Shown: positions 1-64,000 of the stretch, in pieces | Position numbering within the stretch: the first letter of the stretch is position 1 | Layout of the letters: every line of letters starts with the position of its first letter | Source of the DNA: Erysipelothrix amsterdamensis | Lineage (GTDB): Bacteria; Bacillota_I; Bacilli_A; Erysipelotrichales; Erysipelotrichaceae | Reading direction: 5' to 3' | DNA: 64,000 nucleotides | Assembly (NCBI RefSeq): GCF_940143175.1 | Contig: NZ_OW659496.1 | Location: 1-64,000, forward strand | Notes under the pieces: generated by a model | The model's database searches: none | Told to the model about the DNA's origin: nothing | The model's input: only the letters and a program-made list of their open reading frames with translations | Position numbers and translations under genes: made by a program

Positions 1-54
1 ATGGAATTGTATTTTAAATTTGATATTATAGAACTTGCAAAGGGGTATTTGAAT

Positions 55-1416
55 ATGACAACTATGAAATTTTATTTAGAAGATGTTTGGGGAAAAGTAA
101 AGCTTGCAATCAAGGAAAGCAATCATTTCGATGAACCGATCTATAATACTTACATCGAAGATACAAACCTTGCAGCATTGGATGAGTCACGAGCTGTAAT
201 TGTGGTTCCTACCTATCTCCAAAAAGTTATTCTCTCGGAAGAAATTCCGTTTTTAAACGATGTTATTAATCAAATTTTAGATAAAACCTCAATGGTTTGT
301 GAGGTTCTGCTCGAAAATGAGTTTAAAAAAAATATTGCGGTTCAAGTTCCTGTTCAACCTCAGATTCCTGTTGTTATTCGTAATGATGGTATTGCCCCAA
401 ATCAAACATTTGATAACTTCGTTGTTGGTCCAAGTAACAAAGAAAGTCATTCAGCGGCTTTAGGGTGTGCATATCGACCAGGGCAGTTTTACACACCACT
501 CTTTATATACGGTAATTCAGGTCTGGGGAAAACCCATCTCTTAAATGCCATTGGTAATTACATCAAAAAACTGAATCCGGATGCTCGTGTCCTCTATACA
601 TCAAGTTCTGATTTCGTTCGACAAGTTGCGAATTCAATACAAAATCGAACAATAGAAGACTTCAAAGAGCAAATGTATAACCTTGATGTTTTACTAATCG
701 ATGATATTCAATTTCTTGCTGGTAAAGAAAAATCCCATGAGATATTTTTCCATATCTTCAATGAACTTATTTATAATAAAAAACAAATTGTTATTACCAG
801 TGATCGACTCCCCACTGAAATTAAAGGTCTTGAAGACCGCTTGATTAGCCGTTTTTCTTCAGGTCTCTCTGTCGGGGTAGATTCTCCTGAATTTGAAACA
901 TCACTTGCAATTCTTGAATTAAAAATTAAACACAAAAGTGTTGATCCCGGATTATTTGATGAAGATGTTCTAAGCTATATCGCATCAAATTTCTCTAAAG
1001 ATGTACGTATGCTTGAAGGAGCTCTTAACAGATTGCTTTTCTTCTCCATTGAGTTTTCCCAAAATGATCACATCGACATCAACATTGCGATGAATGCATT
1101 TAAAACAAATGGAGAGCCCATTAAAACAAATGAGCTCGATACAAAGACCATTAAACGAATCGTTGCGGATTATTATGGATTAACGCAAGCACAACTTGTT
1201 TCCAAAGCACGTACTAAGGCAATCGCAAATGCACGTCATATTGCAATTTACTTATGTCGTAAACATCTTGACTTGCCATATAACAAAATCGGAGAGGATT
1301 TTGGAAAACGCGATCACTCTACAATTATCAGTGCTTGCGATAAGATTGAAAAGAAACTAAAAACAGATCAGATGCTTGCACGTGCTGTTTATGAACTTGA
1401 AGCTAAAATTAAATAG
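55..1416 (+). CDS. dnaA: Chromosomal replication initiator DnaA
   Basis: DnaA binds DnaA boxes at the origin, melts the DNA and recruits the helicase. Seen: an AAA+ core with Walker A GNSGLGKTHL near residue 153 and Walker B LLIDDIQFL near 213. The C-terminal DNA-binding domain carries the DHSTIISACDKI signature. The start at 55 is preferred because AAAGGGG (39-45) lies 9 bases upstream; the frame is also open from an ATG at base 1, which would add 18 residues with no visible ribosome site. Length (453 aa) is normal. DnaA boxes follow directly after the stop, as expected for an origin. Confidence 0.97.
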   Translation: MTTMKFYLEDVWGKVKLAIKESNHFDEPIYNTYIEDTNLAALDESRAVIVVPTYLQKVILSEEIPFLNDVINQILDKTSMVCEVLLENEFKKNIAVQVPVQPQIPVVIRNDGIAPNQTFDNFVVGPSNKESHSAALGCAYRPGQFYTPLFIYGNSGLGKTHLLNAIGNYIKKLNPDARVLYTSSSDFVRQVANSIQNRTIEDFKEQMYNLDVLLIDDIQFLAGKEKSHEIFFHIFNELIYNKKQIVITSDRLPTEIKGLEDRLISRFSSGLSVGVDSPEFETSLAILELKIKHKSVDPGLFDEDVLSYIASNFSKDVRMLEGALNRLLFFSIEFSQNDHIDINIAMNAFKTNGEPIKTNELDTKTIKRIVADYYGLTQAQLVSKARTKAIANARHIAIYLCRKHLDLPYNKIGEDFGKRDHSTIISACDKIEKKLKTDQMLARAVYELEAKIK

Positions 1417-1560
1417 TTATCAACAGTTATCCACAATTATCCACAATTTAGCAACAGCAATTTAACACGAAATAACCGCTTGTTTACAGTGTTTACTGCA
1501 AGTTATACACTTATCCACAGGCCCTAGTAATACTAATTAATTATTTAATACTAATAAACT
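1417..1560. other. oriC-type region with DnaA boxes and unwinding element
   Basis: Downstream of dnaA are box-like 9-mers TTATCAACA (1417-1425), TTATCCACA (1427-1435), TTATCCACA (1437-1445), TTATACACT (1503-1511) and TTATCCACA (1511-1519). The last box is followed by a short GC cluster (GGCCC, 1520-1524) and then T/A-rich triplets TAG-TAA-TAC-TAA from 1525 into an AT-rich stretch. This box, GC cluster, DnaA-trio order is the layout described for the basal unwinding system of Bacillus subtilis. Origin function is inferred; a second box cluster could lie upstream of base 1, outside the window. Confidence 0.85.
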
Positions 1561-1647
1561 TATCGCCTTGTAGAACATTTTAATTAAAAGTTCTTTAGGA
1601 AATAGGTTTATTTTTACGAAAAAGAATACAATAAAAAGTTCATAATA

Positions 1648-1656
1648 TGATATAAT
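1648..1656 (+). promoter_or_regulatory. Extended -10 promoter for dnaN
   Basis: TGATATAAT (1648-1656) is a textbook extended -10 element, with no good -35. It lies 34 bases before the dnaN start. Confidence 0.6.
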
Positions 1657-1689
1657 TAAGACAATAGTGTTTATCATTTGGAGGGTTAT

Positions 1690-2808
1690 ATGAAGTTCAA
1701 TATAAAGAAACAATCATTTTATAAAGCATTGTCCTCTGTAGGACGTGCAGCATCTACACATTCACCATTACCAATTCTGTCTGGAATTAAGTTCGAGTTA
1801 AGAGATGATGCTTTAACATTAATTGCAAGTGATTCTAATATTTCCATTAAAGAAGTTCTTTATGCGAATGACGAAAATAAATTGAACGTCTATGAAGAAG
1901 GTGAAGTAGTTTTAGAATCGCGTTATATTCTAGAAGCAGTTCGTAAGCTTGATAGTGATTTTATAGATTTTGAAATTATTGATGGAGCGTTAACACGTAT
2001 TAGTGGAAATAAAGCCGAATACAACATCAATGGTAGTAAAGCAGAACTTTATCCAACAATTGATTTTACAAAACCAACTAAAGAATTTAAGATGCCTGGT
2101 TTTAAACTTTCCGAAGTGATTCAACAAACTGCATTTGTTTGTTCCACAAGTGAGGATCGTCCAATATTCACAGGTGTTAATTTCAAAGCAGATGGAAATA
2201 CCATGAACTGTGTTGCAACGGATAGTTATCGATTAGCTAAAAAATCAATCGATCTTCCAACACCGATGGATTTCAATATTTGCATTCCTGCGGTGAATCT
2301 TTATGAAGTCTCAAAAACAATTAGTGATAACAAAGACGTTCATATTGCAGTTTCAGATAAACTCGTTCAATTCTATGTGGACTCAACTCTAATACAATCA
2401 CGTCTTATTGACGGATTGTTCCCGGATGTTAATCGACTAATTCCAGCGGAGTATGGATTTGAATTAACAGTTAACAGTCACGATATGATTAGTGCAATTG
2501 ATCGTTCATCCTTCCTAAAGAGTGATGGTTATTGGACTGTAAAATTAGAAGCATCAAATGAAGGTGTCTTAATTAGTTCTAAATCTCAAGAAATTGGTAG
2601 TTCAGAAGAAATTTTAAAACCAATTGATTACATTGGTGGTAACTTAAAAATTTCCTTCAGTGGACGTTATATGATCGAAGCTCTGAAATCATTTAAAACG
2701 GATATCGTTAAGATTTTATTTGTGGGAGAAATGCAAGCATTTATTCTTAAAAACCCAGAAGATGATTCGATTGTTCAACTCGTTTTACCTGTAAGAACAT
2801 TCGATTAA
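1690..2808 (+). CDS. dnaN: DNA polymerase III beta subunit (sliding clamp)
   Basis: This is the ring-shaped processivity clamp that holds DNA polymerase III on DNA and also recruits repair proteins such as MutS and MutL. The protein (372 aa, normal length) begins MKFNIKKQSFYKALSSVGRA and contains the domain pattern PILSGIKFEL near the N-terminus. It ends LVLPVRTF, close to the usual LxxPVR terminus. The start at 1690 is chosen for TTGGAGGG (1678-1685) just upstream; a TTG at 1678 is in frame but overlaps that ribosome site. It follows dnaA and the origin, the normal Firmicutes order. Confidence 0.97.
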   Translation: MKFNIKKQSFYKALSSVGRAASTHSPLPILSGIKFELRDDALTLIASDSNISIKEVLYANDENKLNVYEEGEVVLESRYILEAVRKLDSDFIDFEIIDGALTRISGNKAEYNINGSKAELYPTIDFTKPTKEFKMPGFKLSEVIQQTAFVCSTSEDRPIFTGVNFKADGNTMNCVATDSYRLAKKSIDLPTPMDFNICIPAVNLYEVSKTISDNKDVHIAVSDKLVQFYVDSTLIQSRLIDGLFPDVNRLIPAEYGFELTVNSHDMISAIDRSSFLKSDGYWTVKLEASNEGVLISSKSQEIGSSEEILKPIDYIGGNLKISFSGRYMIEALKSFKTDIVKILFVGEMQAFILKNPEDDSIVQLVLPVRTFD

Positions 2809-2813
2809 ATAGT

Positions 2814-3563
2814 ATGTTAAAGAATCAAAGACATTTACAACTTATCCACTATATTGATTTGCATCAATTTGCAAAAGTTGAAGAGCTTGCACAACTTGTG
2901 GATGTTTCCGAAATAACCGTTCGTCGAGATATCAATGAATTGGATGAAAAAGGGTTAGTTCATAAAGTTCATGGTGGTGCTACTTCCATCACAATTCGAG
3001 ATTACTCTAATGATATCGAATTGCATACACGAAATGACGTTAATTCAGATATTAAAGACCAAATAGCAAAGTCAGCTGCATCATTGGTTAAAACGAATGC
3101 TGTTGTATATCTTGATGCTGGGACATCTGTTTCACGGATGATTCCCTATCTAAAAGATAAACATGTTACGGTCTATACGCACGGTTTACATCATGTTGAC
3201 GCCTTAGTTCAGTATGGTATCGAGTGTTATGTAATTGGTGGTTTTGTGAAGCCTACAACACGTGCTGCAGTAGGGGGATTAAGTACTCAGTATTTAAAAC
3301 AGATGAATTTTGACCAAGCATTCATTGGATTCAATGCATTGGATGTGGATTTCGGATTTTCCACACCTGATGAAATGGAAGCAGTAACGAAATCTACAAT
3401 TATTGCTCAATCATCACAGGTATATTTTATTGGGGATAGTTCTAAATTTAATAAGAAATCGAGTGTGCGTTTCGCATCATCAAATGATGGAATTCTTATC
3501 ACTGATCAAGACCCAGGAAAATCTTATAAAAATTATGATATTAAAGTACAAGGTGAGCGATAA
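2814..3563 (+). CDS. fruR: DeoR-family transcriptional regulator (fructose operon repressor-like)
   Basis: A DeoR-type sugar-responsive repressor of 249 aa. The N-terminal winged helix is visible in VSEITVRRDINELDEKGLV near residues 30-50, followed by the family's KVHGGA motif and a sugar-phosphate-sensing domain of the DeoRC type (LDAGTSVSRM, YVIGGFVKPTTRAAVGG). It starts only 5 bases after dnaN with no clear ribosome site, so it may be read through from dnaN. The next genes are fruK and fruA, so a role as fructose-1-phosphate-responsive regulator of that operon is inferred from context. Confidence 0.85.
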   Translation: MLKNQRHLQLIHYIDLHQFAKVEELAQLVDVSEITVRRDINELDEKGLVHKVHGGATSITIRDYSNDIELHTRNDVNSDIKDQIAKSAASLVKTNAVVYLDAGTSVSRMIPYLKDKHVTVYTHGLHHVDALVQYGIECYVIGGFVKPTTRAAVGGLSTQYLKQMNFDQAFIGFNALDVDFGFSTPDEMEAVTKSTIIAQSSQVYFIGDSSKFNKKSSVRFASSNDGILITDQDPGKSYKNYDIKVQGER

Positions 3564-3573
3564 GTTCACCTTT
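3550..3573 (+). terminator. Possible weak terminator at end of deoR-type gene
   Basis: AGGTGA and TCACCT arms flank the stop codon and are followed by TTTTTC. The stem is short, so termination may be partial. Confidence 0.45.
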
Positions 3574-3616
3574 TTCTATGTATTGAATAAAAATGATATT
3601 TTATGATAAATAATGT

Positions 3617-3645
3617 TTGAAACCACTTACATAATGTGTTATTCT
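3617..3645 (+). promoter_or_regulatory. Promoter of fruK-fruA
   Basis: TTGAAA (3617-3622), a 17-base spacer, and TATTCT (3640-3645). An AGGAGG ribosome site follows at about 3653. This would let the fructose genes be expressed apart from dnaN. Confidence 0.55.
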
Positions 3646-3665
3646 ATTTTTAGGAGGAAATAATT

Positions 3666-4592
3666 ATGATTTATATCGTTACACTTAACCCCTCAATTGA
3701 TTACCTAATGTCACCCAAAACATTATCCTTGGGGATAACGAACCGTTCTGAAGAAGAACAGATACGTATTGGTGGAAAAGGTATTAATGTTGGAGTTGTA
3801 CTCAATAATCTTGGACAATCTTCCACATGTGTTGGATTTCTTGGGGGATTTACAGGAAACCATATTCGTGAAGAATTAAAAAAATATCCTCTGCTTGTTG
3901 ATGGTTTTAGAGATTCTAAACACCCAACACGCATCAATATTAAACTTGATTATAAGGGAGAGACGGAAATAAATGGGAGTGGTCATCCCATCGATGCTTC
4001 TTCAATTGAAGCGTTATCTACATTTATGACTACACTTACTTCTGAAGACTTTGTGGTCCTAACTGGTAGTGTTGCATCGGGAATGTCTTACGACTGGTAT
4101 GTCTCAGTTTGTGAGGCATTGGATAAACAAAATATTCCTTTTGCAGTCGATGTTAGTTCAGATAAACTCATTGACATGATTTCTTATCATCCACTCTTAA
4201 TAAAACCAAATCAGGATGAAATTTGTGCAATTCTCGGATTACAAAATGAGAATTTATCCATTGAACAATTATTAAGTGAGTCAAAAAAATTAATTGAAAG
4301 GGGGGCACGTAATATTATTGTCTCACTTGGGTCACAAGGATCCGTGTTAATTACTGATAAAGGATGTTATCGCGCTTATGCACCTGAAGGGGTCTTGATA
4401 GATTCTGTAGGTGCTGGAGATTCGATGGTTGCCGCATTTATATATGGTTATGTAAATGACTATTCGCTACTTGAAACGTATCGATTAGCTTGTGCTGCAG
4501 GAAGTGCCACTGCATTCTCCGATCATCTTGCGTCTTCCGAAACAATAGAAAAATTAAAAGATAAAATAATTATCGAAAGGATCGATCTATAA
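3666..4592 (+). CDS. fruK: 1-phosphofructokinase (PfkB family)
   Basis: FruK phosphorylates fructose-1-phosphate, made by the fructose PTS, to fructose-1,6-bisphosphate in the cytoplasm. Both PfkB signatures are visible: GGKGINVGVVLNNLG near residue 37 and the C-terminal DSVGAGDSMVAAFIYG with its catalytic Asp. Length 308 aa is normal. A strong AGGAGG precedes the ATG. The stop is one base before fruA, so the two are cotranscribed. Tagatose-6-phosphate kinase is a related alternative, but the adjacent fructose-type PTS makes FruK far more likely. Confidence 0.93.
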   Translation: MIYIVTLNPSIDYLMSPKTLSLGITNRSEEEQIRIGGKGINVGVVLNNLGQSSTCVGFLGGFTGNHIREELKKYPLLVDGFRDSKHPTRINIKLDYKGETEINGSGHPIDASSIEALSTFMTTLTSEDFVVLTGSVASGMSYDWYVSVCEALDKQNIPFAVDVSSDKLIDMISYHPLLIKPNQDEICAILGLQNENLSIEQLLSESKKLIERGARNIIVSLGSQGSVLITDKGCYRAYAPEGVLIDSVGAGDSMVAAFIYGYVNDYSLLETYRLACAAGSATAFSDHLASSETIEKLKDKIIIERIDL

Positions 4593-4593
4593 T

Positions 4594-6450
4594 ATGAAAA
4601 ATATCACTCAAGTTTTAAAACCAAATCTTGTAATTTTTGATTTAAATGCATCATCTAAAGATGAAGTTCTTATTGAAATGGCCAGAAAACTGAGCCAAGA
4701 GGGAATTGTATCAGATGAAATGTCTTTTATTGAAACACTTAAAGAACGTGAAGCAATAAGTACGACAGGTGTTGGCGATGGAATTGCAATTCCTCATGGT
4801 CGAAGTTCTGTCGTGTCGGAATCCGTTGTTGTATTTGGACGAAGTGATAAAGGTATTGATTTTGACTCCATGGATGGAAAACCAGCACATCTGTTCTTTA
4901 TGATTGCAACACCTGAAAATTCTGGTGATGATCATTTAGAAATCTTATCAAGCTTATCCGGCTTGTTGATGAAGTCGGAGGTTCAAGGATCAATACGTAC
5001 TGCATCAACTTATGATGAACTTGTTGAAGCATTTGATTTTGATCAGGAAACTAAACCGGAAGTTGTGGAGAGTGAATCATTTGTCGTTGCAGTTACTGCA
5101 TGTGCAACAGGTATTGCACACACCTATATGGCAGCTGAAAAACTTCAAGAGACTGCTAAAAACAAAGGAATCGCAATTAAAGTTGAAACAAATGGCTCAT
5201 CTGGTGTCGGGAATCGTTTAACACAAGATGATATTAAAAAAGCGGATGCGGTTATTGTTGCTGCTGATATAAATGTTGAGATGAATCGTTTTGATGGTAA
5301 AAAACTGATTAAAGTTCCGGTTGCATCGGCAATCAGTCATGCGGATTCTCTAATCGATAAAGCACTAAATGAATCAGATGTTTATAAGGCATCGTCTACA
5401 GAACCTTCTGGTGAAGAGACTGAAGGAAGTAATCTTTATAAGCACCTCTTAAACGGCGTATCACATATGCTACCCTTTGTTGTTGGTGGAGGTATTTTGA
5501 TTGCGATTGCATTTATGCTTGACCAATTAATGGGTGTACCTACTGCAGAATTAGGACAACTTGGTTCTTATAATGCATTTCCAGCCATATTAAAAGATAT
5601 TGGTGGCCAAGCATTTGGGTTTATGTTGCCAGTTCTAGCAGGTTATATTGCTTATAGTATTGCAGACCGTCCAGGTCTTGTTGTCGGATTTGTTGCTGGT
5701 GGCATTGCATCAACAGGTGGAGCTGGGTTCTTAGGAGCTTTAATTGGTGGATTCTTAGCAGGTTATGCTATGAATACTATTAAGAAACTTCTAACAAGTC
5801 TTCCACAAAGTTTAGACGGTATTAAAACCATCCTCTTGTATCCGGTACTAGGAGTCCTTGTGACAGGTTTATTGATGGTTTTAATAAATATACCTATGAA
5901 ATCTGTTAATGAGGCAATGAATGCCTTCTTAAATGGCTTGTCAGGCACAAATGCAGTATTGTTAGGGGCACTTTTAGGCGGTATGATGGCTGTAGACCTT
6001 GGTGGTCCAATTAATAAAGCGGCTTATGTGTTTGGAACTGGTACCTTAGCTGCTACAGCGGCAGGTCAAGGGAGTGCGGTTATGGCAGCTGTCATGGCTG
6101 CAGGAATGGTTCCTCCTCTTGCTGTCTTTGTTGCCACATTATTATTCAAACATAAATTTAAAGCTGAAGAGCGACAAGCAGGTATGACAAACTTGATTTT
6201 AGGAGCTTCTTTCATTACTGAGGGTGCTATTCCTTTCGCATCAAGTGATCCGCTTCGTGTTATTCCAAGTTTCATCGTTGGTTCCGCACTAACTGGAGCC
6301 TTATCATTAGCGTTCAATATCACGGTTAATGCACCGCATGGTGGACTCTTCGTTATTCTACTTGTGAGTCAACCACTCTTGTATATTTTATTTATCATTA
6401 TTGGTTCTGTTGTTAGTGGGCTTTTAATGGGTATTTTAAAGCGTATTTAG
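4594..6450 (+). CDS. fruA: Fructose PTS transporter subunit EIIABC
   Basis: A membrane permease that imports fructose and phosphorylates it to fructose-1-phosphate. Domains in order: EIIA (about 1-150) with the phosphorylated His in GVGDGIAIPHG (His68); EIIB (about 160-260) with active Cys170 in VTACATGIAHTYMA; EIIC (about 280-618) with several glycine-rich membrane segments and the EGAIPFA motif. All phosphotransfer residues are present and the three-domain order is the usual Gram-positive one. It is coupled to fruK upstream. Confidence 0.95.
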   Translation: MKNITQVLKPNLVIFDLNASSKDEVLIEMARKLSQEGIVSDEMSFIETLKEREAISTTGVGDGIAIPHGRSSVVSESVVVFGRSDKGIDFDSMDGKPAHLFFMIATPENSGDDHLEILSSLSGLLMKSEVQGSIRTASTYDELVEAFDFDQETKPEVVESESFVVAVTACATGIAHTYMAAEKLQETAKNKGIAIKVETNGSSGVGNRLTQDDIKKADAVIVAADINVEMNRFDGKKLIKVPVASAISHADSLIDKALNESDVYKASSTEPSGEETEGSNLYKHLLNGVSHMLPFVVGGGILIAIAFMLDQLMGVPTAELGQLGSYNAFPAILKDIGGQAFGFMLPVLAGYIAYSIADRPGLVVGFVAGGIASTGGAGFLGALIGGFLAGYAMNTIKKLLTSLPQSLDGIKTILLYPVLGVLVTGLLMVLINIPMKSVNEAMNAFLNGLSGTNAVLLGALLGGMMAVDLGGPINKAAYVFGTGTLAATAAGQGSAVMAAVMAAGMVPPLAVFVATLLFKHKFKAEERQAGMTNLILGASFITEGAIPFASSDPLRVIPSFIVGSALTGALSLAFNITVNAPHGGLFVILLVSQPLLYILFIIIGSVVSGLLMGILKRI

Positions 6451-6474
6451 TTCTTTTTTAACACAATTATCATG

Positions 6475-6507
6475 AAACCACATTTCGTTTAAAGAATGTG
6501 GTTTTTT
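6475..6507 (+). terminator. Terminator of the fru operon
   Basis: Arms AAACCACATT (6475-6484) and AATGTGGTTT (6495-6504) are perfectly complementary, and a T-run follows. Confidence 0.85.
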
Positions 6508-6587
6508 GTGCGTTTTATGAGCCGTAAAAAGATGATTTTAATTCGATTTTATAGTATAATAAGATGGTAATAAAAAGGATGGGTGCT

Positions 6588-6789
6588 ATGAAAAAAGAGA
6601 CTCAATATATCACTTTAGGACAATTTCTAAAAGTGGCGGATTATGTTAATTCAGGTGGTGAAGCGAAACACCTGATTCATACGTTTTCAATTCAAGTAAA
6701 CGGTGAAGAAGAGAACCGACGCGGTAGAAAGTTGTATCCTGGAGATGTTGTTGTAATTAACGGTAATAAACACGAAATCACAACAGAAC

Positions 6790-6800
<11 letters not shown>
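6588..6800 (+). CDS. yaaA: S4-domain RNA-binding protein (YaaA/RlbA type)
   Basis: A small protein (70 aa) made almost entirely of one S4-like RNA-binding fold: TLGQFLKVADYVNSGGEAKH, then VQVNGEEENRRGRKLYPGDVV, the usual positions of the S4 helix and strand elements. This family is regularly encoded between dnaN and recF in Firmicutes and is thought to act in ribosome assembly. The start at 6588 is chosen for AAGGATGGG just upstream; an in-frame ATG at 6564 would overlap the likely promoter (TATAAT, 6555-6560). It overlaps recF by 11 bases. Confidence 0.88.
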
Positions 6801-9794
<2,994 letters not shown>

Positions 9795-9803
9795 GAGGAC
9801 ATA

Positions 9804-12311
9804 ATGGAAGATAATACACAGAGTTATGACAAAATAAAACAACGTAATATTTCTGAAGAAATGAAAAAATCATTCGTCTCCTATGCCATGTCAGTAATTG
9901 TTTCACGTGCGTTGCCTGATGTGCGTGATGGATTGAAACCTGTTCACCGTCGTATTTTATACGCGATGAATGATCTTGGTATGACAAGTGATAAACCATA
10001 TAAAAAATCTGCTCGTATTGTTGGTGAAGTAATTGGTAAGTATCACCCTCATGGTGATACTGCTGTTTATGATTCAATGGTACGTATGGCACAAGAGTTT
10101 TCATATCGATATATGTTGATTGACGGTCACGGTAACTTTGGGTCAATCGATGGAGATGGTGCTGCTGCGATGCGTTATACAGAAGCGCGCATGTCTAAAA
10201 TATCAATGGAATTGATTCGTGACATCAACAAAAATACTGTAGATTTTATTGATAACTATGATGGTGAAGAACGTGAACCAGCGGTACTTCCATCACGTTT
10301 CCCAAACGTTCTTGTTAATGGTGGTACTGGGATTGCAGTTGGTATGGCAACGAATATTCCTCCTCATAATCTAGGAGAAGTAATTGATGCAACGATTGCA
10401 CTAATTGACAACCCAGATATAACAATCAAAGAACTTATGGAAGATTATATTTTTGGCCCTGATTTTCCAACAGGGGCACTTTTACTTGGACGTAGTGGAA
10501 TCAAATCTGCATTTGAAACAGGACGTGGTTCTGTAGTTATGCGGGCAAAAGTGGATATCGAAGAAATGAAGAATGGTAAACCACGAATTATTATTTCAGA
10601 AATTCCATATCAAGTTAATAAAGCAACTTTAGTAGAAAAAATCGCAACACTTGTTCGTGATAAAGAAATTGATGGCATCACTGATTTAAGAGACGAGTCG
10701 AACCGTGAAGGAATTCGTATTGTTGTAGAATTACGTAGAGAAGTCCAAGCGGAGGTTGTATTAAATCAACTGTATCGTCTTACAGCACTTCAGTCATCCT
10801 TTGGGGTGAATATGTTAGCACTGGTTAATGGACGACCAGAGTTATTAAATCTATTACAAGTATTAAGTCACTACCGTGATCATCAAATTGAAATTGTTAC
10901 ACGTAGAACACAGTTTGAATTAAAAAAAGCAGAAGATCGAGCACATATCCTACAAGGACTTATGATTGCACTTGATCATATTGACGAAGTTATTTCAATT
11001 ATACGTTCATCTAAAGATGATCCAGAAGCGATTACTCGACTCAATGAAGCGTTTGATCTAACAGAAATCCAATCTAAAGCCGTATTAGATATGCAATTAC
11101 GTCGTTTGACGGGATTACAGCGTGATAAAGTTGAGAGTGAATTCAATGAACTAACAATCCTAATTGTTGATTTAAAAGATATCTTAGCTAATCATGATCG
11201 TTTACTTACAATTATTAAAGACGAATTAACTGAAATTAAAACAAAATTTGGTGATAACCGTCGTTCTGAAATTGTGGAAGCTGATATTGATATGTTGGAT
11301 GAAGACTTAATTCCGGTTGAAGATATTGTCGTTACGATGACGATGAACGGATATATCAAACGTACAACTGTCGATTCATTCAATACACAAAACCGTGGTG
11401 GTAAAGGTGTTCGTGGTATTAGCACATATGATGAAGACACCGTTGATCAATTTATAGCGATGTCAACACATGACTACCTATTACTCTTCACAAACCTCGG
11501 AAAAGTTTACCGTATTCGTGGATTTAATGTACCGTCTTCAAGCCGTACATCAAAAGGAATCCCAGTTGTTAACTTACTAAACCTTACAGAAGGTGAAACA
11601 GTAAAAACGCTTGTAAAGGTTGCGAAAGATGACGAATCAAAATATGCATTCTTCGTTACAAAACAAGGTATCGTGAAGCGTGTCGAAGTTCAAGAATTTG
11701 AATCAATACGTCAAAACGGTAAAATTGCGATTACACTCCGTGAAGATGACGAGCTCGTTGGTGTTCGTATGACAAACGGTGATAACGAAATCATTATCGG
11801 AGGAAGCAACGGTAAAGCTGTTCGATTTGACGAAAATGAAGTGCGTTCTATGGGACGTACCGCATCGGGTGTTATTGGATTTAATGTTGATGAAGGTGAA
11901 GTAGTGGGAATTGCTACTGATCGCGAAGGTCAATATATCCTGGCTGTAACAGAAAAAGGTTACGGCAAGCGTACTGATATCTCTGAATACCGACGCACCA
12001 AACGTGGTGCCAAGGGTGTTAAAACAGTAAACATCACTGAGAAGAATGGAAATCTTGTTTCCCTCCGTGCAGTTAATGGCGATGAGGAAGCATTAATCAT
12101 CTCTAACGAAGGAACTGTTATTCGAACCGAAATCAGTAACATTGGAATCTACGGTCGATCAACAATCGGTGTTCGACTGATTAATGTTGGTGAATCAGAT
12201 TCTGTGTCACAAGTTGCGATTCTTCAGCCTACAGTTGAAGAACCAGAAGAAGAACAAACAACAGATCAAGTAGAGCCTGTTAACGAAAAAGAAATAGAAA
12301 TTGTAGAGTAA
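9804..12311 (+). CDS. gyrA: DNA gyrase subunit A
   Basis: The DNA-breaking subunit of gyrase. The catalytic tyrosine is Tyr125 in [10 protein letters not shown]. The quinolone-determining region reads [17 protein letters not shown], giving Thr86 at the E. coli Ser83 position and Asp90 at the Asp87 position. The C-terminal beta-pinwheel has a GyrA-box-like QNRGGKG. The last 30 residues or so are a strongly acidic tail. Length is 835 aa. AGGAGG sits just before the ATG, and a terminator follows the stop. Confidence 0.97.
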
Positions 12312-12315
12312 CATA

Positions 12316-12342
12316 AGCAAGGAGGAAACTCCTTGCTTTTTC
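12316..12342 (+). terminator. Terminator of gyrBA
   Basis: AGCAAGGAG (12316-12324), loop GAAA, CTCCTTGCT (12329-12337), then a T-run. The stem is perfect. Confidence 0.92.
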
Positions 12343-12354
12343 TTTCGATTCTAT

Positions 12355-12383
12355 TTGACTTAAAATATGATAATGGCTATAAT
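12355..12383 (+). promoter_or_regulatory. Promoter of the serS T-box leader
   Basis: TTGACT (12355-12360), a 17-base spacer, TATAAT (12378-12383): a near-consensus SigA promoter that starts the leader around 12390. Confidence 0.8.
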
Positions 12384-12389
12384 TTACTT

Positions 12390-12590
12390 AACTCGTTGAG
12401 AGGGATTAATATAATTGTTTTATTTAAGAGAGATGATGCTTGGTGAAAATCATTATAAAACTTTATAGTTCCACCCTGGAGAGATTCATTTCGGAAGACA
12501 ACCGTTATCTGTTAAAGGTATGTTCCACGTGGAACATATGAAAAAGGGTGGCACCACGTTTACACGTCCCTTAAGAGGTGTTTTTTTTAT
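12390..12590 (+). promoter_or_regulatory. T-box riboswitch leader of serS
   Basis: A leader of about 200 bases before serS contains the conserved T-box AGGGTGGCACCACG (12545-12558), followed by a possible terminator ending in a run of eight or more T residues (about 12580-12590). T-box leaders sense uncharged tRNA by codon-anticodon pairing and antitermination; with serS downstream the ligand should be tRNA-Ser. TCC in TAGTTCCACC (about 12469) is a candidate specifier, but I could not fold stem I with confidence. A parS-type palindrome lies between stem I and the T-box. Confidence 0.88.
12519..12538. other. parS: parS-type partition site inside the T-box leader
   Basis: TATGTTCCACGTGGAACATA is a perfect 20-bp palindrome whose core TGTTCCACGTGGAACA matches the Bacillus ParB/Spo0J site consensus (TGTTNCACGTGNAACA). 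Its position near the origin fits a ParB loading site. The ParB gene itself is not in this window. Confidence 0.85.
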
Positions 12591-12608
12591 TTTCAAAAGG
12601 AGAAAAAT

Positions 12609-13895
12609 ATGTTAGATATTAATCTATTTAGAACCAATCCTGAGCTTATCAAGGAAAATCTTAAGAAGAAGTTCCAAGAACATAAAGCGGATATGGTAGA
12701 CGAAATCATTGCTCTAGATATTGAATATCGCGGAATTAAAACTCGCGCCGACGAATTAAGAGGCCAGCGTAATGCTTTAAGCAAACAAATTGGTCAACTT
12801 ATGGGTCAGAAAAAAATAGATGAAGCAAACGCCGTGAAAGAACAAGTTCAGGCTTTCGCTCTTGAACTAAAGGATATCGAAGAACGTGAAGAACCATTGT
12901 TTGATAAAATCAAAGCTTTAATGATGGAAATTCCAAATATCATCGCGGACGATGTACCGATTGGTAAAGATGACAGTGAAAACGTTGAACGTTATACAGT
13001 AGGGGATATCGTCGATAAAGGATTTGATGTTCCTTATCATACAGACATTATGGAGTCGTTTGGTGGTATTGATCTTGATGCAGCACGAAAAGTTGCTGGA
13101 GCAGGATTTTATTACCTGCAAAAAGATATTGCACGATTACATTCCGCTGTTACTTCATATGCTCGTGATTTTATGATTGATCGTGGTTATGATTATGTTA
13201 TCCCTCCATTTATGATTCATCGTGACGTTGTAAGTGGCGTAATGAGTTTTGAAGAGATGGAAAACATGATGTATAAAATCGAAGGGGAAGACTTATATCT
13301 AATTGGTACAAGTGAACACTCCATGATTGGTAAGTATATTGATACAATTATTGATGGAGAAACGCTACCTCATAAGCTTACAAGTTATTCACCATGCTTC
13401 CGCAAAGAAGTAGGGGCTCACGGAATTGAGGAACGCGGGGTATACCGTATCCATCAATTTGAGAAACAAGAGATGGTTGTAGTGTGTCACCCAGATGACA
13501 GTGCAGCATTATTCGAAGAACTTTACCACAATTCAGTAGATTTCTTTAGAACTCTAGATATTCCTGTCCGAGTGCTCGAATGTTGTTCCGGAGATCTTGC
13601 GGACTTAAAGAATAAGAGTGTTGATGTTGAAGCATGGAGTCCAAGACAGAAGAAATATTTTGAAGTCGGAAGTTGTTCAAACTTAACAGATGCTCAAGCA
13701 CGAAGATTAAAAATACGCATCGATACGCCAGAAGGACGTGTTTATGCACATACATTAAATAATACTGTAGTAGCACCACCAAGAATGCTCATCGCATTTT
13801 TAGAAAACAACCTTCAAGCAGATGGAAGCGTATTGATTCCAGATGCACTTCAACCCTACATGGGATTCAAGAAAAAAATAGAGCCTAATCAATAG
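12609..13895 (+). CDS. serS: Seryl-tRNA synthetase (atypical motif sequences)
   Basis: Charges tRNA-Ser with serine (class II synthetase). The N-terminal long coiled-coil arm (about residues 30-100) is present, followed by the catalytic core with motif 2 (CFRKEVGAHG and RIHQFEKQEM). The stretch FEVGSCSNLTDAQARRLKIR and motif 3 NNTVVAPPRMLIAFLENN differ from the common bacterial forms (EISSCSNxxDFQARR and GLAxGRTLxAxLEN), although the fold order and length (428 aa) are normal. GAAAAGGAG precedes the ATG. It is controlled by the upstream T-box. Confidence 0.95.
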   Translation: MLDINLFRTNPELIKENLKKKFQEHKADMVDEIIALDIEYRGIKTRADELRGQRNALSKQIGQLMGQKKIDEANAVKEQVQAFALELKDIEEREEPLFDKIKALMMEIPNIIADDVPIGKDDSENVERYTVGDIVDKGFDVPYHTDIMESFGGIDLDAARKVAGAGFYYLQKDIARLHSAVTSYARDFMIDRGYDYVIPPFMIHRDVVSGVMSFEEMENMMYKIEGEDLYLIGTSEHSMIGKYIDTIIDGETLPHKLTSYSPCFRKEVGAHGIEERGVYRIHQFEKQEMVVVCHPDDSAALFEELYHNSVDFFRTLDIPVRVLECCSGDLADLKNKSVDVEAWSPRQKKYFEVGSCSNLTDAQARRLKIRIDTPEGRVYAHTLNNTVVAPPRMLIAFLENNLQADGSVLIPDALQPYMGFKKKIEPNQ

Positions 13896-13908
13896 GCTCT
13901 ATTTTTTT
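13873..13908. terminator. Bidirectional terminator between serS and HAD gene
   Basis: AAAAAATAGAGCCTA and its complement TAGGCTCTATTTTTTT form one long hairpin with A-rich and T-rich flanks, serving both convergent genes. It overlaps both stop codons. Confidence 0.9.
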
Positions 13909-14688
13909 TATTGATTTTTGAATTTGGTTCATAACTGCATTGTCATTATTTGATTCGATAACTTCAGTGGCAACACGCTTCACATCCGCATGCGCGTTAG
14001 CGACTGCATAAGAGCTTCCTGCCAGTTCTAACATTTGAATATCATTGTGATAGTCACCGAATGTTATAATGTCCGCAGCGTCGATATTAAGCGCTTCTAA
14101 CAAATGCTTGATTCCAACGCCTTTATTAACGTTTGAATGCATCACATCAATCCATACTGCACCAGCTGTGACTGCATTGAAATGGCCATCTAGAGACTCT
14201 CTAACAATCTCGTTATAATTGGAAACCGTGTGATGTAGACTGCAAGCAGTTATCTTAACGAAATCTTTATCTAGAGCTGAAAGGTCCTCGACAATAACGA
14301 AACCAGGATAATACTCCTCAAGATACTGTTCGTGTATCGGATCACCAAGCTCAACGTAGGCACAGTCAATACCCGATGCAATAATCGAAGTTTCTGTACA
14401 TGTTCTAAAAACAGTTGTTACTGTCTCCACATCTATTTTAGAGAATACAGACTTATAAAGTATTTCGCCATTATGCTCGACAATGGCCCCATTATCAGAT
14501 ACAAACGATAAATCATTAATGAAATTATTGGCCTTTTTCTTGATGCTAAAAAGAGTACGCCCACTAGCTAAGACCATATGGATGTTATTGTCCTTAAGCG
14601 TTTTTAGTACTTCTTCAAAATTGTAGGGAAGATTTGAATCATCATCTAAAAGCGTGTGATCCATATCAGTAGCTATTAATTTAATCAT
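13885..14688 (-). CDS. HAD-superfamily phosphatase, Cof type
   Basis: A cytoplasmic sugar-phosphate or nucleotide phosphatase of the Cof/YwpJ group, 267 aa. Seen: motif I ATDMDHTLLDDD with the nucleophile Asp, motif II LASGRTLFS, a large type-IIb cap, the conserved KGVGIKHLLEAL, and motif IV FGDYHNDIQML. The natural substrate cannot be told from sequence. GAGGTTAC lies just before the ATG. It converges on serS and shares its terminator. Confidence 0.88.
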   Translation of the reverse strand: MIKLIATDMDHTLLDDDSNLPYNFEEVLKTLKDNNIHMVLASGRTLFSIKKKANNFINDLSFVSDNGAIVEHNGEILYKSVFSKIDVETVTTVFRTCTETSIIASGIDCAYVELGDPIHEQYLEEYYPGFVIVEDLSALDKDFVKITACSLHHTVSNYNEIVRESLDGHFNAVTAGAVWIDVMHSNVNKGVGIKHLLEALNIDAADIITFGDYHNDIQMLELAGSSYAVANAHADVKRVATEVIESNNDNAVMNQIQKSIKKIEPID

Positions 14689-14717
14689 AAGTAACCTCCA
14701 TCAAAATTATACCATAA

Positions 14718-14733
14718 TGTTTCACGTGGAACA
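14718..14733. other. parS: Second parS-type partition site
   Basis: TGTTTCACGTGGAACA matches the ParB consensus TGTTNCACGTGNAACA at every fixed position; the two arms differ at one base pair. It is intergenic, between the HAD phosphatase start and the SRP RNA promoter, about 2.2 kb from the first site. Confidence 0.85.
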
Positions 14734-14755
14734 TTTAAAATAGTCGTTTAAGAGG

Positions 14756-14783
14756 TTGCATTTTAAGACAGTTTTGATATAAT
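14756..14783 (+). promoter_or_regulatory. Promoter of the SRP RNA gene
   Basis: TTGCAT (14756-14761), 16 bases, then TATAAT (14778-14783) preceded by TGA, an extended -10. Confidence 0.7.
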
Positions 14784-14789
14784 AACTAT

Positions 14790-14870
14790 GCTACAACAAC
14801 ATAATCTAGTTAACCAGGTCAGGGCAGGAATGCAGCAGCCTTACATTAGCTCTTATGTGTGTTGTGGCTC
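14790..14870 (+). ncRNA. ffs: Signal recognition particle RNA (small bacterial type)
   Basis: The 4.5S-type RNA pairs with Ffh for membrane targeting. The conserved apical region reads CCAGGTCAGG, then GGAATGCAGCAGCC (about 14814-14840). The ends GCTACAACAACATA (14790-14803) and TATGTGTGTTGTGGC (14854-14868) pair as a long stem, and a T-run follows. The neighbourhood (tadA, then dnaX-recR) is the usual one in Firmicutes. Confidence 0.9.
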
Positions 14871-14914
14871 TTTTTGTATATAAGGGGGCGTTATCGATCG
14901 AACATCACAAATAT

Positions 14915-15799
14915 ATGGATGATGCATACCAAGAGGCACTTCTTGCATATAGTCTAGAAGAAGTACCGGTAGGCGCTGTTGTTGTCTATAACAATCAAAT
15001 CGTAGGACGAGGACATAATGTTCGGGAAACGCAACATCAACCCTCAGGACATGCGGAAATCATTGCGATGGATCAAGCAGGGAAAACGCTTGGATCATGG
15101 AACTTGGAAGGGTGTACCTTGTATGTGACACTCGAACCGTGCGCGATGTGTACGGGTGCGATTATGCAATCAAGAGTGAGTACCGTTGTATACGGCTCAA
15201 AAGAACCCAAAAGTGGTTGCTTAGGATCGGTTATTGATTTTACTCAAATAGAGGGTTACAACCACTATCCGAAAGTAATTGCAGGTATTGAAGAAGAAAA
15301 AACAAAGCGGTTAATGCAGGACTTTTTCAAACAACAACGCAATAAACAAATAAAAATTAAAAAAGCAGATAAAACTACTTTTGAAAGTTATCTAAAAGTT
15401 CGTAAAGAAGTATTCGTTGATGAACAAAACATTGATCCAAAAGAAGAGTACGACGATCTGGATACATTGGAAAATAGTCAAGTTGTCCATATTGTTGCAA
15501 TTAAACAAGAACAAGTGATAGGCACTATGAGGCTATTAACAACTAATGGAACCATGAAAATCGGAAGATTGGCTGTGTCAAAACCTTTTAGGAATATGAA
15601 AGTTGCTTCCAAGATGGTTCGTTATGCAATTATACAAGCTGAGAACAATGGAATTCATGTTATTGAGCTCAATGCACAACTAAGTGCAATAAACATTTAT
15701 AAACGACAAGGTTTTGAAGAAACTGGGGAAATATTCAAGGAAGCGGGTATTTCCCATATAAAAATGATTAAACAAATAAAAACATCGAATCACATTTGA
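14915..15799 (+). CDS. tadA: tRNA adenosine deaminase TadA fused to a GNAT acetyltransferase domain
   Basis: The N-terminal part is TadA, which makes inosine at the tRNA-Arg wobble position: zinc and proton-shuttle motif SGHAEIIAMD, zinc cysteines in LEPCAMCTGA, and the family's VPVGAVVV. After about QDFFKQQRNKQ comes a second domain, KVRKEVFVDEQNI ... GTMRLL ... KIGRLAVSKPFRNMKVASKMV ... INIYKRQGFEETG, a GNAT acetyltransferase. The ATG at 14915 is the first standard start outside the SRP RNA but has no ribosome site. AAGGGGG (14882-14888) is instead well placed for a non-standard ATC at 14897. The frame is open back to an ATG at 14855, inside the SRP RNA stem. Confidence 0.88.
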   Translation: MDDAYQEALLAYSLEEVPVGAVVVYNNQIVGRGHNVRETQHQPSGHAEIIAMDQAGKTLGSWNLEGCTLYVTLEPCAMCTGAIMQSRVSTVVYGSKEPKSGCLGSVIDFTQIEGYNHYPKVIAGIEEEKTKRLMQDFFKQQRNKQIKIKKADKTTFESYLKVRKEVFVDEQNIDPKEEYDDLDTLENSQVVHIVAIKQEQVIGTMRLLTTNGTMKIGRLAVSKPFRNMKVASKMVRYAIIQAENNGIHVIELNAQLSAINIYKRQGFEETGEIFKEAGISHIKMIKQIKTSNHI

Positions 15800-15810
15800 T
15801 TCGATGTTTT
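15778..15810. terminator. Bidirectional terminator between tadA fusion and sortase
   Basis: AAAACATCGAATCA (15778-15791), loop CATT, TGATTCGATGTTTT (15796-15809). A perfect 14-bp stem serving convergent genes. Confidence 0.92.
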
Positions 15811-15824
15811 TATTTTCTCTTTGG

Positions 15825-16448
15825 TTAACGTGTTGGTTCCGAACTTTCAAGTTCTGCTTTAATGATTGTACGGTTAACGCTGTAATCATTCGCTTCGGTA
15901 CATGTTACAAGTGTAAGTGTAGCGCCGCGAGATTCATCGTCATTAAGTACTGAAGTATCAGTATAAGGAACTTCAAAGTTATCGTAAACCTTATAAATAT
16001 AAGTAGTGTTATCTTCTTTACGGTGCAATTTAATCGTGTCGCCTTTTTCTATCTTCTCGAAATCACGGAAGACACAGCTTGCGCAACGACCATTATGTCC
16101 TGCTATCGAGAAGTTTCCTTCTCCTGGAGGGTCTATTGACCGATTCCAGGCAACAACATAACGGTTGAGATAACCCCAGTCGTCAGATTTAACAATCAAA
16201 TGGTTGATATCAAGTTTCTCAATCTCAATAGATCCCCACTTGTCTGTTTCTTGTTTTGAAGGACCATCAGAATCATCTTGAGGTAGGGGAGCATTAAGAA
16301 AATCTTGTAATTCTCGTTTGAGCGCTTCACGTTCAAGATAAGAAGAACCGACATCATAAATGATTATTCCCAATCCTGCGAGGATCATCATAATTCCTAA
16401 AAAACCAAACAAATTAAATTTTTTCTTTTTCTTAGTATTGTTTTCCAT
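15825..16448 (-). CDS. Sortase
   Basis: A membrane-anchored cysteine transpeptidase that joins sorted surface proteins to the wall. Seen: a Lys-rich start, one membrane segment (FGFLGIMMILAGLGIIIYD, about residues 17-35), catalytic His in SIAGHNGR, Cys in TLVTCTE and Arg in SVNRTIIKAEL, the full triad. Length is 207 aa. The start at 16448 is chosen for AAGGTGG upstream; a longer in-frame start at 16469 lacks one. No substrate gene with a sorting motif lies beside it, so it may be a housekeeping sortase. Its exact class is not assigned. Confidence 0.9.
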   Translation of the reverse strand: MENNTKKKKKFNLFGFLGIMMILAGLGIIIYDVGSSYLEREALKRELQDFLNAPLPQDDSDGPSKQETDKWGSIEIEKLDINHLIVKSDDWGYLNRYVVAWNRSIDPPGEGNFSIAGHNGRCASCVFRDFEKIEKGDTIKLHRKEDNTTYIYKVYDNFEVPYTDTSVLNDDESRGATLTLVTCTEANDYSVNRTIIKAELESSEPTR

Positions 16449-16510
16449 AATTATCCACCTTAAATACATTATATAGATTGTAAATCAGAATATCAATATA
16501 AGGCCCTCCA

Positions 16511-16519
16511 TGATATAAT
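16511..16519 (+). promoter_or_regulatory. Extended -10 promoter of dnaX operon
   Basis: TGATATAAT (16511-16519), followed by AAAGGTGAT before the dnaX ATG. Confidence 0.6.
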
Positions 16520-16536
16520 GAGATAAAGGTGATAAT

Positions 16537-18336
16537 ATGTCGTATCAATCGTTATATCGTAAGTATAGACCTGCACATCTTGACGAAGTTGTGGGGCAAG
16601 AACATGTCGTTAATGTATTAAAAAATTCGATTACCAAAAATAAGATATCACATGCATATCTTTTTTGTGGTCCACGTGGAACCGGAAAAACTTCCATTGC
16701 GAAATTATTTGCACGTGCAGTGAATTGTGAGAATCCAGACCAGGTAATCTGCGGAACCTGTGATAATTGTATGGCTGTAGCTGATGGAACACATCCAGAC
16801 CTCATCGAAATCGATGCTGCAAGTAATAACGGTGTAGAAGAGATTCGGGGTCTTATCGAAAAAGTGAAATATACTCCGATCCTTGGGAAATATAAAGTCT
16901 ATATCATTGATGAGGTTCATATGCTCTCACAAGGTGCTTTTAATGCACTTCTTAAAACATTAGAAGAGCCACCAAGTCATGTTGTCTTTATCTTAGCTAC
17001 TACTGAAATACATAAAGTATTACCAACGATCATTTCACGTTGTCAGCGTTATGATTTTAATCGTATTGGTGAAGCAGATATCGCGAAGCGATTGGATTAT
17101 GTTCTCAATAATGAAAATGTAGTGGCGGAACAAGGTGTTTCAAAGCTTATTGCAAGTTTATCAGGTGGTGGTCTTAGAAATGCCTTAACAATCCTAGAAC
17201 AAGCGATTGTACTCGCTGATGATCAAATTACGGTAACTCAAATTTATGATACCAATGGCATTATTACAGACGAAGATAAGATCAACTTATTTAACAGCAT
17301 TCGCGAACAACAAATGGAAGCACTTGTTAGTCAAATTGCGATGATGAACGAAAAAAGCGTTAATATAGATCGTTTAATGATGGATTTAGTTAGTGGATTG
17401 AAAGATTCGATTATCTACTCGCATACGAAATCAGATACGCTTGTGAATGAGAATAGTTTAATGTTTATTCACTATCTCGCAGAGACTCTAGAAGTTCATG
17501 AACGTTTGAAAGTAATTGAAAAATTATTAAGTTATACTGACAAAATGAAATTTTCTCAGAATCAAGCAACTTATTTTGAAGTTGCGATGGTCGATGTCTT
17601 TAACTCATTCAGCAATCATAAAGTGAATTTAAATCAACAAATTGAACCGACAATGACTGCAGAACAGATTTATCGAGCAGAAAACAACATTAAGCCGCAG
17701 AAACCAAAAACGTCAACTCAAATTGAAGCAATCAATAAACCCGCTGTTGAAGACGGTGTTTCCTTCGAAACAGAAAATGATCTAGACGTCATAGAAGAAG
17801 AAATTGTTATTGAATCAGAGGTATTGAGTGAAGTGCCAAATGAACAATCTGAATCCTTTTTAACAGTCGACGATGTTGTTCGTTATATGGTAACGGCTGA
17901 TAAAGCCATTCGCATACAAGATGATGCATCGTATCAAGAAATAGATCGCTTTAAAGTAGATTTAAAGTGGGCACGTGCAAGCCGATTAATAAGCGGTGGT
18001 AAATTGGTATTAAGCAGTCATTTCTTTGCTGTTATTGCACTCGTAAATGAGGCTGCAGTGAGAGAAGTTGCTGAATTAAGAAATCAAACTGAATTACACA
18101 GTTTCTCTAAAGTTCTCTTTGGTGGTGAAAAACAAATCTTAGCCATTACACAAGAAATGTATTCTGAAGCAGTTTCTAAATTCCTGGTGCTTTCAAAAGA
18201 AAACAACTTACCGGAGCCTGTGCAACCAAAAGTCTTTAACAATACATCGCAAGTTGATGAACATGAAGAAAAAGATGAAAGTCTCGAAAAGGTAAAAGAA
18301 CTTTTTGGAGGCATTGTTGAAATAATAGAATCGTAG
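16537..18336 (+). CDS. dnaX: DNA polymerase III subunit gamma/tau
   Basis: The clamp-loader ATPase that opens the DnaN ring. Seen: Walker A GPRGTGKTSIAK near residue 45, a zinc module CGTCDNC with the preceding Cys, Walker B IIDEVHMLS, and sensor region ATTEIHKVLPTIISRCQRY. The C-terminal tau-like region (about 370-599) includes an acidic linker and contacts the polymerase. AAAGGTGAT precedes the ATG. recR follows after 10 bases. The sequence coding for GPRGT contains a parS-like 14/16 match. Confidence 0.95.
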   Translation: MSYQSLYRKYRPAHLDEVVGQEHVVNVLKNSITKNKISHAYLFCGPRGTGKTSIAKLFARAVNCENPDQVICGTCDNCMAVADGTHPDLIEIDAASNNGVEEIRGLIEKVKYTPILGKYKVYIIDEVHMLSQGAFNALLKTLEEPPSHVVFILATTEIHKVLPTIISRCQRYDFNRIGEADIAKRLDYVLNNENVVAEQGVSKLIASLSGGGLRNALTILEQAIVLADDQITVTQIYDTNGIITDEDKINLFNSIREQQMEALVSQIAMMNEKSVNIDRLMMDLVSGLKDSIIYSHTKSDTLVNENSLMFIHYLAETLEVHERLKVIEKLLSYTDKMKFSQNQATYFEVAMVDVFNSFSNHKVNLNQQIEPTMTAEQIYRAENNIKPQKPKTSTQIEAINKPAVEDGVSFETENDLDVIEEEIVIESEVLSEVPNEQSESFLTVDDVVRYMVTADKAIRIQDDASYQEIDRFKVDLKWARASRLISGGKLVLSSHFFAVIALVNEAAVREVAELRNQTELHSFSKVLFGGEKQILAITQEMYSEAVSKFLVLSKENNLPEPVQPKVFNNTSQVDEHEEKDESLEKVKELFGGIVEIIES

Positions 18337-18346
18337 GTGTGAATAG

Positions 18347-18937
18347 ATGTATCCTAAAAAACTAGAACAATTAATTGAGTCGTTTACGATGCTTCCTGGG
18401 GTCGGTCAAAAGACGGCTGAGCGCTATGCATTGAGTATCTTGGATCAACAAGCCCAAGATGTTGATAAATTCTCACAGGATCTAACAATCGCACGTCACG
18501 AAATTCAATCGTGTAAGGTTTGCCACAATCTTTCGGACGAGGAGGTTTGTCAGATATGTAAGGATAACACGCGTGATCGTTCCATCATCTGTGTAGTTGC
18601 TACCGCAAAAGAAGCGTTCTCAATCGAAAAAATGAATGAATATCATGGCGTCTATCATGTATTGGGTGGATTAATCTCTACTCAGAAAGGAATTCTTCCT
18701 GACAATTTAAATATATTATCTCTCATTAATCGTGTCGATGAGAATGTTACTGAAGTTATTTTGGCTCTTAATGCGACGGTTGAGGGAGAAATGACATCGC
18801 TCTATCTCGCAAAAAAACTAGAGGACAAGACGGATGTTTCACGTTTAGCATTTGGTTTGCCAATTGGTGGGCATTTAGATTATGCAGACGATATGACACT
18901 AATGAAAGCTTTTGAGGGTCGAAATAAAGTTAAATAG
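18347..18937 (+). CDS. recR: Recombination mediator RecR
   Basis: RecR works with RecF and RecO to load RecA at gaps. Seen: helix-hairpin-helix LPGVGQKTAERYAL near residue 17, zinc finger CKVCHNLSDEEVCQIC near 54-70, and a TOPRIM domain with VVATAKEAFSIEK. Length 196 aa is normal. It follows dnaX directly; the small ybaB/ebfC gene that usually sits between them in Firmicutes is absent here. Confidence 0.95.
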   Translation: MYPKKLEQLIESFTMLPGVGQKTAERYALSILDQQAQDVDKFSQDLTIARHEIQSCKVCHNLSDEEVCQICKDNTRDRSIICVVATAKEAFSIEKMNEYHGVYHVLGGLISTQKGILPDNLNILSLINRVDENVTEVILALNATVEGEMTSLYLAKKLEDKTDVSRLAFGLPIGGHLDYADDMTLMKAFEGRNKVK

Positions 18938-18946
18938 GAGGTCCAT

Positions 18947-19825
18947 ATGAGCTCAATAGCGTATATTTCCGATGAAAAGATGGTTGAATATCATCGAATT
19001 AATGGAAATCAAACTGTGAATTTTTGGAGATTAAGTCTTAAAGGATTCGAGCGGTTTGATGTTGGTGACTTACTTTTTTTCTTAGACAAACGTTATATCC
19101 ATCCTCAAACGAAAGAAAAAGGGATTATTGGTTATGGACGCGCAAAAAACATCCGTACGATGAGCGTTAGACGAACAAGGGATCAATACGGAACCATGAA
19201 CGGATATACCGCTTATGATATGTTTGAAGATGCTATTTTAAACAGGACCAAAGATAATAAATTACCGAAACAAATACAAAGTATTGAACTCGAAGATATT
19301 AAGTTCTTCGCGGCTCCCATCTATTTACATGAAGTAGACTTTAAACTTACGAAGCGTCTCGAATCGTTTACCTATCTTGAAGATGAGGAACACAGTATTG
19401 TGTTAAATTTACTGAACAAAGGACTGGAAATAGGCATTGATGAGTGGTTTACTAAAGTTCATAAACACGCATTAAGTGTGAAAAACATCAAAGAAGATAT
19501 CGATCACCAACGGTTAAGAGATGTAATCGCAAGTATACGCGCGGAATGGACTCAGATACAAGAAACTATGATTCCTTCTAATGAAGAAATATACAAAATA
19601 GGCTCTATTGGATATACATATAACGGAAACAAAGAAGCATCCATTCTATTGCCTTGTTCTTCACTTAAAAACCAGATATATCCGTTGTTGGGTATTTCCT
19701 GGGTAATAAAAAAAGAACTCGATGATTTCAAGTTCTCTATTTCAATATGTATTAAGAATCAAAGTGTTTCACAACCCTACGAAGATCTTATTCAGCGGAT
19801 GAATTTAGGGCTCGTAGATATTTAG
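18947..19825 (+). CDS. Unrecognised protein in the dnaX-recR operon
   Basis: A soluble-looking protein of 292 aa that I do not recognise. The first 75 residues include FDVGDLLFFLDKRY and GIIGYGRAKNI, a pattern reminiscent of PUA/EVE-type small domains that sense modified bases, but this is only a resemblance. The middle is acidic and helical; the C-terminal 90 residues show no clear motif. TAGGAGG precedes the ATG, 9 bases after recR, so it is cotranscribed with dnaX-recR. Its last 38 bases overlap the convergent CYTH gene. A nucleic-acid role is an inference from neighbours only. Confidence 0.75.
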   Translation: MSSIAYISDEKMVEYHRINGNQTVNFWRLSLKGFERFDVGDLLFFLDKRYIHPQTKEKGIIGYGRAKNIRTMSVRRTRDQYGTMNGYTAYDMFEDAILNRTKDNKLPKQIQSIELEDIKFFAAPIYLHEVDFKLTKRLESFTYLEDEEHSIVLNLLNKGLEIGIDEWFTKVHKHALSVKNIKEDIDHQRLRDVIASIRAEWTQIQETMIPSNEEIYKIGSIGYTYNGNKEASILLPCSSLKNQIYPLLGISWVIKKELDDFKFSISICIKNQSVSQPYEDLIQRMNLGLVDI

Positions 19826-20333
19826 GTTTTGAGGCTTTATATTGAATTCCTAGGGATTTAAGCGTATCAAGGTAATGTGGGTACGCTTTTTCATTGCTTT
19901 CATGGAGTTCATATTCCAATTCGAAATCAGAACCATTTAAGAAACGGGTATAGTCTAAACACCACACACCATAGGTATCTGAATATTCATATCGAACCGT
20001 ATTACTAAATGCGATGACTTCCATTTCATTCACGTCAATTGATTTTGTGTTCAAAAAATCAATGATTCGTTCATCCATAAGTGACTTTTCATTTAAGGTA
20101 ACCTCATATTCCAATACACCTTCTTCTTGTGGTACCTTTAATGTGAATTCGTAAGTACTTCCAATTGTGCGAATACGACACATGGAATGTTGTTTAAATA
20201 ATGAACCTTGAGGCGTATCATAATAAGTATTCTCTTGATACTTTGGATCATTAAAAGGGAAAGAATCTAAAAGAAGATTAAATTCATCCTGTGTAAGTTG
20301 CGTTTTATATTCAATTTCGAGATGTTGTTTCAT
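19788..20333 (-). CDS. CYTH-domain protein (YjbK/triphosphatase type)
   Basis: CYTH proteins form a tunnel that binds triphosphate compounds and two metal ions. The signature EIEYK (ExExK) stands at residues 5-9, followed by charged strands of the barrel (RIRTIGSTYEFTLKVP, EYEVTLNE, WCLDYTRFLNGSDFELEYEL). Length is 181 aa. The start at 20333 is chosen because the ExExK motif should be at the N-terminus; the frame is open upstream but has no further family features. It is divergent from NAD kinase, a common pairing in Firmicutes, where such proteins may cleave inorganic triphosphate. Confidence 0.85.
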   Translation of the reverse strand: MKQHLEIEYKTQLTQDEFNLLLDSFPFNDPKYQENTYYDTPQGSLFKQHSMCRIRTIGSTYEFTLKVPQEEGVLEYEVTLNEKSLMDERIIDFLNTKSIDVNEMEVIAFSNTVRYEYSDTYGVWCLDYTRFLNGSDFELEYELHESNEKAYPHYLDTLKSLGIQYKASKPKYLRALNSSAE

Positions 20334-20340
20334 ACATCTA

Positions 20341-20349
20341 TGGTACAAT
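20341..20349 (+). promoter_or_regulatory. Extended -10 promoter of NAD kinase gene
   Basis: TGGTACAAT (20341-20349), 26 bases before the ATG, with AAAGGAAAAGGAAG between them. Confidence 0.5.
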
Positions 20350-20375
20350 AAGTTCAAAGGAAAAGGAAGTGGATT

Positions 20376-21158
20376 ATGAAACGTTTCACACTTGTTCAAC
20401 GTGGTGATGCTGCGTCACAAGGTATTTGCATGAAGATACGCGATGCGCTTGTGGAAAATAATTTTGTATTTGATTCTGAAAATCCCGAACTCATTATATG
20501 TGTTGGAGGAGATGGAACACTCTTAAAAGCGTTTCATGATTGGATCCATATAATTGATGACGTAGCTTTCGTAGGAATTCATTCAGGAACCCTTGGTTTT
20601 TCTACGGACTATACAAAAGATTGCGTTGATCAATTCATTAAGGATGTCGTACATAATGAGCCTGTTATTGAAGAAAAACGTATTCTTGAAGCGCTCTGTA
20701 TCAATGATACTCGAGAAATTCATGTCTGTGCTTTAAATGAAATACGTGTTGAGAATATCGTTAAAACACAAGCTTTAGAGATTTATATTGATGATTGCTA
20801 TTTCGAAACCTTTAGAGGTAATGGTGTTTGTATCTCAGGTCAGTATGGATCTACGGCGTATAATCGTTCTATAGGAGGTGCAGTAATTTTTCCAGGATTG
20901 GACTTATTACAACTTACCGAAATATCGGGAATTCATCATCGTTATGCACGCAGTTTGGATTCGCCCTTAATCATGCAACCTGATTCAAAGATTATTTTAA
21001 AAAGTGATTCGTTTGATCACGCTCTATTATGTTATGACCACTTACATGAACATCTAGATGGCATTCATGAGATTAGAATATCGAGTTATCCCAAAGTAAT
21101 GCGCTTTGCTCGTTTCAATGATATTCCACACATTCAACGGTTAAATGCATTGTTTTAG
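20376..21158 (+). CDS. nadK: NAD kinase
   Basis: Phosphorylates NAD to NADP in the cytoplasm. Seen: the GGDGT motif in CVGGDGTLLKAF near residue 45, GTLGFSTDY, the conserved NEIRVEN (the NE/D motif), and the glycine-rich CISGQYGSTAYNRSIGGAV near 150-170. Length 260 aa is normal for the Gram-positive type. It is divergent from the CYTH gene and convergent with the rodA-like gene. Confidence 0.93.
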   Translation: MKRFTLVQRGDAASQGICMKIRDALVENNFVFDSENPELIICVGGDGTLLKAFHDWIHIIDDVAFVGIHSGTLGFSTDYTKDCVDQFIKDVVHNEPVIEEKRILEALCINDTREIHVCALNEIRVENIVKTQALEIYIDDCYFETFRGNGVCISGQYGSTAYNRSIGGAVIFPGLDLLQLTEISGIHHRYARSLDSPLIMQPDSKIILKSDSFDHALLCYDHLHEHLDGIHEIRISSYPKVMRFARFNDIPHIQRLNALF

Positions 21159-21162
21159 AATG

Positions 21163-21200
21163 AAAAGAAGGTATGACAATTAAGTCACACCTTCTTTTTT
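21163..21200. terminator. Bidirectional terminator between nadK and rodA-like gene
   Basis: AAAAGAAGGTATGAC and GTCACACCTTCTTTTTT pair around the loop AATTAA with one mismatch; A- and T-rich ends serve both strands. Confidence 0.88.
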
Positions 21201-22410
21201 AATGTTTATGTAGATTGACGGTTTCACTATACATATGCAGTGCAACAGCAATCGGTATCATATAGGATACTAATGATGATCCCCCATACGATATAAAGGG
21301 GAGCGTAATTCCTGTAATTGGAAGAATACCAAGAATCATACCTATATTCTGTAAATCTTGGAATACAATCATACCAATAATCCCCATCATCATATACCGC
21401 TCTTTTGATAAATTACTTCTTAATGTATTAACTACAAGTTTAATATCAAAAGCAAACGATAAGATAACGACCAATGAAGCACCCAGGAATCCAAAGTTTT
21501 GCGAAATAACTGCGAAAATAAAATCGGTTTGGGGTTCAGGGAATTGTGCAATTACAGATCCTAAGGGATGTCCTGTTAGTCCAGCAGTCCCAAGAGAAAG
21601 CAATGCTTGGAAGAGTTGATATCCATAAGACTGTGGATATTTCTCATAATCCAGCCAACCGTAGAAGCGGGTAAGACGGTAATGGGTTGCTCCACCACCA
21701 AGAATGGTATTTAGCAATTCTTGATTATTATAGTAGAGCCACACGATACCAAGTAGAAGTCCAAGAGCAAGCCCTACAATAACAATAAACCACTCTCTTC
21801 GAACACCGGACAAGAAGAACATTGTAGCAAGACTGACAAGAATTACGATTGGTACACCCGTATCGGGTTGGAAAAATATAAGAATAAAAGGTGGAAGAAC
21901 ATACTTAATCATTTTATAGATTAATTCAAAATCACTTTTGAATGAATATTCTGTTTTTAAAGTGTTATGGTCATGAATTGTATTGGCTGTTTTGATTACG
22001 AGTACGATTTTCATAAATTCACTCGGTTGGAAGGAACCAATACCAGGAATAGAATACCAAGCATGTGTACCGTTTATTTCAGCGGCAAAGGGTATATGAA
22101 TCCCAAAGCGTGAAGAGAGTACCCGTGCTATGACGAGACCGAGTAGACATACCATCAAAATCCAATAGGCAATGTCCACTGCAGTGAAGATACGGTCGAC
22201 ACCGATTTTGAGGAGAAAAGCAACGACTCCAAGACCAACGACAATCCAACTAATCTGCTTAATGACTAAATTGACCCCGCCATCTTGGTTCATAAGTGGT
22301 GCTGCAAGATGAATTGCAACGAGGCTTATTCCAAAAAGTGCAAAGAGCAAGACAATTAAAGTCACATCAAGGGTGAAGTGTCGTTTGCTTTCATTTATAA
22401 ATTTGTTCAT
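21199..22410 (-). CDS. rodA: RodA/FtsW/SpoVE family peptidoglycan polymerase
   Basis: A SEDS glycosyltransferase that polymerises lipid II for wall elongation or division. It is a polytopic membrane protein (403 aa, about 10 segments) with SEDS family motifs: FQPSEFMKI, FFQPDTGVPIVI, RLTRFYGWLDYEKYPQSYGYQ and GITLPFISYGGSS. The sequence favours the RodA branch but does not settle RodA versus FtsW. AAAGGAGG precedes the ATG. It is divergent from the PTS-like gene. Confidence 0.9.
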   Translation of the reverse strand: MNKFINESKRHFTLDVTLIVLLFALFGISLVAIHLAAPLMNQDGGVNLVIKQISWIVVGLGVVAFLLKIGVDRIFTAVDIAYWILMVCLLGLVIARVLSSRFGIHIPFAAEINGTHAWYSIPGIGSFQPSEFMKIVLVIKTANTIHDHNTLKTEYSFKSDFELIYKMIKYVLPPFILIFFQPDTGVPIVILVSLATMFFLSGVRREWFIVIVGLALGLLLGIVWLYYNNQELLNTILGGGATHYRLTRFYGWLDYEKYPQSYGYQLFQALLSLGTAGLTGHPLGSVIAQFPEPQTDFIFAVISQNFGFLGASLVVILSFAFDIKLVVNTLRSNLSKERYMMMGIIGMIVFQDLQNIGMILGILPITGITLPFISYGGSSLVSYMIPIAVALHMYSETVNLHKH

Positions 22411-22442
22411 CGTGCCTCCTTTTGCGAATGAATGTAATAGTG

Positions 22443-22448
22443 TATAAT
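22443..22448 (+). promoter_or_regulatory. -10 box of the PTS-like gene / mutS operon
   Basis: TATAAT, 27 bases before the ATG, with TTAGAGGTG as ribosome site. No good -35 was seen. Confidence 0.5.
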
Positions 22449-22475
22449 AGAATGGAAAAGTTAGAGGTGCTCAAA

Positions 22476-24011
22476 ATGAATCGTCTTCAGACATATTATG
22501 AACAGTTACAACTCCCATTGAAATCATTATTCTTGGGTTGTTTCTTGATTACAATCGGTTCTATTATAGCAAACCCATATATCGTAATGATATTTAAATT
22601 TAACAGTCCACTATTTGTTACAGCATCGAAATTGTTGTTGTATGCTGGTGGTATCATTTTATCATATTTTCCACTGTATGTTTTTATTAAATTGTTAACG
22701 CATCGAAATGATGAAACCAATGTTGTGGTTACAGGATTCATTTCATATTTAGTATTTTTAGTTGTGATGACCTTGTTGTCACCAACGACTTCACCTAAAG
22801 CTGCGTATTCAGACATTCTAAACATTACAATTGGAAACGAAACATATGGTTTGTTTAAAACAGGAATTTTTGGCTTCTTAGCCGTATTATTAGTGGTTCG
22901 ATATAGTTATCGAAGCCATAAAGAAACGACGGGATTTTCTCAAGTTTCTTATTTAGACAGAGATACAATTAAATTAGTAAATTCGATTATTGGTTCAGCA
23001 ATCGTAGGGGCGATTTTTGCATATGGATGGCCTATGTTTGTTGATGGAATATACAATGCATTGAAATTTATCTCTTCGGATTCACATAATCCTATGAGTC
23101 TCTTTGCCTATGGAGGCTTAGAACGTCTTTTAACACTCGGTAATATTCAAACAATGATGCATCAGGAAATCTGGTTGGGGTCATTGGGTGGATCATGGAT
23201 GAATATCGGTGGAGAAACGTTTGTCGGAGATGCTAATATATGGACTGCTCAACTTAAAGAGGGCCTAAATATGATTAGTGGTGCTGGACGCTATACAAGT
23301 GCATATTATGTACTTAATTTATTTGCGATTCCAGGTTATCTTCTTGCAGTAATTTCAACAATCTCAAATAAAAAAGTTTTAAAGAAGAATATTTCACTCT
23401 TTATTATTGTAATTTTAACATCAATGCTTGGCGGTATTATTTTCCCAGTTGAATTATTAATGCTCTTAACAAGTCCGATTCTGTATTTCTTCCATCTCTT
23501 TATGACCGCATTTATTTATGCGATTCTTGTAGGTTTTGGAGCAACTGTCGGTTTCTCTTATTTGGGATCATTAACAAGTGCAACACCCGGTAACCTCATT
23601 GACTTTATTGGGCTTATGAGAAATACAGTCATGTTTAATAAAATTATGATTATTCTATTAGTTGGTATTATTACATTTATTATTTACTTTGCAATGACCC
23701 GTTTCTACTATAGTAGAATGGCAATTGATGTCTTAAATGTTGGAAGTAAAAAAGAACGTGTTAATGATTTCATTGAACGACTTGGTGGGCTTGAAAATAT
23801 TGAAGCAATATCAAGTACACCAACTCATATACATGTTGCATTGCGTGATCGTGATGAATTAAATGTTTCGGGGTTACACCGTCAAGGTGTTACGCGTATC
23901 GTTGAAACACGACAAGGATTTACACTTTCCGTTGGATCTTCATCGTATATGTTACAACGTGCTGTAAATCGTCATCTTGATGCACTCCCTAAAGAGGAAA
24001 TTGAAGAATGA
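22476..24011 (+). CDS. PTS glucose-family EIICB protein with a cysteine-less EIIB domain
   Basis: An integral membrane protein (511 aa) of the EIIC-Glc fold, about 10 segments in residues 15-400, with the family-like GHIVFP-type position replaced by GNIQTMMHQEIW. The last 90 residues form an EIIB-like domain (VNDFIERLGGLENIEAISS, then HIHVALRDRDELN) where the phosphorylated Cys of the usual CITRL motif is replaced (SSTPTHIHV). It therefore probably cannot take phosphate, which suggests a sensor, a facilitator, or a partner borrowing another EIIB. The ribosome site TTAGAGGTG fixes the start. The stop overlaps mutS (ATGA). Confidence 0.8.
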   Translation: MNRLQTYYEQLQLPLKSLFLGCFLITIGSIIANPYIVMIFKFNSPLFVTASKLLLYAGGIILSYFPLYVFIKLLTHRNDETNVVVTGFISYLVFLVVMTLLSPTTSPKAAYSDILNITIGNETYGLFKTGIFGFLAVLLVVRYSYRSHKETTGFSQVSYLDRDTIKLVNSIIGSAIVGAIFAYGWPMFVDGIYNALKFISSDSHNPMSLFAYGGLERLLTLGNIQTMMHQEIWLGSLGGSWMNIGGETFVGDANIWTAQLKEGLNMISGAGRYTSAYYVLNLFAIPGYLLAVISTISNKKVLKKNISLFIIVILTSMLGGIIFPVELLMLLTSPILYFFHLFMTAFIYAILVGFGATVGFSYLGSLTSATPGNLIDFIGLMRNTVMFNKIMIILLVGIITFIIYFAMTRFYYSRMAIDVLNVGSKKERVNDFIERLGGLENIEAISSTPTHIHVALRDRDELNVSGLHRQGVTRIVETRQGFTLSVGSSSYMLQRAVNRHLDALPKEEIEE

Positions 24012-26515
24012 CTAAAGCAACATTAACACCAATGCTACAACAATATATGGACATAAAGAAAAACACCAATGATGCGTTGGTGTTTTATCGCTTGGGAGAC
24101 TTCTATGAATTGTTCTTTGAAGATGCAATTACCGCATCGAAAGTCTTGGATCTTGTCTTAACCGCACGATCAGCAGGTAAAGATCAAAAAGCGCCTATGT
24201 GTGGTGTTCCACATCATGCAGCCCAAGGTTATATTCAAAAATTAGTAGCAGCTGGCTATAAAGTAGCGATAGTAGAGCAAGTTGAAGACCCTAAGGAAGC
24301 GAAGGGAATTGTAAGACGAGATGTAGTTGAGATAGTTACTCCAGGTACTTATTTTGAGATGGATGATAACGAAACACGAGAGATTGCTTCAATTACGCTT
24401 GATTTGGTTTATGCAACGATTGTAAGTTGTGATATTGTTTCGGGTAATTTACGCGCAATTCGTGTCATGAATGATTTCGTCGAAATTATAAAAGTGCTCC
24501 AACAGTTTCAAGTTAAAGAAATTGTCGTTTCAGAACATTTTGATGCTAAGATTATCAATGAAATTAAAAATAAAACTGAAATATATGTCTCATATCAAGA
24601 AGAATTGGCAGAGGATATCCAACATCAAGACCCTACAATCCGCAAAACACAGGCGCGCTTAATTCAATATCTCATTTATACACATAAACGAAGTCTGAAT
24701 CATCTGTCTGATGTTGTCGTTTTAAATGATGAAGCATATTTACGTATGGATTATGCAACTATGACGAATCTGGAACTCATTGATCATCAAAAAGGTAAAG
24801 AATTATCACTATTTCACTTTATTAATCGTACAAAGACAAACATGGGGGCACGTGCACTTAAAGAAATGTTGATGCAGCCATTGGTTAATGTTGAATCGAT
24901 TGAGAAACGTCATCTACAAATAGAGACACTTATTGAAGATTATTTGCTTGCAGATTCATTGAGTCAAAGTTTAAAAGAAACCTATGATATTCATCGTGTT
25001 ATCGCCCGTTTATCAACTGCTAAACATAATGCTCAAGACCTTGTGCGCTTGAAAAAGACATTAGGTACATTTAAACGGATGCAAGAAACTGTTGATGGCA
25101 TCAATTGTTTTAGTTTTATGCTTGTTGAACCACTTTTAGATGTATATCAATTATTGGATTCACATATATTAGATGATGCTCCTGTTGCACTCAAAGAAGG
25201 TAGAACTTTTAAACAAGGGATTCATACCGAATTGGACGAGTTATTAGAACTTTCAAAAAACGGAAGAAAATGGCTGGTCAATTTTGAGGCGGAACAACGT
25301 GAAAAAACGGGTATAAAAAACCTAAAAGTTGGTTACACCCGAGCATTTGGATATTATATCGAAATTACTAAAGGTCAAGTCGAGAATGTTCGAGATGATT
25401 TTGGTTATATTCGAAAGCAAACCTTGACGAATGCAGAGCGATACATCAGTGAAGCATTACAAGAATATGAACTTAAGACAAGCCAAGCGAGTGAACGTAT
25501 TTTGGAAATAGAGCATGAACTTTTCGATAAAGTGACACATTATATTTCCCAATATACTTCGGAAATTCATAATATTGGTTCAGCAATCGCACTGATGGAT
25601 GCCTTATTATCACTCTCTGAGATTTCATCTTTACCTGGATATCAAAGACCTCAGTTTGTTTCGGGAAGTGTTTTAGATATTAAAAATGGAAAGCATCCCG
25701 TATTAGAGTCTACACTTAAAGATCATCAATATATCGCAAGTGATGTATTGATGGACACAAGTCGAAATACTTTAATCTTAACGGGACCCAATATGGGTGG
25801 TAAAAGTACTTATATGAGAATGGTTGCACTTAATGTTATTTTGGCGCAGATTGGATGTTATGTTCCTTGTGAAACAATGACATTAAGTCTTGTTGATCAA
25901 ATCTTTACAAGGATGGGTGCAAGTGATGATATTCTTATGGGTCAATCTACTTTTATGGTAGAAATGATGGAGGCTCAGGCTGCTTTATCTCGTGCTACGA
26001 AGCATTCGTTAGTTCTTTTTGATGAAATTGGACGTGGTACTTCGACTTATGATGGAATGGCACTGGCGCAAGCGATTATCGAGTATATTAATAATTCGAT
26101 TCAGAGTCGTACGATTTTTTCCACACACTATCATGAATTGGTGACATTGGAATCAATGTATGATGGCATTAAAAATATTCACGTGGAAGTTCACGAAGAA
26201 AATGATGATGTAACATTCTTATACAAAGTAATTGATGGACGTGCAGATAAATCATATGGGATAAATGTAGCACGGTTGGCGCATCTGCCACAAAGTATCA
26301 TCGAGCGTGCAAAACATAACCTTGAGATTCTTGAGTTATCAAAAAGTCGCTTAGATATTGATTCAAAAGTTTTAACCGTGGAAATTGAACCGCAAGGTTA
26401 TAGTGTTGTTAAAAATAAATTGCAGAGCCTGGATGTGAATCAATTAACACCAATTGAAGCACTCATGGTTCTTTCTGAATTAAAATCAATCATTGAGGAC
26501 AAAGGCAATGAATAA
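24008..26515 (+). CDS. mutS: DNA mismatch repair protein MutS
   Basis: Recognises mismatches and small loops. Seen: the N-terminal mismatch-binding domain with LGDFYELFFEDA (the conserved Phe-x-Glu), followed by connector and clamp domains. The C-terminal ATPase has Walker A GPNMGGKSTYMRM near residue 593, and DEIGRGTSTYDGMAL and FSTHYHEL further on. Length 835 aa is normal. Its start overlaps the PTS-like gene, and its end overlaps mutL, so the three genes are coupled. Confidence 0.96.
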   Translation: MTKATLTPMLQQYMDIKKNTNDALVFYRLGDFYELFFEDAITASKVLDLVLTARSAGKDQKAPMCGVPHHAAQGYIQKLVAAGYKVAIVEQVEDPKEAKGIVRRDVVEIVTPGTYFEMDDNETREIASITLDLVYATIVSCDIVSGNLRAIRVMNDFVEIIKVLQQFQVKEIVVSEHFDAKIINEIKNKTEIYVSYQEELAEDIQHQDPTIRKTQARLIQYLIYTHKRSLNHLSDVVVLNDEAYLRMDYATMTNLELIDHQKGKELSLFHFINRTKTNMGARALKEMLMQPLVNVESIEKRHLQIETLIEDYLLADSLSQSLKETYDIHRVIARLSTAKHNAQDLVRLKKTLGTFKRMQETVDGINCFSFMLVEPLLDVYQLLDSHILDDAPVALKEGRTFKQGIHTELDELLELSKNGRKWLVNFEAEQREKTGIKNLKVGYTRAFGYYIEITKGQVENVRDDFGYIRKQTLTNAERYISEALQEYELKTSQASERILEIEHELFDKVTHYISQYTSEIHNIGSAIALMDALLSLSEISSLPGYQRPQFVSGSVLDIKNGKHPVLESTLKDHQYIASDVLMDTSRNTLILTGPNMGGKSTYMRMVALNVILAQIGCYVPCETMTLSLVDQIFTRMGASDDILMGQSTFMVEMMEAQAALSRATKHSLVLFDEIGRGTSTYDGMALAQAIIEYINNSIQSRTIFSTHYHELVTLESMYDGIKNIHVEVHEENDDVTFLYKVIDGRADKSYGINVARLAHLPQSIIERAKHNLEILELSKSRLDIDSKVLTVEIEPQGYSVVKNKLQSLDVNQLTPIEALMVLSELKSIIEDKGNE

Positions 26516-28265
26516 AATCAAAGTACTGGATACACATCTAACAAATATGATTGCTGCTGGTGAAGTCGTAGAACGACCAGCCGGAATTATCAAAGAACTT
26601 GTAGAAAATTCAATTGATGCGAATGCTACAAGTATTGAAGTGCGCATTGTTGAAGGTGGAATGGGATTAATTGAAGTAAGTGATAATGGTGAGGGCATGA
26701 GTGGTGAAGATTTATCTCAAGCCTTTGAACGTCATTCAACGTCTAAAATTAAAAGCGTGCTCGACCTAAATGCGATTTCATCATTTGGATTTCGAGGTGA
26801 AGCCTTGCCGTCGATTGCATCTGTAAGCCATGTTGAGGCAATCTCGAATGATGGCGTCGAAGGACATCGAATGATCATCGATAATGGAGTTAAAAAGATA
26901 AAAGAGAGAGCAGCTCGCAATCAAGGCACAACAATCTCTGTTTCGAGTCTCTTTCTTAAAACACCAGCACGATTAAAACATATTAAAAATGTTCATTATG
27001 AAACGTCAATTGTACTCGATACAATTCAAAAGTTTGCGATGGGTAATCCTCAAATATCATTCACACTTTATAATGAGGACAAAGTAAGTTTTAGAAGTTA
27101 TGGAAGAAATGACCTTGCAGATGTTTTTCATCGTGTTTACGGTGCACAAGTAACCCAAGATACACAGCTATTTAGTGCAGAGAATTATGATTTTAAAATT
27201 GATGGTATTATGGCTCTTCCACAACACAACCGAGCGAATCGATATTCAATTTGGCTGTATATTAACAATCGCATGATTCGTTTTCCTAAGATACAGAAGG
27301 CGATTGTTGATGGATATCGACGTCATATGCCTACTGATCGCTATCCGATTGTCGTGATGAATATCCATGTTGATCCTCAACTAGTAGATGTGAACGTTCA
27401 CCCAAGTAAATGGGAAATTCGTTTATCTAAAGATAATGTTTTGGTTGAACTTATTCAGGATTGTTTTTTATCAATTCTAGATAAAAATATGCGTCCTCAA
27501 CGCGTAACATTTCCAAGTCCTGTTCCCGTTCAGACCGATATAAAAGAAGCTCTACTCGGTGAACCAATGCCACGATTTGAACCGCTCATTGAAGAACCAA
27601 AGAAAATATATGTAACTGATTATATGCCTGATTCATTACCAATTTCAGATTTTAAACCGCGTGAAATTGAACCTCAATTGGAATCAGAAAAAATTGAACC
27701 TCTTACTGTTTTATCACAGATGAGCGGATGTTATATTCTGGCTCAAGGAGATAAGGGACTCTATATTATTGATCAACATGCAGCGATGGAACGTGTTCGT
27801 TATGAGTACTACCAAAACAAAATGCTTAATCAAAATAATCCAACGCAAGATTTTTTAATTCCATTAATTATTGAAGGACGCAAACCCATAATCGGTCGTG
27901 TTAATGAAATTAACCAAATACTCAAAGAATTTCAGCTTGAATTAGAAGTTTTTGGAGAAGATGCGTTTGTTTTAAGAAGTACGCCTTTATGGATTGAAGA
28001 AAAAGTTGTTTCAGAATTTATTCATGAAGTTTTAGATATGTTTGAAGATGAGCGAACAATTCGAGAAGAAGATTTACGTCGTAATGTACTTGCAACCTTA
28101 GCCTGTCATTCTTCAGTACGATTTAATGAGTACATGTCAATGGATGAGATGACTGAGTTGGTTCGACAACTTAGAGCCTGTGAACAACCTTTTAATTGTC
28201 CACATGGACGACCAACCTTTATTACAGTTGAGCACAAACAACTCATCAAGGAGTTCAAACGATGA
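26508..28265 (+). CDS. mutL: DNA mismatch repair protein MutL with endonuclease motif
   Basis: Links mismatch recognition to strand removal. The N-terminal GHKL ATPase shows MIAAGEVVERPAGIIKEL, DNGEGM and GFRGEALPSIA. The C-terminal domain has the metal-binding endonuclease motif DQHAAMERVRYE (DQHAxxExxxxE) near residue 421 plus CPHGRPT, so this MutL nicks DNA itself, as in species without MutH. It starts inside the last codons of mutS, with GAGGA upstream. Length is 585 aa. Confidence 0.95.
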   Translation: MNKIKVLDTHLTNMIAAGEVVERPAGIIKELVENSIDANATSIEVRIVEGGMGLIEVSDNGEGMSGEDLSQAFERHSTSKIKSVLDLNAISSFGFRGEALPSIASVSHVEAISNDGVEGHRMIIDNGVKKIKERAARNQGTTISVSSLFLKTPARLKHIKNVHYETSIVLDTIQKFAMGNPQISFTLYNEDKVSFRSYGRNDLADVFHRVYGAQVTQDTQLFSAENYDFKIDGIMALPQHNRANRYSIWLYINNRMIRFPKIQKAIVDGYRRHMPTDRYPIVVMNIHVDPQLVDVNVHPSKWEIRLSKDNVLVELIQDCFLSILDKNMRPQRVTFPSPVPVQTDIKEALLGEPMPRFEPLIEEPKKIYVTDYMPDSLPISDFKPREIEPQLESEKIEPLTVLSQMSGCYILAQGDKGLYIIDQHAAMERVRYEYYQNKMLNQNNPTQDFLIPLIIEGRKPIIGRVNEINQILKEFQLELEVFGEDAFVLRSTPLWIEEKVVSEFIHEVLDMFEDERTIREEDLRRNVLATLACHSSVRFNEYMSMDEMTELVRQLRACEQPFNCPHGRPTFITVEHKQLIKEFKR

Positions 28266-29158
28266 AAAAAGTAATTGTCATTGCAGGTGTTACTGCTTCG
28301 GGGAAATCCAGTCTCGCAGTTTCATTAGCAAAAAAAATTAATGGAGAAATTATTAGTGCTGACTCTGTCGCGGTTTATAAGGAATTGAATATTGGTAGTG
28401 CTAAACCAACCGTTGAAGAACAAGATGGTATTGTTCATCATTTAATAGATATTGTTTCAATTACGGATTCCTATCATGTTGCACGATTTCAAAAAGAAGC
28501 GCGCGAGGCAATCGATTTAATCGTAAGTAAGGGTAAAACTCCCATTGTAGTTGGGGGAACTGGTCTGTACATTAATGCTTTACTCAATGACTACAGATTT
28601 AACGAAGAACGAGAGTTACCTCAAATTGATGCGTCCTTATCCAATCAAGAATTAATGCAAGAACTCATAGAACTTGATCCCGTAACAGCTGAAAATATAC
28701 ATGTAAACAATCGTAAGCGCCTCATTCGTTCATTACAAATGGTAAAAGGGATGAATTTACCCAAGTCAGATGTTAATGAAAATAAAGGAAAAACGCGTCT
28801 TTATGATGCACGTGTATATTTTCTACAAGGTGAACGCGCCAAACTGTATGAGCGTATCAATAAGCGGGTAGATATCATGATGGATCAAGGGCTTCTGGAT
28901 GAAGTGAGTAAACTGAGAACAGAACATCAGGATTTATTTTCACTCCAAAGTATGCAATCAATCGGTTACCGTGAGTTTGATGAGTATTTCCAGGGGAATA
29001 ACTCAATTGATGAAGTTCAAGAACTGATAAAGACTAATACGAGAAGACTTGCGAAACGTCAAATTACATGGTTTAAACATCAAACCGAAAGTATTTGGAT
29101 TGACGTATTTAACGAAGATCCTCTTGAATTTGTACTAAGTGATCTAGAGAAGTGGTAA
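28262..29158 (+). CDS. miaA: tRNA dimethylallyltransferase
   Basis: Adds an isopentenyl group to A37 of tRNAs reading U-starting codons. Seen: P-loop GVTASGKSSLAVSLA near residue 8, DSVAVYKELNIGSAKP, VVGGTGLYINALL and the C-terminal RRLAKRQITWFK. Length 298 aa is normal. Its ATG overlaps the mutL stop, and a terminator covers its own stop codon, ending the mutS operon. Confidence 0.95.
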   Translation: MKKVIVIAGVTASGKSSLAVSLAKKINGEIISADSVAVYKELNIGSAKPTVEEQDGIVHHLIDIVSITDSYHVARFQKEAREAIDLIVSKGKTPIVVGGTGLYINALLNDYRFNEERELPQIDASLSNQELMQELIELDPVTAENIHVNNRKRLIRSLQMVKGMNLPKSDVNENKGKTRLYDARVYFLQGERAKLYERINKRVDIMMDQGLLDEVSKLRTEHQDLFSLQSMQSIGYREFDEYFQGNNSIDEVQELIKTNTRRLAKRQITWFKHQTESIWIDVFNEDPLEFVLSDLEKW

Positions 29159-29174
29159 ACCCACTTTTTTTTAG
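29150..29174 (+). terminator. Terminator of the mutS-mutL-miaA operon
   Basis: AAGTGG (29150-29155) pairs with CCACTT (29161-29166), followed by eight T residues in all. The stem is short but T-rich. Confidence 0.75.
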
Positions 29175-29215
29175 GAAAATTTTTTAAAAAAGCACACCTA
29201 TTATAGGGGTGTAAT

Positions 29216-30067
29216 ATGAAAGTTGAAAAACTCACAAAACTTTACAAAAACAATCGGGGAATTAAGGATATTTCGTTTGAAATCGGTGAGGGAGAAATCC
29301 TAGCCGTATTAGGTGTGAATGGAAGTGGGAAATCGACATTGTTTAAAACAATCACTGGTTTAATTCGCCAGGATTCAGGAGAGATTTTTGCCACTGAAAT
29401 TGGCTATATACCTGAGAATCGTTCTTTATACAAAGATATTACTGTTAAGGAACATCTTGAACTTTATGCAAGACTCCATGGCATGGAGTTTGGTGATATT
29501 GAATTAAACATCGAATATTGGATGAATTATCTGGAAATAGGCATGTATTTAAATTCAAAAATTATGACGCTTTCAAAAGGGAATCAGCAAAAAGTTCAAA
29601 TTTTATGCGGACTTATTCATGATCCGCAAACAATAATTATGGATGAGCCACTAAGTGGTTTAGATATTCATAATATGAGACTCATCAAAGGATTATTGCG
29701 TAAGCTTTCGAAAAGCGGAAAGTCGATATTGATATCAAGTCATCAATATGAAGAGGTTGAAGAAGTTTCAGATTATATTCTAATATTGAAAGACGGCGTT
29801 ATGAAGAAGTATGGATCCCTTAATGATCTAAAAATTCAAGCAGGGATTACTTACTTCATCGTGGAAAAAGAACAATATTACGATATTAAACATCTTGGAT
29901 TGGATTATAAATTCGTAGAAGATAAGGTGTATGTTATTATTCATGACAAGAACACATTGATAAAAGTATTGCCGCCTTTGATTGAAAAGCGGTTTGTTGA
30001 AAAAATTGTAATTGATTCTGTATCTTTAAAAGAAATGGTGGAGATGACTTATGAAGACGCTTATTAA
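29216..30067 (+). CDS. ABC transporter ATP-binding protein (ABC-2 exporter type)
   Basis: The ATPase of a two-part exporter, 283 aa. Seen: Walker A GVNGSGKSTLFKT near residue 34, a variant signature TLSKGNQQKVQIL near 120, Walker B TIIMDEPLSGLD and the switch His in SSHQYEE. The order resembles NatA-like or drug-efflux subunits. GGGGTG, inside a small hairpin (ACACC / GGTGT, 29194-29212), is the ribosome site. It overlaps the permease gene by 17 bases. Confidence 0.9.
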   Translation: MKVEKLTKLYKNNRGIKDISFEIGEGEILAVLGVNGSGKSTLFKTITGLIRQDSGEIFATEIGYIPENRSLYKDITVKEHLELYARLHGMEFGDIELNIEYWMNYLEIGMYLNSKIMTLSKGNQQKVQILCGLIHDPQTIIMDEPLSGLDIHNMRLIKGLLRKLSKSGKSILISSHQYEEVEEVSDYILILKDGVMKKYGSLNDLKIQAGITYFIVEKEQYYDIKHLGLDYKFVEDKVYVIIHDKNTLIKVLPPLIEKRFVEKIVIDSVSLKEMVEMTYEDAY

Positions 30068-31184
30068 ATTTTCGATTAAGCGACGCATGATGAATCGAGC
30101 TACAGTTTTATTCTACGTAATTGTCTTTACTGTGATGGGATGTCTCTTGTTTGGTGATAAACTTATATCACTCCTCTTACCAAGTGTATCGGAGCCAAGC
30201 TCAATCAAGACAATAGATATTGATTGGCAGCGTTTTTCAGATGGGTTTGAGAAAATTATTAAATATGATGAAAAGGCACCTATAATCATTACTAAGAATG
30301 ATGGTTTCTATACCATTCAAACAGAAACACCACTAGGGCCAACTGAAAAAAGCACACTGGGGCTAATTATTGATAGTTATGAGAACGGAAGTCATGAAAA
30401 GCCCATAGTCATTTACAAGACGACATCAAAAAATAATCTTAATCTAGAAATTGTTTTTTCCATACTCACAACATTATATTTCCTCATTACATCGTTAAGT
30501 TCATCTGCAATGAGCGAAGTAATAATGGAAAAAACATCAAATGTTTTAGAGATGGTGTGTTCGGTAGTTCAAGTTAAAACCTACTTCGTTACGAAGGTGG
30601 TCTTAGGTTTAATAATGATGTCGATTCAATTATTAAGTCTCTGTATGATTTTTGGATTTTGGATATGTATACGCCAGGTATATGATCAAGGCGAAGGATT
30701 AGTTGAATTATTACAAACACTTGGAATCCTTGATTTTGAAGGAAGTACGTTTGTGGATATTATGAAAAATTTAAACTTATCGCAATCTGATTATTTAAGT
30801 ATTGGGTGTGCATTTTTAATACTCATGGTAGGAATTGCAACGATTCAAATAATTTTACTTGTTCTCGCTGTACGCATTCGGTCTATTGAAGAAGCTGGGA
30901 GCGTCCATGGACCGCTCTACTTCTTAATGTTATGCATCTATTATCTTTCTATTTTTCTCAACACGCGTTACCAAATGACTGAAGGCTGGGGAGTCTATTT
31001 ATCACTAACACCTTTATTCAGTATGTTATTTCTCCCACTTCGTGTGCTTGTGTATGATGTAAGTAACTATGAAATCGCCTTTTCGTTTGCGACTGCAATT
31101 GGATTTTTCTTACTCGTATTTGAGTTTTCGAAGTACTACAGTGAGATGTTTATTTTTGACAATGATACGAAAAAGATTGACTAA
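30051..31184 (+). CDS. ABC-2 type permease
   Basis: Membrane half of the exporter encoded just upstream, 377 aa. One segment is near residue 20, a soluble outer part covers about 45-130, then five or six membrane segments to the end; this is the NatB-like ABC-2 layout. The region SSAMSEVIMEKTSNVLEMV matches the conserved cytoplasmic part of these permeases. The substrate is not evident. Confidence 0.85.
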   Translation: MKTLIKFSIKRRMMNRATVLFYVIVFTVMGCLLFGDKLISLLLPSVSEPSSIKTIDIDWQRFSDGFEKIIKYDEKAPIIITKNDGFYTIQTETPLGPTEKSTLGLIIDSYENGSHEKPIVIYKTTSKNNLNLEIVFSILTTLYFLITSLSSSAMSEVIMEKTSNVLEMVCSVVQVKTYFVTKVVLGLIMMSIQLLSLCMIFGFWICIRQVYDQGEGLVELLQTLGILDFEGSTFVDIMKNLNLSQSDYLSIGCAFLILMVGIATIQIILLVLAVRIRSIEEAGSVHGPLYFLMLCIYYLSIFLNTRYQMTEGWGVYLSLTPLFSMLFLPLRVLVYDVSNYEIAFSFATAIGFFLLVFEFSKYYSEMFIFDNDTKKID

Positions 31185-31187
31185 AAC

Positions 31188-31221
31188 CCTCTAATGTATT
31201 ACTGTGTTAATACATTAGAGG
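31188..31221 (+). promoter_or_regulatory. Perfect hairpin covering the ribosome site of the ABC exporter gene
   Basis: CCTCTAATGTATTA (31188-31201) and TAATACATTAGAGG (31208-31221) are perfect complements with a 6-base loop. The right arm contains the GAGG of the ribosome site (GAGGTG, 31218-31223) for the next gene. No T-run follows, so it is not an intrinsic terminator. It could be an operator or an RNA structure hiding the ribosome site. Confidence 0.8.
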
Positions 31222-31231
31222 TGAATAGACG

Positions 31232-33523
31232 ATGTTAAAACTAGATAAAATAACAAAAAAATATGGCGATGTTGAAGCGCTTAAAGGCGTCTCTTTGACA
31301 TTTAGAAAAAATGAGTTCGTTTCAATTCTCGGTCCTTCTGGATGTGGGAAAACAACGATGTTGAATATTATCGGTGGACTTGATCGATATACAAGTGGAG
31401 ATCTCAATATTTCTGGAATCTCGACGAAGAACTATAAAGATCGTGACTGGGATTCTTATCGCAACAGTTCAGTAGGATTTGTATTTCAATCTTATAACTT
31501 AATACCTCATCTTACAGTTCTTCAAAACGTTGAATTGTCATTGAAATTATCAGGAATTTCAAAAAAAGAAGGGGAATCCCGTGCTCGTACTGCTTTAGAA
31601 AAAGTAGGATTGGTGGACCATTTGAATAAAAAACCCAACCAATTATCGGGTGGACAGATGCAGCGTGTTGCGATTGCTCGTGCTATTGTAAATGATCCTG
31701 AGATTATCCTTGCGGATGAACCTACAGGTGCTCTTGATAGTAAAACGAGTGTTATTATCATGGATTTACTTAAAGAAATTGCACAAGATCGTCTTGTAAT
31801 CATGGTTACCCATAATGCAGAACTTGCACATGAATACAGTAATCGCATTGTGGAATTGTTAGATGGTCAAATTATAAGTGATAGCAATCCTTATGATGCA
31901 GATATAAATAGTGAAAAACTCGCTAAGCGTAAACGTACTAAAATGCCTTATATGACAGCATTGGGGCTTAGTGGAAAAAACCTTTGGGCAAAAAAAGGAA
32001 GAACCGTACTTACTAGTTTTGCAGGAAGTATTGGAATCATTGGTATTGCATTAATTCTTGCACTTTCTTCTGGGTTATCAAATTCAATTAATAAAATGCA
32101 GTCGGATACATTGGCTACATCACCGATCACCATCGGATCATCTGATTTTGATTTTTCAGGTCCTGTAGTTACAGAAGATACGACGGATTTGAATGAATTC
32201 CCTACAGACTCTAAACTTCAAATCTATGAACCTAAAGTTCAAACAAACGTTATAACAAACAATATTACCCAAGAATATATTGACCATGTTAATAAACTCG
32301 ACTCCGATAAATATATTTCAATTCAATATATTCATAAAGCGAATATGAATATGATTCGTAAATCAGGTGATAAATATGTACATGTTCAATCAAGTTCATC
32401 CCACATGGGAGAATTACTTGATAACGAAGACTTCAACAACAATCAATACGATATTCTTGAGGGCCGTATGCCTAAAGGCGATAACGAAATGATTTTGGTT
32501 GTTGATAACTATAACCGAATTGCAAAAGAAACGGTTAAAGAACTTGGACTTGGTGATTTAGATGATAAAGTTGATCTCAAATCTATAGTAGGTCAGGAAT
32601 TCAAATTAGTTCAAAACGATGATTATTTCGTTAAAGATGAATTTGGACTTTATCGAGAAGCAAGTCAGCAAAATTATGAAACAATTTATGGTAGCGAAAA
32701 AGCGAAGACATTATCGATTGTTGGGGTTATGAGACAAAAAGAAGATTCATCATTCCAAATGTATCAACCAGGATTATATTACCGTTCTGACTTAGTAAAA
32801 TCATTCATTAAAGATTCTACAGATTCAGAAGTAGTTAAAGCACAGAAAGAAGTAGGTAAAGAGTACAGTGTTGTTTCTGGAATGGGATTTGAAGGTCATC
32901 CTTTCAAAGAAGCGGATGCGCTCTACCAAGATCAACTAGAAGAACTTGGATCCTCTTCATTGCCACGAAACATTTCAATCATTCCGGCAGACTTCGAAGC
33001 TAAAAAAGAAATTCGAACGCATCTTGATGCCTATAATACAGACAAAAAAGATGCTGATAAGATTACATATAGTGACATGTCAGAAATGATTACAGGTGTT
33101 ATGGAAACTGTTGTTAATACGATTTCATATGTATTAATTGGTTTCTCATCAATTTCCTTAGTGGTTTCATCATTGATGATTGGAATCATCACATATGTAT
33201 CCGTAATTGAACGAACAAAAGAAATTGGTGTACTTCGTAGTTTAGGAGCACGTAAAAAAGATATCTCACGCGTGTTTAATGCTGAAACGTTCTTAATTGG
33301 ATTTGTATCCGGTACATTAGGTATTGTAGTCACATACCTTCTAACCTTCCCAATTAATTCGATTATCTATAGCCTAACAAAAACAGAGAATATCGCTGTT
33401 GTTAATCCTTTACATGCTGTGATTTTAATCATTATTAGTATTATCCTTACATCCATTTCTGGAGTAATCCCTTCAAGAATGGCTGCTAAGAAAGACCCAG
33501 TTATTGCTTTAAGAAGTGAGTAA
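31232..33523 (+). CDS. MacB-like ABC exporter (ATPase fused to FtsX-type permease)
   Basis: A single-chain exporter or mechanotransmission protein, 763 aa. N-terminal ATPase (1-220): Walker [13 protein letters not shown], signature [14 protein letters not shown], Walker [13 protein letters not shown], switch VTHNAEL. A membrane segment near 260 is followed by a large outer domain (about 290-630), then three C-terminal FtsX segments with [20 protein letters not shown]. The substrate is unknown; relatives export peptides or toxins. It once ended at a terminator now split by an IS element. Confidence 0.9.
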
Positions 33524-33525
33524 TG

Positions 33526-33537
33526 AAAAAGACATCC
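33526..33537. terminator. Left half of a terminator split by an IS element
   Basis: AAAAAGACATCC here pairs with GGATGTCTTTTT at 35366-35377. Removing the IS and one AAT copy restores the hairpin with loop TTAAATT and a T7 tail, between convergent genes. Confidence 0.85.
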
Positions 33538-33624
33538 TTAAATTGAACTGCTCCCTGTCAAGTAGACAGGTGAAATAAATAAAATATCCAAGATGATTTA
33601 TCACTTTATGATGAATCATCTTTT

Positions 33625-34572
33625 TTATGCTACAAGTGACTGCATTTGTTTTTCTCTAATGTTTGACCAGTAAGCTTCAATCTTCTTGTTAGTTGGAATC
33701 GCGTAGACTACAGGTGTCTCTGTTCCTAGCGCTTCAGTTCGAACCATCATTGGTGTTTTGTTTTTGAAGCGTTTCTGAAGTCTCTTGTTGTTATAAAAAT
33801 CAATATACACTTCAATTGCTTTCTTCAATTCGCTTCTTGTACTGAATTCATTAGGGTAGTACATTTCTGATTTGATTGTTCCCCAAAATCCTTCCATAGG
33901 ACCATTATCAATACAATGTCCCACTCTAGACATACTTTGCATCACTCCTTGATCTTCTAGCTGTTTCCTAAATGCCCTACTTGTGTATTGGAATCCGCGG
34001 TCACTGTGAAATAAAGGTTTTGCCTCTGGATATCTCGCGATAGCTTTATGATAAGTATCAAACACAAGTTGATTATTGTTCCGATCACTTATTTGATACG
34101 CCACAACACTTAAATCATAAAGATCAATAATCGCACTGAGATATAGTTTCTTACTTGAACCTTTAATCTTAAATTCTGTGACGTCTGTCAGCCATTTTTC
34201 ATTCGGTTTTGCGGCAAAGAAATTTCGATTTAAAATATTTTCAGCTGTGATTTCAGGAGTGCTTCGTGAATATTTTTTAGACTTTTGACGAATCACTGAT
34301 TTCACCCCTAGCATCTTCATGAGTCTATGAATCCTCTTCGAGTTATATTGAACGCTATTCAACTCATTGATCCAATCCGTCATGCGTCGATAGCCTAAGA
34401 TATGTCCAAATAGTTCATCATAATCAAGAATGAGATTGCAAAGCTCATGATTTTCAATTTCATTGCTTGTTTCAACACGATGCGTCCATTTATAATAACT
34501 ACTTCTTGCGATTTTAAGTACCTTACACATCCACTGAATACTCCAGCCATGTTTATGATGTAGTTCCTGCAC
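33625..34572 (-). CDS. IS3-family transposase OrfB (integrase core)
   Basis: Catalytic half of the transposase. An HTH_21-like N-terminal part precedes an rve integrase core with the DDE triad in WLTDVTEF, HSDRGFQYTS and NGPMEGFWGTIKSEMY. The visible start is GTG, but the frame is open well upstream of it into orfA, and it lies in the -1 frame relative to orfA, so the working protein is probably the OrfAB fusion made by frameshifting at an A7 run (34635-34641). Length 315 aa from the GTG. Confidence 0.92.
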   Translation of the reverse strand: MQELHHKHGWSIQWMCKVLKIARSSYYKWTHRVETSNEIENHELCNLILDYDELFGHILGYRRMTDWINELNSVQYNSKRIHRLMKMLGVKSVIRQKSKKYSRSTPEITAENILNRNFFAAKPNEKWLTDVTEFKIKGSSKKLYLSAIIDLYDLSVVAYQISDRNNNQLVFDTYHKAIARYPEAKPLFHSDRGFQYTSRAFRKQLEDQGVMQSMSRVGHCIDNGPMEGFWGTIKSEMYYPNEFSTRSELKKAIEVYIDFYNNKRLQKRFKNKTPMMVRTEALGTETPVVYAIPTNKKIEAYWSNIREKQMQSLVA

Positions 34573-34583
34573 TGCGAGATACT

Positions 34584-35288
34584 TTACTTCTTGTTTTGCT
34601 TTGGAGAATATCGCCCCCTTTCGATTTCCTTCACTTTTTTTAATAGAATGTTCTCGCGTTCTTTCAGTTCGAGTTGTCTTTCAAGTAGTTTTACTTTACG
34701 TTCTAAACGTTCTTCATTACTAAGTTGATCTTCTTGTTTTCGCTTGCCACGTTTATCAAGAAGACCATCATCTCCCAATTCGTTATACTTTTTCACCCAC
34801 TGATAAACCTGAGCATAAGAAAGTTCATAGCGCTCAGCAGTCCCCTTATAATCGTAGTCATGTTCAATACAATATGCGACAATTTCCTGACGCTCCTCAA
34901 TTGTTGTTTTTCTACCTTTTGTCATATAGACTTCTCCTTTAGGATCGTAATCCTTTATAGTTTCAAGTCTATTATACTTTTTTATCCATCCGCGCAAAAC
35001 CTCATGGGAACTTATACCATATTTAATACTAATATCTTTAAGAGAACCTGCGCCTTCAAGATAATCCCTAATTGCGGATTCCTTGAGCTCTTTCGAATAA
35101 CTTTTGTTTCGATCTTTATCTGAAAAAACTTCAATACCATAAGTTTGATACTTTTTCACCCAACTACGTAATGTACTAGAATCAATAGATAATTCTTCAG
35201 CTATTTCTGGTGCACCTTTTATGCCATTCAAATATTCATTAATTGCTTGTTCTTTTATTTCGGCTGGATATTTATTCTTTCTCCCCAT
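34584..35288 (-). CDS. IS3-family OrfA, multi-helix-turn-helix
   Basis: DNA-binding half of the transposase, 234 aa, longer than the usual 100-170 aa. Three HTH repeats can be seen: ELSIDSSTLRSWVKKYQTYG, KYGISSHEVLRGWIKKYN and RYELSYAQVYQWVKKYNELG, followed by a heptad-like dimerisation helix (LERKVKLLERQLELKERENI). Read-through into orfB would use the slippery A-run coding KK near the C-terminus. GGAGGAG lies before the ATG. Confidence 0.9.
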   Translation of the reverse strand: MGRKNKYPAEIKEQAINEYLNGIKGAPEIAEELSIDSSTLRSWVKKYQTYGIEVFSDKDRNKSYSKELKESAIRDYLEGAGSLKDISIKYGISSHEVLRGWIKKYNRLETIKDYDPKGEVYMTKGRKTTIEERQEIVAYCIEHDYDYKGTAERYELSYAQVYQWVKKYNELGDDGLLDKRGKRKQEDQLSNEERLERKVKLLERQLELKERENILLKKVKEIERGRYSPKQNKK

Positions 35289-35365
35289 AGAAAAAGCTCC
35301 TCCTTTTTTGTAGTGCCCGATTTTATTTATTTCGGGTGTCTACTTTAAGGGGAGCTTATCAAATT

Positions 35366-35377
35366 GGATGTCTTTTT
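35366..35377. terminator. Right half of the split terminator
   Basis: GGATGTCTTTTT, complement of 33526-33537; see the left half. Confidence 0.8.
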
Positions 35378-35397
35378 TTCGCTCAATAACGAAACTT

Positions 35398-35423
35398 AAA
35401 AAAAGAAGTCCTTCTAGACTTCG
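35398..35423 (-). terminator. Terminator of the DegV gene
   Basis: On the minus strand GAAGTC, loop TAGAAG, GACTTC, then seven T residues. Confidence 0.75.
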
Positions 35424-36268
35424 ATTTTTTTCATATATTGAAATGCGAGAGAACCGATCCCAACATGAACACTTACTGTTGAAATTAACTCAGTCACATA
35501 AATTTCTGTGTTTGGGAATGCTTCTTTGAATTTCTTAACAGTTTTATTAAGTTCTTCCTTAGCATCCACATCCACAATCGTAATTTTATATGTTTCATCA
35601 ACGCCTGCTTCTTGCATCGCTTCAATGACACGATCAATTGCTTTGGACATCGTTCGAACTTTATCAAAGGGTTCGATGATTCCTTTCGTATCTTTATTGA
35701 GATGAAGTATTGGTTTTATTTTGAGAAAACCACCGAGTTTTGCGGCGAGAGGAGAAAGTCTTCCACCTCGTGAAAGATGCGCCAAATCGTCAGGAATAAT
35801 AAATGTGTTGCCATTATTGAGTGCTACATCAATACGCTCCTTAATTTCAGGAATATCATATCCTTGATCAAGAAGTTTTCGAGCAGCAACTGCACAATCA
35901 AGTTCAATTGATGCCGCTGTAAAGCAATCAATGAAAACAAATTCTATATCCACAAATTGGGCTGCTGTATTCATTGCGCCAATAGTTCCAGAGATTCCAG
36001 TGGTAATAGGTATCGCAAGAATCCGTTCATAACCTTGAGCTTTAATCTCTCTAAATAAGTCTTCAATCATACCAAGTGCTGGTAATGATGTTTGAAGCAT
36101 AATATTTTCCCTCATGAGGGCATTAACCTGATCAATTGAAATTTCAACACTTTCAAGTGAAGCATCGTCCTCATTGATGATCTGTAAGGGTATCGCGAAA
36201 AGACCATCCATTTCGATATTTTCATTATAATAATTACTACTACTATCGACAATAACCGCAGTTTTCAT
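35414..36268 (-). CDS. DegV family fatty-acid-binding protein
   Basis: DegV/FakB proteins present a bound fatty acid to the kinase FakA so that it can enter phospholipid synthesis. Seen: VDSSSNYYNE at the N-terminus, the conserved TSLPALGMI, PITTGISGTIGAMNTAA, and DDLAHLSRGGRLSP, the family's C-terminal domain entry. Length 285 aa. The start at 36268 is chosen for GGAGGTTG upstream. It is downstream of a second degV gene on the same strand with about 53 bases between. Confidence 0.9.
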   Translation of the reverse strand: MKTAVIVDSSSNYYNENIEMDGLFAIPLQIINEDDASLESVEISIDQVNALMRENIMLQTSLPALGMIEDLFREIKAQGYERILAIPITTGISGTIGAMNTAAQFVDIEFVFIDCFTAASIELDCAVAARKLLDQGYDIPEIKERIDVALNNGNTFIIPDDLAHLSRGGRLSPLAAKLGGFLKIKPILHLNKDTKGIIEPFDKVRTMSKAIDRVIEAMQEAGVDETYKITIVDVDAKEELNKTVKKFKEAFPNTEIYVTELISTVSVHVGIGSLAFQYMKKIEV

Positions 36269-36321
36269 AATACAACCTCCAAGTACTATCATTATACACT
36301 AATAATGAAAGGCATACGACC

Positions 36322-37191
36322 TCACTTGATATATTTATCGGTTTTTGGAATCCATTGAATTGCGACAGTTCCGAGACCTGCATGCGTTGCGACTGCAGCT
36401 GGTAAGTCCATAATATATGCATCATGAGTACCAAATGATTCGGAAATCGCATCACGAAGGCGTGTTGTTATTTCTTTCGCATCGCTGTGTAAGTAATAAA
36501 AATCATACGATTCAGGTGTAACACCTTGTTCTTTCATATGGTTAATTAACAGTTCAAAAATCTTAGTTTCTGTACGCGCAGTTCCAAATTTTTCGATTGT
36601 TAGACCGTGGTTTTCAAGATATAAAAGAGGTTTAACTTTTAAAAGTGATGCAAGCGTCGCAGCATGTTTTGAAATTCGTCCACTTACACGTAATTGATCT
36701 AAGTTTTGTGGATACACAAATGACTCGGTACGTAATAAGAACGTGTTAATGCGTGTGATCATCTCATCAATAGAAACATCGTTAAGCTCCATGGCTCTTA
36801 TGAGTTTTACGGTTTGTTGAACGGGACCACCTAAAGTAAATGAGTCTACAACATGAATCTCGCATCCATCTACATGTGATGCGGCTTGATTAAAAGCACT
36901 GTAAGTACCTGATAGATTCGAAGAGAGTGTTACCGCAAGAATTTGATCATATCCTTCATCGCGAATTGCTTCAAAAAGATTGATCAATGAACCGAGGTTG
37001 GGTTGAGAAGTCATAATCTTTTCCTTCTTAGACAGTAATTCATGAACCTCTTCTTTTGAAATGGTTTCTTGATCTAAATACTCAGTGTTGTTATGGATTA
37101 AAGTTAATGGTGCAATAAAAACGTTATACTTTTTAATTTCTTCTGGTGTGAAACAAACTGATGAATCACAGACAATCGCTAATTTTTTCAT
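36322..37191 (-). CDS. DegV family fatty-acid-binding protein (second copy)
   Basis: A paralogue of the next gene, 289 aa: CDSSVCFTPEEIKKY, TSQPNLGSLINLF, VTLSSNLSGTYSAFNQAA, and QNLDQLRVSGRISKHAATLA. Tandem FakB-type proteins often differ in the fatty acid they prefer (saturated versus unsaturated). That is known for the family, not visible here. CGGAGGATAT lies before the ATG. No FakA kinase gene is in the window. Confidence 0.9.
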   Translation of the reverse strand: MKKLAIVCDSSVCFTPEEIKKYNVFIAPLTLIHNNTEYLDQETISKEEVHELLSKKEKIMTSQPNLGSLINLFEAIRDEGYDQILAVTLSSNLSGTYSAFNQAASHVDGCEIHVVDSFTLGGPVQQTVKLIRAMELNDVSIDEMITRINTFLLRTESFVYPQNLDQLRVSGRISKHAATLASLLKVKPLLYLENHGLTIEKFGTARTETKIFELLINHMKEQGVTPESYDFYYLHSDAKEITTRLRDAISESFGTHDAYIMDLPAAVATHAGLGTVAIQWIPKTDKYIK

Positions 37192-37288
37192 ACATATCCT
37201 CCGATGAGAGCATTATAGAATATAATACTTTGAATGTCAAACTATTATATTCCTTTATGAAAGAACTAAAATGATTTATAATACATAC

Positions 37289-37897
37289 ATGGAACAATTA
37301 GACTATAAAACAATTCAATCAGAAGTAATTTCGGAACAAGAAATCAATAAATCTAAATTTATTGGCTTTTTAGCGCCAATTCAATCTGAAGAAGAAGCTA
37401 AGGCATACTTAAAATCAATTAAAAAAATGCATCCAAAAGCAACGCATCATTGTAGTGCATATCGAATCGGTGATATTGAACGATCCAATGATGATGGCGA
37501 ACCTGCATCGTCAGCAGGATTACCGATGCTTCAAGTCCTTCGAGGTCACAAACTTGAAGGTGTGATTGCAGTTGTGGTGCGATACTATGGTGGGGTCTTA
37601 CTTGGGGTTGGTGGTTTGATCAGAGCTTATGGATCAACGGTCTCGCTTACGATTGAAGAAGCAGATTTATTAGCACCTCAGAAAGTATTTACGATGGATC
37701 TCTCATTTCCGTATGAGTTTATTAATGATGTGGAACTCCACATTACAAGTGTTGGAACGGTTTTAGATCGTAACTATGATTCGCTAGCACGTTATCAAGT
37801 ACGCGTAACAGATCCAATGTTGTTGGAACCGTTAAATGATTTAACCCGTGGAACTATAAGTAAAAGTATTATTAAAGAATCAATTGAGTTTATCTAG
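37289..37897 (+). CDS. YigZ/IMPACT family protein
   Basis: A conserved protein of 203 aa with the UPF0029 N-terminal domain. Seen: KSKFIGFLAPIQSEEEAKAYL, HPKATHHCSAYRIG, the signature SNDDGEPASSAGLPML, and VVVRYYGGVLLGVGGLIRAYG. The eukaryotic relative IMPACT modulates the Gcn2 kinase; the bacterial role is unclear. The start at 37289 fits the family length. TATAAT (37277-37282) lies only 6 bases before it, so the message may be leaderless; an alternative ATG at 37271 would be used if the upstream TATAAT (37221-37226) is the promoter. Confidence 0.88.
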   Translation: MEQLDYKTIQSEVISEQEINKSKFIGFLAPIQSEEEAKAYLKSIKKMHPKATHHCSAYRIGDIERSNDDGEPASSAGLPMLQVLRGHKLEGVIAVVVRYYGGVLLGVGGLIRAYGSTVSLTIEEADLLAPQKVFTMDLSFPYEFINDVELHITSVGTVLDRNYDSLARYQVRVTDPMLLEPLNDLTRGTISKSIIKESIEFI

Positions 37898-37909
37898 GAG
37901 GTCTTGATT

Positions 37910-38329
37910 ATGGATATCAAAACAGAATTAAATCATCATGGCATAAAATCAACACGTCAACGTGAAGCGATTTTAACGATTTTAAAAGACAGTGATACAC
38001 CCATCACAATCAATCAAATTCGTGAATCATTGGATGCGGTTGGAGAATACATGGACTTATCCACGATTTATCGTGTTTTGGATGTCTTTGAACAAAAAAA
38101 TATTATAACCAAGACAGTGCCACTTGAACCATCACAAAGTGTATATGACTACAAACGGCACATCCATAAGCATCACCTTATTTGTACTCAATGTGGAACC
38201 ATCACTATCATTGAGGGATGTCCGCTTGGTGATTATGAGGGTAAGGTTGCGCGCGATAGTGGGTATATTATCGATCGACATCAGTTAGAACTATACGGAT
38301 TATGTCCAAAGTGTCAGAAAAGTGCCTAG
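37910..38329 (+). CDS. Fur-family metalloregulator
   Basis: A 140-residue repressor of the Fur/PerR/Zur family. N-terminal winged helix: KSTRQREAILTILKDSDTPI and DLSTIYRVLDVFEQKNII. The C-terminal half has the metal region YKRHIHKHHLICTQCG and two CxxC pairs (CTQCG, CPKCQ) that bind structural zinc. The sequence does not settle whether it senses zinc, iron or peroxide. GGAGGTCTTG lies before the ATG, 6 bases after the YigZ gene, and a terminator follows. Confidence 0.88.
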   Translation: MDIKTELNHHGIKSTRQREAILTILKDSDTPITINQIRESLDAVGEYMDLSTIYRVLDVFEQKNIITKTVPLEPSQSVYDYKRHIHKHHLICTQCGTITIIEGCPLGDYEGKVARDSGYIIDRHQLELYGLCPKCQKSA

Positions 38330-38340
38330 CACTTTTTTTT
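38318..38340 (+). terminator. Terminator of the yigZ-fur-like operon
   Basis: AAAAGTGC (38318-38325), loop CTA, GCACTTTT (38329-38336) and further T residues. Confidence 0.85.
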
Positions 38341-38397
38341 GTGCATAATCCTTTCTTTTATAACATAGTGTAGTAATATGTTAATAGAGGTGAAACT

Positions 38398-39237
38398 ATG
38401 AAAACATTAAACAATATATCAATCAGAAACATCGTACTCAAAGTATTAGACATTGAATCGATGCAATCGTTCTACGAAAAAACCATTGGACTTACACTCC
38501 TTGAAAATCATCAAGATACCGTTGTATTGGGAATTGACGAGATTCCGCTACTCACATTAAAGACCTCAAATCGTTATGAAAAACCCAATCAAAATTACAG
38601 TGGTCTCTATCATATGGCATTTTTACTGCCAGAGGAAGCATTTCTTGGCCCATTTATTAAACATTTGGTTGCTTTAAAACAACCAATTACTGGGCTTGGA
38701 GATCATCTTTATTCACAAGCTATTTATCTGAATGATCCCGAAGGAAACGGTATTGAGGTTTATGCAGATCGTCCACGATCGTCCTGGATTATCAACAACA
38801 ATGGAACGATTGTAGGTGGAACAAGAGCGGTTGATGTAGAGGGACTTATGCGTATTGCTCATCCTCAACCATGGGGCGGAATGCCTGAGCATACTATCTT
38901 GGGACATGTTCATCTCCAAGTATCAGATATTGAGAGTGCTCGTAGTTTTTATTTGGATCGATTAGGCTTTGAGCTTAAAACGGAAATGCAGAAGGCACTT
39001 TTTGTTTCAAGAGATGGATATCATCATCATATAGGGATTAATGAATGGGCAGGACCCAATATTGCGGATTTACCTGAAAACACAAGTGGTATGGAATCCT
39101 TTACAGTGACGACACCTTCATTTACTACTTTCAGGGAAGAACTCATTCAGGCTGGTGAGAGGATTGTTGATTTAGATGAAAATCATTTTAAAATCATCGA
39201 CCCATTTCACATAAACATTATCTTCGAGAAAATTTAA
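38398..39237 (+). CDS. Two-domain VOC (glyoxalase/extradiol dioxygenase) family protein
   Basis: Two vicinal-oxygen-chelate domains, about residues 10-130 and 165-278. Metal-ligand candidates are His in LYHMAFLLP, Glu in GNGIEVYADRP, His in LGHVHLQVSDI and the final acidic strand. The layout resembles the CatE/YfiE catechol-2,3-dioxygenase-like group, often hypothetical in Firmicutes and sometimes induced by thiol-reactive quinones. The substrate is not evident. AGAGGTG lies before the ATG. Confidence 0.85.
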   Translation: MKTLNNISIRNIVLKVLDIESMQSFYEKTIGLTLLENHQDTVVLGIDEIPLLTLKTSNRYEKPNQNYSGLYHMAFLLPEEAFLGPFIKHLVALKQPITGLGDHLYSQAIYLNDPEGNGIEVYADRPRSSWIINNNGTIVGGTRAVDVEGLMRIAHPQPWGGMPEHTILGHVHLQVSDIESARSFYLDRLGFELKTEMQKALFVSRDGYHHHIGINEWAGPNIADLPENTSGMESFTVTTPSFTTFREELIQAGERIVDLDENHFKIIDPFHINIIFEKI

Positions 39238-39242
39238 TATGA

Positions 39243-39248
39243 TATAAT
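39243..39248 (+). promoter_or_regulatory. -10 box immediately upstream of the cation efflux gene
   Basis: TATAAT ends 6 bases before the ATG at 39255, so a transcript started here would have no leader. Confidence 0.55.
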
Positions 39249-39254
39249 AGGTAT

Positions 39255-40367
39255 ATGAAAAACTTAGAAAACAGAAATGTGATTGGAATCAAGGCAGGTA
39301 TAGTGGGGATAGTCTGTAACTTGATTCTTTTTACTTTAAAATTAATCATTGGTACCTTATCGCATAGTTTTGCGATCCTTGCGGATGCAATTAATAATTT
39401 ATCCGATAGTTTATCGTCGCTTATCACAATTGTTGGATTTAAAATTGCTGCGAAGCCTGCAGATAAGGAGCATCCCTATGGCCATGAGCGTTTTGAATAC
39501 ATTAGTGGTTTTGTGATATCGATTATTATGCTTTACTTAGGTGTCGATATCATTAAATCATCCGTGAAGGATATTTTAAATCCTATGCCTATGCAAATGA
39601 GTATGGCTATGATTTTTGTATTGGTGTTTTCGATTATGATGAAGTTAGGAATGTCGTTTTATTATGCAAAGAAAGCTAAAGCAGCAGATTCTGATGTACT
39701 GGTTGCGAATGCGAAAGACAGTCAAAACGATGTATTCATAACAGGGTCAATCTTATTATCTCTTTTTATACAATATTATTTCGATTTGCGTATTGATACG
39801 TATCTCGGGATTATCATTGCAGTGTTTATCATCTATTCATCAATTACAATGCTTCGAGAGTTTATGAACGAGCTTTTGGGTAGTAGACCGGACACCGATA
39901 CTTTATTAAAGGTAAAACAAATTTTGTGTGATAATCCTAAGATTGAAGGATATCACGATGTGATGATTTATAACTATGGTAAATTTCATGTTTATGGTGT
40001 TGTACATGTAGAAGTGGATGCTAAGTTATCATTAATTGAAGCTCATAATATCATTGATGCGATTGAACAGAAGATTAAGAAGGAAACAAATATTGACCTT
40101 GTGATTCATTTAGATCCTTTAGATATGGATAGTCCGGAGATATTAAATATTCAACGTGTAATTAAAAAATACTTAAGAGAAGCGTGTGATGGATGTAAGT
40201 TTCATGATTTACGTATCATTAACCACGTACTTCGGTTTGAAATTGTTCTATGTGATGCACTGAAGCATGAACCCGAACGAATTAAACAAGAAATTACAGA
40301 GTATTTAAGAAGTGAAGGAATCAAATACGATTTAGAAATTACGATGGATACGGATCAATTGATTTAA
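39255..40367 (+). CDS. Cation diffusion facilitator (Zn/Mn/Fe efflux) protein
   Basis: A membrane antiporter exporting a divalent metal in exchange for protons. Six membrane segments in the first 210 residues, with metal-site motifs HSFAILADAINNLSD near residue 35 and HPYGHERFEYISGF near 75, and the second-site KDSQNDVFIT near 155. The C-terminal cytoplasmic domain contains GKFHVYGVVHVEVD and DLVIHLDPLD. It is longer than many (370 aa), with an extra C-terminal ferredoxin-like region. The start may be leaderless. Confidence 0.9.
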   Translation: MKNLENRNVIGIKAGIVGIVCNLILFTLKLIIGTLSHSFAILADAINNLSDSLSSLITIVGFKIAAKPADKEHPYGHERFEYISGFVISIIMLYLGVDIIKSSVKDILNPMPMQMSMAMIFVLVFSIMMKLGMSFYYAKKAKAADSDVLVANAKDSQNDVFITGSILLSLFIQYYFDLRIDTYLGIIIAVFIIYSSITMLREFMNELLGSRPDTDTLLKVKQILCDNPKIEGYHDVMIYNYGKFHVYGVVHVEVDAKLSLIEAHNIIDAIEQKIKKETNIDLVIHLDPLDMDSPEILNIQRVIKKYLREACDGCKFHDLRIINHVLRFEIVLCDALKHEPERIKQEITEYLRSEGIKYDLEITMDTDQLI

Positions 40368-40368
40368 T

Positions 40369-40402
40369 AAAAACGTCTTGGTGATATAACCAGGACGTTT
40401 TT
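40369..40402. terminator. Bidirectional terminator between CDF gene and membrane protein gene
   Basis: AAAAACGTCTTGGT (40369-40382) and ACCAGGACGTTTTT (40389-40402) pair with one G-U wobble. Confidence 0.88.
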
Positions 40403-41009
40403 ATGAGAAAAATGTAGCGAAGACGCTAATTGACCAAAGTGTAAGTGGATAAATGAGAATGAGTGATGAAATAAGTGTTCGAAGCGAATCGGAGTTTCTA
40501 AATTGACAGAAGGGTATCAATAAGATACTTAATGAATAAAATGGATTCAGTAAGCATGATAGTACCAAAGACAGAATCACCCACCCAAATATTTGATGAT
40601 TATAAGAATTTCTAAAAATATATAGAATACTAAGAAAAGCGATAACGATACTAGCGTGTTTAATAAACTTATAAATGAGAAAGAGTACAAAAGGTAACAG
40701 GAACCAACCAATCAATTGGAAGGTTGGATATTTTTCGGTAATAAAATATTCATACAAATATAAGAGTAAGAAGACTAAGAAAAGTGTAAAACATAGATTT
40801 ACATGTACTTGATACTGTGGTGCTAGGACAAAAGCGTTGAATAGCGCATTAAGTATAAACACAAGTGTACTACCAGCAAAAAGCCAATAAAGCATAATCT
40901 TTCTATTTTTTAAGGCATAAAAACTATAAAAACTTAATAATGCAATGAGCGGATTGATGAGTAGTAAGAGATTTTCATACTGACTCATCGATTCAAGTAG
41001 TGTGGACAA
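40401..41009 (-). CDS. Polytopic membrane protein of unknown function
   Basis: A very hydrophobic protein (202 aa) with six or seven predicted membrane segments, Leu/Phe/Tyr-rich, no conserved motif that I recognise. It starts with TTG at 41009, supported by GAAGGAG 8 bases upstream. The palindrome at 41077-41100 lies upstream of it and may be its operator. It converges on the CDF gene. Confidence 0.7.
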   Translation of the reverse strand: MSTLLESMSQYENLLLLINPLIALLSFYSFYALKNRKIMLYWLFAGSTLVFILNALFNAFVLAPQYQVHVNLCFTLFLVFLLLYLYEYFITEKYPTFQLIGWFLLPFVLFLIYKFIKHASIVIAFLSILYIFRNSYNHQIFGWVILSLVLSCLLNPFYSLSILLIPFCQFRNSDSLRTLISSLILIYPLTLWSISVFATFFS

Positions 41010-41076
41010 AGTATCAACTCCTTCTATAACTATGATAGAAAAACATTGAAATTTTAGCCATTGAATTTACTTACAT

Positions 41077-41100
41077 CTAACTTACAATGTTGTAAGTTAG
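41077..41100. promoter_or_regulatory. Operator-like palindrome
   Basis: CTAACTTACAA (41077-41087), TG, TTGTAAGTTAG (41090-41100): perfect 11-bp arms. It spans the stop codon of the MFS gene and lies 68 bases upstream of the membrane protein start. No T-run follows on either strand, so it looks like a repressor site rather than a terminator. Confidence 0.65.
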
Positions 41101-42320
41101 AGTGTACGGTAATTATAAAATTCCTTAACCTTGTTTTTTCGAGGAAGTATAAAGGCAATTAATGCAAGAAGGTAGAATACCTGTGCAAAAAGATGAACTT
41201 GGGGAATCGGAAAGTATTCCGCAAGAGCACCAAACACAACTTGACCAACCATTCCAGCTCCTGAAACAAGAATAATGAAAAAGGAATTAACTTTCGCACG
41301 ATATTGTGCAGGAACATGTTTTTGGACGGAACTTATTCGGATATTTGCACTATTCATCCCTAATACACCAAGTGTCATGCGAATAATAACCATAAAAGGA
41401 AATGACACAAAATAGAAAATACTCTCAAGTGTGATAAAAAGAATATAGACAGAGACAGCGATTGCATAACGATGATGATCCTTAAAAATAAGAATACTGT
41501 GAATCAACCCTCCAATCAAATAACCAAAACTTGCGAGGGACTGTAATGTTGCAAAATGAGTTTCGTTTAGAGAAGCACTCGACATGAAGAATGGGTACAT
41601 TAGGGTTGATGAGGCACTTGAGAAAATCACAAGCGCAAAGAACATGAATACAGAACGAAGCGAGCAATCTGATTTCAGATAGAGTAGACCTCCGTACAAA
41701 TCATTAAATAAATCGCTTAAGGTCGTGTTTTCGGAACGAATATAGTCAAATTCCGTATTTATCTTATACTCAATGAGTACATCAATAAGTGTAAGAAGAG
41801 AATATGCAAAGAATATGAAAGCCAAGCCAAAATAGCGATAAAGCATGATAGCAATTGGTGTGACGATAACACTACATAAAGGGTGAATGGTATTGAGAAT
41901 TGCATTAGCTCGTGAAAAGTTTTCGGGCAGGATGATTTGAGGGATGATGGACTGAGAAGCAATTGCGGAAATGTTTCCCAAAGAGCTGATGGCAAGAATT
42001 ATCAACAAATACGAGTAGTAATTAAACGAAAAGAAATAAACGTAGAGTCCAGAAAAAACAAATACTATAAGTAAGATTGATTCGTTAGTTATGAGAACTT
42101 TGAGTGGGTTTTTGCGATCAATAAGAGGCCCTATGACAAGTGGCAGCATTAAATTGGGGATCATAGAGAGTGCTGCAAAGATTCCAGATAGTAAAGTCGA
42201 TTGGGTTTGGTCAAAGATTACTAAACTTAGGGCAAGGTTAAGACCGATACCACCCATTTCTGAGAAAATAGTACCTAAAAATACGCGAATAAAATTTTGA
42301 TTCCATAATGGTTTATGCAT
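41097..42320 (-). CDS. Major facilitator superfamily transporter
   Basis: A proton-driven efflux-type permease of 407 aa with about 12 membrane segments. The GPLIDRKNPLKVL loop near residue 65 matches the MFS motif between segments 2 and 3. The likely family is the enterobactin or macrolide exporter-like group (MefA/EntS), but the substrate cannot be read. AGGAGG lies before the ATG. It is downstream of the HTH-TPR regulator on the same strand. Confidence 0.87.
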   Translation of the reverse strand: MHKPLWNQNFIRVFLGTIFSEMGGIGLNLALSLVIFDQTQSTLLSGIFAALSMIPNLMLPLVIGPLIDRKNPLKVLITNESILLIVFVFSGLYVYFFSFNYYSYLLIILAISSLGNISAIASQSIIPQIILPENFSRANAILNTIHPLCSVIVTPIAIMLYRYFGLAFIFFAYSLLTLIDVLIEYKINTEFDYIRSENTTLSDLFNDLYGGLLYLKSDCSLRSVFMFFALVIFSSASSTLMYPFFMSSASLNETHFATLQSLASFGYLIGGLIHSILIFKDHHRYAIAVSVYILFITLESIFYFVSFPFMVIIRMTLGVLGMNSANIRISSVQKHVPAQYRAKVNSFFIILVSGAGMVGQVVFGALAEYFPIPQVHLFAQVFYLLALIAFILPRKNKVKEFYNYRTL

Positions 42321-42340
42321 AGAAAAACCTCCTATATCAA

Positions 42341-42359
42341 TTAAACACGCTTTGTTTAA
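42341..42359. promoter_or_regulatory. Operator-like palindrome upstream of the MFS gene
   Basis: TTAAACA (42341-42347), CGCTT, TGTTTAA (42353-42359), 20 bases upstream of the MFS start and between it and the regulator gene. Confidence 0.55.
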
Positions 42360-42430
42360 AAGATGTAAGAGGCTCCCGTTGGGAAATTGTGAGGTAATAT
42401 TAGCCGTTTTAAGACAAAATTGGAGCGATA

Positions 42431-43624
42431 TTAAGAAATCTTGTACTCACTCGTAAGATTGAGTGCTTTTTTATAAAGCCGATTGGCTTTGTAGTATTGA
42501 ATGAGAAACTTCACATACATAAGTACATAACCGTGATGTGCTTGAAGATTTGCAGTGTCTTTACACAGTATCAAAATATCCTCATATTCCTTCTCGTGGA
42601 TATAGCCTGGCCGCTCCAACATAAACTCAAGTAAGTCGTAAACATTTTTAGAGAGTTGATCAGTAGGCTCATCCAGTTTACTGAAATGGTTGTGGGCGAG
42701 ATCTCGTTGGTTTTGGAGAATGTTTAGAAGACACAACTTTTGAAGAATTAAGGTGTTGAGTTCTTGAAATTGAGCTGCTTCAGTTTGAACGTTTTCGTAT
42801 GCACGTGTAAGATGCAATTGAGCTTTTGTGTAATCTCCAATTAACAAATACGTTGCCCCGAGATTATAGTTTATCGAACTTGAAGCGTTAGGTTCTTCGA
42901 GATAACGATTAAGTTTTAAGCCCCGATTATAGTAGAATTCCATCATTTCTAACTGATCAGGACTTGTATAGGTTAAATTCGCATAGGATGAACCCATCGT
43001 AAAAGAACTCAGATACATCCCTTTTACATTACCTTGTTTTGAAAAGAGCTCGTATGCTTGACTGAGTGTTTCAATTGCACTGTAATAAAGTCCCGTAATA
43101 TAGTAAGTAATTCCAAGTTCTTGGTGAATAATACCGTATTGATCAATGCCGGTTGTTTGAAGTAAATAATGGATCTTATTTTCTGAAGTCAGTGTTTCGG
43201 AAAAAGCGAGTGCATAAGCAAGGCGTTGATCAACTGAAAACATTGGTTCAAAATCTTTGAGACGAATAAGGTATTGATCATCGTTTGTGGAATAATAAAG
43301 TAGAAGATGTGCATTAATTGTTTCATTCGAGTATAAGCACAATGTTGCAAGTGACTTTAATTCTTTGCAAATAAGTGGAGTTGTATAAGCCAAATAATCA
43401 CTCCAAAAGGAATTATAACCATTCGTAAACACTTCAATTTTTGATTGGTCTCGAACTAAATCAATTCCTAAACAATCAAACAGTAAATCTAATATTTCAT
43501 CACTTGGTGTAACGGTATTTGATTCGATTTTAGAAAGATAAGATATTGAACATATTCCTTCGCAAAGGGCTTGTTGACTCATGTTTTGGTTAAGCCGTTC
43601 ATTTCTTAATAGTGTTCCAAGCAT
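42431..43624 (-). CDS. HTH-TPR transcriptional regulator (RRNPP/Rgg-like)
   Basis: An XRE-type helix-turn-helix fills the first 60 residues (LGTLLRNERLNQNMSQQALC, then SYLSKIESNTVTPSDEILDL). The remaining 330 residues are helical repeats of the TPR kind (for example NYNLGATYLLIGDYTKAQLH). This build is that of RRNPP regulators, which are switched by short secreted peptides. No peptide gene was identified next to it, so the peptide link is an inference. AAAGGGGGT precedes the ATG. The MFS transporter downstream is a likely target. Confidence 0.82.
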   Translation of the reverse strand: MLGTLLRNERLNQNMSQQALCEGICSISYLSKIESNTVTPSDEILDLLFDCLGIDLVRDQSKIEVFTNGYNSFWSDYLAYTTPLICKELKSLATLCLYSNETINAHLLLYYSTNDDQYLIRLKDFEPMFSVDQRLAYALAFSETLTSENKIHYLLQTTGIDQYGIIHQELGITYYITGLYYSAIETLSQAYELFSKQGNVKGMYLSSFTMGSSYANLTYTSPDQLEMMEFYYNRGLKLNRYLEEPNASSSINYNLGATYLLIGDYTKAQLHLTRAYENVQTEAAQFQELNTLILQKLCLLNILQNQRDLAHNHFSKLDEPTDQLSKNVYDLLEFMLERPGYIHEKEYEDILILCKDTANLQAHHGYVLMYVKFLIQYYKANRLYKKALNLTSEYKIS

Positions 43625-43690
43625 CGTATTACCCCCTTTAAATTCATTCTATCACAAACTGCAGATTGACACGGTTATTATGTTTAAGAG

Positions 43691-43719
43691 TTGACAGATA
43701 AACGATAAACGCATATGAT
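43691..43719 (+). promoter_or_regulatory. Promoter of the pyr operon
   Basis: TTGACA (43691-43696), 17 bases, TATGAT (43714-43719): near-consensus SigA promoter. Confidence 0.85.
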
Positions 43720-43740
43720 GAATAAGAAATAGGAACCTTT

Positions 43741-43830
43741 AAAATTGTCCAGAGAGGCAAGCAAGGAAAGAGAAACAACCACTTCATCAAATGATGAGCC
43801 TCTTTTCGTGCGCGAGAAGGGGCTCTTTTC
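43741..43830 (+). promoter_or_regulatory. PyrR-dependent attenuator
   Basis: The leader contains TTGTCCAGAGAGGCAAG (43745-43761), matching the PyrR-binding loop (TCCAGAGAGG). It is followed by a terminator whose arms begin GAGCC (43796) and end GGCTC (43825) before TTTT. When UMP-bound PyrR holds the upstream loop, the terminator forms and transcription stops. Confidence 0.9.
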
Positions 43831-43848
43831 TATGATTGGAGGGAAATT

Positions 43849-44358
43849 ATGATAAAAACAATTATGAATCAAGAGGAAATACAACGTGCAATTAACCGTA
43901 TTGCATTCGAAATTTTAGAACGATATCAAGGCATTGAAGATATCGTGCTCGTGGGAATTGAAACACGAGGAATTGATATTGCATCTCGGATTCAGAAGAA
44001 ACTTGAAAGTATTGAAGGGCTTGTGCCATGTTTGAGTTTAAATATACACGATTATCGAGATGATGTACGTTCAAAACAAATCATTGAACGCTCTGATGTT
44101 TTAACACAAAAACATGTGGTTATTGTGGATGATGTTTTATTTACTGGAAGAAGTGTTCGATCATCGATGGACGCAATTATTGATTTAGGTCGTCCTTCTT
44201 CAATTTCCCTCGCAGTACTTATAGATCGAGGCCATCGCGAGTTACCTATTAGCGCAGACTTTATTGGTAAAAATATTCCAAGCTCTCGTAAAGAACGCAT
44301 ATACGTTCAAACGATTGAGACGGACGGTAAAGATATAGTTGTGCTTGAAACTACGTAG
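43849..44358 (+). CDS. pyrR: Pyrimidine operon attenuator / uracil phosphoribosyltransferase PyrR
   Basis: An RNA-binding regulator that senses UMP and binds the leader just upstream. The PRPP-binding motif VIVDDVLFTGRSVRSSMDA is near residues 90-108, and the family's GIETRGIDIASRIQ is at the N-terminal side. Length 169 aa is normal. GGAGGG precedes the ATG. First gene of pyrR-pyrF-pyrE. Confidence 0.95.
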   Translation: MIKTIMNQEEIQRAINRIAFEILERYQGIEDIVLVGIETRGIDIASRIQKKLESIEGLVPCLSLNIHDYRDDVRSKQIIERSDVLTQKHVVIVDDVLFTGRSVRSSMDAIIDLGRPSSISLAVLIDRGHRELPISADFIGKNIPSSRKERIYVQTIETDGKDIVVLETT

Positions 44359-44370
44359 AAGGAGAACATA

Positions 44371-45060
44371 ATGGAAAATGTTATTATTGCACTGGATTTT
44401 GAAGGAAGGGAAGCAGCACTATCTTTCTTGGATTTATTTGAAGGACAAAAGCTTTTTGTGAAAGTAGGTATGGAACTTTACTATCAGAGTGGACCATCAA
44501 TTATTCATGAAATCAAAAAGAGAGGACATAAAATCTTCCTCGATCTTAAACTTCATGATATTCCAAATACTGTTGAGCGTACAATGCGTCGATTAAAAAC
44601 AATGGGTGTTGATATGACAAATGTTCATGCAGCTGGGGGACTTGAAATGATGGAAGCGGCACGAAATGGTTTTGGTGAAGCAGGAATCCTGATTGCTGTA
44701 ACGCAATTAACTTCAACATCTGAATTTCAGATGCAACAAGAACAATTAGTTCACGCCTCGTTAAATGATTCTGTATTACACTACGCAGAATTAACACGTA
44801 ATGCAGGACTTGATGGAGTTGTATGTTCACCCTTAGAATCCAAACATATCCGAGAAACATTAGGAAGTGACTTTCTAACAGTTACGCCGGGAATAAGACC
44901 GAACGCTTCGGAAAAAGGGGATCAAAAACGCGTCACAACCCCTGCCCAAGCTAAAGCAAATGGTTCCAGTTATATTGTAGTCGGGCGACCAATTACTCAA
45001 GCTAAAGATCCTGTTTTAGCTTATGAGCAAATTGTATCAGAATGGAAGGTAGCATCATGA
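44371..45060 (+). CDS. pyrF: Orotidine 5'-phosphate decarboxylase
   Basis: Last step of UMP synthesis, OMP to UMP. The catalytic tetrad lies in [13 protein letters not shown] near residue 56; phosphate binding by VTPGIRP and [11 protein letters not shown] near the end. Length 229 aa is normal. AAGGAG before the ATG; the stop overlaps the pyrE start (ATGA). Confidence 0.95.
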
Positions 45061-45683
45061 ATACATCTAAAAAAATTGCACAGTACTTACTTGAAGTAGA
45101 GGCTGTTACATTAAGCCCTGATCATCTCTTTACATGGGCAAGTGGTATCAAAAGTCCAATCTATTGTGATAACCGAATTACGATGAGTTATCCACATGTT
45201 CGAAAATACATCGCAGAAGCATTTGCGGATGCAATTAGACGGTCATATCCAGAAGTAGAGTATATTGTCGGAACAGCAACTGCAGGGATACCACAAGCAT
45301 GTTGGGTTTCTGATTTGCTTGATAAACCAATGGCTTATGTTCGCCCAAAACCAAAAGATCATGGAAAAGGGAAACAGATTGAAGGCATGATTCCAAAGGG
45401 ATCGAAAGTAATTGTTATTGAAGACCTGATTTCAACTGGGGGAAGTTGTATTAAGGTTTGTGATGCACTCGAAGCCGAAGGTATTGAAGTTCTTTGTGTT
45501 TATGCAGTCTTTACATATGAGCTTAAAAAAGCTCTTGTGGCTTTCAATGAAGCAAACATCACACTCCATACCTTATCGAATTATTCCACGTTAATTCAAG
45601 TTGCACGGGAAATGGAAGCGATAACGGATAATAATCTTGAGTTATTACAATCTTGGGCAATAGATCCATCATCATTTAAATAA
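45057..45683 (+). CDS. pyrE: Orotate phosphoribosyltransferase
   Basis: Makes OMP from orotate and PRPP. The PRPP loop is [17 protein letters not shown] near residue 117, with orotate-site [18 protein letters not shown] near residue 22. Length 208 aa is normal. The start at 45057 overlaps the pyrF stop. With PyrF it forms the last two steps of the pathway; no other pyr gene follows. The terminator immediately after the stop is split by an IS. Confidence 0.95.
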
Positions 45684-45697
45684 AAAAACTTAGTATA
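45682..45697. terminator. Left half of the pyrE terminator, split by an IS element
   Basis: AAAAAAACTTAGTATA pairs perfectly with TATACTAAGTTTTTTT, rebuilt from 46986-47001 once the IS and one CTA copy are removed. Loop ATCAC. Confidence 0.88.
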
Positions 45698-45744
45698 ATC
45701 ACTAGGAACTGACCTAGTTCCGTGGGACTAAAGAAAAAACCAAG

Positions 45745-46596
45745 TTAGGATGAAGTTAACCGATAATTTACGGGAGATTGATATCCTAGCTTTTCTTGTA
45801 TTCGATTTTCATTGTAATATTTTAAATAGTTTATCACAGTTTGTGATACAATTTCAGTAGAACCCTTTAGGTCTGGGTTTAATTCGAATGTTTCACACTT
45901 TAGCGAGGCATGAAACGATTCGATAGGAGCATTATCAGCGGGTGTACCCTTACGGGACATACTCATGGTAATGCTTTTATTTTTTACTTTGAGTTGATAC
46001 TCTTTTGATGTATAGACACTCCCTTGATCAGAATGAAGAATACATGGCTGAACGATATCCGGAAGTTGATTTAATGTATCAACCACACATTCTAGGTTTT
46101 GTCTGTCACTCAATGTAGACGCAATAATCTCACCATTATATAAATCCATGATCGTAGATAAATAGAGCATCTTATGGCCATAAGGGATGTAAGTGATATC
46201 TGTCACCAATTTCTCTAGAGGACGTAGTGATTTAAAGTCGCGATTAATGATATTGGGCATAATGATCTTCGGATTTTTGTTTTTTCGATACCGTTTGACC
46301 TTAACACGGCATTGACATTGGTGTTTCTGCATTATCTTTTGAACAGTATTCTTATTGATAATTCTTTCTTTTCGAATTAATGCAGTTATTTTTCGATATC
46401 CATAACGAAATTTATTTTCTTTACAAAGTTCAATTACTAATGCTTCATTGACAGAATAATTATTAGACTCAAGTTGCTCTTTTTTAGTCCAACGGTAATA
46501 CGTTGACTTAGGTACCCCAAAAAGATTCAAGATATCTTTAATTGATACAGTGTTGCGATACTCTTCAACGAGCTTGATGATTATTTCAGGAACCAC
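45745..46596 (-). CDS. IS3-family transposase OrfB (integrase core)
   Basis: 283 aa with an HTH_21 region (VIELCKENKFRYGYRKITAL) and the DDE triad in LVTDITYIPYG, LHSDQGSVYTS and NAPIESFHASLKCE. It lies in the -1 frame of orfA and overlaps it by 16 bases. The functional enzyme is probably OrfAB, produced by slippage at the heptamer 46617-46623. Confidence 0.93.
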   Translation of the reverse strand: MVPEIIIKLVEEYRNTVSIKDILNLFGVPKSTYYRWTKKEQLESNNYSVNEALVIELCKENKFRYGYRKITALIRKERIINKNTVQKIMQKHQCQCRVKVKRYRKNKNPKIIMPNIINRDFKSLRPLEKLVTDITYIPYGHKMLYLSTIMDLYNGEIIASTLSDRQNLECVVDTLNQLPDIVQPCILHSDQGSVYTSKEYQLKVKNKSITMSMSRKGTPADNAPIESFHASLKCETFELNPDLKGSTEIVSQTVINYLKYYNENRIQEKLGYQSPVNYRLTSS

Positions 46597-46898
46597 ATCC
46601 TTTCTCTTTCCAAATACTTTTTTAATAGTTCAATTTGTTGCTCCAAAGATTTAATTCTAAGTCTTTGTGTTTCTTCGACCGTGTCTCCTTCAGGCCCTTT
46701 TCCAAAAGTATATTGCTTGCCTACAGGTTGAGAAAATCGATAGTGTTCACCATTTCGATACCATCTCCACCATGTTTTGACTTGTGTTACATTTTTTATT
46801 CCAAGTTCAGTCTGAATAAACCTGCTTGAGTATCCTGCCAATTTCATTTCTATAACTTTCATCTTTGTCTCATAGCTATGCATAGTTCGTGTTCCCAT
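46581..46898 (-). CDS. IS3-family OrfA (helix-turn-helix)
   Basis: 105 aa, the DNA-binding part: MKLAGYSSRFIQTELGIKNV is a helix-turn-helix, followed by a leucine-zipper-like helix (QRLRIKSLEQQIELLKKYLE). The codons for LLKK contain the A-AAA-AAG shift site, in the zero frame of orfA. AGGAGG lies before the ATG. Confidence 0.92.
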   Translation of the reverse strand: MGTRTMHSYETKMKVIEMKLAGYSSRFIQTELGIKNVTQVKTWWRWYRNGEHYRFSQPVGKQYTFGKGPEGDTVEETQRLRIKSLEQQIELLKKYLERERMWFLK

Positions 46899-46985
46899 AT
46901 AAAAACCTCCTATATTGAACTATTTTACAATAATTCTCATACAAGAGGTTTTTTTCTTTAGTCCCACGGAACTAGGTCAGTTCCC

Positions 46986-47001
46986 TATACTAAGTTTTTT
47001 T
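46986..47001. terminator. Right half of the split pyrE terminator
   Basis: TATACTAAGTTTTTTT, the complement of 45682-45697. Confidence 0.85.
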
Positions 47002-47473
47002 ATTTCATGTTTTTAAACAATTCAAGTCGAGCTTCGTTATCCAATGAATCATCAACAATCCCTTTTAGAGGGTTATCAGTATTAAAGATTGCGATTGTCT
47101 TATGAGATTCTACCCATGTAAGTTCTGGATAGGTAACCAAAAAGAGATCATCGAGTGGTGTTGCATCTAAATAGTCTGTGAGGACACGTTTGGCGAGATA
47201 CCCACCATCGAATAAATTAAACTCAACAATCCATATATCATACTTATTATCTTTAAGTCGTTGGATGATCCCATCCCCTAATGTCATAGCTTCTTCATAT
47301 TTAATATAGAAGTTTTTCTGCTCTTCAATACGATTGACGTCTAAATTTTCGACTGGAACCGTGAAGCGATCAAGGACGACATTAAACCCTTTTAGTATAT
47401 AGAGGTAATGACTGCGGTGCTCGCAACTCATTTGATGATTATTAATAACACGATTAATTCTTTCCTGTAACAT
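47000..47473 (-). CDS. Conserved-looking protein of unknown function
   Basis: A soluble acidic protein of 157 aa, not recognised. No signal or membrane segment. It contains DIWIVEFNLFDGGYLAKRVL and ends DNEARLELFKNMK. The start at 47473 is chosen for AAAGGAGTG upstream; an in-frame ATG at 47542 has none. Its stop overlaps the T-run of the split terminator, which would also have served this gene. Confidence 0.65.
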   Translation of the reverse strand: MLQERINRVINNHQMSCEHRSHYLYILKGFNVVLDRFTVPVENLDVNRIEEQKNFYIKYEEAMTLGDGIIQRLKDNKYDIWIVEFNLFDGGYLAKRVLTDYLDATPLDDLFLVTYPELTWVESHKTIAIFNTDNPLKGIVDDSLDNEARLELFKNMK

Positions 47474-47571
47474 AATTATCACTCCTTTAATTTTATTATA
47501 CTCCACTCTGTTTACTAAACAATACTGAATGGATAAAAACATTCTATATACAATGAATCAATGCTTAGATG

Positions 47572-48234
47572 TCAGTTTACGTGGTAACGTTTGCCTATTG
47601 TGGGGATGATAACCTTTTTGGGCGAACATTTTGCTTCAAATAATTCAGGATCGGCTTCGATGAGGGGAAATGTATTATAGTGCATAGGTATATAGTACTG
47701 GGATGAAATAAAGTGAGTAGCGTGTGCTGCATCGTCAATTCCCATTGTAAAGTGATCTCCGATAGGCAAACATGCGATATCAACAGGACCAATGAGTTCC
47801 ATGTCACTAAAGAGTGCAGTATCTCCAGCGTGATAGAAGCGATTATGTCCATCATCAATCACAAATCCAGCAGCGACACCCAGTTCCTTTCCTTTATAAG
47901 AAGAAGAATGAAGTGCCGGGGTCATTTTTATGGATGCAAAGGGAAGCTGATAGGTACCACCAAGATTCATACCAATGGTCGAGAGGCCTTCATGCTCTAA
48001 AAAGTTTGCGAGTTCCACAATACAGATTATTGGTGCGTTGTTTTGCTTTGCGATTAATACTGAATCCCCAACATGATCTTCATGTGCATGAGTAATAAGG
48101 ACAGCATCGACAGATATTTTTGAGATATCTGTGGTACTTAATGAATTTTCTGTAATAAAGGGGTCAATAATCAAACGCTTGTTCCCGCTACAAATAATTT
48201 CAAAACACGAATGTCCATGCCAAATAAATTCCAT
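47572..48234 (-). CDS. Metallo-beta-lactamase-fold hydrolase, UPF0173/YtkL type
   Basis: A metal-dependent hydrolase of 220 aa. The zinc motif reads THAHEDHVGDS near residue 50 (HxHxDH), with WHGHSCFEI at the N-terminus and GDTALFSDM and GDHFTMG further on, the usual YtkL positions. The substrate is unknown. AAGGAGG precedes the ATG. Divergent from the DtxR-type gene. Confidence 0.88.
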   Translation of the reverse strand: MEFIWHGHSCFEIICSGNKRLIIDPFITENSLSTTDISKISVDAVLITHAHEDHVGDSVLIAKQNNAPIICIVELANFLEHEGLSTIGMNLGGTYQLPFASIKMTPALHSSSYKGKELGVAAGFVIDDGHNRFYHAGDTALFSDMELIGPVDIACLPIGDHFTMGIDDAAHATHFISSQYYIPMHYNTFPLIEADPELFEAKCSPKKVIIPTIGKRYHVN

Positions 48235-48309
48235 AAGAAAACCTCCTTTACCTTAGTGTAACACGGGATAGCGTGTAAGCGATGTGAAAGAAAAGTAATG
48301 AATAAAGGC

Positions 48310-48338
48310 TTGCACAACTACGAGGTTAGGTGTATACT
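48310..48338 (+). promoter_or_regulatory. Promoter of the metal-transport operon
   Basis: TTGCAC (48310-48315), 17 bases, TATACT (48333-48338) preceded by TG. The DtxR-type operator lies just downstream. Confidence 0.75.
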
Positions 48339-48345
48339 ACTAATG

Positions 48346-48364
48346 AATTAGGTTAGCCTAATTA
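48346..48364. promoter_or_regulatory. DtxR-type operator
   Basis: AATTAGGTTAGCCTAATTA is an inverted repeat (AATTAGG / CCTAATT). Its core TTAGGTTAGCCTAA equals the first 14 bases of the classical DtxR box consensus. At about +1 to +20 it would block transcription when metal is plentiful. Confidence 0.82.
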
Positions 48365-48381
48365 TTAGAAAGAGGTATGCA

Positions 48382-49035
48382 ATGACACCGAATCGTGAAG
48401 ATTATATAAAAACAATTTACTCATGTAATGAAAAAAATGAAAAGCTAACCAATAAGGAACTTGCTGAACGATTAGGCGTTTCTCCCGCCTCAACAAGTGA
48501 GATGGTTCGTAAACTTATTGAATCAGATCATGTAGTTAAAGATAAAGAATTGGGATTATCCTTAACGGAGAAGGGAACGTTAGAGGCGCAAACCTTGGTT
48601 CGTAAGCATCGACTTTGGGAAGTATTTCTCGTAGAGCATCTCGGTTATTCCTGGACTGAGGTTCATGAAGATGCGGAAGTTCTTGAACATGGTACTTCAG
48701 AACTCCTTGCAAATCGTCTGAATGAATTCTTAGGATTTCCAGAACACTGTCCCCACGGAAGTCGGATTTATGGTAATGCGACGGAAGATATTAACCAATC
48801 TGTCCCATTAAGTTCATTAAAAAAAGGCCAACGTGGCGTTTTATCGAAAGTTCGTGATCACGAAGAGCTCTTAAATTATTTAGAACATGTGAAATTGAAT
48901 CTAGGTGCAACTTTTGAAGTTGTGGAAGTTGATCCATATGAAGGACCCCACCATATCTTGATCGACAATCGACATGTTCCGGTTAGTCATAAAGCATCAC
49001 AAGAAATCTACGTAATATTAGATAGCGAGGAATAG
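48382..49035 (+). CDS. DtxR-family metalloregulator (MntR/TroR/SirR type)
   Basis: A manganese- or iron-dependent repressor, 217 aa. N-terminal winged helix (NKELAERLGVSPASTSEMVRK), dimerisation domain with metal-binding residues (DHVVKDKELGLSLTEKG, VEHLGYSWTEVHEDAEVLEH, CPHGSRI), and a C-terminal SH3-like FeoA domain. AAAGAGG before the ATG. It heads the metal ABC operon and is presumably autoregulated through the operator just upstream. Confidence 0.92.
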   Translation: MTPNREDYIKTIYSCNEKNEKLTNKELAERLGVSPASTSEMVRKLIESDHVVKDKELGLSLTEKGTLEAQTLVRKHRLWEVFLVEHLGYSWTEVHEDAEVLEHGTSELLANRLNEFLGFPEHCPHGSRIYGNATEDINQSVPLSSLKKGQRGVLSKVRDHEELLNYLEHVKLNLGATFEVVEVDPYEGPHHILIDNRHVPVSHKASQEIYVILDSEE

Positions 49036-49036
49036 T

Positions 49037-49951
49037 ATGAAAAAAATATTAGCAGTTTTACTTGTTTCACTCTTAGTATTAACAGGGTGTAAATCAGCAC
49101 CGAATAGTCCATCAACAGAAAATGATGGGAAAATAAATGTTGTCGCGACAACTACAATGATTAAAGATCTTGTGGAAATTATTGGTGGCGAGAAGGTATC
49201 AGTAAATGGAATGATGGTTGCAGGGGTTGACCCTCACTTGTATAAAGCAAAACCAAGCGATGTGAAAGCAATTCAAGAAGCAGACGTTGTAGCATTTAAC
49301 GGCGTTCATCTTGAAGCAAAATTGGATGATGTACTTTCGGGTCTTGAAGGATCAGGGAAAAACATCATCAAATTAGAAGATGCTCTTGAGCCTAGCGATA
49401 TTATCAATGATGAGGAACAAGGTGGTCATGATCCACATATTTGGTTTGATGTAAATCTATGGAAAAAAAGTGCACAACATGTAGCCGATAAATTATCAGA
49501 ATTTGATGCAGAAAATAAAGACTATTATCAACAAAATGCAACAAAATATGTATCAGAGTTAGCAGATATGGATACATACATTAAAAACCGTATCGCTGAG
49601 ATTCCTGAACAACAACGTGTATTAGTTACAGCCCATGATGCCTTTGCATACTTTGGTCGTTACTTTGGCGTTCATGTGGAAGCAATTCAAGGGATTTCAA
49701 CTCAATCTGAAGCAGGTATTGCAGACATTAATAAAGTTTCAGATTTGATTGTTGATCGAAAAATTAAAGCAATTTATACAGAATCAAGCGTACCTAAGAA
49801 AACAATTGAATCATTACAAGCGGCTGTAAAAGATCGTGGCTTTGATGTTTCAATTGGTGGAGAAATTTATTCGGACTCCTTAAAAGAAGATGCGAGTTAT
49901 ATCGAAACGTATAAAATTAACGTTGATACAATTGTAGACAACTTAAAATAA
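49037..49951 (+). CDS. Metal ABC transporter substrate-binding lipoprotein (TroA/PsaA type)
   Basis: The lipoprotein that captures Mn, Zn or Fe outside the membrane. Signal with lipobox LVLTGCKS (Cys19). Metal ligands: His in GVDPHLYKAKPSD, His in HDPHIWFDV, Glu/Asp in AIQGISTQSEAG and IYTESS. Cluster A-1, 304 aa. There is no long His-rich loop (only GGHDPH), which fits Mn/Fe better than Zn; this is inference. One base after the regulator stop. Confidence 0.92.
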   Translation: MKKILAVLLVSLLVLTGCKSAPNSPSTENDGKINVVATTTMIKDLVEIIGGEKVSVNGMMVAGVDPHLYKAKPSDVKAIQEADVVAFNGVHLEAKLDDVLSGLEGSGKNIIKLEDALEPSDIINDEEQGGHDPHIWFDVNLWKKSAQHVADKLSEFDAENKDYYQQNATKYVSELADMDTYIKNRIAEIPEQQRVLVTAHDAFAYFGRYFGVHVEAIQGISTQSEAGIADINKVSDLIVDRKIKAIYTESSVPKKTIESLQAAVKDRGFDVSIGGEIYSDSLKEDASYIETYKINVDTIVDNLK

Positions 49952-49970
49952 AAGAAAAGGGAGTGTGAAT

Positions 49971-50711
49971 ATGGCAGAGAAGGAATATGCAATCGAAGTA
50001 GAAGATTTGACGGTTACTTATGACGTTAAACCTGTTCTTTGGGATTGTGACGTGAAATTTGAGAAAGGTAAATTGACCGCAATTGTCGGACCGAATGGTG
50101 CCGGTAAATCGACCATGATTAAGGCGATTATGGGTCTTTTAAAACCTATTTCAGGAAAAATAACAATTAACGGACAACATCAAAAAGACGAGTATAAGAA
50201 TATCGCTTATGTACCTCAAAGCGGAAGTGTTGACTGGGATTTTCCCGCTACCGTGGAAGACATCGTTTTGATGGGACGTTATGGCCATATTGGCTGGATT
50301 AAACGTCCACGTAAAGAAGACCGTGAGATTGCTAATGAGATGCTCGAACGTGTTGGGATGAGTGCTTATCGAGATCGACAAATCAGTCAACTCTCTGGTG
50401 GTCAACAACAACGTGTTTTCCTTGCTCGTGCATTAACACAACAAGCTGAAATTTATATCTTAGATGAACCGCTAAAGGGAGTCGATGTTAAGACAGAAGA
50501 AATCTTAATGACACTTCTTAAAGAACTTGCAGCATCGGGTAAAACAGTCATTGTTGTGCACCACGACCTTACAAGTATTGAGGGATATTTTGATAACATT
50601 GCGCTTGTTAATGTAAAACTTGTTGCGTGGGGTCCAGTTCAAAATACCTTCACCCAAGAAAACCTAAAACTTACATACCATACAGATGTAGGAGGTATTG
50701 TAAAATCATGA
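49971..50711 (+). CDS. Metal ABC transporter ATP-binding protein
   Basis: The ATPase of the importer, 246 aa. Walker A GPNGAGKSTMIKAI, signature LSGGQQQRVFLARAL, Walker B IYILDEPLKGVD and switch VVHHDL. The start at 49971 is chosen for AAAGGGAG upstream. Its stop overlaps the first permease gene (ATGA). Confidence 0.93.
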   Translation: MAEKEYAIEVEDLTVTYDVKPVLWDCDVKFEKGKLTAIVGPNGAGKSTMIKAIMGLLKPISGKITINGQHQKDEYKNIAYVPQSGSVDWDFPATVEDIVLMGRYGHIGWIKRPRKEDREIANEMLERVGMSAYRDRQISQLSGGQQQRVFLARALTQQAEIYILDEPLKGVDVKTEEILMTLLKELAASGKTVIVVHHDLTSIEGYFDNIALVNVKLVAWGPVQNTFTQENLKLTYHTDVGGIVKS

Positions 50712-51841
50712 TAAATGCAATTATAGATTTGTTTAGTAATTATACATTTCAAATCGTTGCACTTGGATCGATTGCGTTAGGGATTCTTACCGGAGTTACT
50801 GGAACATTCGCGGTACTTCGAAAACAAAGTTTACTTGGAGACAGTATCGCTCACTCTGCATTGGCAGGGATTACGATGGCATTTATAATGACCGGTACTA
50901 AAAACACAGAAATACTGCTTCTAGGTGCGCTCCTTGCAGGGCTTCTTGCAACGTTTATTATTAACTCAATCTCAAATAACACTCGAATAAACTTCGAGAG
51001 TGCAATGGCACTTGTTATGTCGGTATTCTTTGGGGTAGGATTTATTCTTCTTACTCACATTCAAAAAATGCCGGATTCACAACAAGCAGGGTTGGAACGC
51101 TTTCTATTTGGTCAAGCAGCCACAATCTTACAAAGAGATGTTTACTTTGTAATCGGTGTAACACTTGTCGTAGTTGTTCTCATGATTCTGTTGTGGAAAG
51201 AAATCAAAGTATTCTCATTTGATCCTATTTATGCACATTCAATTGGGTTATCAACACAATTTCTCAATATTGTATTATCAGGATTTATCGTTGCAGCGAT
51301 TATTATGGGAATTCAAATGGTGGGTGTAGTCCTCATGTCTGCACTTATCATTGCTCCTGCTGTTGCTGCGCGTCAATGGACACATTCTTTGACGGGAATG
51401 ACAATTCTAGCTGCAGTATTTGGTGCAATTTCAGGTCTTGGTGGAACAATCGTAAGTTCTCTCATAAATAAATTTCCTACAGGTCCTGCAATTGTCGTGA
51501 TTGCAAGCAGTATTGTTATTATCAGTCTTCTTTTTGCTCCTGGACGCGGTATTATCAACAAAGGGATGCGCCAACACGGTGCAAAACAAGCATTTGAAGC
51601 TGATATGGCGATAATTAACCTATTGACACATCAGTTATTGGATATTGATGCACATTTTACAAAAGAACAATTACAAGAAGCATGTATTATTGATCATCAT
51701 CGTGAGGGGAAATCGTTTGATCGCCTCTTCAACAATCTCAAGAAACGTCATATGGTTGAGCGAGTGGATGACTCAATGTACTTTAAGTTAACACGTGTTG
51801 CGAAATTAGAATACGAACAAAATCGAGGTGATCAATTATGA
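50708..51841 (+). CDS. Metal ABC transporter permease with C-terminal winged helix
   Basis: A channel subunit of the ABC-3 (FecCD-like) class, 377 aa. About 8 membrane segments in residues 1-280, with QSLLGDSIAHSALAGI and IAPAVAARQWTHSL as family motifs. The last 85 residues are soluble and read as a DtxR-like winged helix (FTKEQLQEACIIDHHREGKS, FNNLKKRHMVERVDDSMYFK). ATG overlaps the ATPase stop; the stop overlaps the second permease. Confidence 0.9.
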   Translation: MINAIIDLFSNYTFQIVALGSIALGILTGVTGTFAVLRKQSLLGDSIAHSALAGITMAFIMTGTKNTEILLLGALLAGLLATFIINSISNNTRINFESAMALVMSVFFGVGFILLTHIQKMPDSQQAGLERFLFGQAATILQRDVYFVIGVTLVVVVLMILLWKEIKVFSFDPIYAHSIGLSTQFLNIVLSGFIVAAIIMGIQMVGVVLMSALIIAPAVAARQWTHSLTGMTILAAVFGAISGLGGTIVSSLINKFPTGPAIVVIASSIVIISLLFAPGRGIINKGMRQHGAKQAFEADMAIINLLTHQLLDIDAHFTKEQLQEACIIDHHREGKSFDRLFNNLKKRHMVERVDDSMYFKLTRVAKLEYEQNRGDQL

Positions 51842-52959
51842 CAATATCAATTCCAGTTCAAATTATGATGATTGCGGTTGTCGTAGCATTATCTTGTTCA
51901 TTACTCGGCGTATTTTTAGTACTTAAAAAAATGGCAATGATGAGTGATGCAATTACCCATACAATTCTGTTAGGAATTGTAATTGGCTTCTTTATCACAC
52001 ATGACTTTAATTCTCCATTACTAATCTTAGGTGCTTCCATCACGGGGGTTCTAACGGTTTACCTAATTGAGATGTTACAAAGTACGCGTCTTCTTTCGGA
52101 AGAATCATCAATTGGTGTCGTATTCCCACTGCTCTTTAGTATCGCGATTATTTTAATTACGCGTTATGCAGGTTCAGTTCACTTAGATACTGATGCTGTA
52201 TTATTAGGTGAAATCGCGTTTGCGCCATTTGATACAATGCTTGTATTCGGTATGGAGTTACCGAAGAGCTTAGTGACCATGTCAGTGATTTTAGTAATTG
52301 ACTTAATCTTTGTAGTAATTTTCTTCAAAGAACTTAAACTTACAAGTTTTGACCCACTTCTTGCCGCAACACTAGGCTTTGCGCCAGTATTCCTGCATTA
52401 TGCATTAATGACGTTAATATCTGTAACGGCTGTAGGTGCATTTAATGCTGTTGGATCGGTACTTGTAATCGCATTTATGATTGGACCACCAATCACAGCA
52501 TTCTTACTGACACATGACTTAGTTAAATTAATTTTAATCAGTTCTGGATTCGCAATTTTTAATGCAATCTCTGGATATCAATTTGCGACTTACTTTGATG
52601 TTTCGATCGCTGGAAGTATGGCACTGATGACAGGAATATCATTTGGTATCGTATTTCTCTTCTCGCCACGAGAGGGTTTAATTTCAAATAAAATTCGCCG
52701 TCACCAACAAAAAAGCGAGTTTGCTGAACTTACAGTCTTATTCCATCTGTTTAATCACGAAGAAAGTGATGTAGAAGCAGAAGAAGCGGGCGTATGGAGT
52801 ATTTATGAACACCTCAACTGGTCTCAAACAAAGATACAAAAAATTATTGAAAGTTTAGAAATGAAAAAGTATGTCACTATTGATCGAGATATAATTAAAC
52901 TAACGGATTTAGGCCGTGAAGTAAGTATCAATCATGCTGAAACAATCTTTGACCGCTAG
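51838..52959 (+). CDS. Metal ABC transporter permease, second, with C-terminal winged helix
   Basis: Paralogue of the preceding permease, 373 aa, giving a heterodimeric channel as in TroC/TroD. KKMAMMSDAITHTILLGI and VLVIAFMIGPPITAFLL are family motifs. It too ends in a soluble winged-helix-like tail (WSIYEHLNWSQTKIQKIIES, then KKYVTIDRDIIKLTDLGRE). A terminator overlaps the stop. Confidence 0.9.
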   Translation: MTISIPVQIMMIAVVVALSCSLLGVFLVLKKMAMMSDAITHTILLGIVIGFFITHDFNSPLLILGASITGVLTVYLIEMLQSTRLLSEESSIGVVFPLLFSIAIILITRYAGSVHLDTDAVLLGEIAFAPFDTMLVFGMELPKSLVTMSVILVIDLIFVVIFFKELKLTSFDPLLAATLGFAPVFLHYALMTLISVTAVGAFNAVGSVLVIAFMIGPPITAFLLTHDLVKLILISSGFAIFNAISGYQFATYFDVSIAGSMALMTGISFGIVFLFSPREGLISNKIRRHQQKSEFAELTVLFHLFNHEESDVEAEEAGVWSIYEHLNWSQTKIQKIIESLEMKKYVTIDRDIIKLTDLGREVSINHAETIFDR

Positions 52960-52974
52960 CAATAGCGGTTTTTT
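52952..52974 (+). terminator. Terminator of the metal ABC operon
   Basis: ACCGCTA (52952-52958), loop GCAA, TAGCGGT (52963-52969), then a T-run. Confidence 0.88.
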
Positions 52975-53030
52975 ATATCAGAATCCCCAATTTGGTGGAA
53001 GTATTTGTTATGATGAATAGGGTGATAAAT

Positions 53031-53585
53031 ATGGAACTATCAATCTTAAATTGGATACAGACTTTGAGAACACCGATGTTAGATCGCTTTTTTGCGCTCT
53101 TTACATCATTGGGAGATCATGGAGAGATCTGGTTTATAATTCTATTAATTCTATTTGTAATGAAAAAAACGCGAAAAGTCGCGATACTAGGTCTTCTTGC
53201 GATTTCAATTGAAGTCGTGTTAATCAGTGGTATTATTAAACCAATAGTCATGCGTCCAAGACCATTCTACGCAAACCCTGTTGACTTAATCATCCCAGTA
53301 CCGAGAGGCTCTTCCTTTCCTTCGGGACATGCAGCCAGTTCTTTTGCGGTCGCAATGGTTTTGTATTTCAATAATATTAAACACAAACCTATTTATATAT
53401 CGTTAGCGATATTAATGGCATTCTCAAGACTCTATGCATATGTTCACTACCCATCTGATGTTTTGGTTGGGACGGTGTTGGGAATTTTTATCGCATACGA
53501 GGTTACGAAATATCAGGATGTGCTTTTGAAAATCATGAATTCAATCCTTGTAAGAATAGGGATAAAAAAAGAAATAGCACCTTAA
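53031..53585 (+). CDS. PAP2-family lipid phosphatase
   Basis: A membrane acid phosphatase, 184 aa, possibly undecaprenyl-pyrophosphate or phosphatidic-acid phosphatase. All three motifs are present: KPIVMRPRP, SFPSGHAASSFA and SRLYAYVHYPSD. Five to six membrane segments. The start at 53031 is set by AGGGTGAT upstream; the longer in-frame start at 52992 lacks a site. It converges on the beta-lactamase-fold gene. Confidence 0.9.
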   Translation: MELSILNWIQTLRTPMLDRFFALFTSLGDHGEIWFIILLILFVMKKTRKVAILGLLAISIEVVLISGIIKPIVMRPRPFYANPVDLIIPVPRGSSFPSGHAASSFAVAMVLYFNNIKHKPIYISLAILMAFSRLYAYVHYPSDVLVGTVLGIFIAYEVTKYQDVLLKIMNSILVRIGIKKEIAP

Positions 53586-53587
53586 TG

Positions 53588-54556
53588 CTATTTCTTTTTT
53601 TTGTGGAGAAACGATTGAATCAGAGCATCACGATGTTTGAGATAACCGTGATCTTCACGACTTGGATGAACGCGATGTGCAAGCAAAATCATTGCGCGCT
53701 CGTTATGAAATAAAACAACGGGGCCGGTGAAGCCCGTATGGTAACAGGCATCCATACCGTTATAAACATAACGATTCCACCCATACGAACGTGAATCAAT
53801 ATGGGTATTTCGAATCAGTTGATAATGTTTTGGTGATAAGAGTTGAGGATCGGACGTAAGCATTGCTTCCATAAAACGTTTTAAGTCTGGTAATGTGGAA
53901 AAAATACCGGCGTTACCAGCAATACCGTCACAGTTTCGCGCAGTTTCATCGTGGACTACACCTTGGATTAAGCCGTATTTATTCGTTAACTCTGTAGGGA
54001 CACACAATTCCCTTTTTTTAGGATTAAAACGCGTATCCGACATTTTTAACGGTTTAAAAATAGATTTATCGAAACTTGCTTGTAAATTGGTGTCCACAAA
54101 ATCGATAATATAGCCTAAGATTAAATAATTTATACATGAATAAACCATTTTTTGATTTGGTGTATTTATCAAGTCTTTGCAATCCATGACACTCTTGTAG
54201 ATTTGATCGCGATTCATTTCTGCGCGTCCGGTAACACTAGGAGCCATACCGCTTCGATGAAGCAGACAGTCTGTGATGGTAATATCGGGTTGTTTAAAGG
54301 CGTTGATATATTTTTGAATGGGTGCATCTAAGGAAAGGACACCTTGATCGCAAAGTTGAAGAATGCGTGTCGTAGTGAATAATTTTGTGATTGAAGCGAT
54401 ATCAAATTGATGTGTCGCTTCAAGCTTTGGTCCTTCAAATGTCGTGTGCCCATAAATTGTATCGGTCCAGGCTCTATTTTCATAGATGGATAAGGCGAGA
54501 CCACTTACGTATCCATCATCAACCATCTTGTGTACTTGATCTAGAATTGAATCCAT
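53588..54556 (-). CDS. Serine beta-lactamase-fold hydrolase (class C / esterase-like)
   Basis: 322 aa without a signal peptide, so cytoplasmic. Catalytic Ser-x-x-Lys in IASITKLFT near residue 56, Tyr motif VYSCINYLILG near 140, and HTGFTG in place of KTG. Relatives are esterases, D-aminopeptidases or wall-related enzymes rather than antibiotic-resistance enzymes. Its ATG overlaps the HAD gene stop (TAATG) and it has no good ribosome site, so translation probably depends on coupling. Confidence 0.87.
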   Translation of the reverse strand: MDSILDQVHKMVDDGYVSGLALSIYENRAWTDTIYGHTTFEGPKLEATHQFDIASITKLFTTTRILQLCDQGVLSLDAPIQKYINAFKQPDITITDCLLHRSGMAPSVTGRAEMNRDQIYKSVMDCKDLINTPNQKMVYSCINYLILGYIIDFVDTNLQASFDKSIFKPLKMSDTRFNPKKRELCVPTELTNKYGLIQGVVHDETARNCDGIAGNAGIFSTLPDLKRFMEAMLTSDPQLLSPKHYQLIRNTHIDSRSYGWNRYVYNGMDACYHTGFTGPVVLFHNERAMILLAHRVHPSREDHGYLKHRDALIQSFLHKKKK

Positions 54557-55173
54557 TATAATACCGCTTTTAGGATGTCGGATGGTGTTTTCAGTATATA
54601 GTCAATATCATCCATTCCTTCTGTTGAAATATGGCCCCAGCTTGCAAGCCCAAAGGCCATTCCTGCCGCTTTAGCAGCCTGGTAGTCAAAGATACTGTCT
54701 CCAATATATAATGCGCGTTTTGGCTCAATATCAAGCATTTTTGCGCAGACGAGAAGTGGTTCGGGATGTGGTTTATGATGCTCAGTATCTCCTGATAATA
54801 CAACTGCTTTAAAATAGCCATCCATGCCATTTTCCACGACATCAATGTCATATTGCAAACGTCGTTTTGATGAAGCAACACCTTGTTTTACTTTGTCATC
54901 CAGTTCACGAATTACAGATTCAATTCCTTCAAATAATGTTGCGGGATGGGGGTATTCATTCACATATTGAACCCAACGGGGATAAACATCCGTAGAGATT
55001 CCTAATGCATTTAAAACACCATGTCCGTCATAACACGTTAAGTGCATTAACTCATCATATGTCATTTGAATTCCGAGTTCCTCTTCAACAATTTTCATTA
55101 ATGGGTAAAGGTTCATGTCAAATGTGTTTACGACCGTCCCATCAAGATCGTAGATAACTGCGTCATAGTTCAT
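54556..55173 (-). CDS. HAD-superfamily phosphatase (PpaX/Gph type)
   Basis: A 205-aa haloacid-dehalogenase hydrolase with a helical cap. Motif I YDLDGTVVNTF, motif II VASSKRR, motif III region KPHPEPLL, motif IV GDSIFDYQAAKAAG. Possible phosphoglycolate phosphatase or pyrophosphatase. The start at 55173 is chosen for GAGGAAG upstream. First gene of a two-gene operon with the serine hydrolase. Confidence 0.87.
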   Translation of the reverse strand: MNYDAVIYDLDGTVVNTFDMNLYPLMKIVEEELGIQMTYDELMHLTCYDGHGVLNALGISTDVYPRWVQYVNEYPHPATLFEGIESVIRELDDKVKQGVASSKRRLQYDIDVVENGMDGYFKAVVLSGDTEHHKPHPEPLLVCAKMLDIEPKRALYIGDSIFDYQAAKAAGMAFGLASWGHISTEGMDDIDYILKTPSDILKAVL

Positions 55174-55354
55174 AATCTTCCTCACTTTTAATTCTATTAT
55201 ACATGATTTAAGATACGGGTTCTTGGACAAATAATGAACGATTTGAAATCAAAAAGTAAGTAAATGTATCGAAAACGTGATTTTTGTTCATCAAAAGCGA
55301 AACAATATGAAAAATTAGGGAAAGGAGTGGGATGAATTCCCATTATTTGTAACG

Positions 55355-55360
55355 TATAAT
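55355..55360 (+). promoter_or_regulatory. -10 box of the CAP lipoprotein gene
   Basis: TATAAT, 24 bases before the ATG, with GGAG between. The rest of the gap 55174-55354 shows only a small hairpin (TGGGA / TCCCA at about 55328). Confidence 0.45.
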
Positions 55361-55384
55361 AAACTAGAAATGGAGTCGATACTT

Positions 55385-56434
55385 ATGAAAAAACGAATTA
55401 CACTATTATTATGTATTGTATTATTAACAGGTTGTGGTGCAAAGACAGAACCTGAAGAAGTGCTTGAGTCTAAAACACTTACAACAAAAGATGTGGAACT
55501 TCTAAAAAAACATGGCTTGGATGTTACTGAGAGTAATGAAGTTAAGGTTGATAAAGATGGTAATATGATCTTTACAGTTGATGAAAAGGAAGTTAAAGTT
55601 CCATTTACTTTACTCGATGATAAAGAAGCAGATAAAAAAATCAAAGAAACATTGAAGCAACAAATAGAGTTATCTGAAAAAGATACAGAAGCGAAAAAGA
55701 ATTCAAAAAAAGACACCAAAAAAGATTCGAAAAAAGAATCGAAAGCAGACGATTCTAAAGAAACTAAAAAAGAAGAGAAAAAAGAAACTGCGAAGAAACA
55801 AGACAAACCTTCTGAGAAGAAGGAACCAACGGTGACTTATCGTGAAGCGAAAGACTATGAGTCGATTGCATTTTCAGAGGAATACCGCGAGGATGCATCA
55901 ATGAATAAAGGCGAGAGTTATGTTCAGCGTGATGGAGAAAACGGTAAGAAAGAAATTGTCTATAGCGTAAAAGTTGTGGATGGTGTTGATACGGAATGGA
56001 CTGTGAAAAGTTCTTCAATCGTTAAAAATCCTGTAAATAAAATTATTGTGAATGGAACTTATGAAGCAAGAGGATCAATCAGTGATGGTTATGCAACAGA
56101 GGTTTATAACCTTATAAATGCGAACCGTCGTGCTAAAGGATTAAGCAATCTAACATGGTCAAACAGTCTTTATAATTCAGCGCAAATAAGAGCAAAAGAG
56201 ATTTCAGTTCTATTTGAACACACACGTCCGAATGGACAATCGGTTTTATCAATGGCCAATGATATCAATGGTGAAAATATTGTATATGGTCGTATAGATA
56301 TGGATTACTTAGTGAACTTATGGATGAATTCTCCAGGACATTATGGTAATATCATGAACGACCTTAATTACACTGCAACGGCAGTATATATTGAAGATGG
56401 TTATGCATACGCAGTACAATTATTTGGATACTAG
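55385..56434 (+). CDS. Lipoprotein with Lys/Glu-rich linker and CAP (SCP/YkwD) domain
   Basis: An exported surface lipoprotein, 349 aa. Signal with lipobox LLTGCGAK (Cys17), then an acidic and basic linker of about 60 residues rich in Lys, Glu, Asp and Ser (about 85-145), then the CAP domain at about 225-349 (EVYNLINANRRAKGLSNLTW, FEHTRPNG, LWMNSPGHYGNIMN). Bacterial CAP proteins are surface or secreted proteins of mostly unknown activity. The start at 55385 is preferred for the signal; 55370 is also open. Own terminator. Confidence 0.9.
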   Translation: MKKRITLLLCIVLLTGCGAKTEPEEVLESKTLTTKDVELLKKHGLDVTESNEVKVDKDGNMIFTVDEKEVKVPFTLLDDKEADKKIKETLKQQIELSEKDTEAKKNSKKDTKKDSKKESKADDSKETKKEEKKETAKKQDKPSEKKEPTVTYREAKDYESIAFSEEYREDASMNKGESYVQRDGENGKKEIVYSVKVVDGVDTEWTVKSSSIVKNPVNKIIVNGTYEARGSISDGYATEVYNLINANRRAKGLSNLTWSNSLYNSAQIRAKEISVLFEHTRPNGQSVLSMANDINGENIVYGRIDMDYLVNLWMNSPGHYGNIMNDLNYTATAVYIEDGYAYAVQLFGY

Positions 56435-56435
56435 T

Positions 56436-56473
56436 AAAAAAGCGTACTTCTCAATTTGAGAAATACGCTTTTA
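56436..56473. terminator. Bidirectional terminator after the CAP gene
   Basis: AAAAGCGTACTTCTCAA and TTTGAGAAATACGCTTTT pair with one mismatch; serves the convergent membrane protein gene too. Confidence 0.88.
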
Positions 56474-56480
56474 TTTTGAT

Positions 56481-57107
56481 CTAAGCTAAACGACCTGTTG
56501 CTTCAAGATAAATATTTGTAAAGTAGTTTACGGAAATAGGCGATATTAGAATACTGAAAGCATATTCTAAGAGGTTTCCTTGCGCGGTTCCGGGACCAAA
56601 CATTGAATCCAGGAGTGTTCTTAATAAAAATTGAGCAAATACAATGGCAAGAGTGAAACCAAAAATGCGTAAACGGTAGCCTTTGCTGATTTCAAAGCAT
56701 TTCTCAAAGAGATTATTATCTTCTGGGAAATCCACAATCACAAAGCTTAAAATTGAGAAGGCAATTGCAATCATAATACCAGGAACAACGAATAATATGA
56801 GTCCAAGTGTAATTGCAAGCCCAGAAAGTAGGTAAAACTTTAGGGCGCGTCCCCAGTCAACATAGGAAGCGACTTGTTTTACGAGGTCCCAATTCAGTTC
56901 CGCATCCTCAAGACGACTGAAGAAAACAACCATCTCGACAAGACCCTGGAGTAACATCGATATAATGCCAATAATAATCATGAGAAATGCTGAGATTAAG
57001 GGATCAACTCCAAAATCGAGGAATCCAAGCGCAAATGGAATTACGAGGACGACAATTGATATGATAATAATTTGTAAATAATTATGAAGTAGACTTTTCT
57101 TTGTCAT
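56481..57107 (-). CDS. Membrane protein of unknown function (DUF975-like)
   Basis: 208 aa with five or six membrane segments, including LITLGLILFVVPGIMIAIAFSI-like strings in the centre. Resembles the DUF975 family by layout, which is only a tentative match. The start at 57107 is chosen for AAAGGAG; the longer in-frame ATG at 57134 overlaps the upstream gene. Cotranscribed with the small anchored protein upstream. Confidence 0.7.
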   Translation of the reverse strand: MTKKSLLHNYLQIIIISIVVLVIPFALGFLDFGVDPLISAFLMIIIGIISMLLQGLVEMVVFFSRLEDAELNWDLVKQVASYVDWGRALKFYLLSGLAITLGLILFVVPGIMIAIAFSILSFVIVDFPEDNNLFEKCFEISKGYRLRIFGFTLAIVFAQFLLRTLLDSMFGPGTAQGNLLEYAFSILISPISVNYFTNIYLEATGRLA

Positions 57108-57117
57108 AAGTTCTCCT

Positions 57118-57513
57118 TTATTTTTGTGCTTCAATATGGTTCATAAGTATCGTCGCGTCATTTTGATCGATGCGATAAACTTTTCGATCAACCACAAGCT
57201 TATCTTCAAAGACTGAGATTTTCATGTGCTTCTCGTCCTTAAATGTGAGTTCCATATTATAGGTTTCGTCAGGTTGTGATAACTGACGTGTAGAGCCTTT
57301 TAGTTCAATTGATTTTAAAAGAGTGATACTTTCGACAATACGATTTGTATCTTGCGTAGTGATTTCGATCTCTTTGTAGTTGTATATTATCGTCTCAACT
57401 TGAGTTGGGTCGATAGATTGGAGTTTTCCTTTAGACAAGTAATTGGGAAGACCCATCAGGACTAAAACACCGATACAAACAATAAAGACAATGATTCTTG
57501 AGTTTTTTTTCAT
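57118..57513 (-). CDS. Small anchored extracytoplasmic protein of unknown function
   Basis: 131 aa. A signal-anchor (RIIVFIVCIGVLVLMGLP, residues 5-22) is followed by a soluble mixed alpha/beta part. No motif recognised. AAAGGGGG lies before the ATG. Forms an operon with the membrane protein downstream. Confidence 0.7.
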   Translation of the reverse strand: MKKNSRIIVFIVCIGVLVLMGLPNYLSKGKLQSIDPTQVETIIYNYKEIEITTQDTNRIVESITLLKSIELKGSTRQLSQPDETYNMELTFKDEKHMKISVFEDKLVVDRKVYRIDQNDATILMNHIEAQK

Positions 57514-57607
57514 GTTTCCCCCTTTATCTCAATTATAACGGATTTTAATAGCAAAATGTTGCGGTATCATATTTTGAACATTGGCATGTGTGTGGAGGTA
57601 AAATAAA

Positions 57608-57627
57608 AAACCACTGATAGGTGGTTT
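57608..57627 (-). terminator. Terminator of ssrA
   Basis: Minus strand AAACCAC, loop CTATCA, GTGGTTT, then T residues. Confidence 0.8.
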
Positions 57628-57638
57628 GAAATTTAATA

Positions 57639-57987
57639 TGGTGGAGATGGCGAGAGTCGAACTCGCGTCCAAGAAGTGTTCCACATTCGAATGTCTACAG
57701 TTTAGTCTGTTTCTAAATAATCAAAGTTCAAGCTCCAGACAAACCTTCCTTTGATGTGCTCTAAAATTTTCGTGGCATACACCGAGCAGTGCTGGCCCTT
57801 ATTCTTTGTGAGTGAGTTGATATCGTTTGCCCAAAGACCAAACGCCCGATATCAGGCTGCAGCGTTAAACGCTAATTAAGCAGCGAATTGTAAACTGTTG
57901 TTTCCAGTTAATTTTTTTTAGCTATTAGGTAGCAACTCCACTGCAATTCGAATCAAACGAAATCCTGTCGAAACCATGACATCCCCA
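57639..57987 (-). ncRNA. ssrA: Transfer-messenger RNA
   Basis: Rescues stalled ribosomes and tags nascent proteins for degradation. The 3' end reads GTTCGACTCTCGCCATCTCC then ACCA on the minus strand, the tRNA-like T-arm and acceptor; the 5' end is GGGGATGTCATGG with TTTCGACAGG. Tag frame ends GNNSLQFAA before TAA (57876-57878). The start of the tag is not clear (see findings). About 349 nt. Confidence 0.95.
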
Positions 57988-57996
57988 GGACCACCA

Positions 57997-58002
57997 TTAT
58001 AA
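57997..58002 (-). promoter_or_regulatory. -10 box of ssrA
   Basis: TATAAT on the minus strand, 10 bases before the RNA 5' end, with TTGTAG about 17 bases further upstream. Confidence 0.7.
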
Positions 58003-58102
58003 CAATATTTCCGCAAAACTACAATAATTAGACGTTATCGTAGCTCTTTTTAAAAAATATCAGATGGTGTATTATAGATGGAGAAATAGAGGGACAGAAA
58101 TC

Positions 58103-58933
58103 ATGAATAGAGAAGTTTTAAGAGATAAAAAACGTATTGTTGTGAAAGTAGGGTCGTCATCCCTTACGCATAAAGAATCAGGAGATTTAAATTTTCGTAA
58201 ACTCGAACAGCTTGTACGAGTTTTAGCGGATTTAAAGAGCCAAGGTAAAGAAGTTGTGCTTGTTTCTTCTGGAGCACAAGCTGTTGGTCGAAAGGCTCTA
58301 AATCTATCTCAAATCCCCGATAAAATGGCTAAGAAACAAGCATTAGCGGCGATTGGTCAAGCCAAATTAATGATGACATACCAGCGTTTATTTGCGGAGT
58401 ATAATCAAATTGTTGCGCAAGTCTTACTTACAAAACATACAATGTTTAAAGAAGAAAGTCGTAATAATGCGAAGAATACCTTCCATGAACTACTGGAAAT
58501 GGGCGTTATTCCGATTGTGAATGAGAATGATACCGTTGCAACTCACGAAATTGAGTTTGGAGATAATGACCACCTCAGTGCGTTTGTACTTGCGATGATT
58601 GATGCAGACTTACTCATTATTCTTTCGGATATTGATGGGTTTTACACGGATGATCCCTCACAAAATGAAGATGCACGACTCATCGAATATGTGGAGAAAA
58701 TTGATGAACGTCATTTTAAAATGGGAAAAGAAACAAGCTCATCTGCAGTTGGTACGGGTGGTATGAGTGCCAAGATTGATGCAGGTCGCATTGTGACCAG
58801 TTCAGGAGCGGATATGGTCTTGGCGAACGGGAAAGATGTGAACATTCTTCATCAAATTCTTGATGGAGAAGTAGTTGGAACTTATTTTAAAGCAAATAAA
58901 TCAGAATCGTTTGATTTAGAAGCTTATTTGTAG
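58103..58933 (+). CDS. proB: Glutamate 5-kinase
   Basis: First step of proline synthesis from glutamate. Amino acid kinase fold: VVKVGSSSLT near the N-terminus, LVSSGAQAVG, PIVNENDTVATHEIEFGDND and GTGGMSAKIDAGRI. At 276 aa it lacks the C-terminal PUA domain of E. coli ProB, a common short form. The start at 58103 is chosen for GAGGGA upstream. proA follows after 8 bases. Confidence 0.94.
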   Translation: MNREVLRDKKRIVVKVGSSSLTHKESGDLNFRKLEQLVRVLADLKSQGKEVVLVSSGAQAVGRKALNLSQIPDKMAKKQALAAIGQAKLMMTYQRLFAEYNQIVAQVLLTKHTMFKEESRNNAKNTFHELLEMGVIPIVNENDTVATHEIEFGDNDHLSAFVLAMIDADLLIILSDIDGFYTDDPSQNEDARLIEYVEKIDERHFKMGKETSSSAVGTGGMSAKIDAGRIVTSSGADMVLANGKDVNILHQILDGEVVGTYFKANKSESFDLEAYL

Positions 58934-58941
58934 GAGGAACG

Positions 58942-60174
58942 ATGAAAGACATTGGAATAAATGCGAAAGAAGCATCGCGCTCACTTGCATTATTAACACA
59001 AGAACAGAAAAATGATGCCCTTGGTCGTATTGGTGAGGACTTATTACGTAATGCATCCCAAATTATCGAAGCGAATCAATTGGATTTGGAAGCGGCAGAT
59101 CAAAATGGAATTACTGGCGCATTGCGTGATCGCTTAGTTTTAAATCAAGCACGCATCGAAGCGATGGTACAAGGACTAAATGAACTTACGCTGTTAAAAG
59201 ATCCAGTGGGTGAAGTTTTAGAGGTTTTAGAACCTGACAATGGATTGTACATTGAAAAAGTATCCGTACCACTGGGTGTTATTGGGATTATTTATGAATC
59301 AAGACCCAATGTAACGGTCGATGCTTTTGGTCTATGTTTTAAAAGTGGCAATGCGGTTGTATTAAAAGGTGGAAAAGAAGCGATACATACTAATATAGAA
59401 CTTGAACGGATTGTTCGTGACAGCCTGACGGATTTAAAAATAAATCCCAACTGTGTCCAAGTTATTAAAGATACACGTCGTGAAGTAACGACCCAACTTA
59501 TGAAACTTAATGAATATATCGATGTACTGATTCCACGAGGGAGTGCGGGCTTGATTCGTGCCGTTGTGGAAAACAGTACTATACCCGTTATTGAAACGGG
59601 GGCAGGGAATTGTCATATTTATGTGGATAACGATGCGGATGTATCGATGGCTTTAGATATTATTGAAAACGCGAAATGCCAAAGATTGGGTGTGTGCAAT
59701 ACGATGGAATCTTTAGTCGTACATAAAGATATTGCACCAACATTTTTACCTTTATTAGTGGATAAACTTCCTCATGTTGTTTATCATGGTGATTTGGTTG
59801 CATGTGAAATTGTAGATACAATGGTTCTCGCGAATGACGATGATTTTAGGAAAGAGTATTTGGATTTAGAAATGTCGGTTAAGGTTGTAGATTCTTTAGA
59901 AGAAGCGATTGCGCATATAAATTTCTATAATACGAAACATTCTGAAGCAATCATTACAAATAATGAGAAGACGGCTCAACGCTTTACGCAAGAGGTTGAT
60001 GCTTCAACGGTGTATGTAAATGCATCTACACGCTTCACAGACGGCTCACAGTTTGGTTTTGGGGCTGAGATAGGTATAAGTACTCAAAAGTTGCATGCGC
60101 GGGGTCCAATGGGCTTAAAACAGCTTACATCTTATAAATATATCGTAAAGGGAAAGGGTCAGACACGTGTCTGA
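58942..60174 (+). CDS. proA: Glutamate-5-semialdehyde dehydrogenase (gamma-glutamyl phosphate reductase)
   Basis: Second proline step, 410 aa. Aldehyde-dehydrogenase fold, with the catalytic Cys in QRLGVCNTMESLVV near residue 253 and VIYESRPNVTVDAFGLC. TAGGAGG precedes the ATG. The last enzyme, proC, is encoded nearby on the other strand, 2 kb away, so the three genes are not one operon. Confidence 0.95.
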   Translation: MKDIGINAKEASRSLALLTQEQKNDALGRIGEDLLRNASQIIEANQLDLEAADQNGITGALRDRLVLNQARIEAMVQGLNELTLLKDPVGEVLEVLEPDNGLYIEKVSVPLGVIGIIYESRPNVTVDAFGLCFKSGNAVVLKGGKEAIHTNIELERIVRDSLTDLKINPNCVQVIKDTRREVTTQLMKLNEYIDVLIPRGSAGLIRAVVENSTIPVIETGAGNCHIYVDNDADVSMALDIIENAKCQRLGVCNTMESLVVHKDIAPTFLPLLVDKLPHVVYHGDLVACEIVDTMVLANDDDFRKEYLDLEMSVKVVDSLEEAIAHINFYNTKHSEAIITNNEKTAQRFTQEVDASTVYVNASTRFTDGSQFGFGAEIGISTQKLHARGPMGLKQLTSYKYIVKGKGQTRV

Positions 60175-60183
60175 CCCTTTTTC
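60153..60183. terminator. Bidirectional terminator between proA and the LTA-synthase-like gene
   Basis: AAAGGGTCAGACAC and GTGTCTGACCCTTT are perfect complements, followed by T residues. Confidence 0.9.
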
Positions 60184-61994
60184 TATTTATCGAGTGTTGT
60201 CATTAAAGAACGATCATAGAAAGTACTTCTACGAGATAGTTCTTCATTAAAGGTCTCAAGCCCATCGCGCTCGACCAATGTTGGTTCTTTTGAGAATAAA
60301 TCAGTACCCAAACCAAGACGGTGCCCATCAATCTCGACACCCATTGCGGAAAGTGTTGTCGGGAAGAAATCAACCGGAGAAAAGAAACGGTTATGAGTTT
60401 CTGCTGATTTTTGGGGAGCATTAAGAATTAAGTTAAAAACAGTTCGTTGATAACTTGGATCAAAATGCTCAAAGAATTTTTTATCCATGCTTAAGTGATC
60501 ACCAGTAATTAGAACGGTAGTATCCTTATAAAAAGACTGTGCTTGAATCCAACGCACAAACTTAACCGTCTCTGCCTGAGAAAATTGAATTACGTTAGCA
60601 TACTGAGAATCGTGTGGTGTGGGTGCGCCTTCTTGTAAGTAGCCATCGGGGAAATGTGTATCGGCAGTTTCCATTGTAAAATTAAAAGGTTTCCCGGTTG
60701 CGGAAAGACGTGTGATTTCATCTTTCGCAAAACGATACAGTTTATCATCTTCATAACCCCACCAAACTTGATAATCTTGAGGAATGAGGCCTTCATTACG
60801 GACATGGTTTAAATCGAATATATTAAATTCACCGTGCGAGGTGAAGTAGGTTGTAAGTCCACCGAAATCAGCATCAGCCCCAAACATAATGGTTTGTTCG
60901 TATCCTTGATCATGAAGAATATCTCCAATACCGCGTGCACCCGGTAAGAAATATCCAGACTTACCGTAATCTTGACCCTCTGCTGGAACTTTTAAAGGAA
61001 TCCCCATGCCCATATTTACCATAGCTGCTACAGACCATCCAGAACCATAAGTCTGGAAAGGTCCTCCAAATGTGTCATTATGCGAAAAACTAATACCTTC
61101 TTTCGCAAGTTCAGTCATCTCTGGCATCAAATTCACATCCATGTGTCCACCTAATTCTTTAGGTAGGTAAGAGTTCTCCACAGACTCTACATAAATATGA
61201 ATTAGATTGCGTTTTTTTTCTGGAAAACGAAGTAAATCATCACTTGGTTTGACATAATTGGCTTCAATATACGGAGATTTACTTGCGACAGAAGTTGCGA
61301 CTTCATCTAAACGTAAGCGTTTCACCCCATACACCGTACCCACTAAAGCGAGTACAATTCCAATGATTAAGGTTGATGTTCGTAATTGCTTAGCAGTAAT
61401 TACTTCACGACGGTGCTTTCTAAAAATATGTAAGTCTTTTTTGTTTAAGAGGACAAGCGCAAATACAATACCAACAAGTGCAGTCTTTACAACGGGTTTT
61501 AATAATTCTGCCATAACACTGTCACCGGTTCCCTTAACGGGTGAAATTAGGTTAAAGATAAACTGCTCTGGCGTTAATGCACCAAAGAAAGCTGTAAACC
61601 AACGTGAGAAGAAGAAAAATGCAGCCCCAATCACAATAAGAATAACAAGAATACTATTCGCAATACGATGACCGCGTGTACGAACATAATCTCCAGGAAT
61701 GAAAATTATCGTATTATTGATAATCGCTTGAAGAAACATGAGGAGTAATCCGACAGGCAATGAGACAAGCACAAACTTAAGTGCAAAATTTAAAGAATAA
61801 GCACTGCTCACTAAAACTTGGGGTTTCTCCAAACCGAAACGGATGAATAATACCGTTACAACATTAACAAGAATGCCATAACCTAAAAGATTAACCCAAA
61901 GGGATTGCTTTTGGTGTTCTTGGTTCATTAAGTGTGTACTTAAAAAACCAAAAAACAATGCAATAAAACTATATGTCATTATTTGTATAATCAT
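60183..61994 (-). CDS. LTA-synthase/phosphoglycerol-transferase family protein
   Basis: A membrane-anchored sulfatase-fold enzyme, 603 aa. Five N-terminal membrane segments (about 1-215), then an outer catalytic domain with metal-site Glu in HIYVESVENSY, a possible nucleophile in GGPFQTYGSGW, and ITGDHLSM near the end. It could polymerise glycerol-phosphate for lipoteichoic acid or transfer it to another glycan (OpgB-like). The relation to the surrounding proline genes is unclear. GAGGT before the ATG. Confidence 0.88.
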   Translation of the reverse strand: MIIQIMTYSFIALFFGFLSTHLMNQEHQKQSLWVNLLGYGILVNVVTVLFIRFGLEKPQVLVSSAYSLNFALKFVLVSLPVGLLLMFLQAIINNTIIFIPGDYVRTRGHRIANSILVILIVIGAAFFFFSRWFTAFFGALTPEQFIFNLISPVKGTGDSVMAELLKPVVKTALVGIVFALVLLNKKDLHIFRKHRREVITAKQLRTSTLIIGIVLALVGTVYGVKRLRLDEVATSVASKSPYIEANYVKPSDDLLRFPEKKRNLIHIYVESVENSYLPKELGGHMDVNLMPEMTELAKEGISFSHNDTFGGPFQTYGSGWSVAAMVNMGMGIPLKVPAEGQDYGKSGYFLPGARGIGDILHDQGYEQTIMFGADADFGGLTTYFTSHGEFNIFDLNHVRNEGLIPQDYQVWWGYEDDKLYRFAKDEITRLSATGKPFNFTMETADTHFPDGYLQEGAPTPHDSQYANVIQFSQAETVKFVRWIQAQSFYKDTTVLITGDHLSMDKKFFEHFDPSYQRTVFNLILNAPQKSAETHNRFFSPVDFFPTTLSAMGVEIDGHRLGLGTDLFSKEPTLVERDGLETFNEELSRRSTFYDRSLMTTLDK

Positions 61995-62093
61995 AGTAAT
62001 ACCTCGAATCTATATAAACAAAGGATACAATAGGAATCCCAAGCATACAAGATGAAAATGCTCAGAAAAGAGAAAAAGAGCCAGTTGGCTCTT

Positions 62094-62867
62094 CTATCCT
62101 TGTTTATCTTTAAGAATTGTCGCTTGTGAAGCAGCGTGAATCGCTTTCGCAAAGCCATTTGCATCAAGGGCACGAACGCCTTCGATTGTTGTTCCACCAG
62201 GGGAACAAACACGATCGACAAGTACATCAGCCGGTTCGCCACTTTGACTTAAATATTCTGCACTTCCTGTAACTGCTGCGCAGGTAATTTTAAGTGCAGT
62301 ATCATAATCAAAACCTTCATCAAGTACTGACTTCGCAAGTTCATCGATAAACTTAAATACAAATGCAGGGGAACTCCCAGCAATCCCAATAAAACCACTA
62401 AATTGTGATTCGGGAATTGAAACAAATCCACCGAGTGCATCAAATATCCCTTGAACTTCGATGAGTGCGTCGGTAGTGACACGGTTGTTGTGACAAATCG
62501 CGGAAATTCCACGTTGAATCGCAACATTTAAGTTAGGCATAACTCGGATAATGGGCATGGAACCTGATAAAACTTCGATATCCTCAAGGGTTTTTTTAGC
62601 CGCAATTGAAACTAAGGTTTGATGATCTAAAACAGGCTTAATTTCTGCGAAGATGGTTTCAAACATTTCAGGTTTAACAGATAAAAACAATAAATCAACT
62701 GTTTGCGCACATTCTTGATTTGATTTACAGGGATGGACACCGAGAATCTGAGCTTTATCACACGTTGATTCGTAGGTTCTCCCACTAATATAAATCGAAT
62801 CCTTATTATCAATGCCTTTGATGATTGCATTGGCCATATTACCAACGCCGATAAATCCAATTTTCAT
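62094..62867 (-). CDS. proC: Pyrroline-5-carboxylate reductase
   Basis: Third proline step. N-terminal Rossmann motif GFIGVGNMANAIIKG, VKPEMFETIF, IRVMPNLNVAIQRGISAICH, and the C-terminal VCSPGGTTIEGVRALD. Length 257 aa. GAGGTG before the ATG, 16 bases after the ATPase gene, so both are probably on one message. Confidence 0.94.
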   Translation of the reverse strand: MKIGFIGVGNMANAIIKGIDNKDSIYISGRTYESTCDKAQILGVHPCKSNQECAQTVDLLFLSVKPEMFETIFAEIKPVLDHQTLVSIAAKKTLEDIEVLSGSMPIIRVMPNLNVAIQRGISAICHNNRVTTDALIEVQGIFDALGGFVSIPESQFSGFIGIAGSSPAFVFKFIDELAKSVLDEGFDYDTALKITCAAVTGSAEYLSQSGEPADVLVDRVCSPGGTTIEGVRALDANGFAKAIHAASQATILKDKQG

Positions 62868-62883
62868 AATTCACCTCACGAGA

Positions 62884-64000
62884 CTAAAACAAGTCTTCTT
62901 TATACATTACACGATGTACTTGCTGTACCCATTTCTTAAATTCCACAAAATACGCATCGTTCTTTACAAACTGAGGTCGGTGCAGTTCACCATAAACACC
63001 TTGTTCGTATCGATTTCGTACGTTGTGATTTGCTTGAGTGGGTGCAATATCTTCAATACAATTTACGGTATAACTTAAATCAGTATTTGCACTACAAATA
63101 TAAATGCTTGCCGGATCAACAATATTCATGGTTGACAACTTATCCATCGTTAAAAATGTTTGACCTTCAATTTGTGGCATATAATACTCAATAATATGTT
63201 GTACAAGGAAGGTATGAAGTGATAAGTCAAAATCATCGCCAATTAAAGTACTCCCCATTAAAGCATCAAATAACGCGAAAATCTTATTCACAAAATCATA
63301 GGTTCCTGAAGGAAATTCACCAAAGGGAATAGTGTAATTTCCTTCAATTCCCTTTTTCACGACTTTTAATTCGTATTCCCAAAGATCTTTTCCCTTATGC
63401 GTGAATGCGTAATACGCTTCGATTACATTTGGAAATAGTGTGACTAACAGAGCACTTAATAAGGGCTGTGCTTTTTCAAACGCTAACTTTCCGATTGGGT
63501 CATGTGTTCCCGAGAATGGGGTTATGTTGTTGTCGGTAAAGAAATTAAAATAAGCTTGATGATCGTAATAGGGTTCTACACCAATGTGCATACGACGAAT
63601 AAACATACACACATCTAAGAGGGTATATTTAATCGCAATTTTGTAAACAGATTGTCGCTCTATAATGAAGTTCAAAATAGACAACATCGTGTGTTCGCCA
63701 TAATACGTATCATATAAGTTTTGAATTACGGGAATGTCCTTAGTAAGAATCATGCCTCTCCCAAACGAAAAGTCTGTAGGTGAAGCAGTAAAAATAATAA
63801 TGGCGCGATTGTTGATGCGTTTAAAGAGACTTTCACTGACAATTTCTTGATATTGATTAAATACAATTTCATAAACAAATACTTGCCCATCAAGAATCAT
63901 TTCATAAGCGAGAACCATATTATCTTGTGCGAAGATACGGTAATGACGTTTTGCCTCATCACGGAGATTGAACAATTCAATTGAGGGGTGATCATATTTA
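62884..64000 (-). CDS. AAA15/AAA_21-type ATPase, C-terminal part (partial)
   Basis: The frame is open from 62884 to the window edge; the residues read into the edge include KYDHPSIELFNLRDEAK, so the gene starts outside the window and its Walker A is not seen. The C-terminal half fits OLD/RecF-like AAA15 proteins: the signature-like PSGTYDFVNKIFALFDAL, a Walker-B-like TLIGDDFDLSLHTFL in which the usual Asp-Glu is Asp-Asp, and QTFLTMDKLSTMN where TTH is expected. Such ATPases often belong to phage-defence pairs or act in DNA repair. No partner is visible; proC follows. Confidence 0.65.
   Translation of the reverse strand, partial: KYDHPSIELFNLRDEAKRHYRIFAQDNMVLAYEMILDGQVFVYEIVFNQYQEIVSESLFKRINNRAIIIFTASPTDFSFGRGMILTKDIPVIQNLYDTYYGEHTMLSILNFIIERQSVYKIAIKYTLLDVCMFIRRMHIGVEPYYDHQAYFNFFTDNNITPFSGTHDPIGKLAFEKAQPLLSALLVTLFPNVIEAYYAFTHKGKDLWEYELKVVKKGIEGNYTIPFGEFPSGTYDFVNKIFALFDALMGSTLIGDDFDLSLHTFLVQHIIEYYMPQIEGQTFLTMDKLSTMNIVDPASIYICSANTDLSYTVNCIEDIAPTQANHNVRNRYEQGVYGELHRPQFVKNDAYFVEFKKWVQQVHRVMYKEDLF

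Follow-up and report, generated by a model that had tools for sequence, protein, structure and literature searches.

The tadA-GNAT locus and its proposed start codon

The 64,000-nucleotide stretch analysed here (the window) is the first part of the 1.91 Mb single-contig genome of Erysipelothrix amsterdamensis and contains a gene in which the tRNA wobble deaminase TadA is joined to a GNAT acetyltransferase (tadA-GNAT). The locus reads gyrA, a T-box leader, serS, a HAD hydrolase gene on the opposite strand, scr, tadA-GNAT, a sortase gene on the opposite strand, dnaX and recR. The scr gene for the bacterial small SRP RNA (14787..14874, + strand; Rfam RF00169, 64 bits) lies immediately 5' of tadA-GNAT, an arrangement common to all intact loci of the genus that were read. 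The stop codon of the fused gene (15797..15799, +) is overlapped by a terminator-like hairpin of 19 pairs with a T-rich tail (15774..15815, +), which is a consensus match only, with 0.7 expected in shuffled sequences, and which probably represents the end of an scr-tadA-GNAT unit. A promoter scan from 14650 to 15900 yielded nothing above the thresholds; a TATAAT hexamer 5' of scr is conserved in the aligned genus loci, and we infer that tadA is transcribed via readthrough of scr. Elsewhere in the window, we recorded a hit of the Rfam model for rli23, an antisense RNA of Listeria (45842-45941; 49 bits, barely above the gathering score), and a 292-aa open reading frame 3' of recR (18947-19825) which matched no Pfam family.

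The initial annotation had placed the start of the gene at 14855, but this position lies inside scr, and homology places the start at an ATC codon instead (14897..14899, +), resulting in a protein of 300 aa versus 314 from 14855. The aligned start position reads ATC in the window's genome and two relatives (G000, G002 and G007), ATA in G005 and ATG in the other eight intact relatives, and the residues from this position are IEHHKYM here versus MEHQKFM in the relatives with ATG. A Shine-Dalgarno-like AAGGGGG (14882..14888, +) is located 8 nt 5' of the proposed AUC and is kept in G002, G007 and G005, sitting 7-8 nt before the ATC or ATA in all four genomes, and the next ATG is codon 7, about 26 nt from this site. 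Because an in-frame stop is present right at the Shine-Dalgarno site of G007, an upstream start is impossible there. The ATG at 14855 was rejected as a start because it lies within the SRP RNA, is not preceded by a Shine-Dalgarno site and has its frame blocked by the stop in G007.

The AUC/AUA start class is otherwise typical of infC. The infC genes of the genus show an apparent ATT or ATC start after a strong Shine-Dalgarno site (L083, at about 610 kb of contig C1 in the window's genome, as well as L077-L082 and L085), which makes an AUC or AUA start of tadA plausible. From the aligned loci, tadA-GNAT appears to begin at AUC (AUA in G005), and such a non-AUG start could put TadA under the control of initiation factor 3. 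In S. aureus, AUU and AUA starts yield about 10-30% of AUG expression (PMC13009471). If true, tadA of these four species would join the few natural bacterial genes whose start is not AUG, GUG or UUG.

The two domains and their junction

As proposed in the initial annotation, the TadA frame runs without a stop into a complete GNAT, with matches to PF14437, NF008113 and then PF13673/PF00583 in one single open frame. The TadA domain comprises residues 1-150 (14897..15346, +), as delimited by PF14437, NF008113, Foldseek and AlphaFold2, and carries a C-terminal helix at its end (residues 133-150). The Pfam profile search matched PF14437 with an E-value of 4e-42, and the NCBIfam TadA equivalog NF008113 was hit with 151.1 bits, barely over its cut-off of 150. 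The zinc and catalytic motifs HAE (H52, A53, E54) and PCAMC (P81, C82, M84, C85) are invariant in 12 sequences of the genus, and K145 and R148 at the end of the contact helix are conserved in the same alignment. Foldseek superimposed the TadA half on B. subtilis TadA with an rmsd of 1.2 and on the S. aureus TadA-RNA complex with an rmsd of 0.8. The genome of the window contains only one full TadA, two tRNA-Arg(ACG) genes and one tRNA-Arg(CCG) gene, and none of the 49 tRNAs found in it is a further A34 tRNA. This tRNA set is the usual setting for TadA. Given its fold, motifs and genomic setting, this half of the protein is an ordinary TadA and probably active as the A34 deaminase of tRNA-Arg(ACG).

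The GNAT domain is of the YjcF/SACOL1063/ElaA type and covers residues 153-293 (15353..15775, +), as indicated by PF13673/PF00583, which both scored above cut-off in the Pfam search, by homology and by Foldseek. It matched SACOL1063 with an E-value of 1e-17 and YjcF with 1e-14, and Foldseek retrieved the structures of SACOL1063 (5jph; TMt 0.89-0.90) and YjcF (1q2y). The RxxVFVxEQ motif, Y268 and H287 are invariant in the 12 genus sequences. The acetyl-CoA loop R/Q-x-x-G-x-G/A is more variable: it reads RNMKVA in the window and RKQGIG in G009, and across the alignment the first glycine is frequently substituted, while the last position is G or A. Since this pyrophosphate loop is degenerate in the clade of the window (RNMKVA for RxxGxG/A), the GNAT might bind acetyl-CoA poorly there. 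Net charges of the domain lie between -4 and +6 in the genus, which neither indicates a conserved tRNA-binding surface nor supports a basic, tRNA-binding GNAT. The closest characterised relatives of the domain use free amino acids as substrates. By analogy to them, the GNAT half is probably an active enzyme of the YjcF/SACOL1063 type, and its likeliest substrate would be a free amino acid or another small amine, a proposal that depends on about 31% identity to SACOL1063.

The two domains are separated by only two residues (15347..15352, +), because the last helix of TadA ends at residue 150 and strand 1 of the GNAT begins at residue 153, as seen in the 12-sequence alignment and the AlphaFold2 model. 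The junction is free of indels in 12 species, and the only one nearby affects one residue of the loop that follows strand 1 of the GNAT. Because the sequence near the junction contains no in-frame ATG, GTG or TTG, a separate GNAT product is not obvious. An AlphaFold2 model built from the 12 genus sequences (mean pLDDT 92, pTM 0.69) placed the helix at 133-150, directly followed by a strand at 153-156; each domain is modelled with confidence, whereas their mutual orientation is less certain. Binding of the anticodon stem-loop in the complex of S. aureus TadA depends on the C-terminal helix (PMC8216470). With the GNAT starting two residues past the corresponding helix, it should sit beside the anticodon arm of the bound tRNA. 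In evolved adenine base editors, mutations occur in the final turns of this TadA helix, in agreement with this picture. A viral structure search returned single-domain matches only.

Distribution of the fusion and a second TadA-GNAT gene

The initial annotation had made no statement on how common the fusion is and had considered that it might stem from a sequencing error. We searched for the same domain order and found the fusion in 13/13 genomes of the genus, 12 of them intact and one, a fragmented metagenome-assembled genome, frameshifted within the TadA half; a sequencing error is ruled out because the join is conserved genus-wide, including the 12 intact genomes. The fused proteins diverge down to 43% identity across the genus. 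For the genus pairs with estimable synonymous change, dN/dS ratios were 0.03-0.11 for TadA and 0.05-0.20 for the GNAT, values which are rough because several dS values exceed 1; judged by these ratios, both domains are under purifying selection.

Beyond the genus, the fusion is absent in the other 48 relatives of the family and order. Among the best approximately 150 matches listed for the 395 genomes of the class, there was no full-length match of this type outside the genus, although fusions of TadA to other domains could escape this table. A search of named genomes gave two distant TadA-only matches and nothing else, and we found no published TadA-GNAT fusion in the open-access literature. 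The distribution survey covered one phylum. The initial annotation had also considered that relatives might have two separate genes. Adjacent, separate tadA and GNAT genes of the same type were not present in any of about 40 outgroup tadA loci; in a sister genus a freestanding GNAT of this type lies approximately 6 kb from tadA. In one outgroup locus (L031, 735-1935, G029), serS is separated from the SRP RNA-tadA pair by a GNAT gene of a different type, and another locus (L030) shows a weak GNAT match approximately 850 bases upstream.

Open-frame lengths revealed a second TadA-GNAT fusion in genus g150, which belongs to another family (f21) of the same class, where it is present in 6/8 species, with separate genes in the other two. 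Because the GNAT families differ between the two genera, each fusion arose independently. In a phylum sample of 392 genomes, full-length matches to the g150-type fusion were confined to g150 itself. In G210 of the g150-type lineage (L111, 1498-2457), the aligned tadA start is ATA rather than ATG, and an in-frame ATG occurs a few codons 5', within tdk.

GNATs of the second type (Acetyltransf_3) stand alone in sister genera, and others are joined to CutC (L141), a Nudix hydrolase (L139, L140, L148) or an M20 peptidase (L143). G021 has a first-type GNAT joined to a methyltransferase (L040). All of these partners are named by sequence reading. The 1.9 Mb genome of the window additionally contains 24 Acetyltransf_1 matches. 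Therefore, a chance GNAT fusion is not rare here, and because GNATs of both types are joined to unrelated enzymes, fusion alone is weak evidence for a common pathway. GNATs are promiscuous fusion partners in the class, and the tadA-GNAT fusion is real, conserved and rare, joining two known enzyme families.

Possible functions and comparison with known systems

We consider it an even bet that the gene encodes a bifunctional protein, in which normal deamination of tRNA-Arg(ACG) is combined with a small-molecule acetyltransferase beside the anticodon arm, at low expression and with no reaction in common. The N-terminal half, presumably as a dimer, would deaminate A34 of tRNA-Arg(ACG), and the C-terminal half would acetylate a free amino acid or another small amine, as its relatives suggest. 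The fusion would go back to a single event at the base of the genus or earlier, with nearly no linker left, and would place the GNAT at the tip of the anticodon-gripping helix, whose role is known from published structures. It may have been retained mainly for a fixed-ratio, low-level synthesis of both enzymes, the low level resulting from readthrough of transcription that starts at the SRP RNA promoter, with the weak AUC or AUA start as a further cause in four species. The fusion may simply serve to make the two enzymes together, but the near-invariant junction and the lack of any reversal across the genus suggest more than convenience.

A neutral event, in which tadA became linked, by deletion or rearrangement, with one of roughly two dozen genes for GNATs and the link was never undone, leaving the start codon as the only thing in common, is unlikely. 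Such an origin would fit the abundance of Acetyltransf_1 matches (24 in 1.9 Mb) and the joining of GNATs to CutC, Nudix, M20 and methyltransferase partners in related genomes, and the freestanding GNAT close to tadA in the sister genus suggests that the partner could be local. However, drift should produce splits or linker growth, whereas 13/13 species keep the join down to 43% identity with almost no indels at the junction. That the acetyltransferase carried by TadA at the anticodon arm lets acetyl-CoA or acetylation set wobble editing, or modifies the same tRNA, with the initiation factor 3-dependent AUC/AUA start throttling synthesis, appears quite unlikely to us.

A GNAT that senses acetyl-CoA and controls TadA, either by self-acetylating lysines near the active site or allosterically, such that editing tracks metabolism, is distinctly improbable. 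The short junction of conserved length, the conserved K145 and R148 and the degenerate CoA loop in one clade, which could mean sensing rather than catalysis, are in line with it, but freestanding TadAs also have the helix with K145 and R148, so their conservation needs no GNAT, and the domain retains the invariant residues of its family including Y268, as expected of an active enzyme. The initial annotation had suggested acetylation of the tRNA or of a protein bound to it, and retention of the fusion throughout the genus is an argument in its favour. A GNAT on the anticodon-gripping helix could then act on the bound tRNA or a partner, e.g., on an anticodon-arm base or on the aminoacyl moiety of Arg-tRNA. 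While strand 1 begins only two residues behind the TadA helix in contact with the anticodon stem-loop, the junction length is fixed in 12 species and the same domain order evolved in a second lineage, we regard this as highly doubtful: basic character is not conserved at net charges of -4 to +6, the closest relatives act on free amino acids, GNATs are promiscuous in their fusion partners, and the best Pfam/NCBIfam match is to no known tRNA-modifying GNAT family.

Should tRNA or TadA be the target of the GNAT, the protein would directly link acetyl-CoA metabolism to decoding; otherwise, it would neatly illustrate how a housekeeping RNA enzyme can become fixed to one unrelated to it. The fused protein also shows TadA, from which adenine base editors are derived, with an extension that occurs naturally at its C-terminus.

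Compared to known bacterial TadAs (B. subtilis YaaJ, 7cph; S. aureus TadA-RNA, 2b3j), the fused TadA half likewise has the full domain with zinc and catalytic motifs, matches their fold with an rmsd of 0.8-1.2 over about 146 residues, and shares with known genes the linkage to SRP RNA and dnaX-recR. Known TadAs stop after the C-terminal helix, whereas in the fused protein the GNAT comes straight after it. The GNAT aligns over the whole domain with YjcF (B. subtilis, 1q2y) and SACOL1063 (S. aureus, 5jph and 5jq4) at 31-32% identity and has the RxxVFVxEQ and DAGIxH-type motifs in common with them; these are freestanding proteins, and their CoA loop retains the glycines lost in the clade of the window. 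ElaA (E. coli, 5z6n) belongs to the same wider GNAT group but is less similar; it shares the GR at the strand preceding the CoA loop. Apart from the fused gene, the genome of the window has an ElaA-like gene (G000:C1:1614045-1614425). The second tRNA-Arg(ACG) gene adjoins a freestanding ElaA-like GNAT gene in four members of the genus (L158, L155, L156, L157). The TadA-Acetyltransf_3 fusion of g150 (L109-L114) has the same domain order as the one described here and also nearly no linker, but its GNAT belongs to another family (PF13302).
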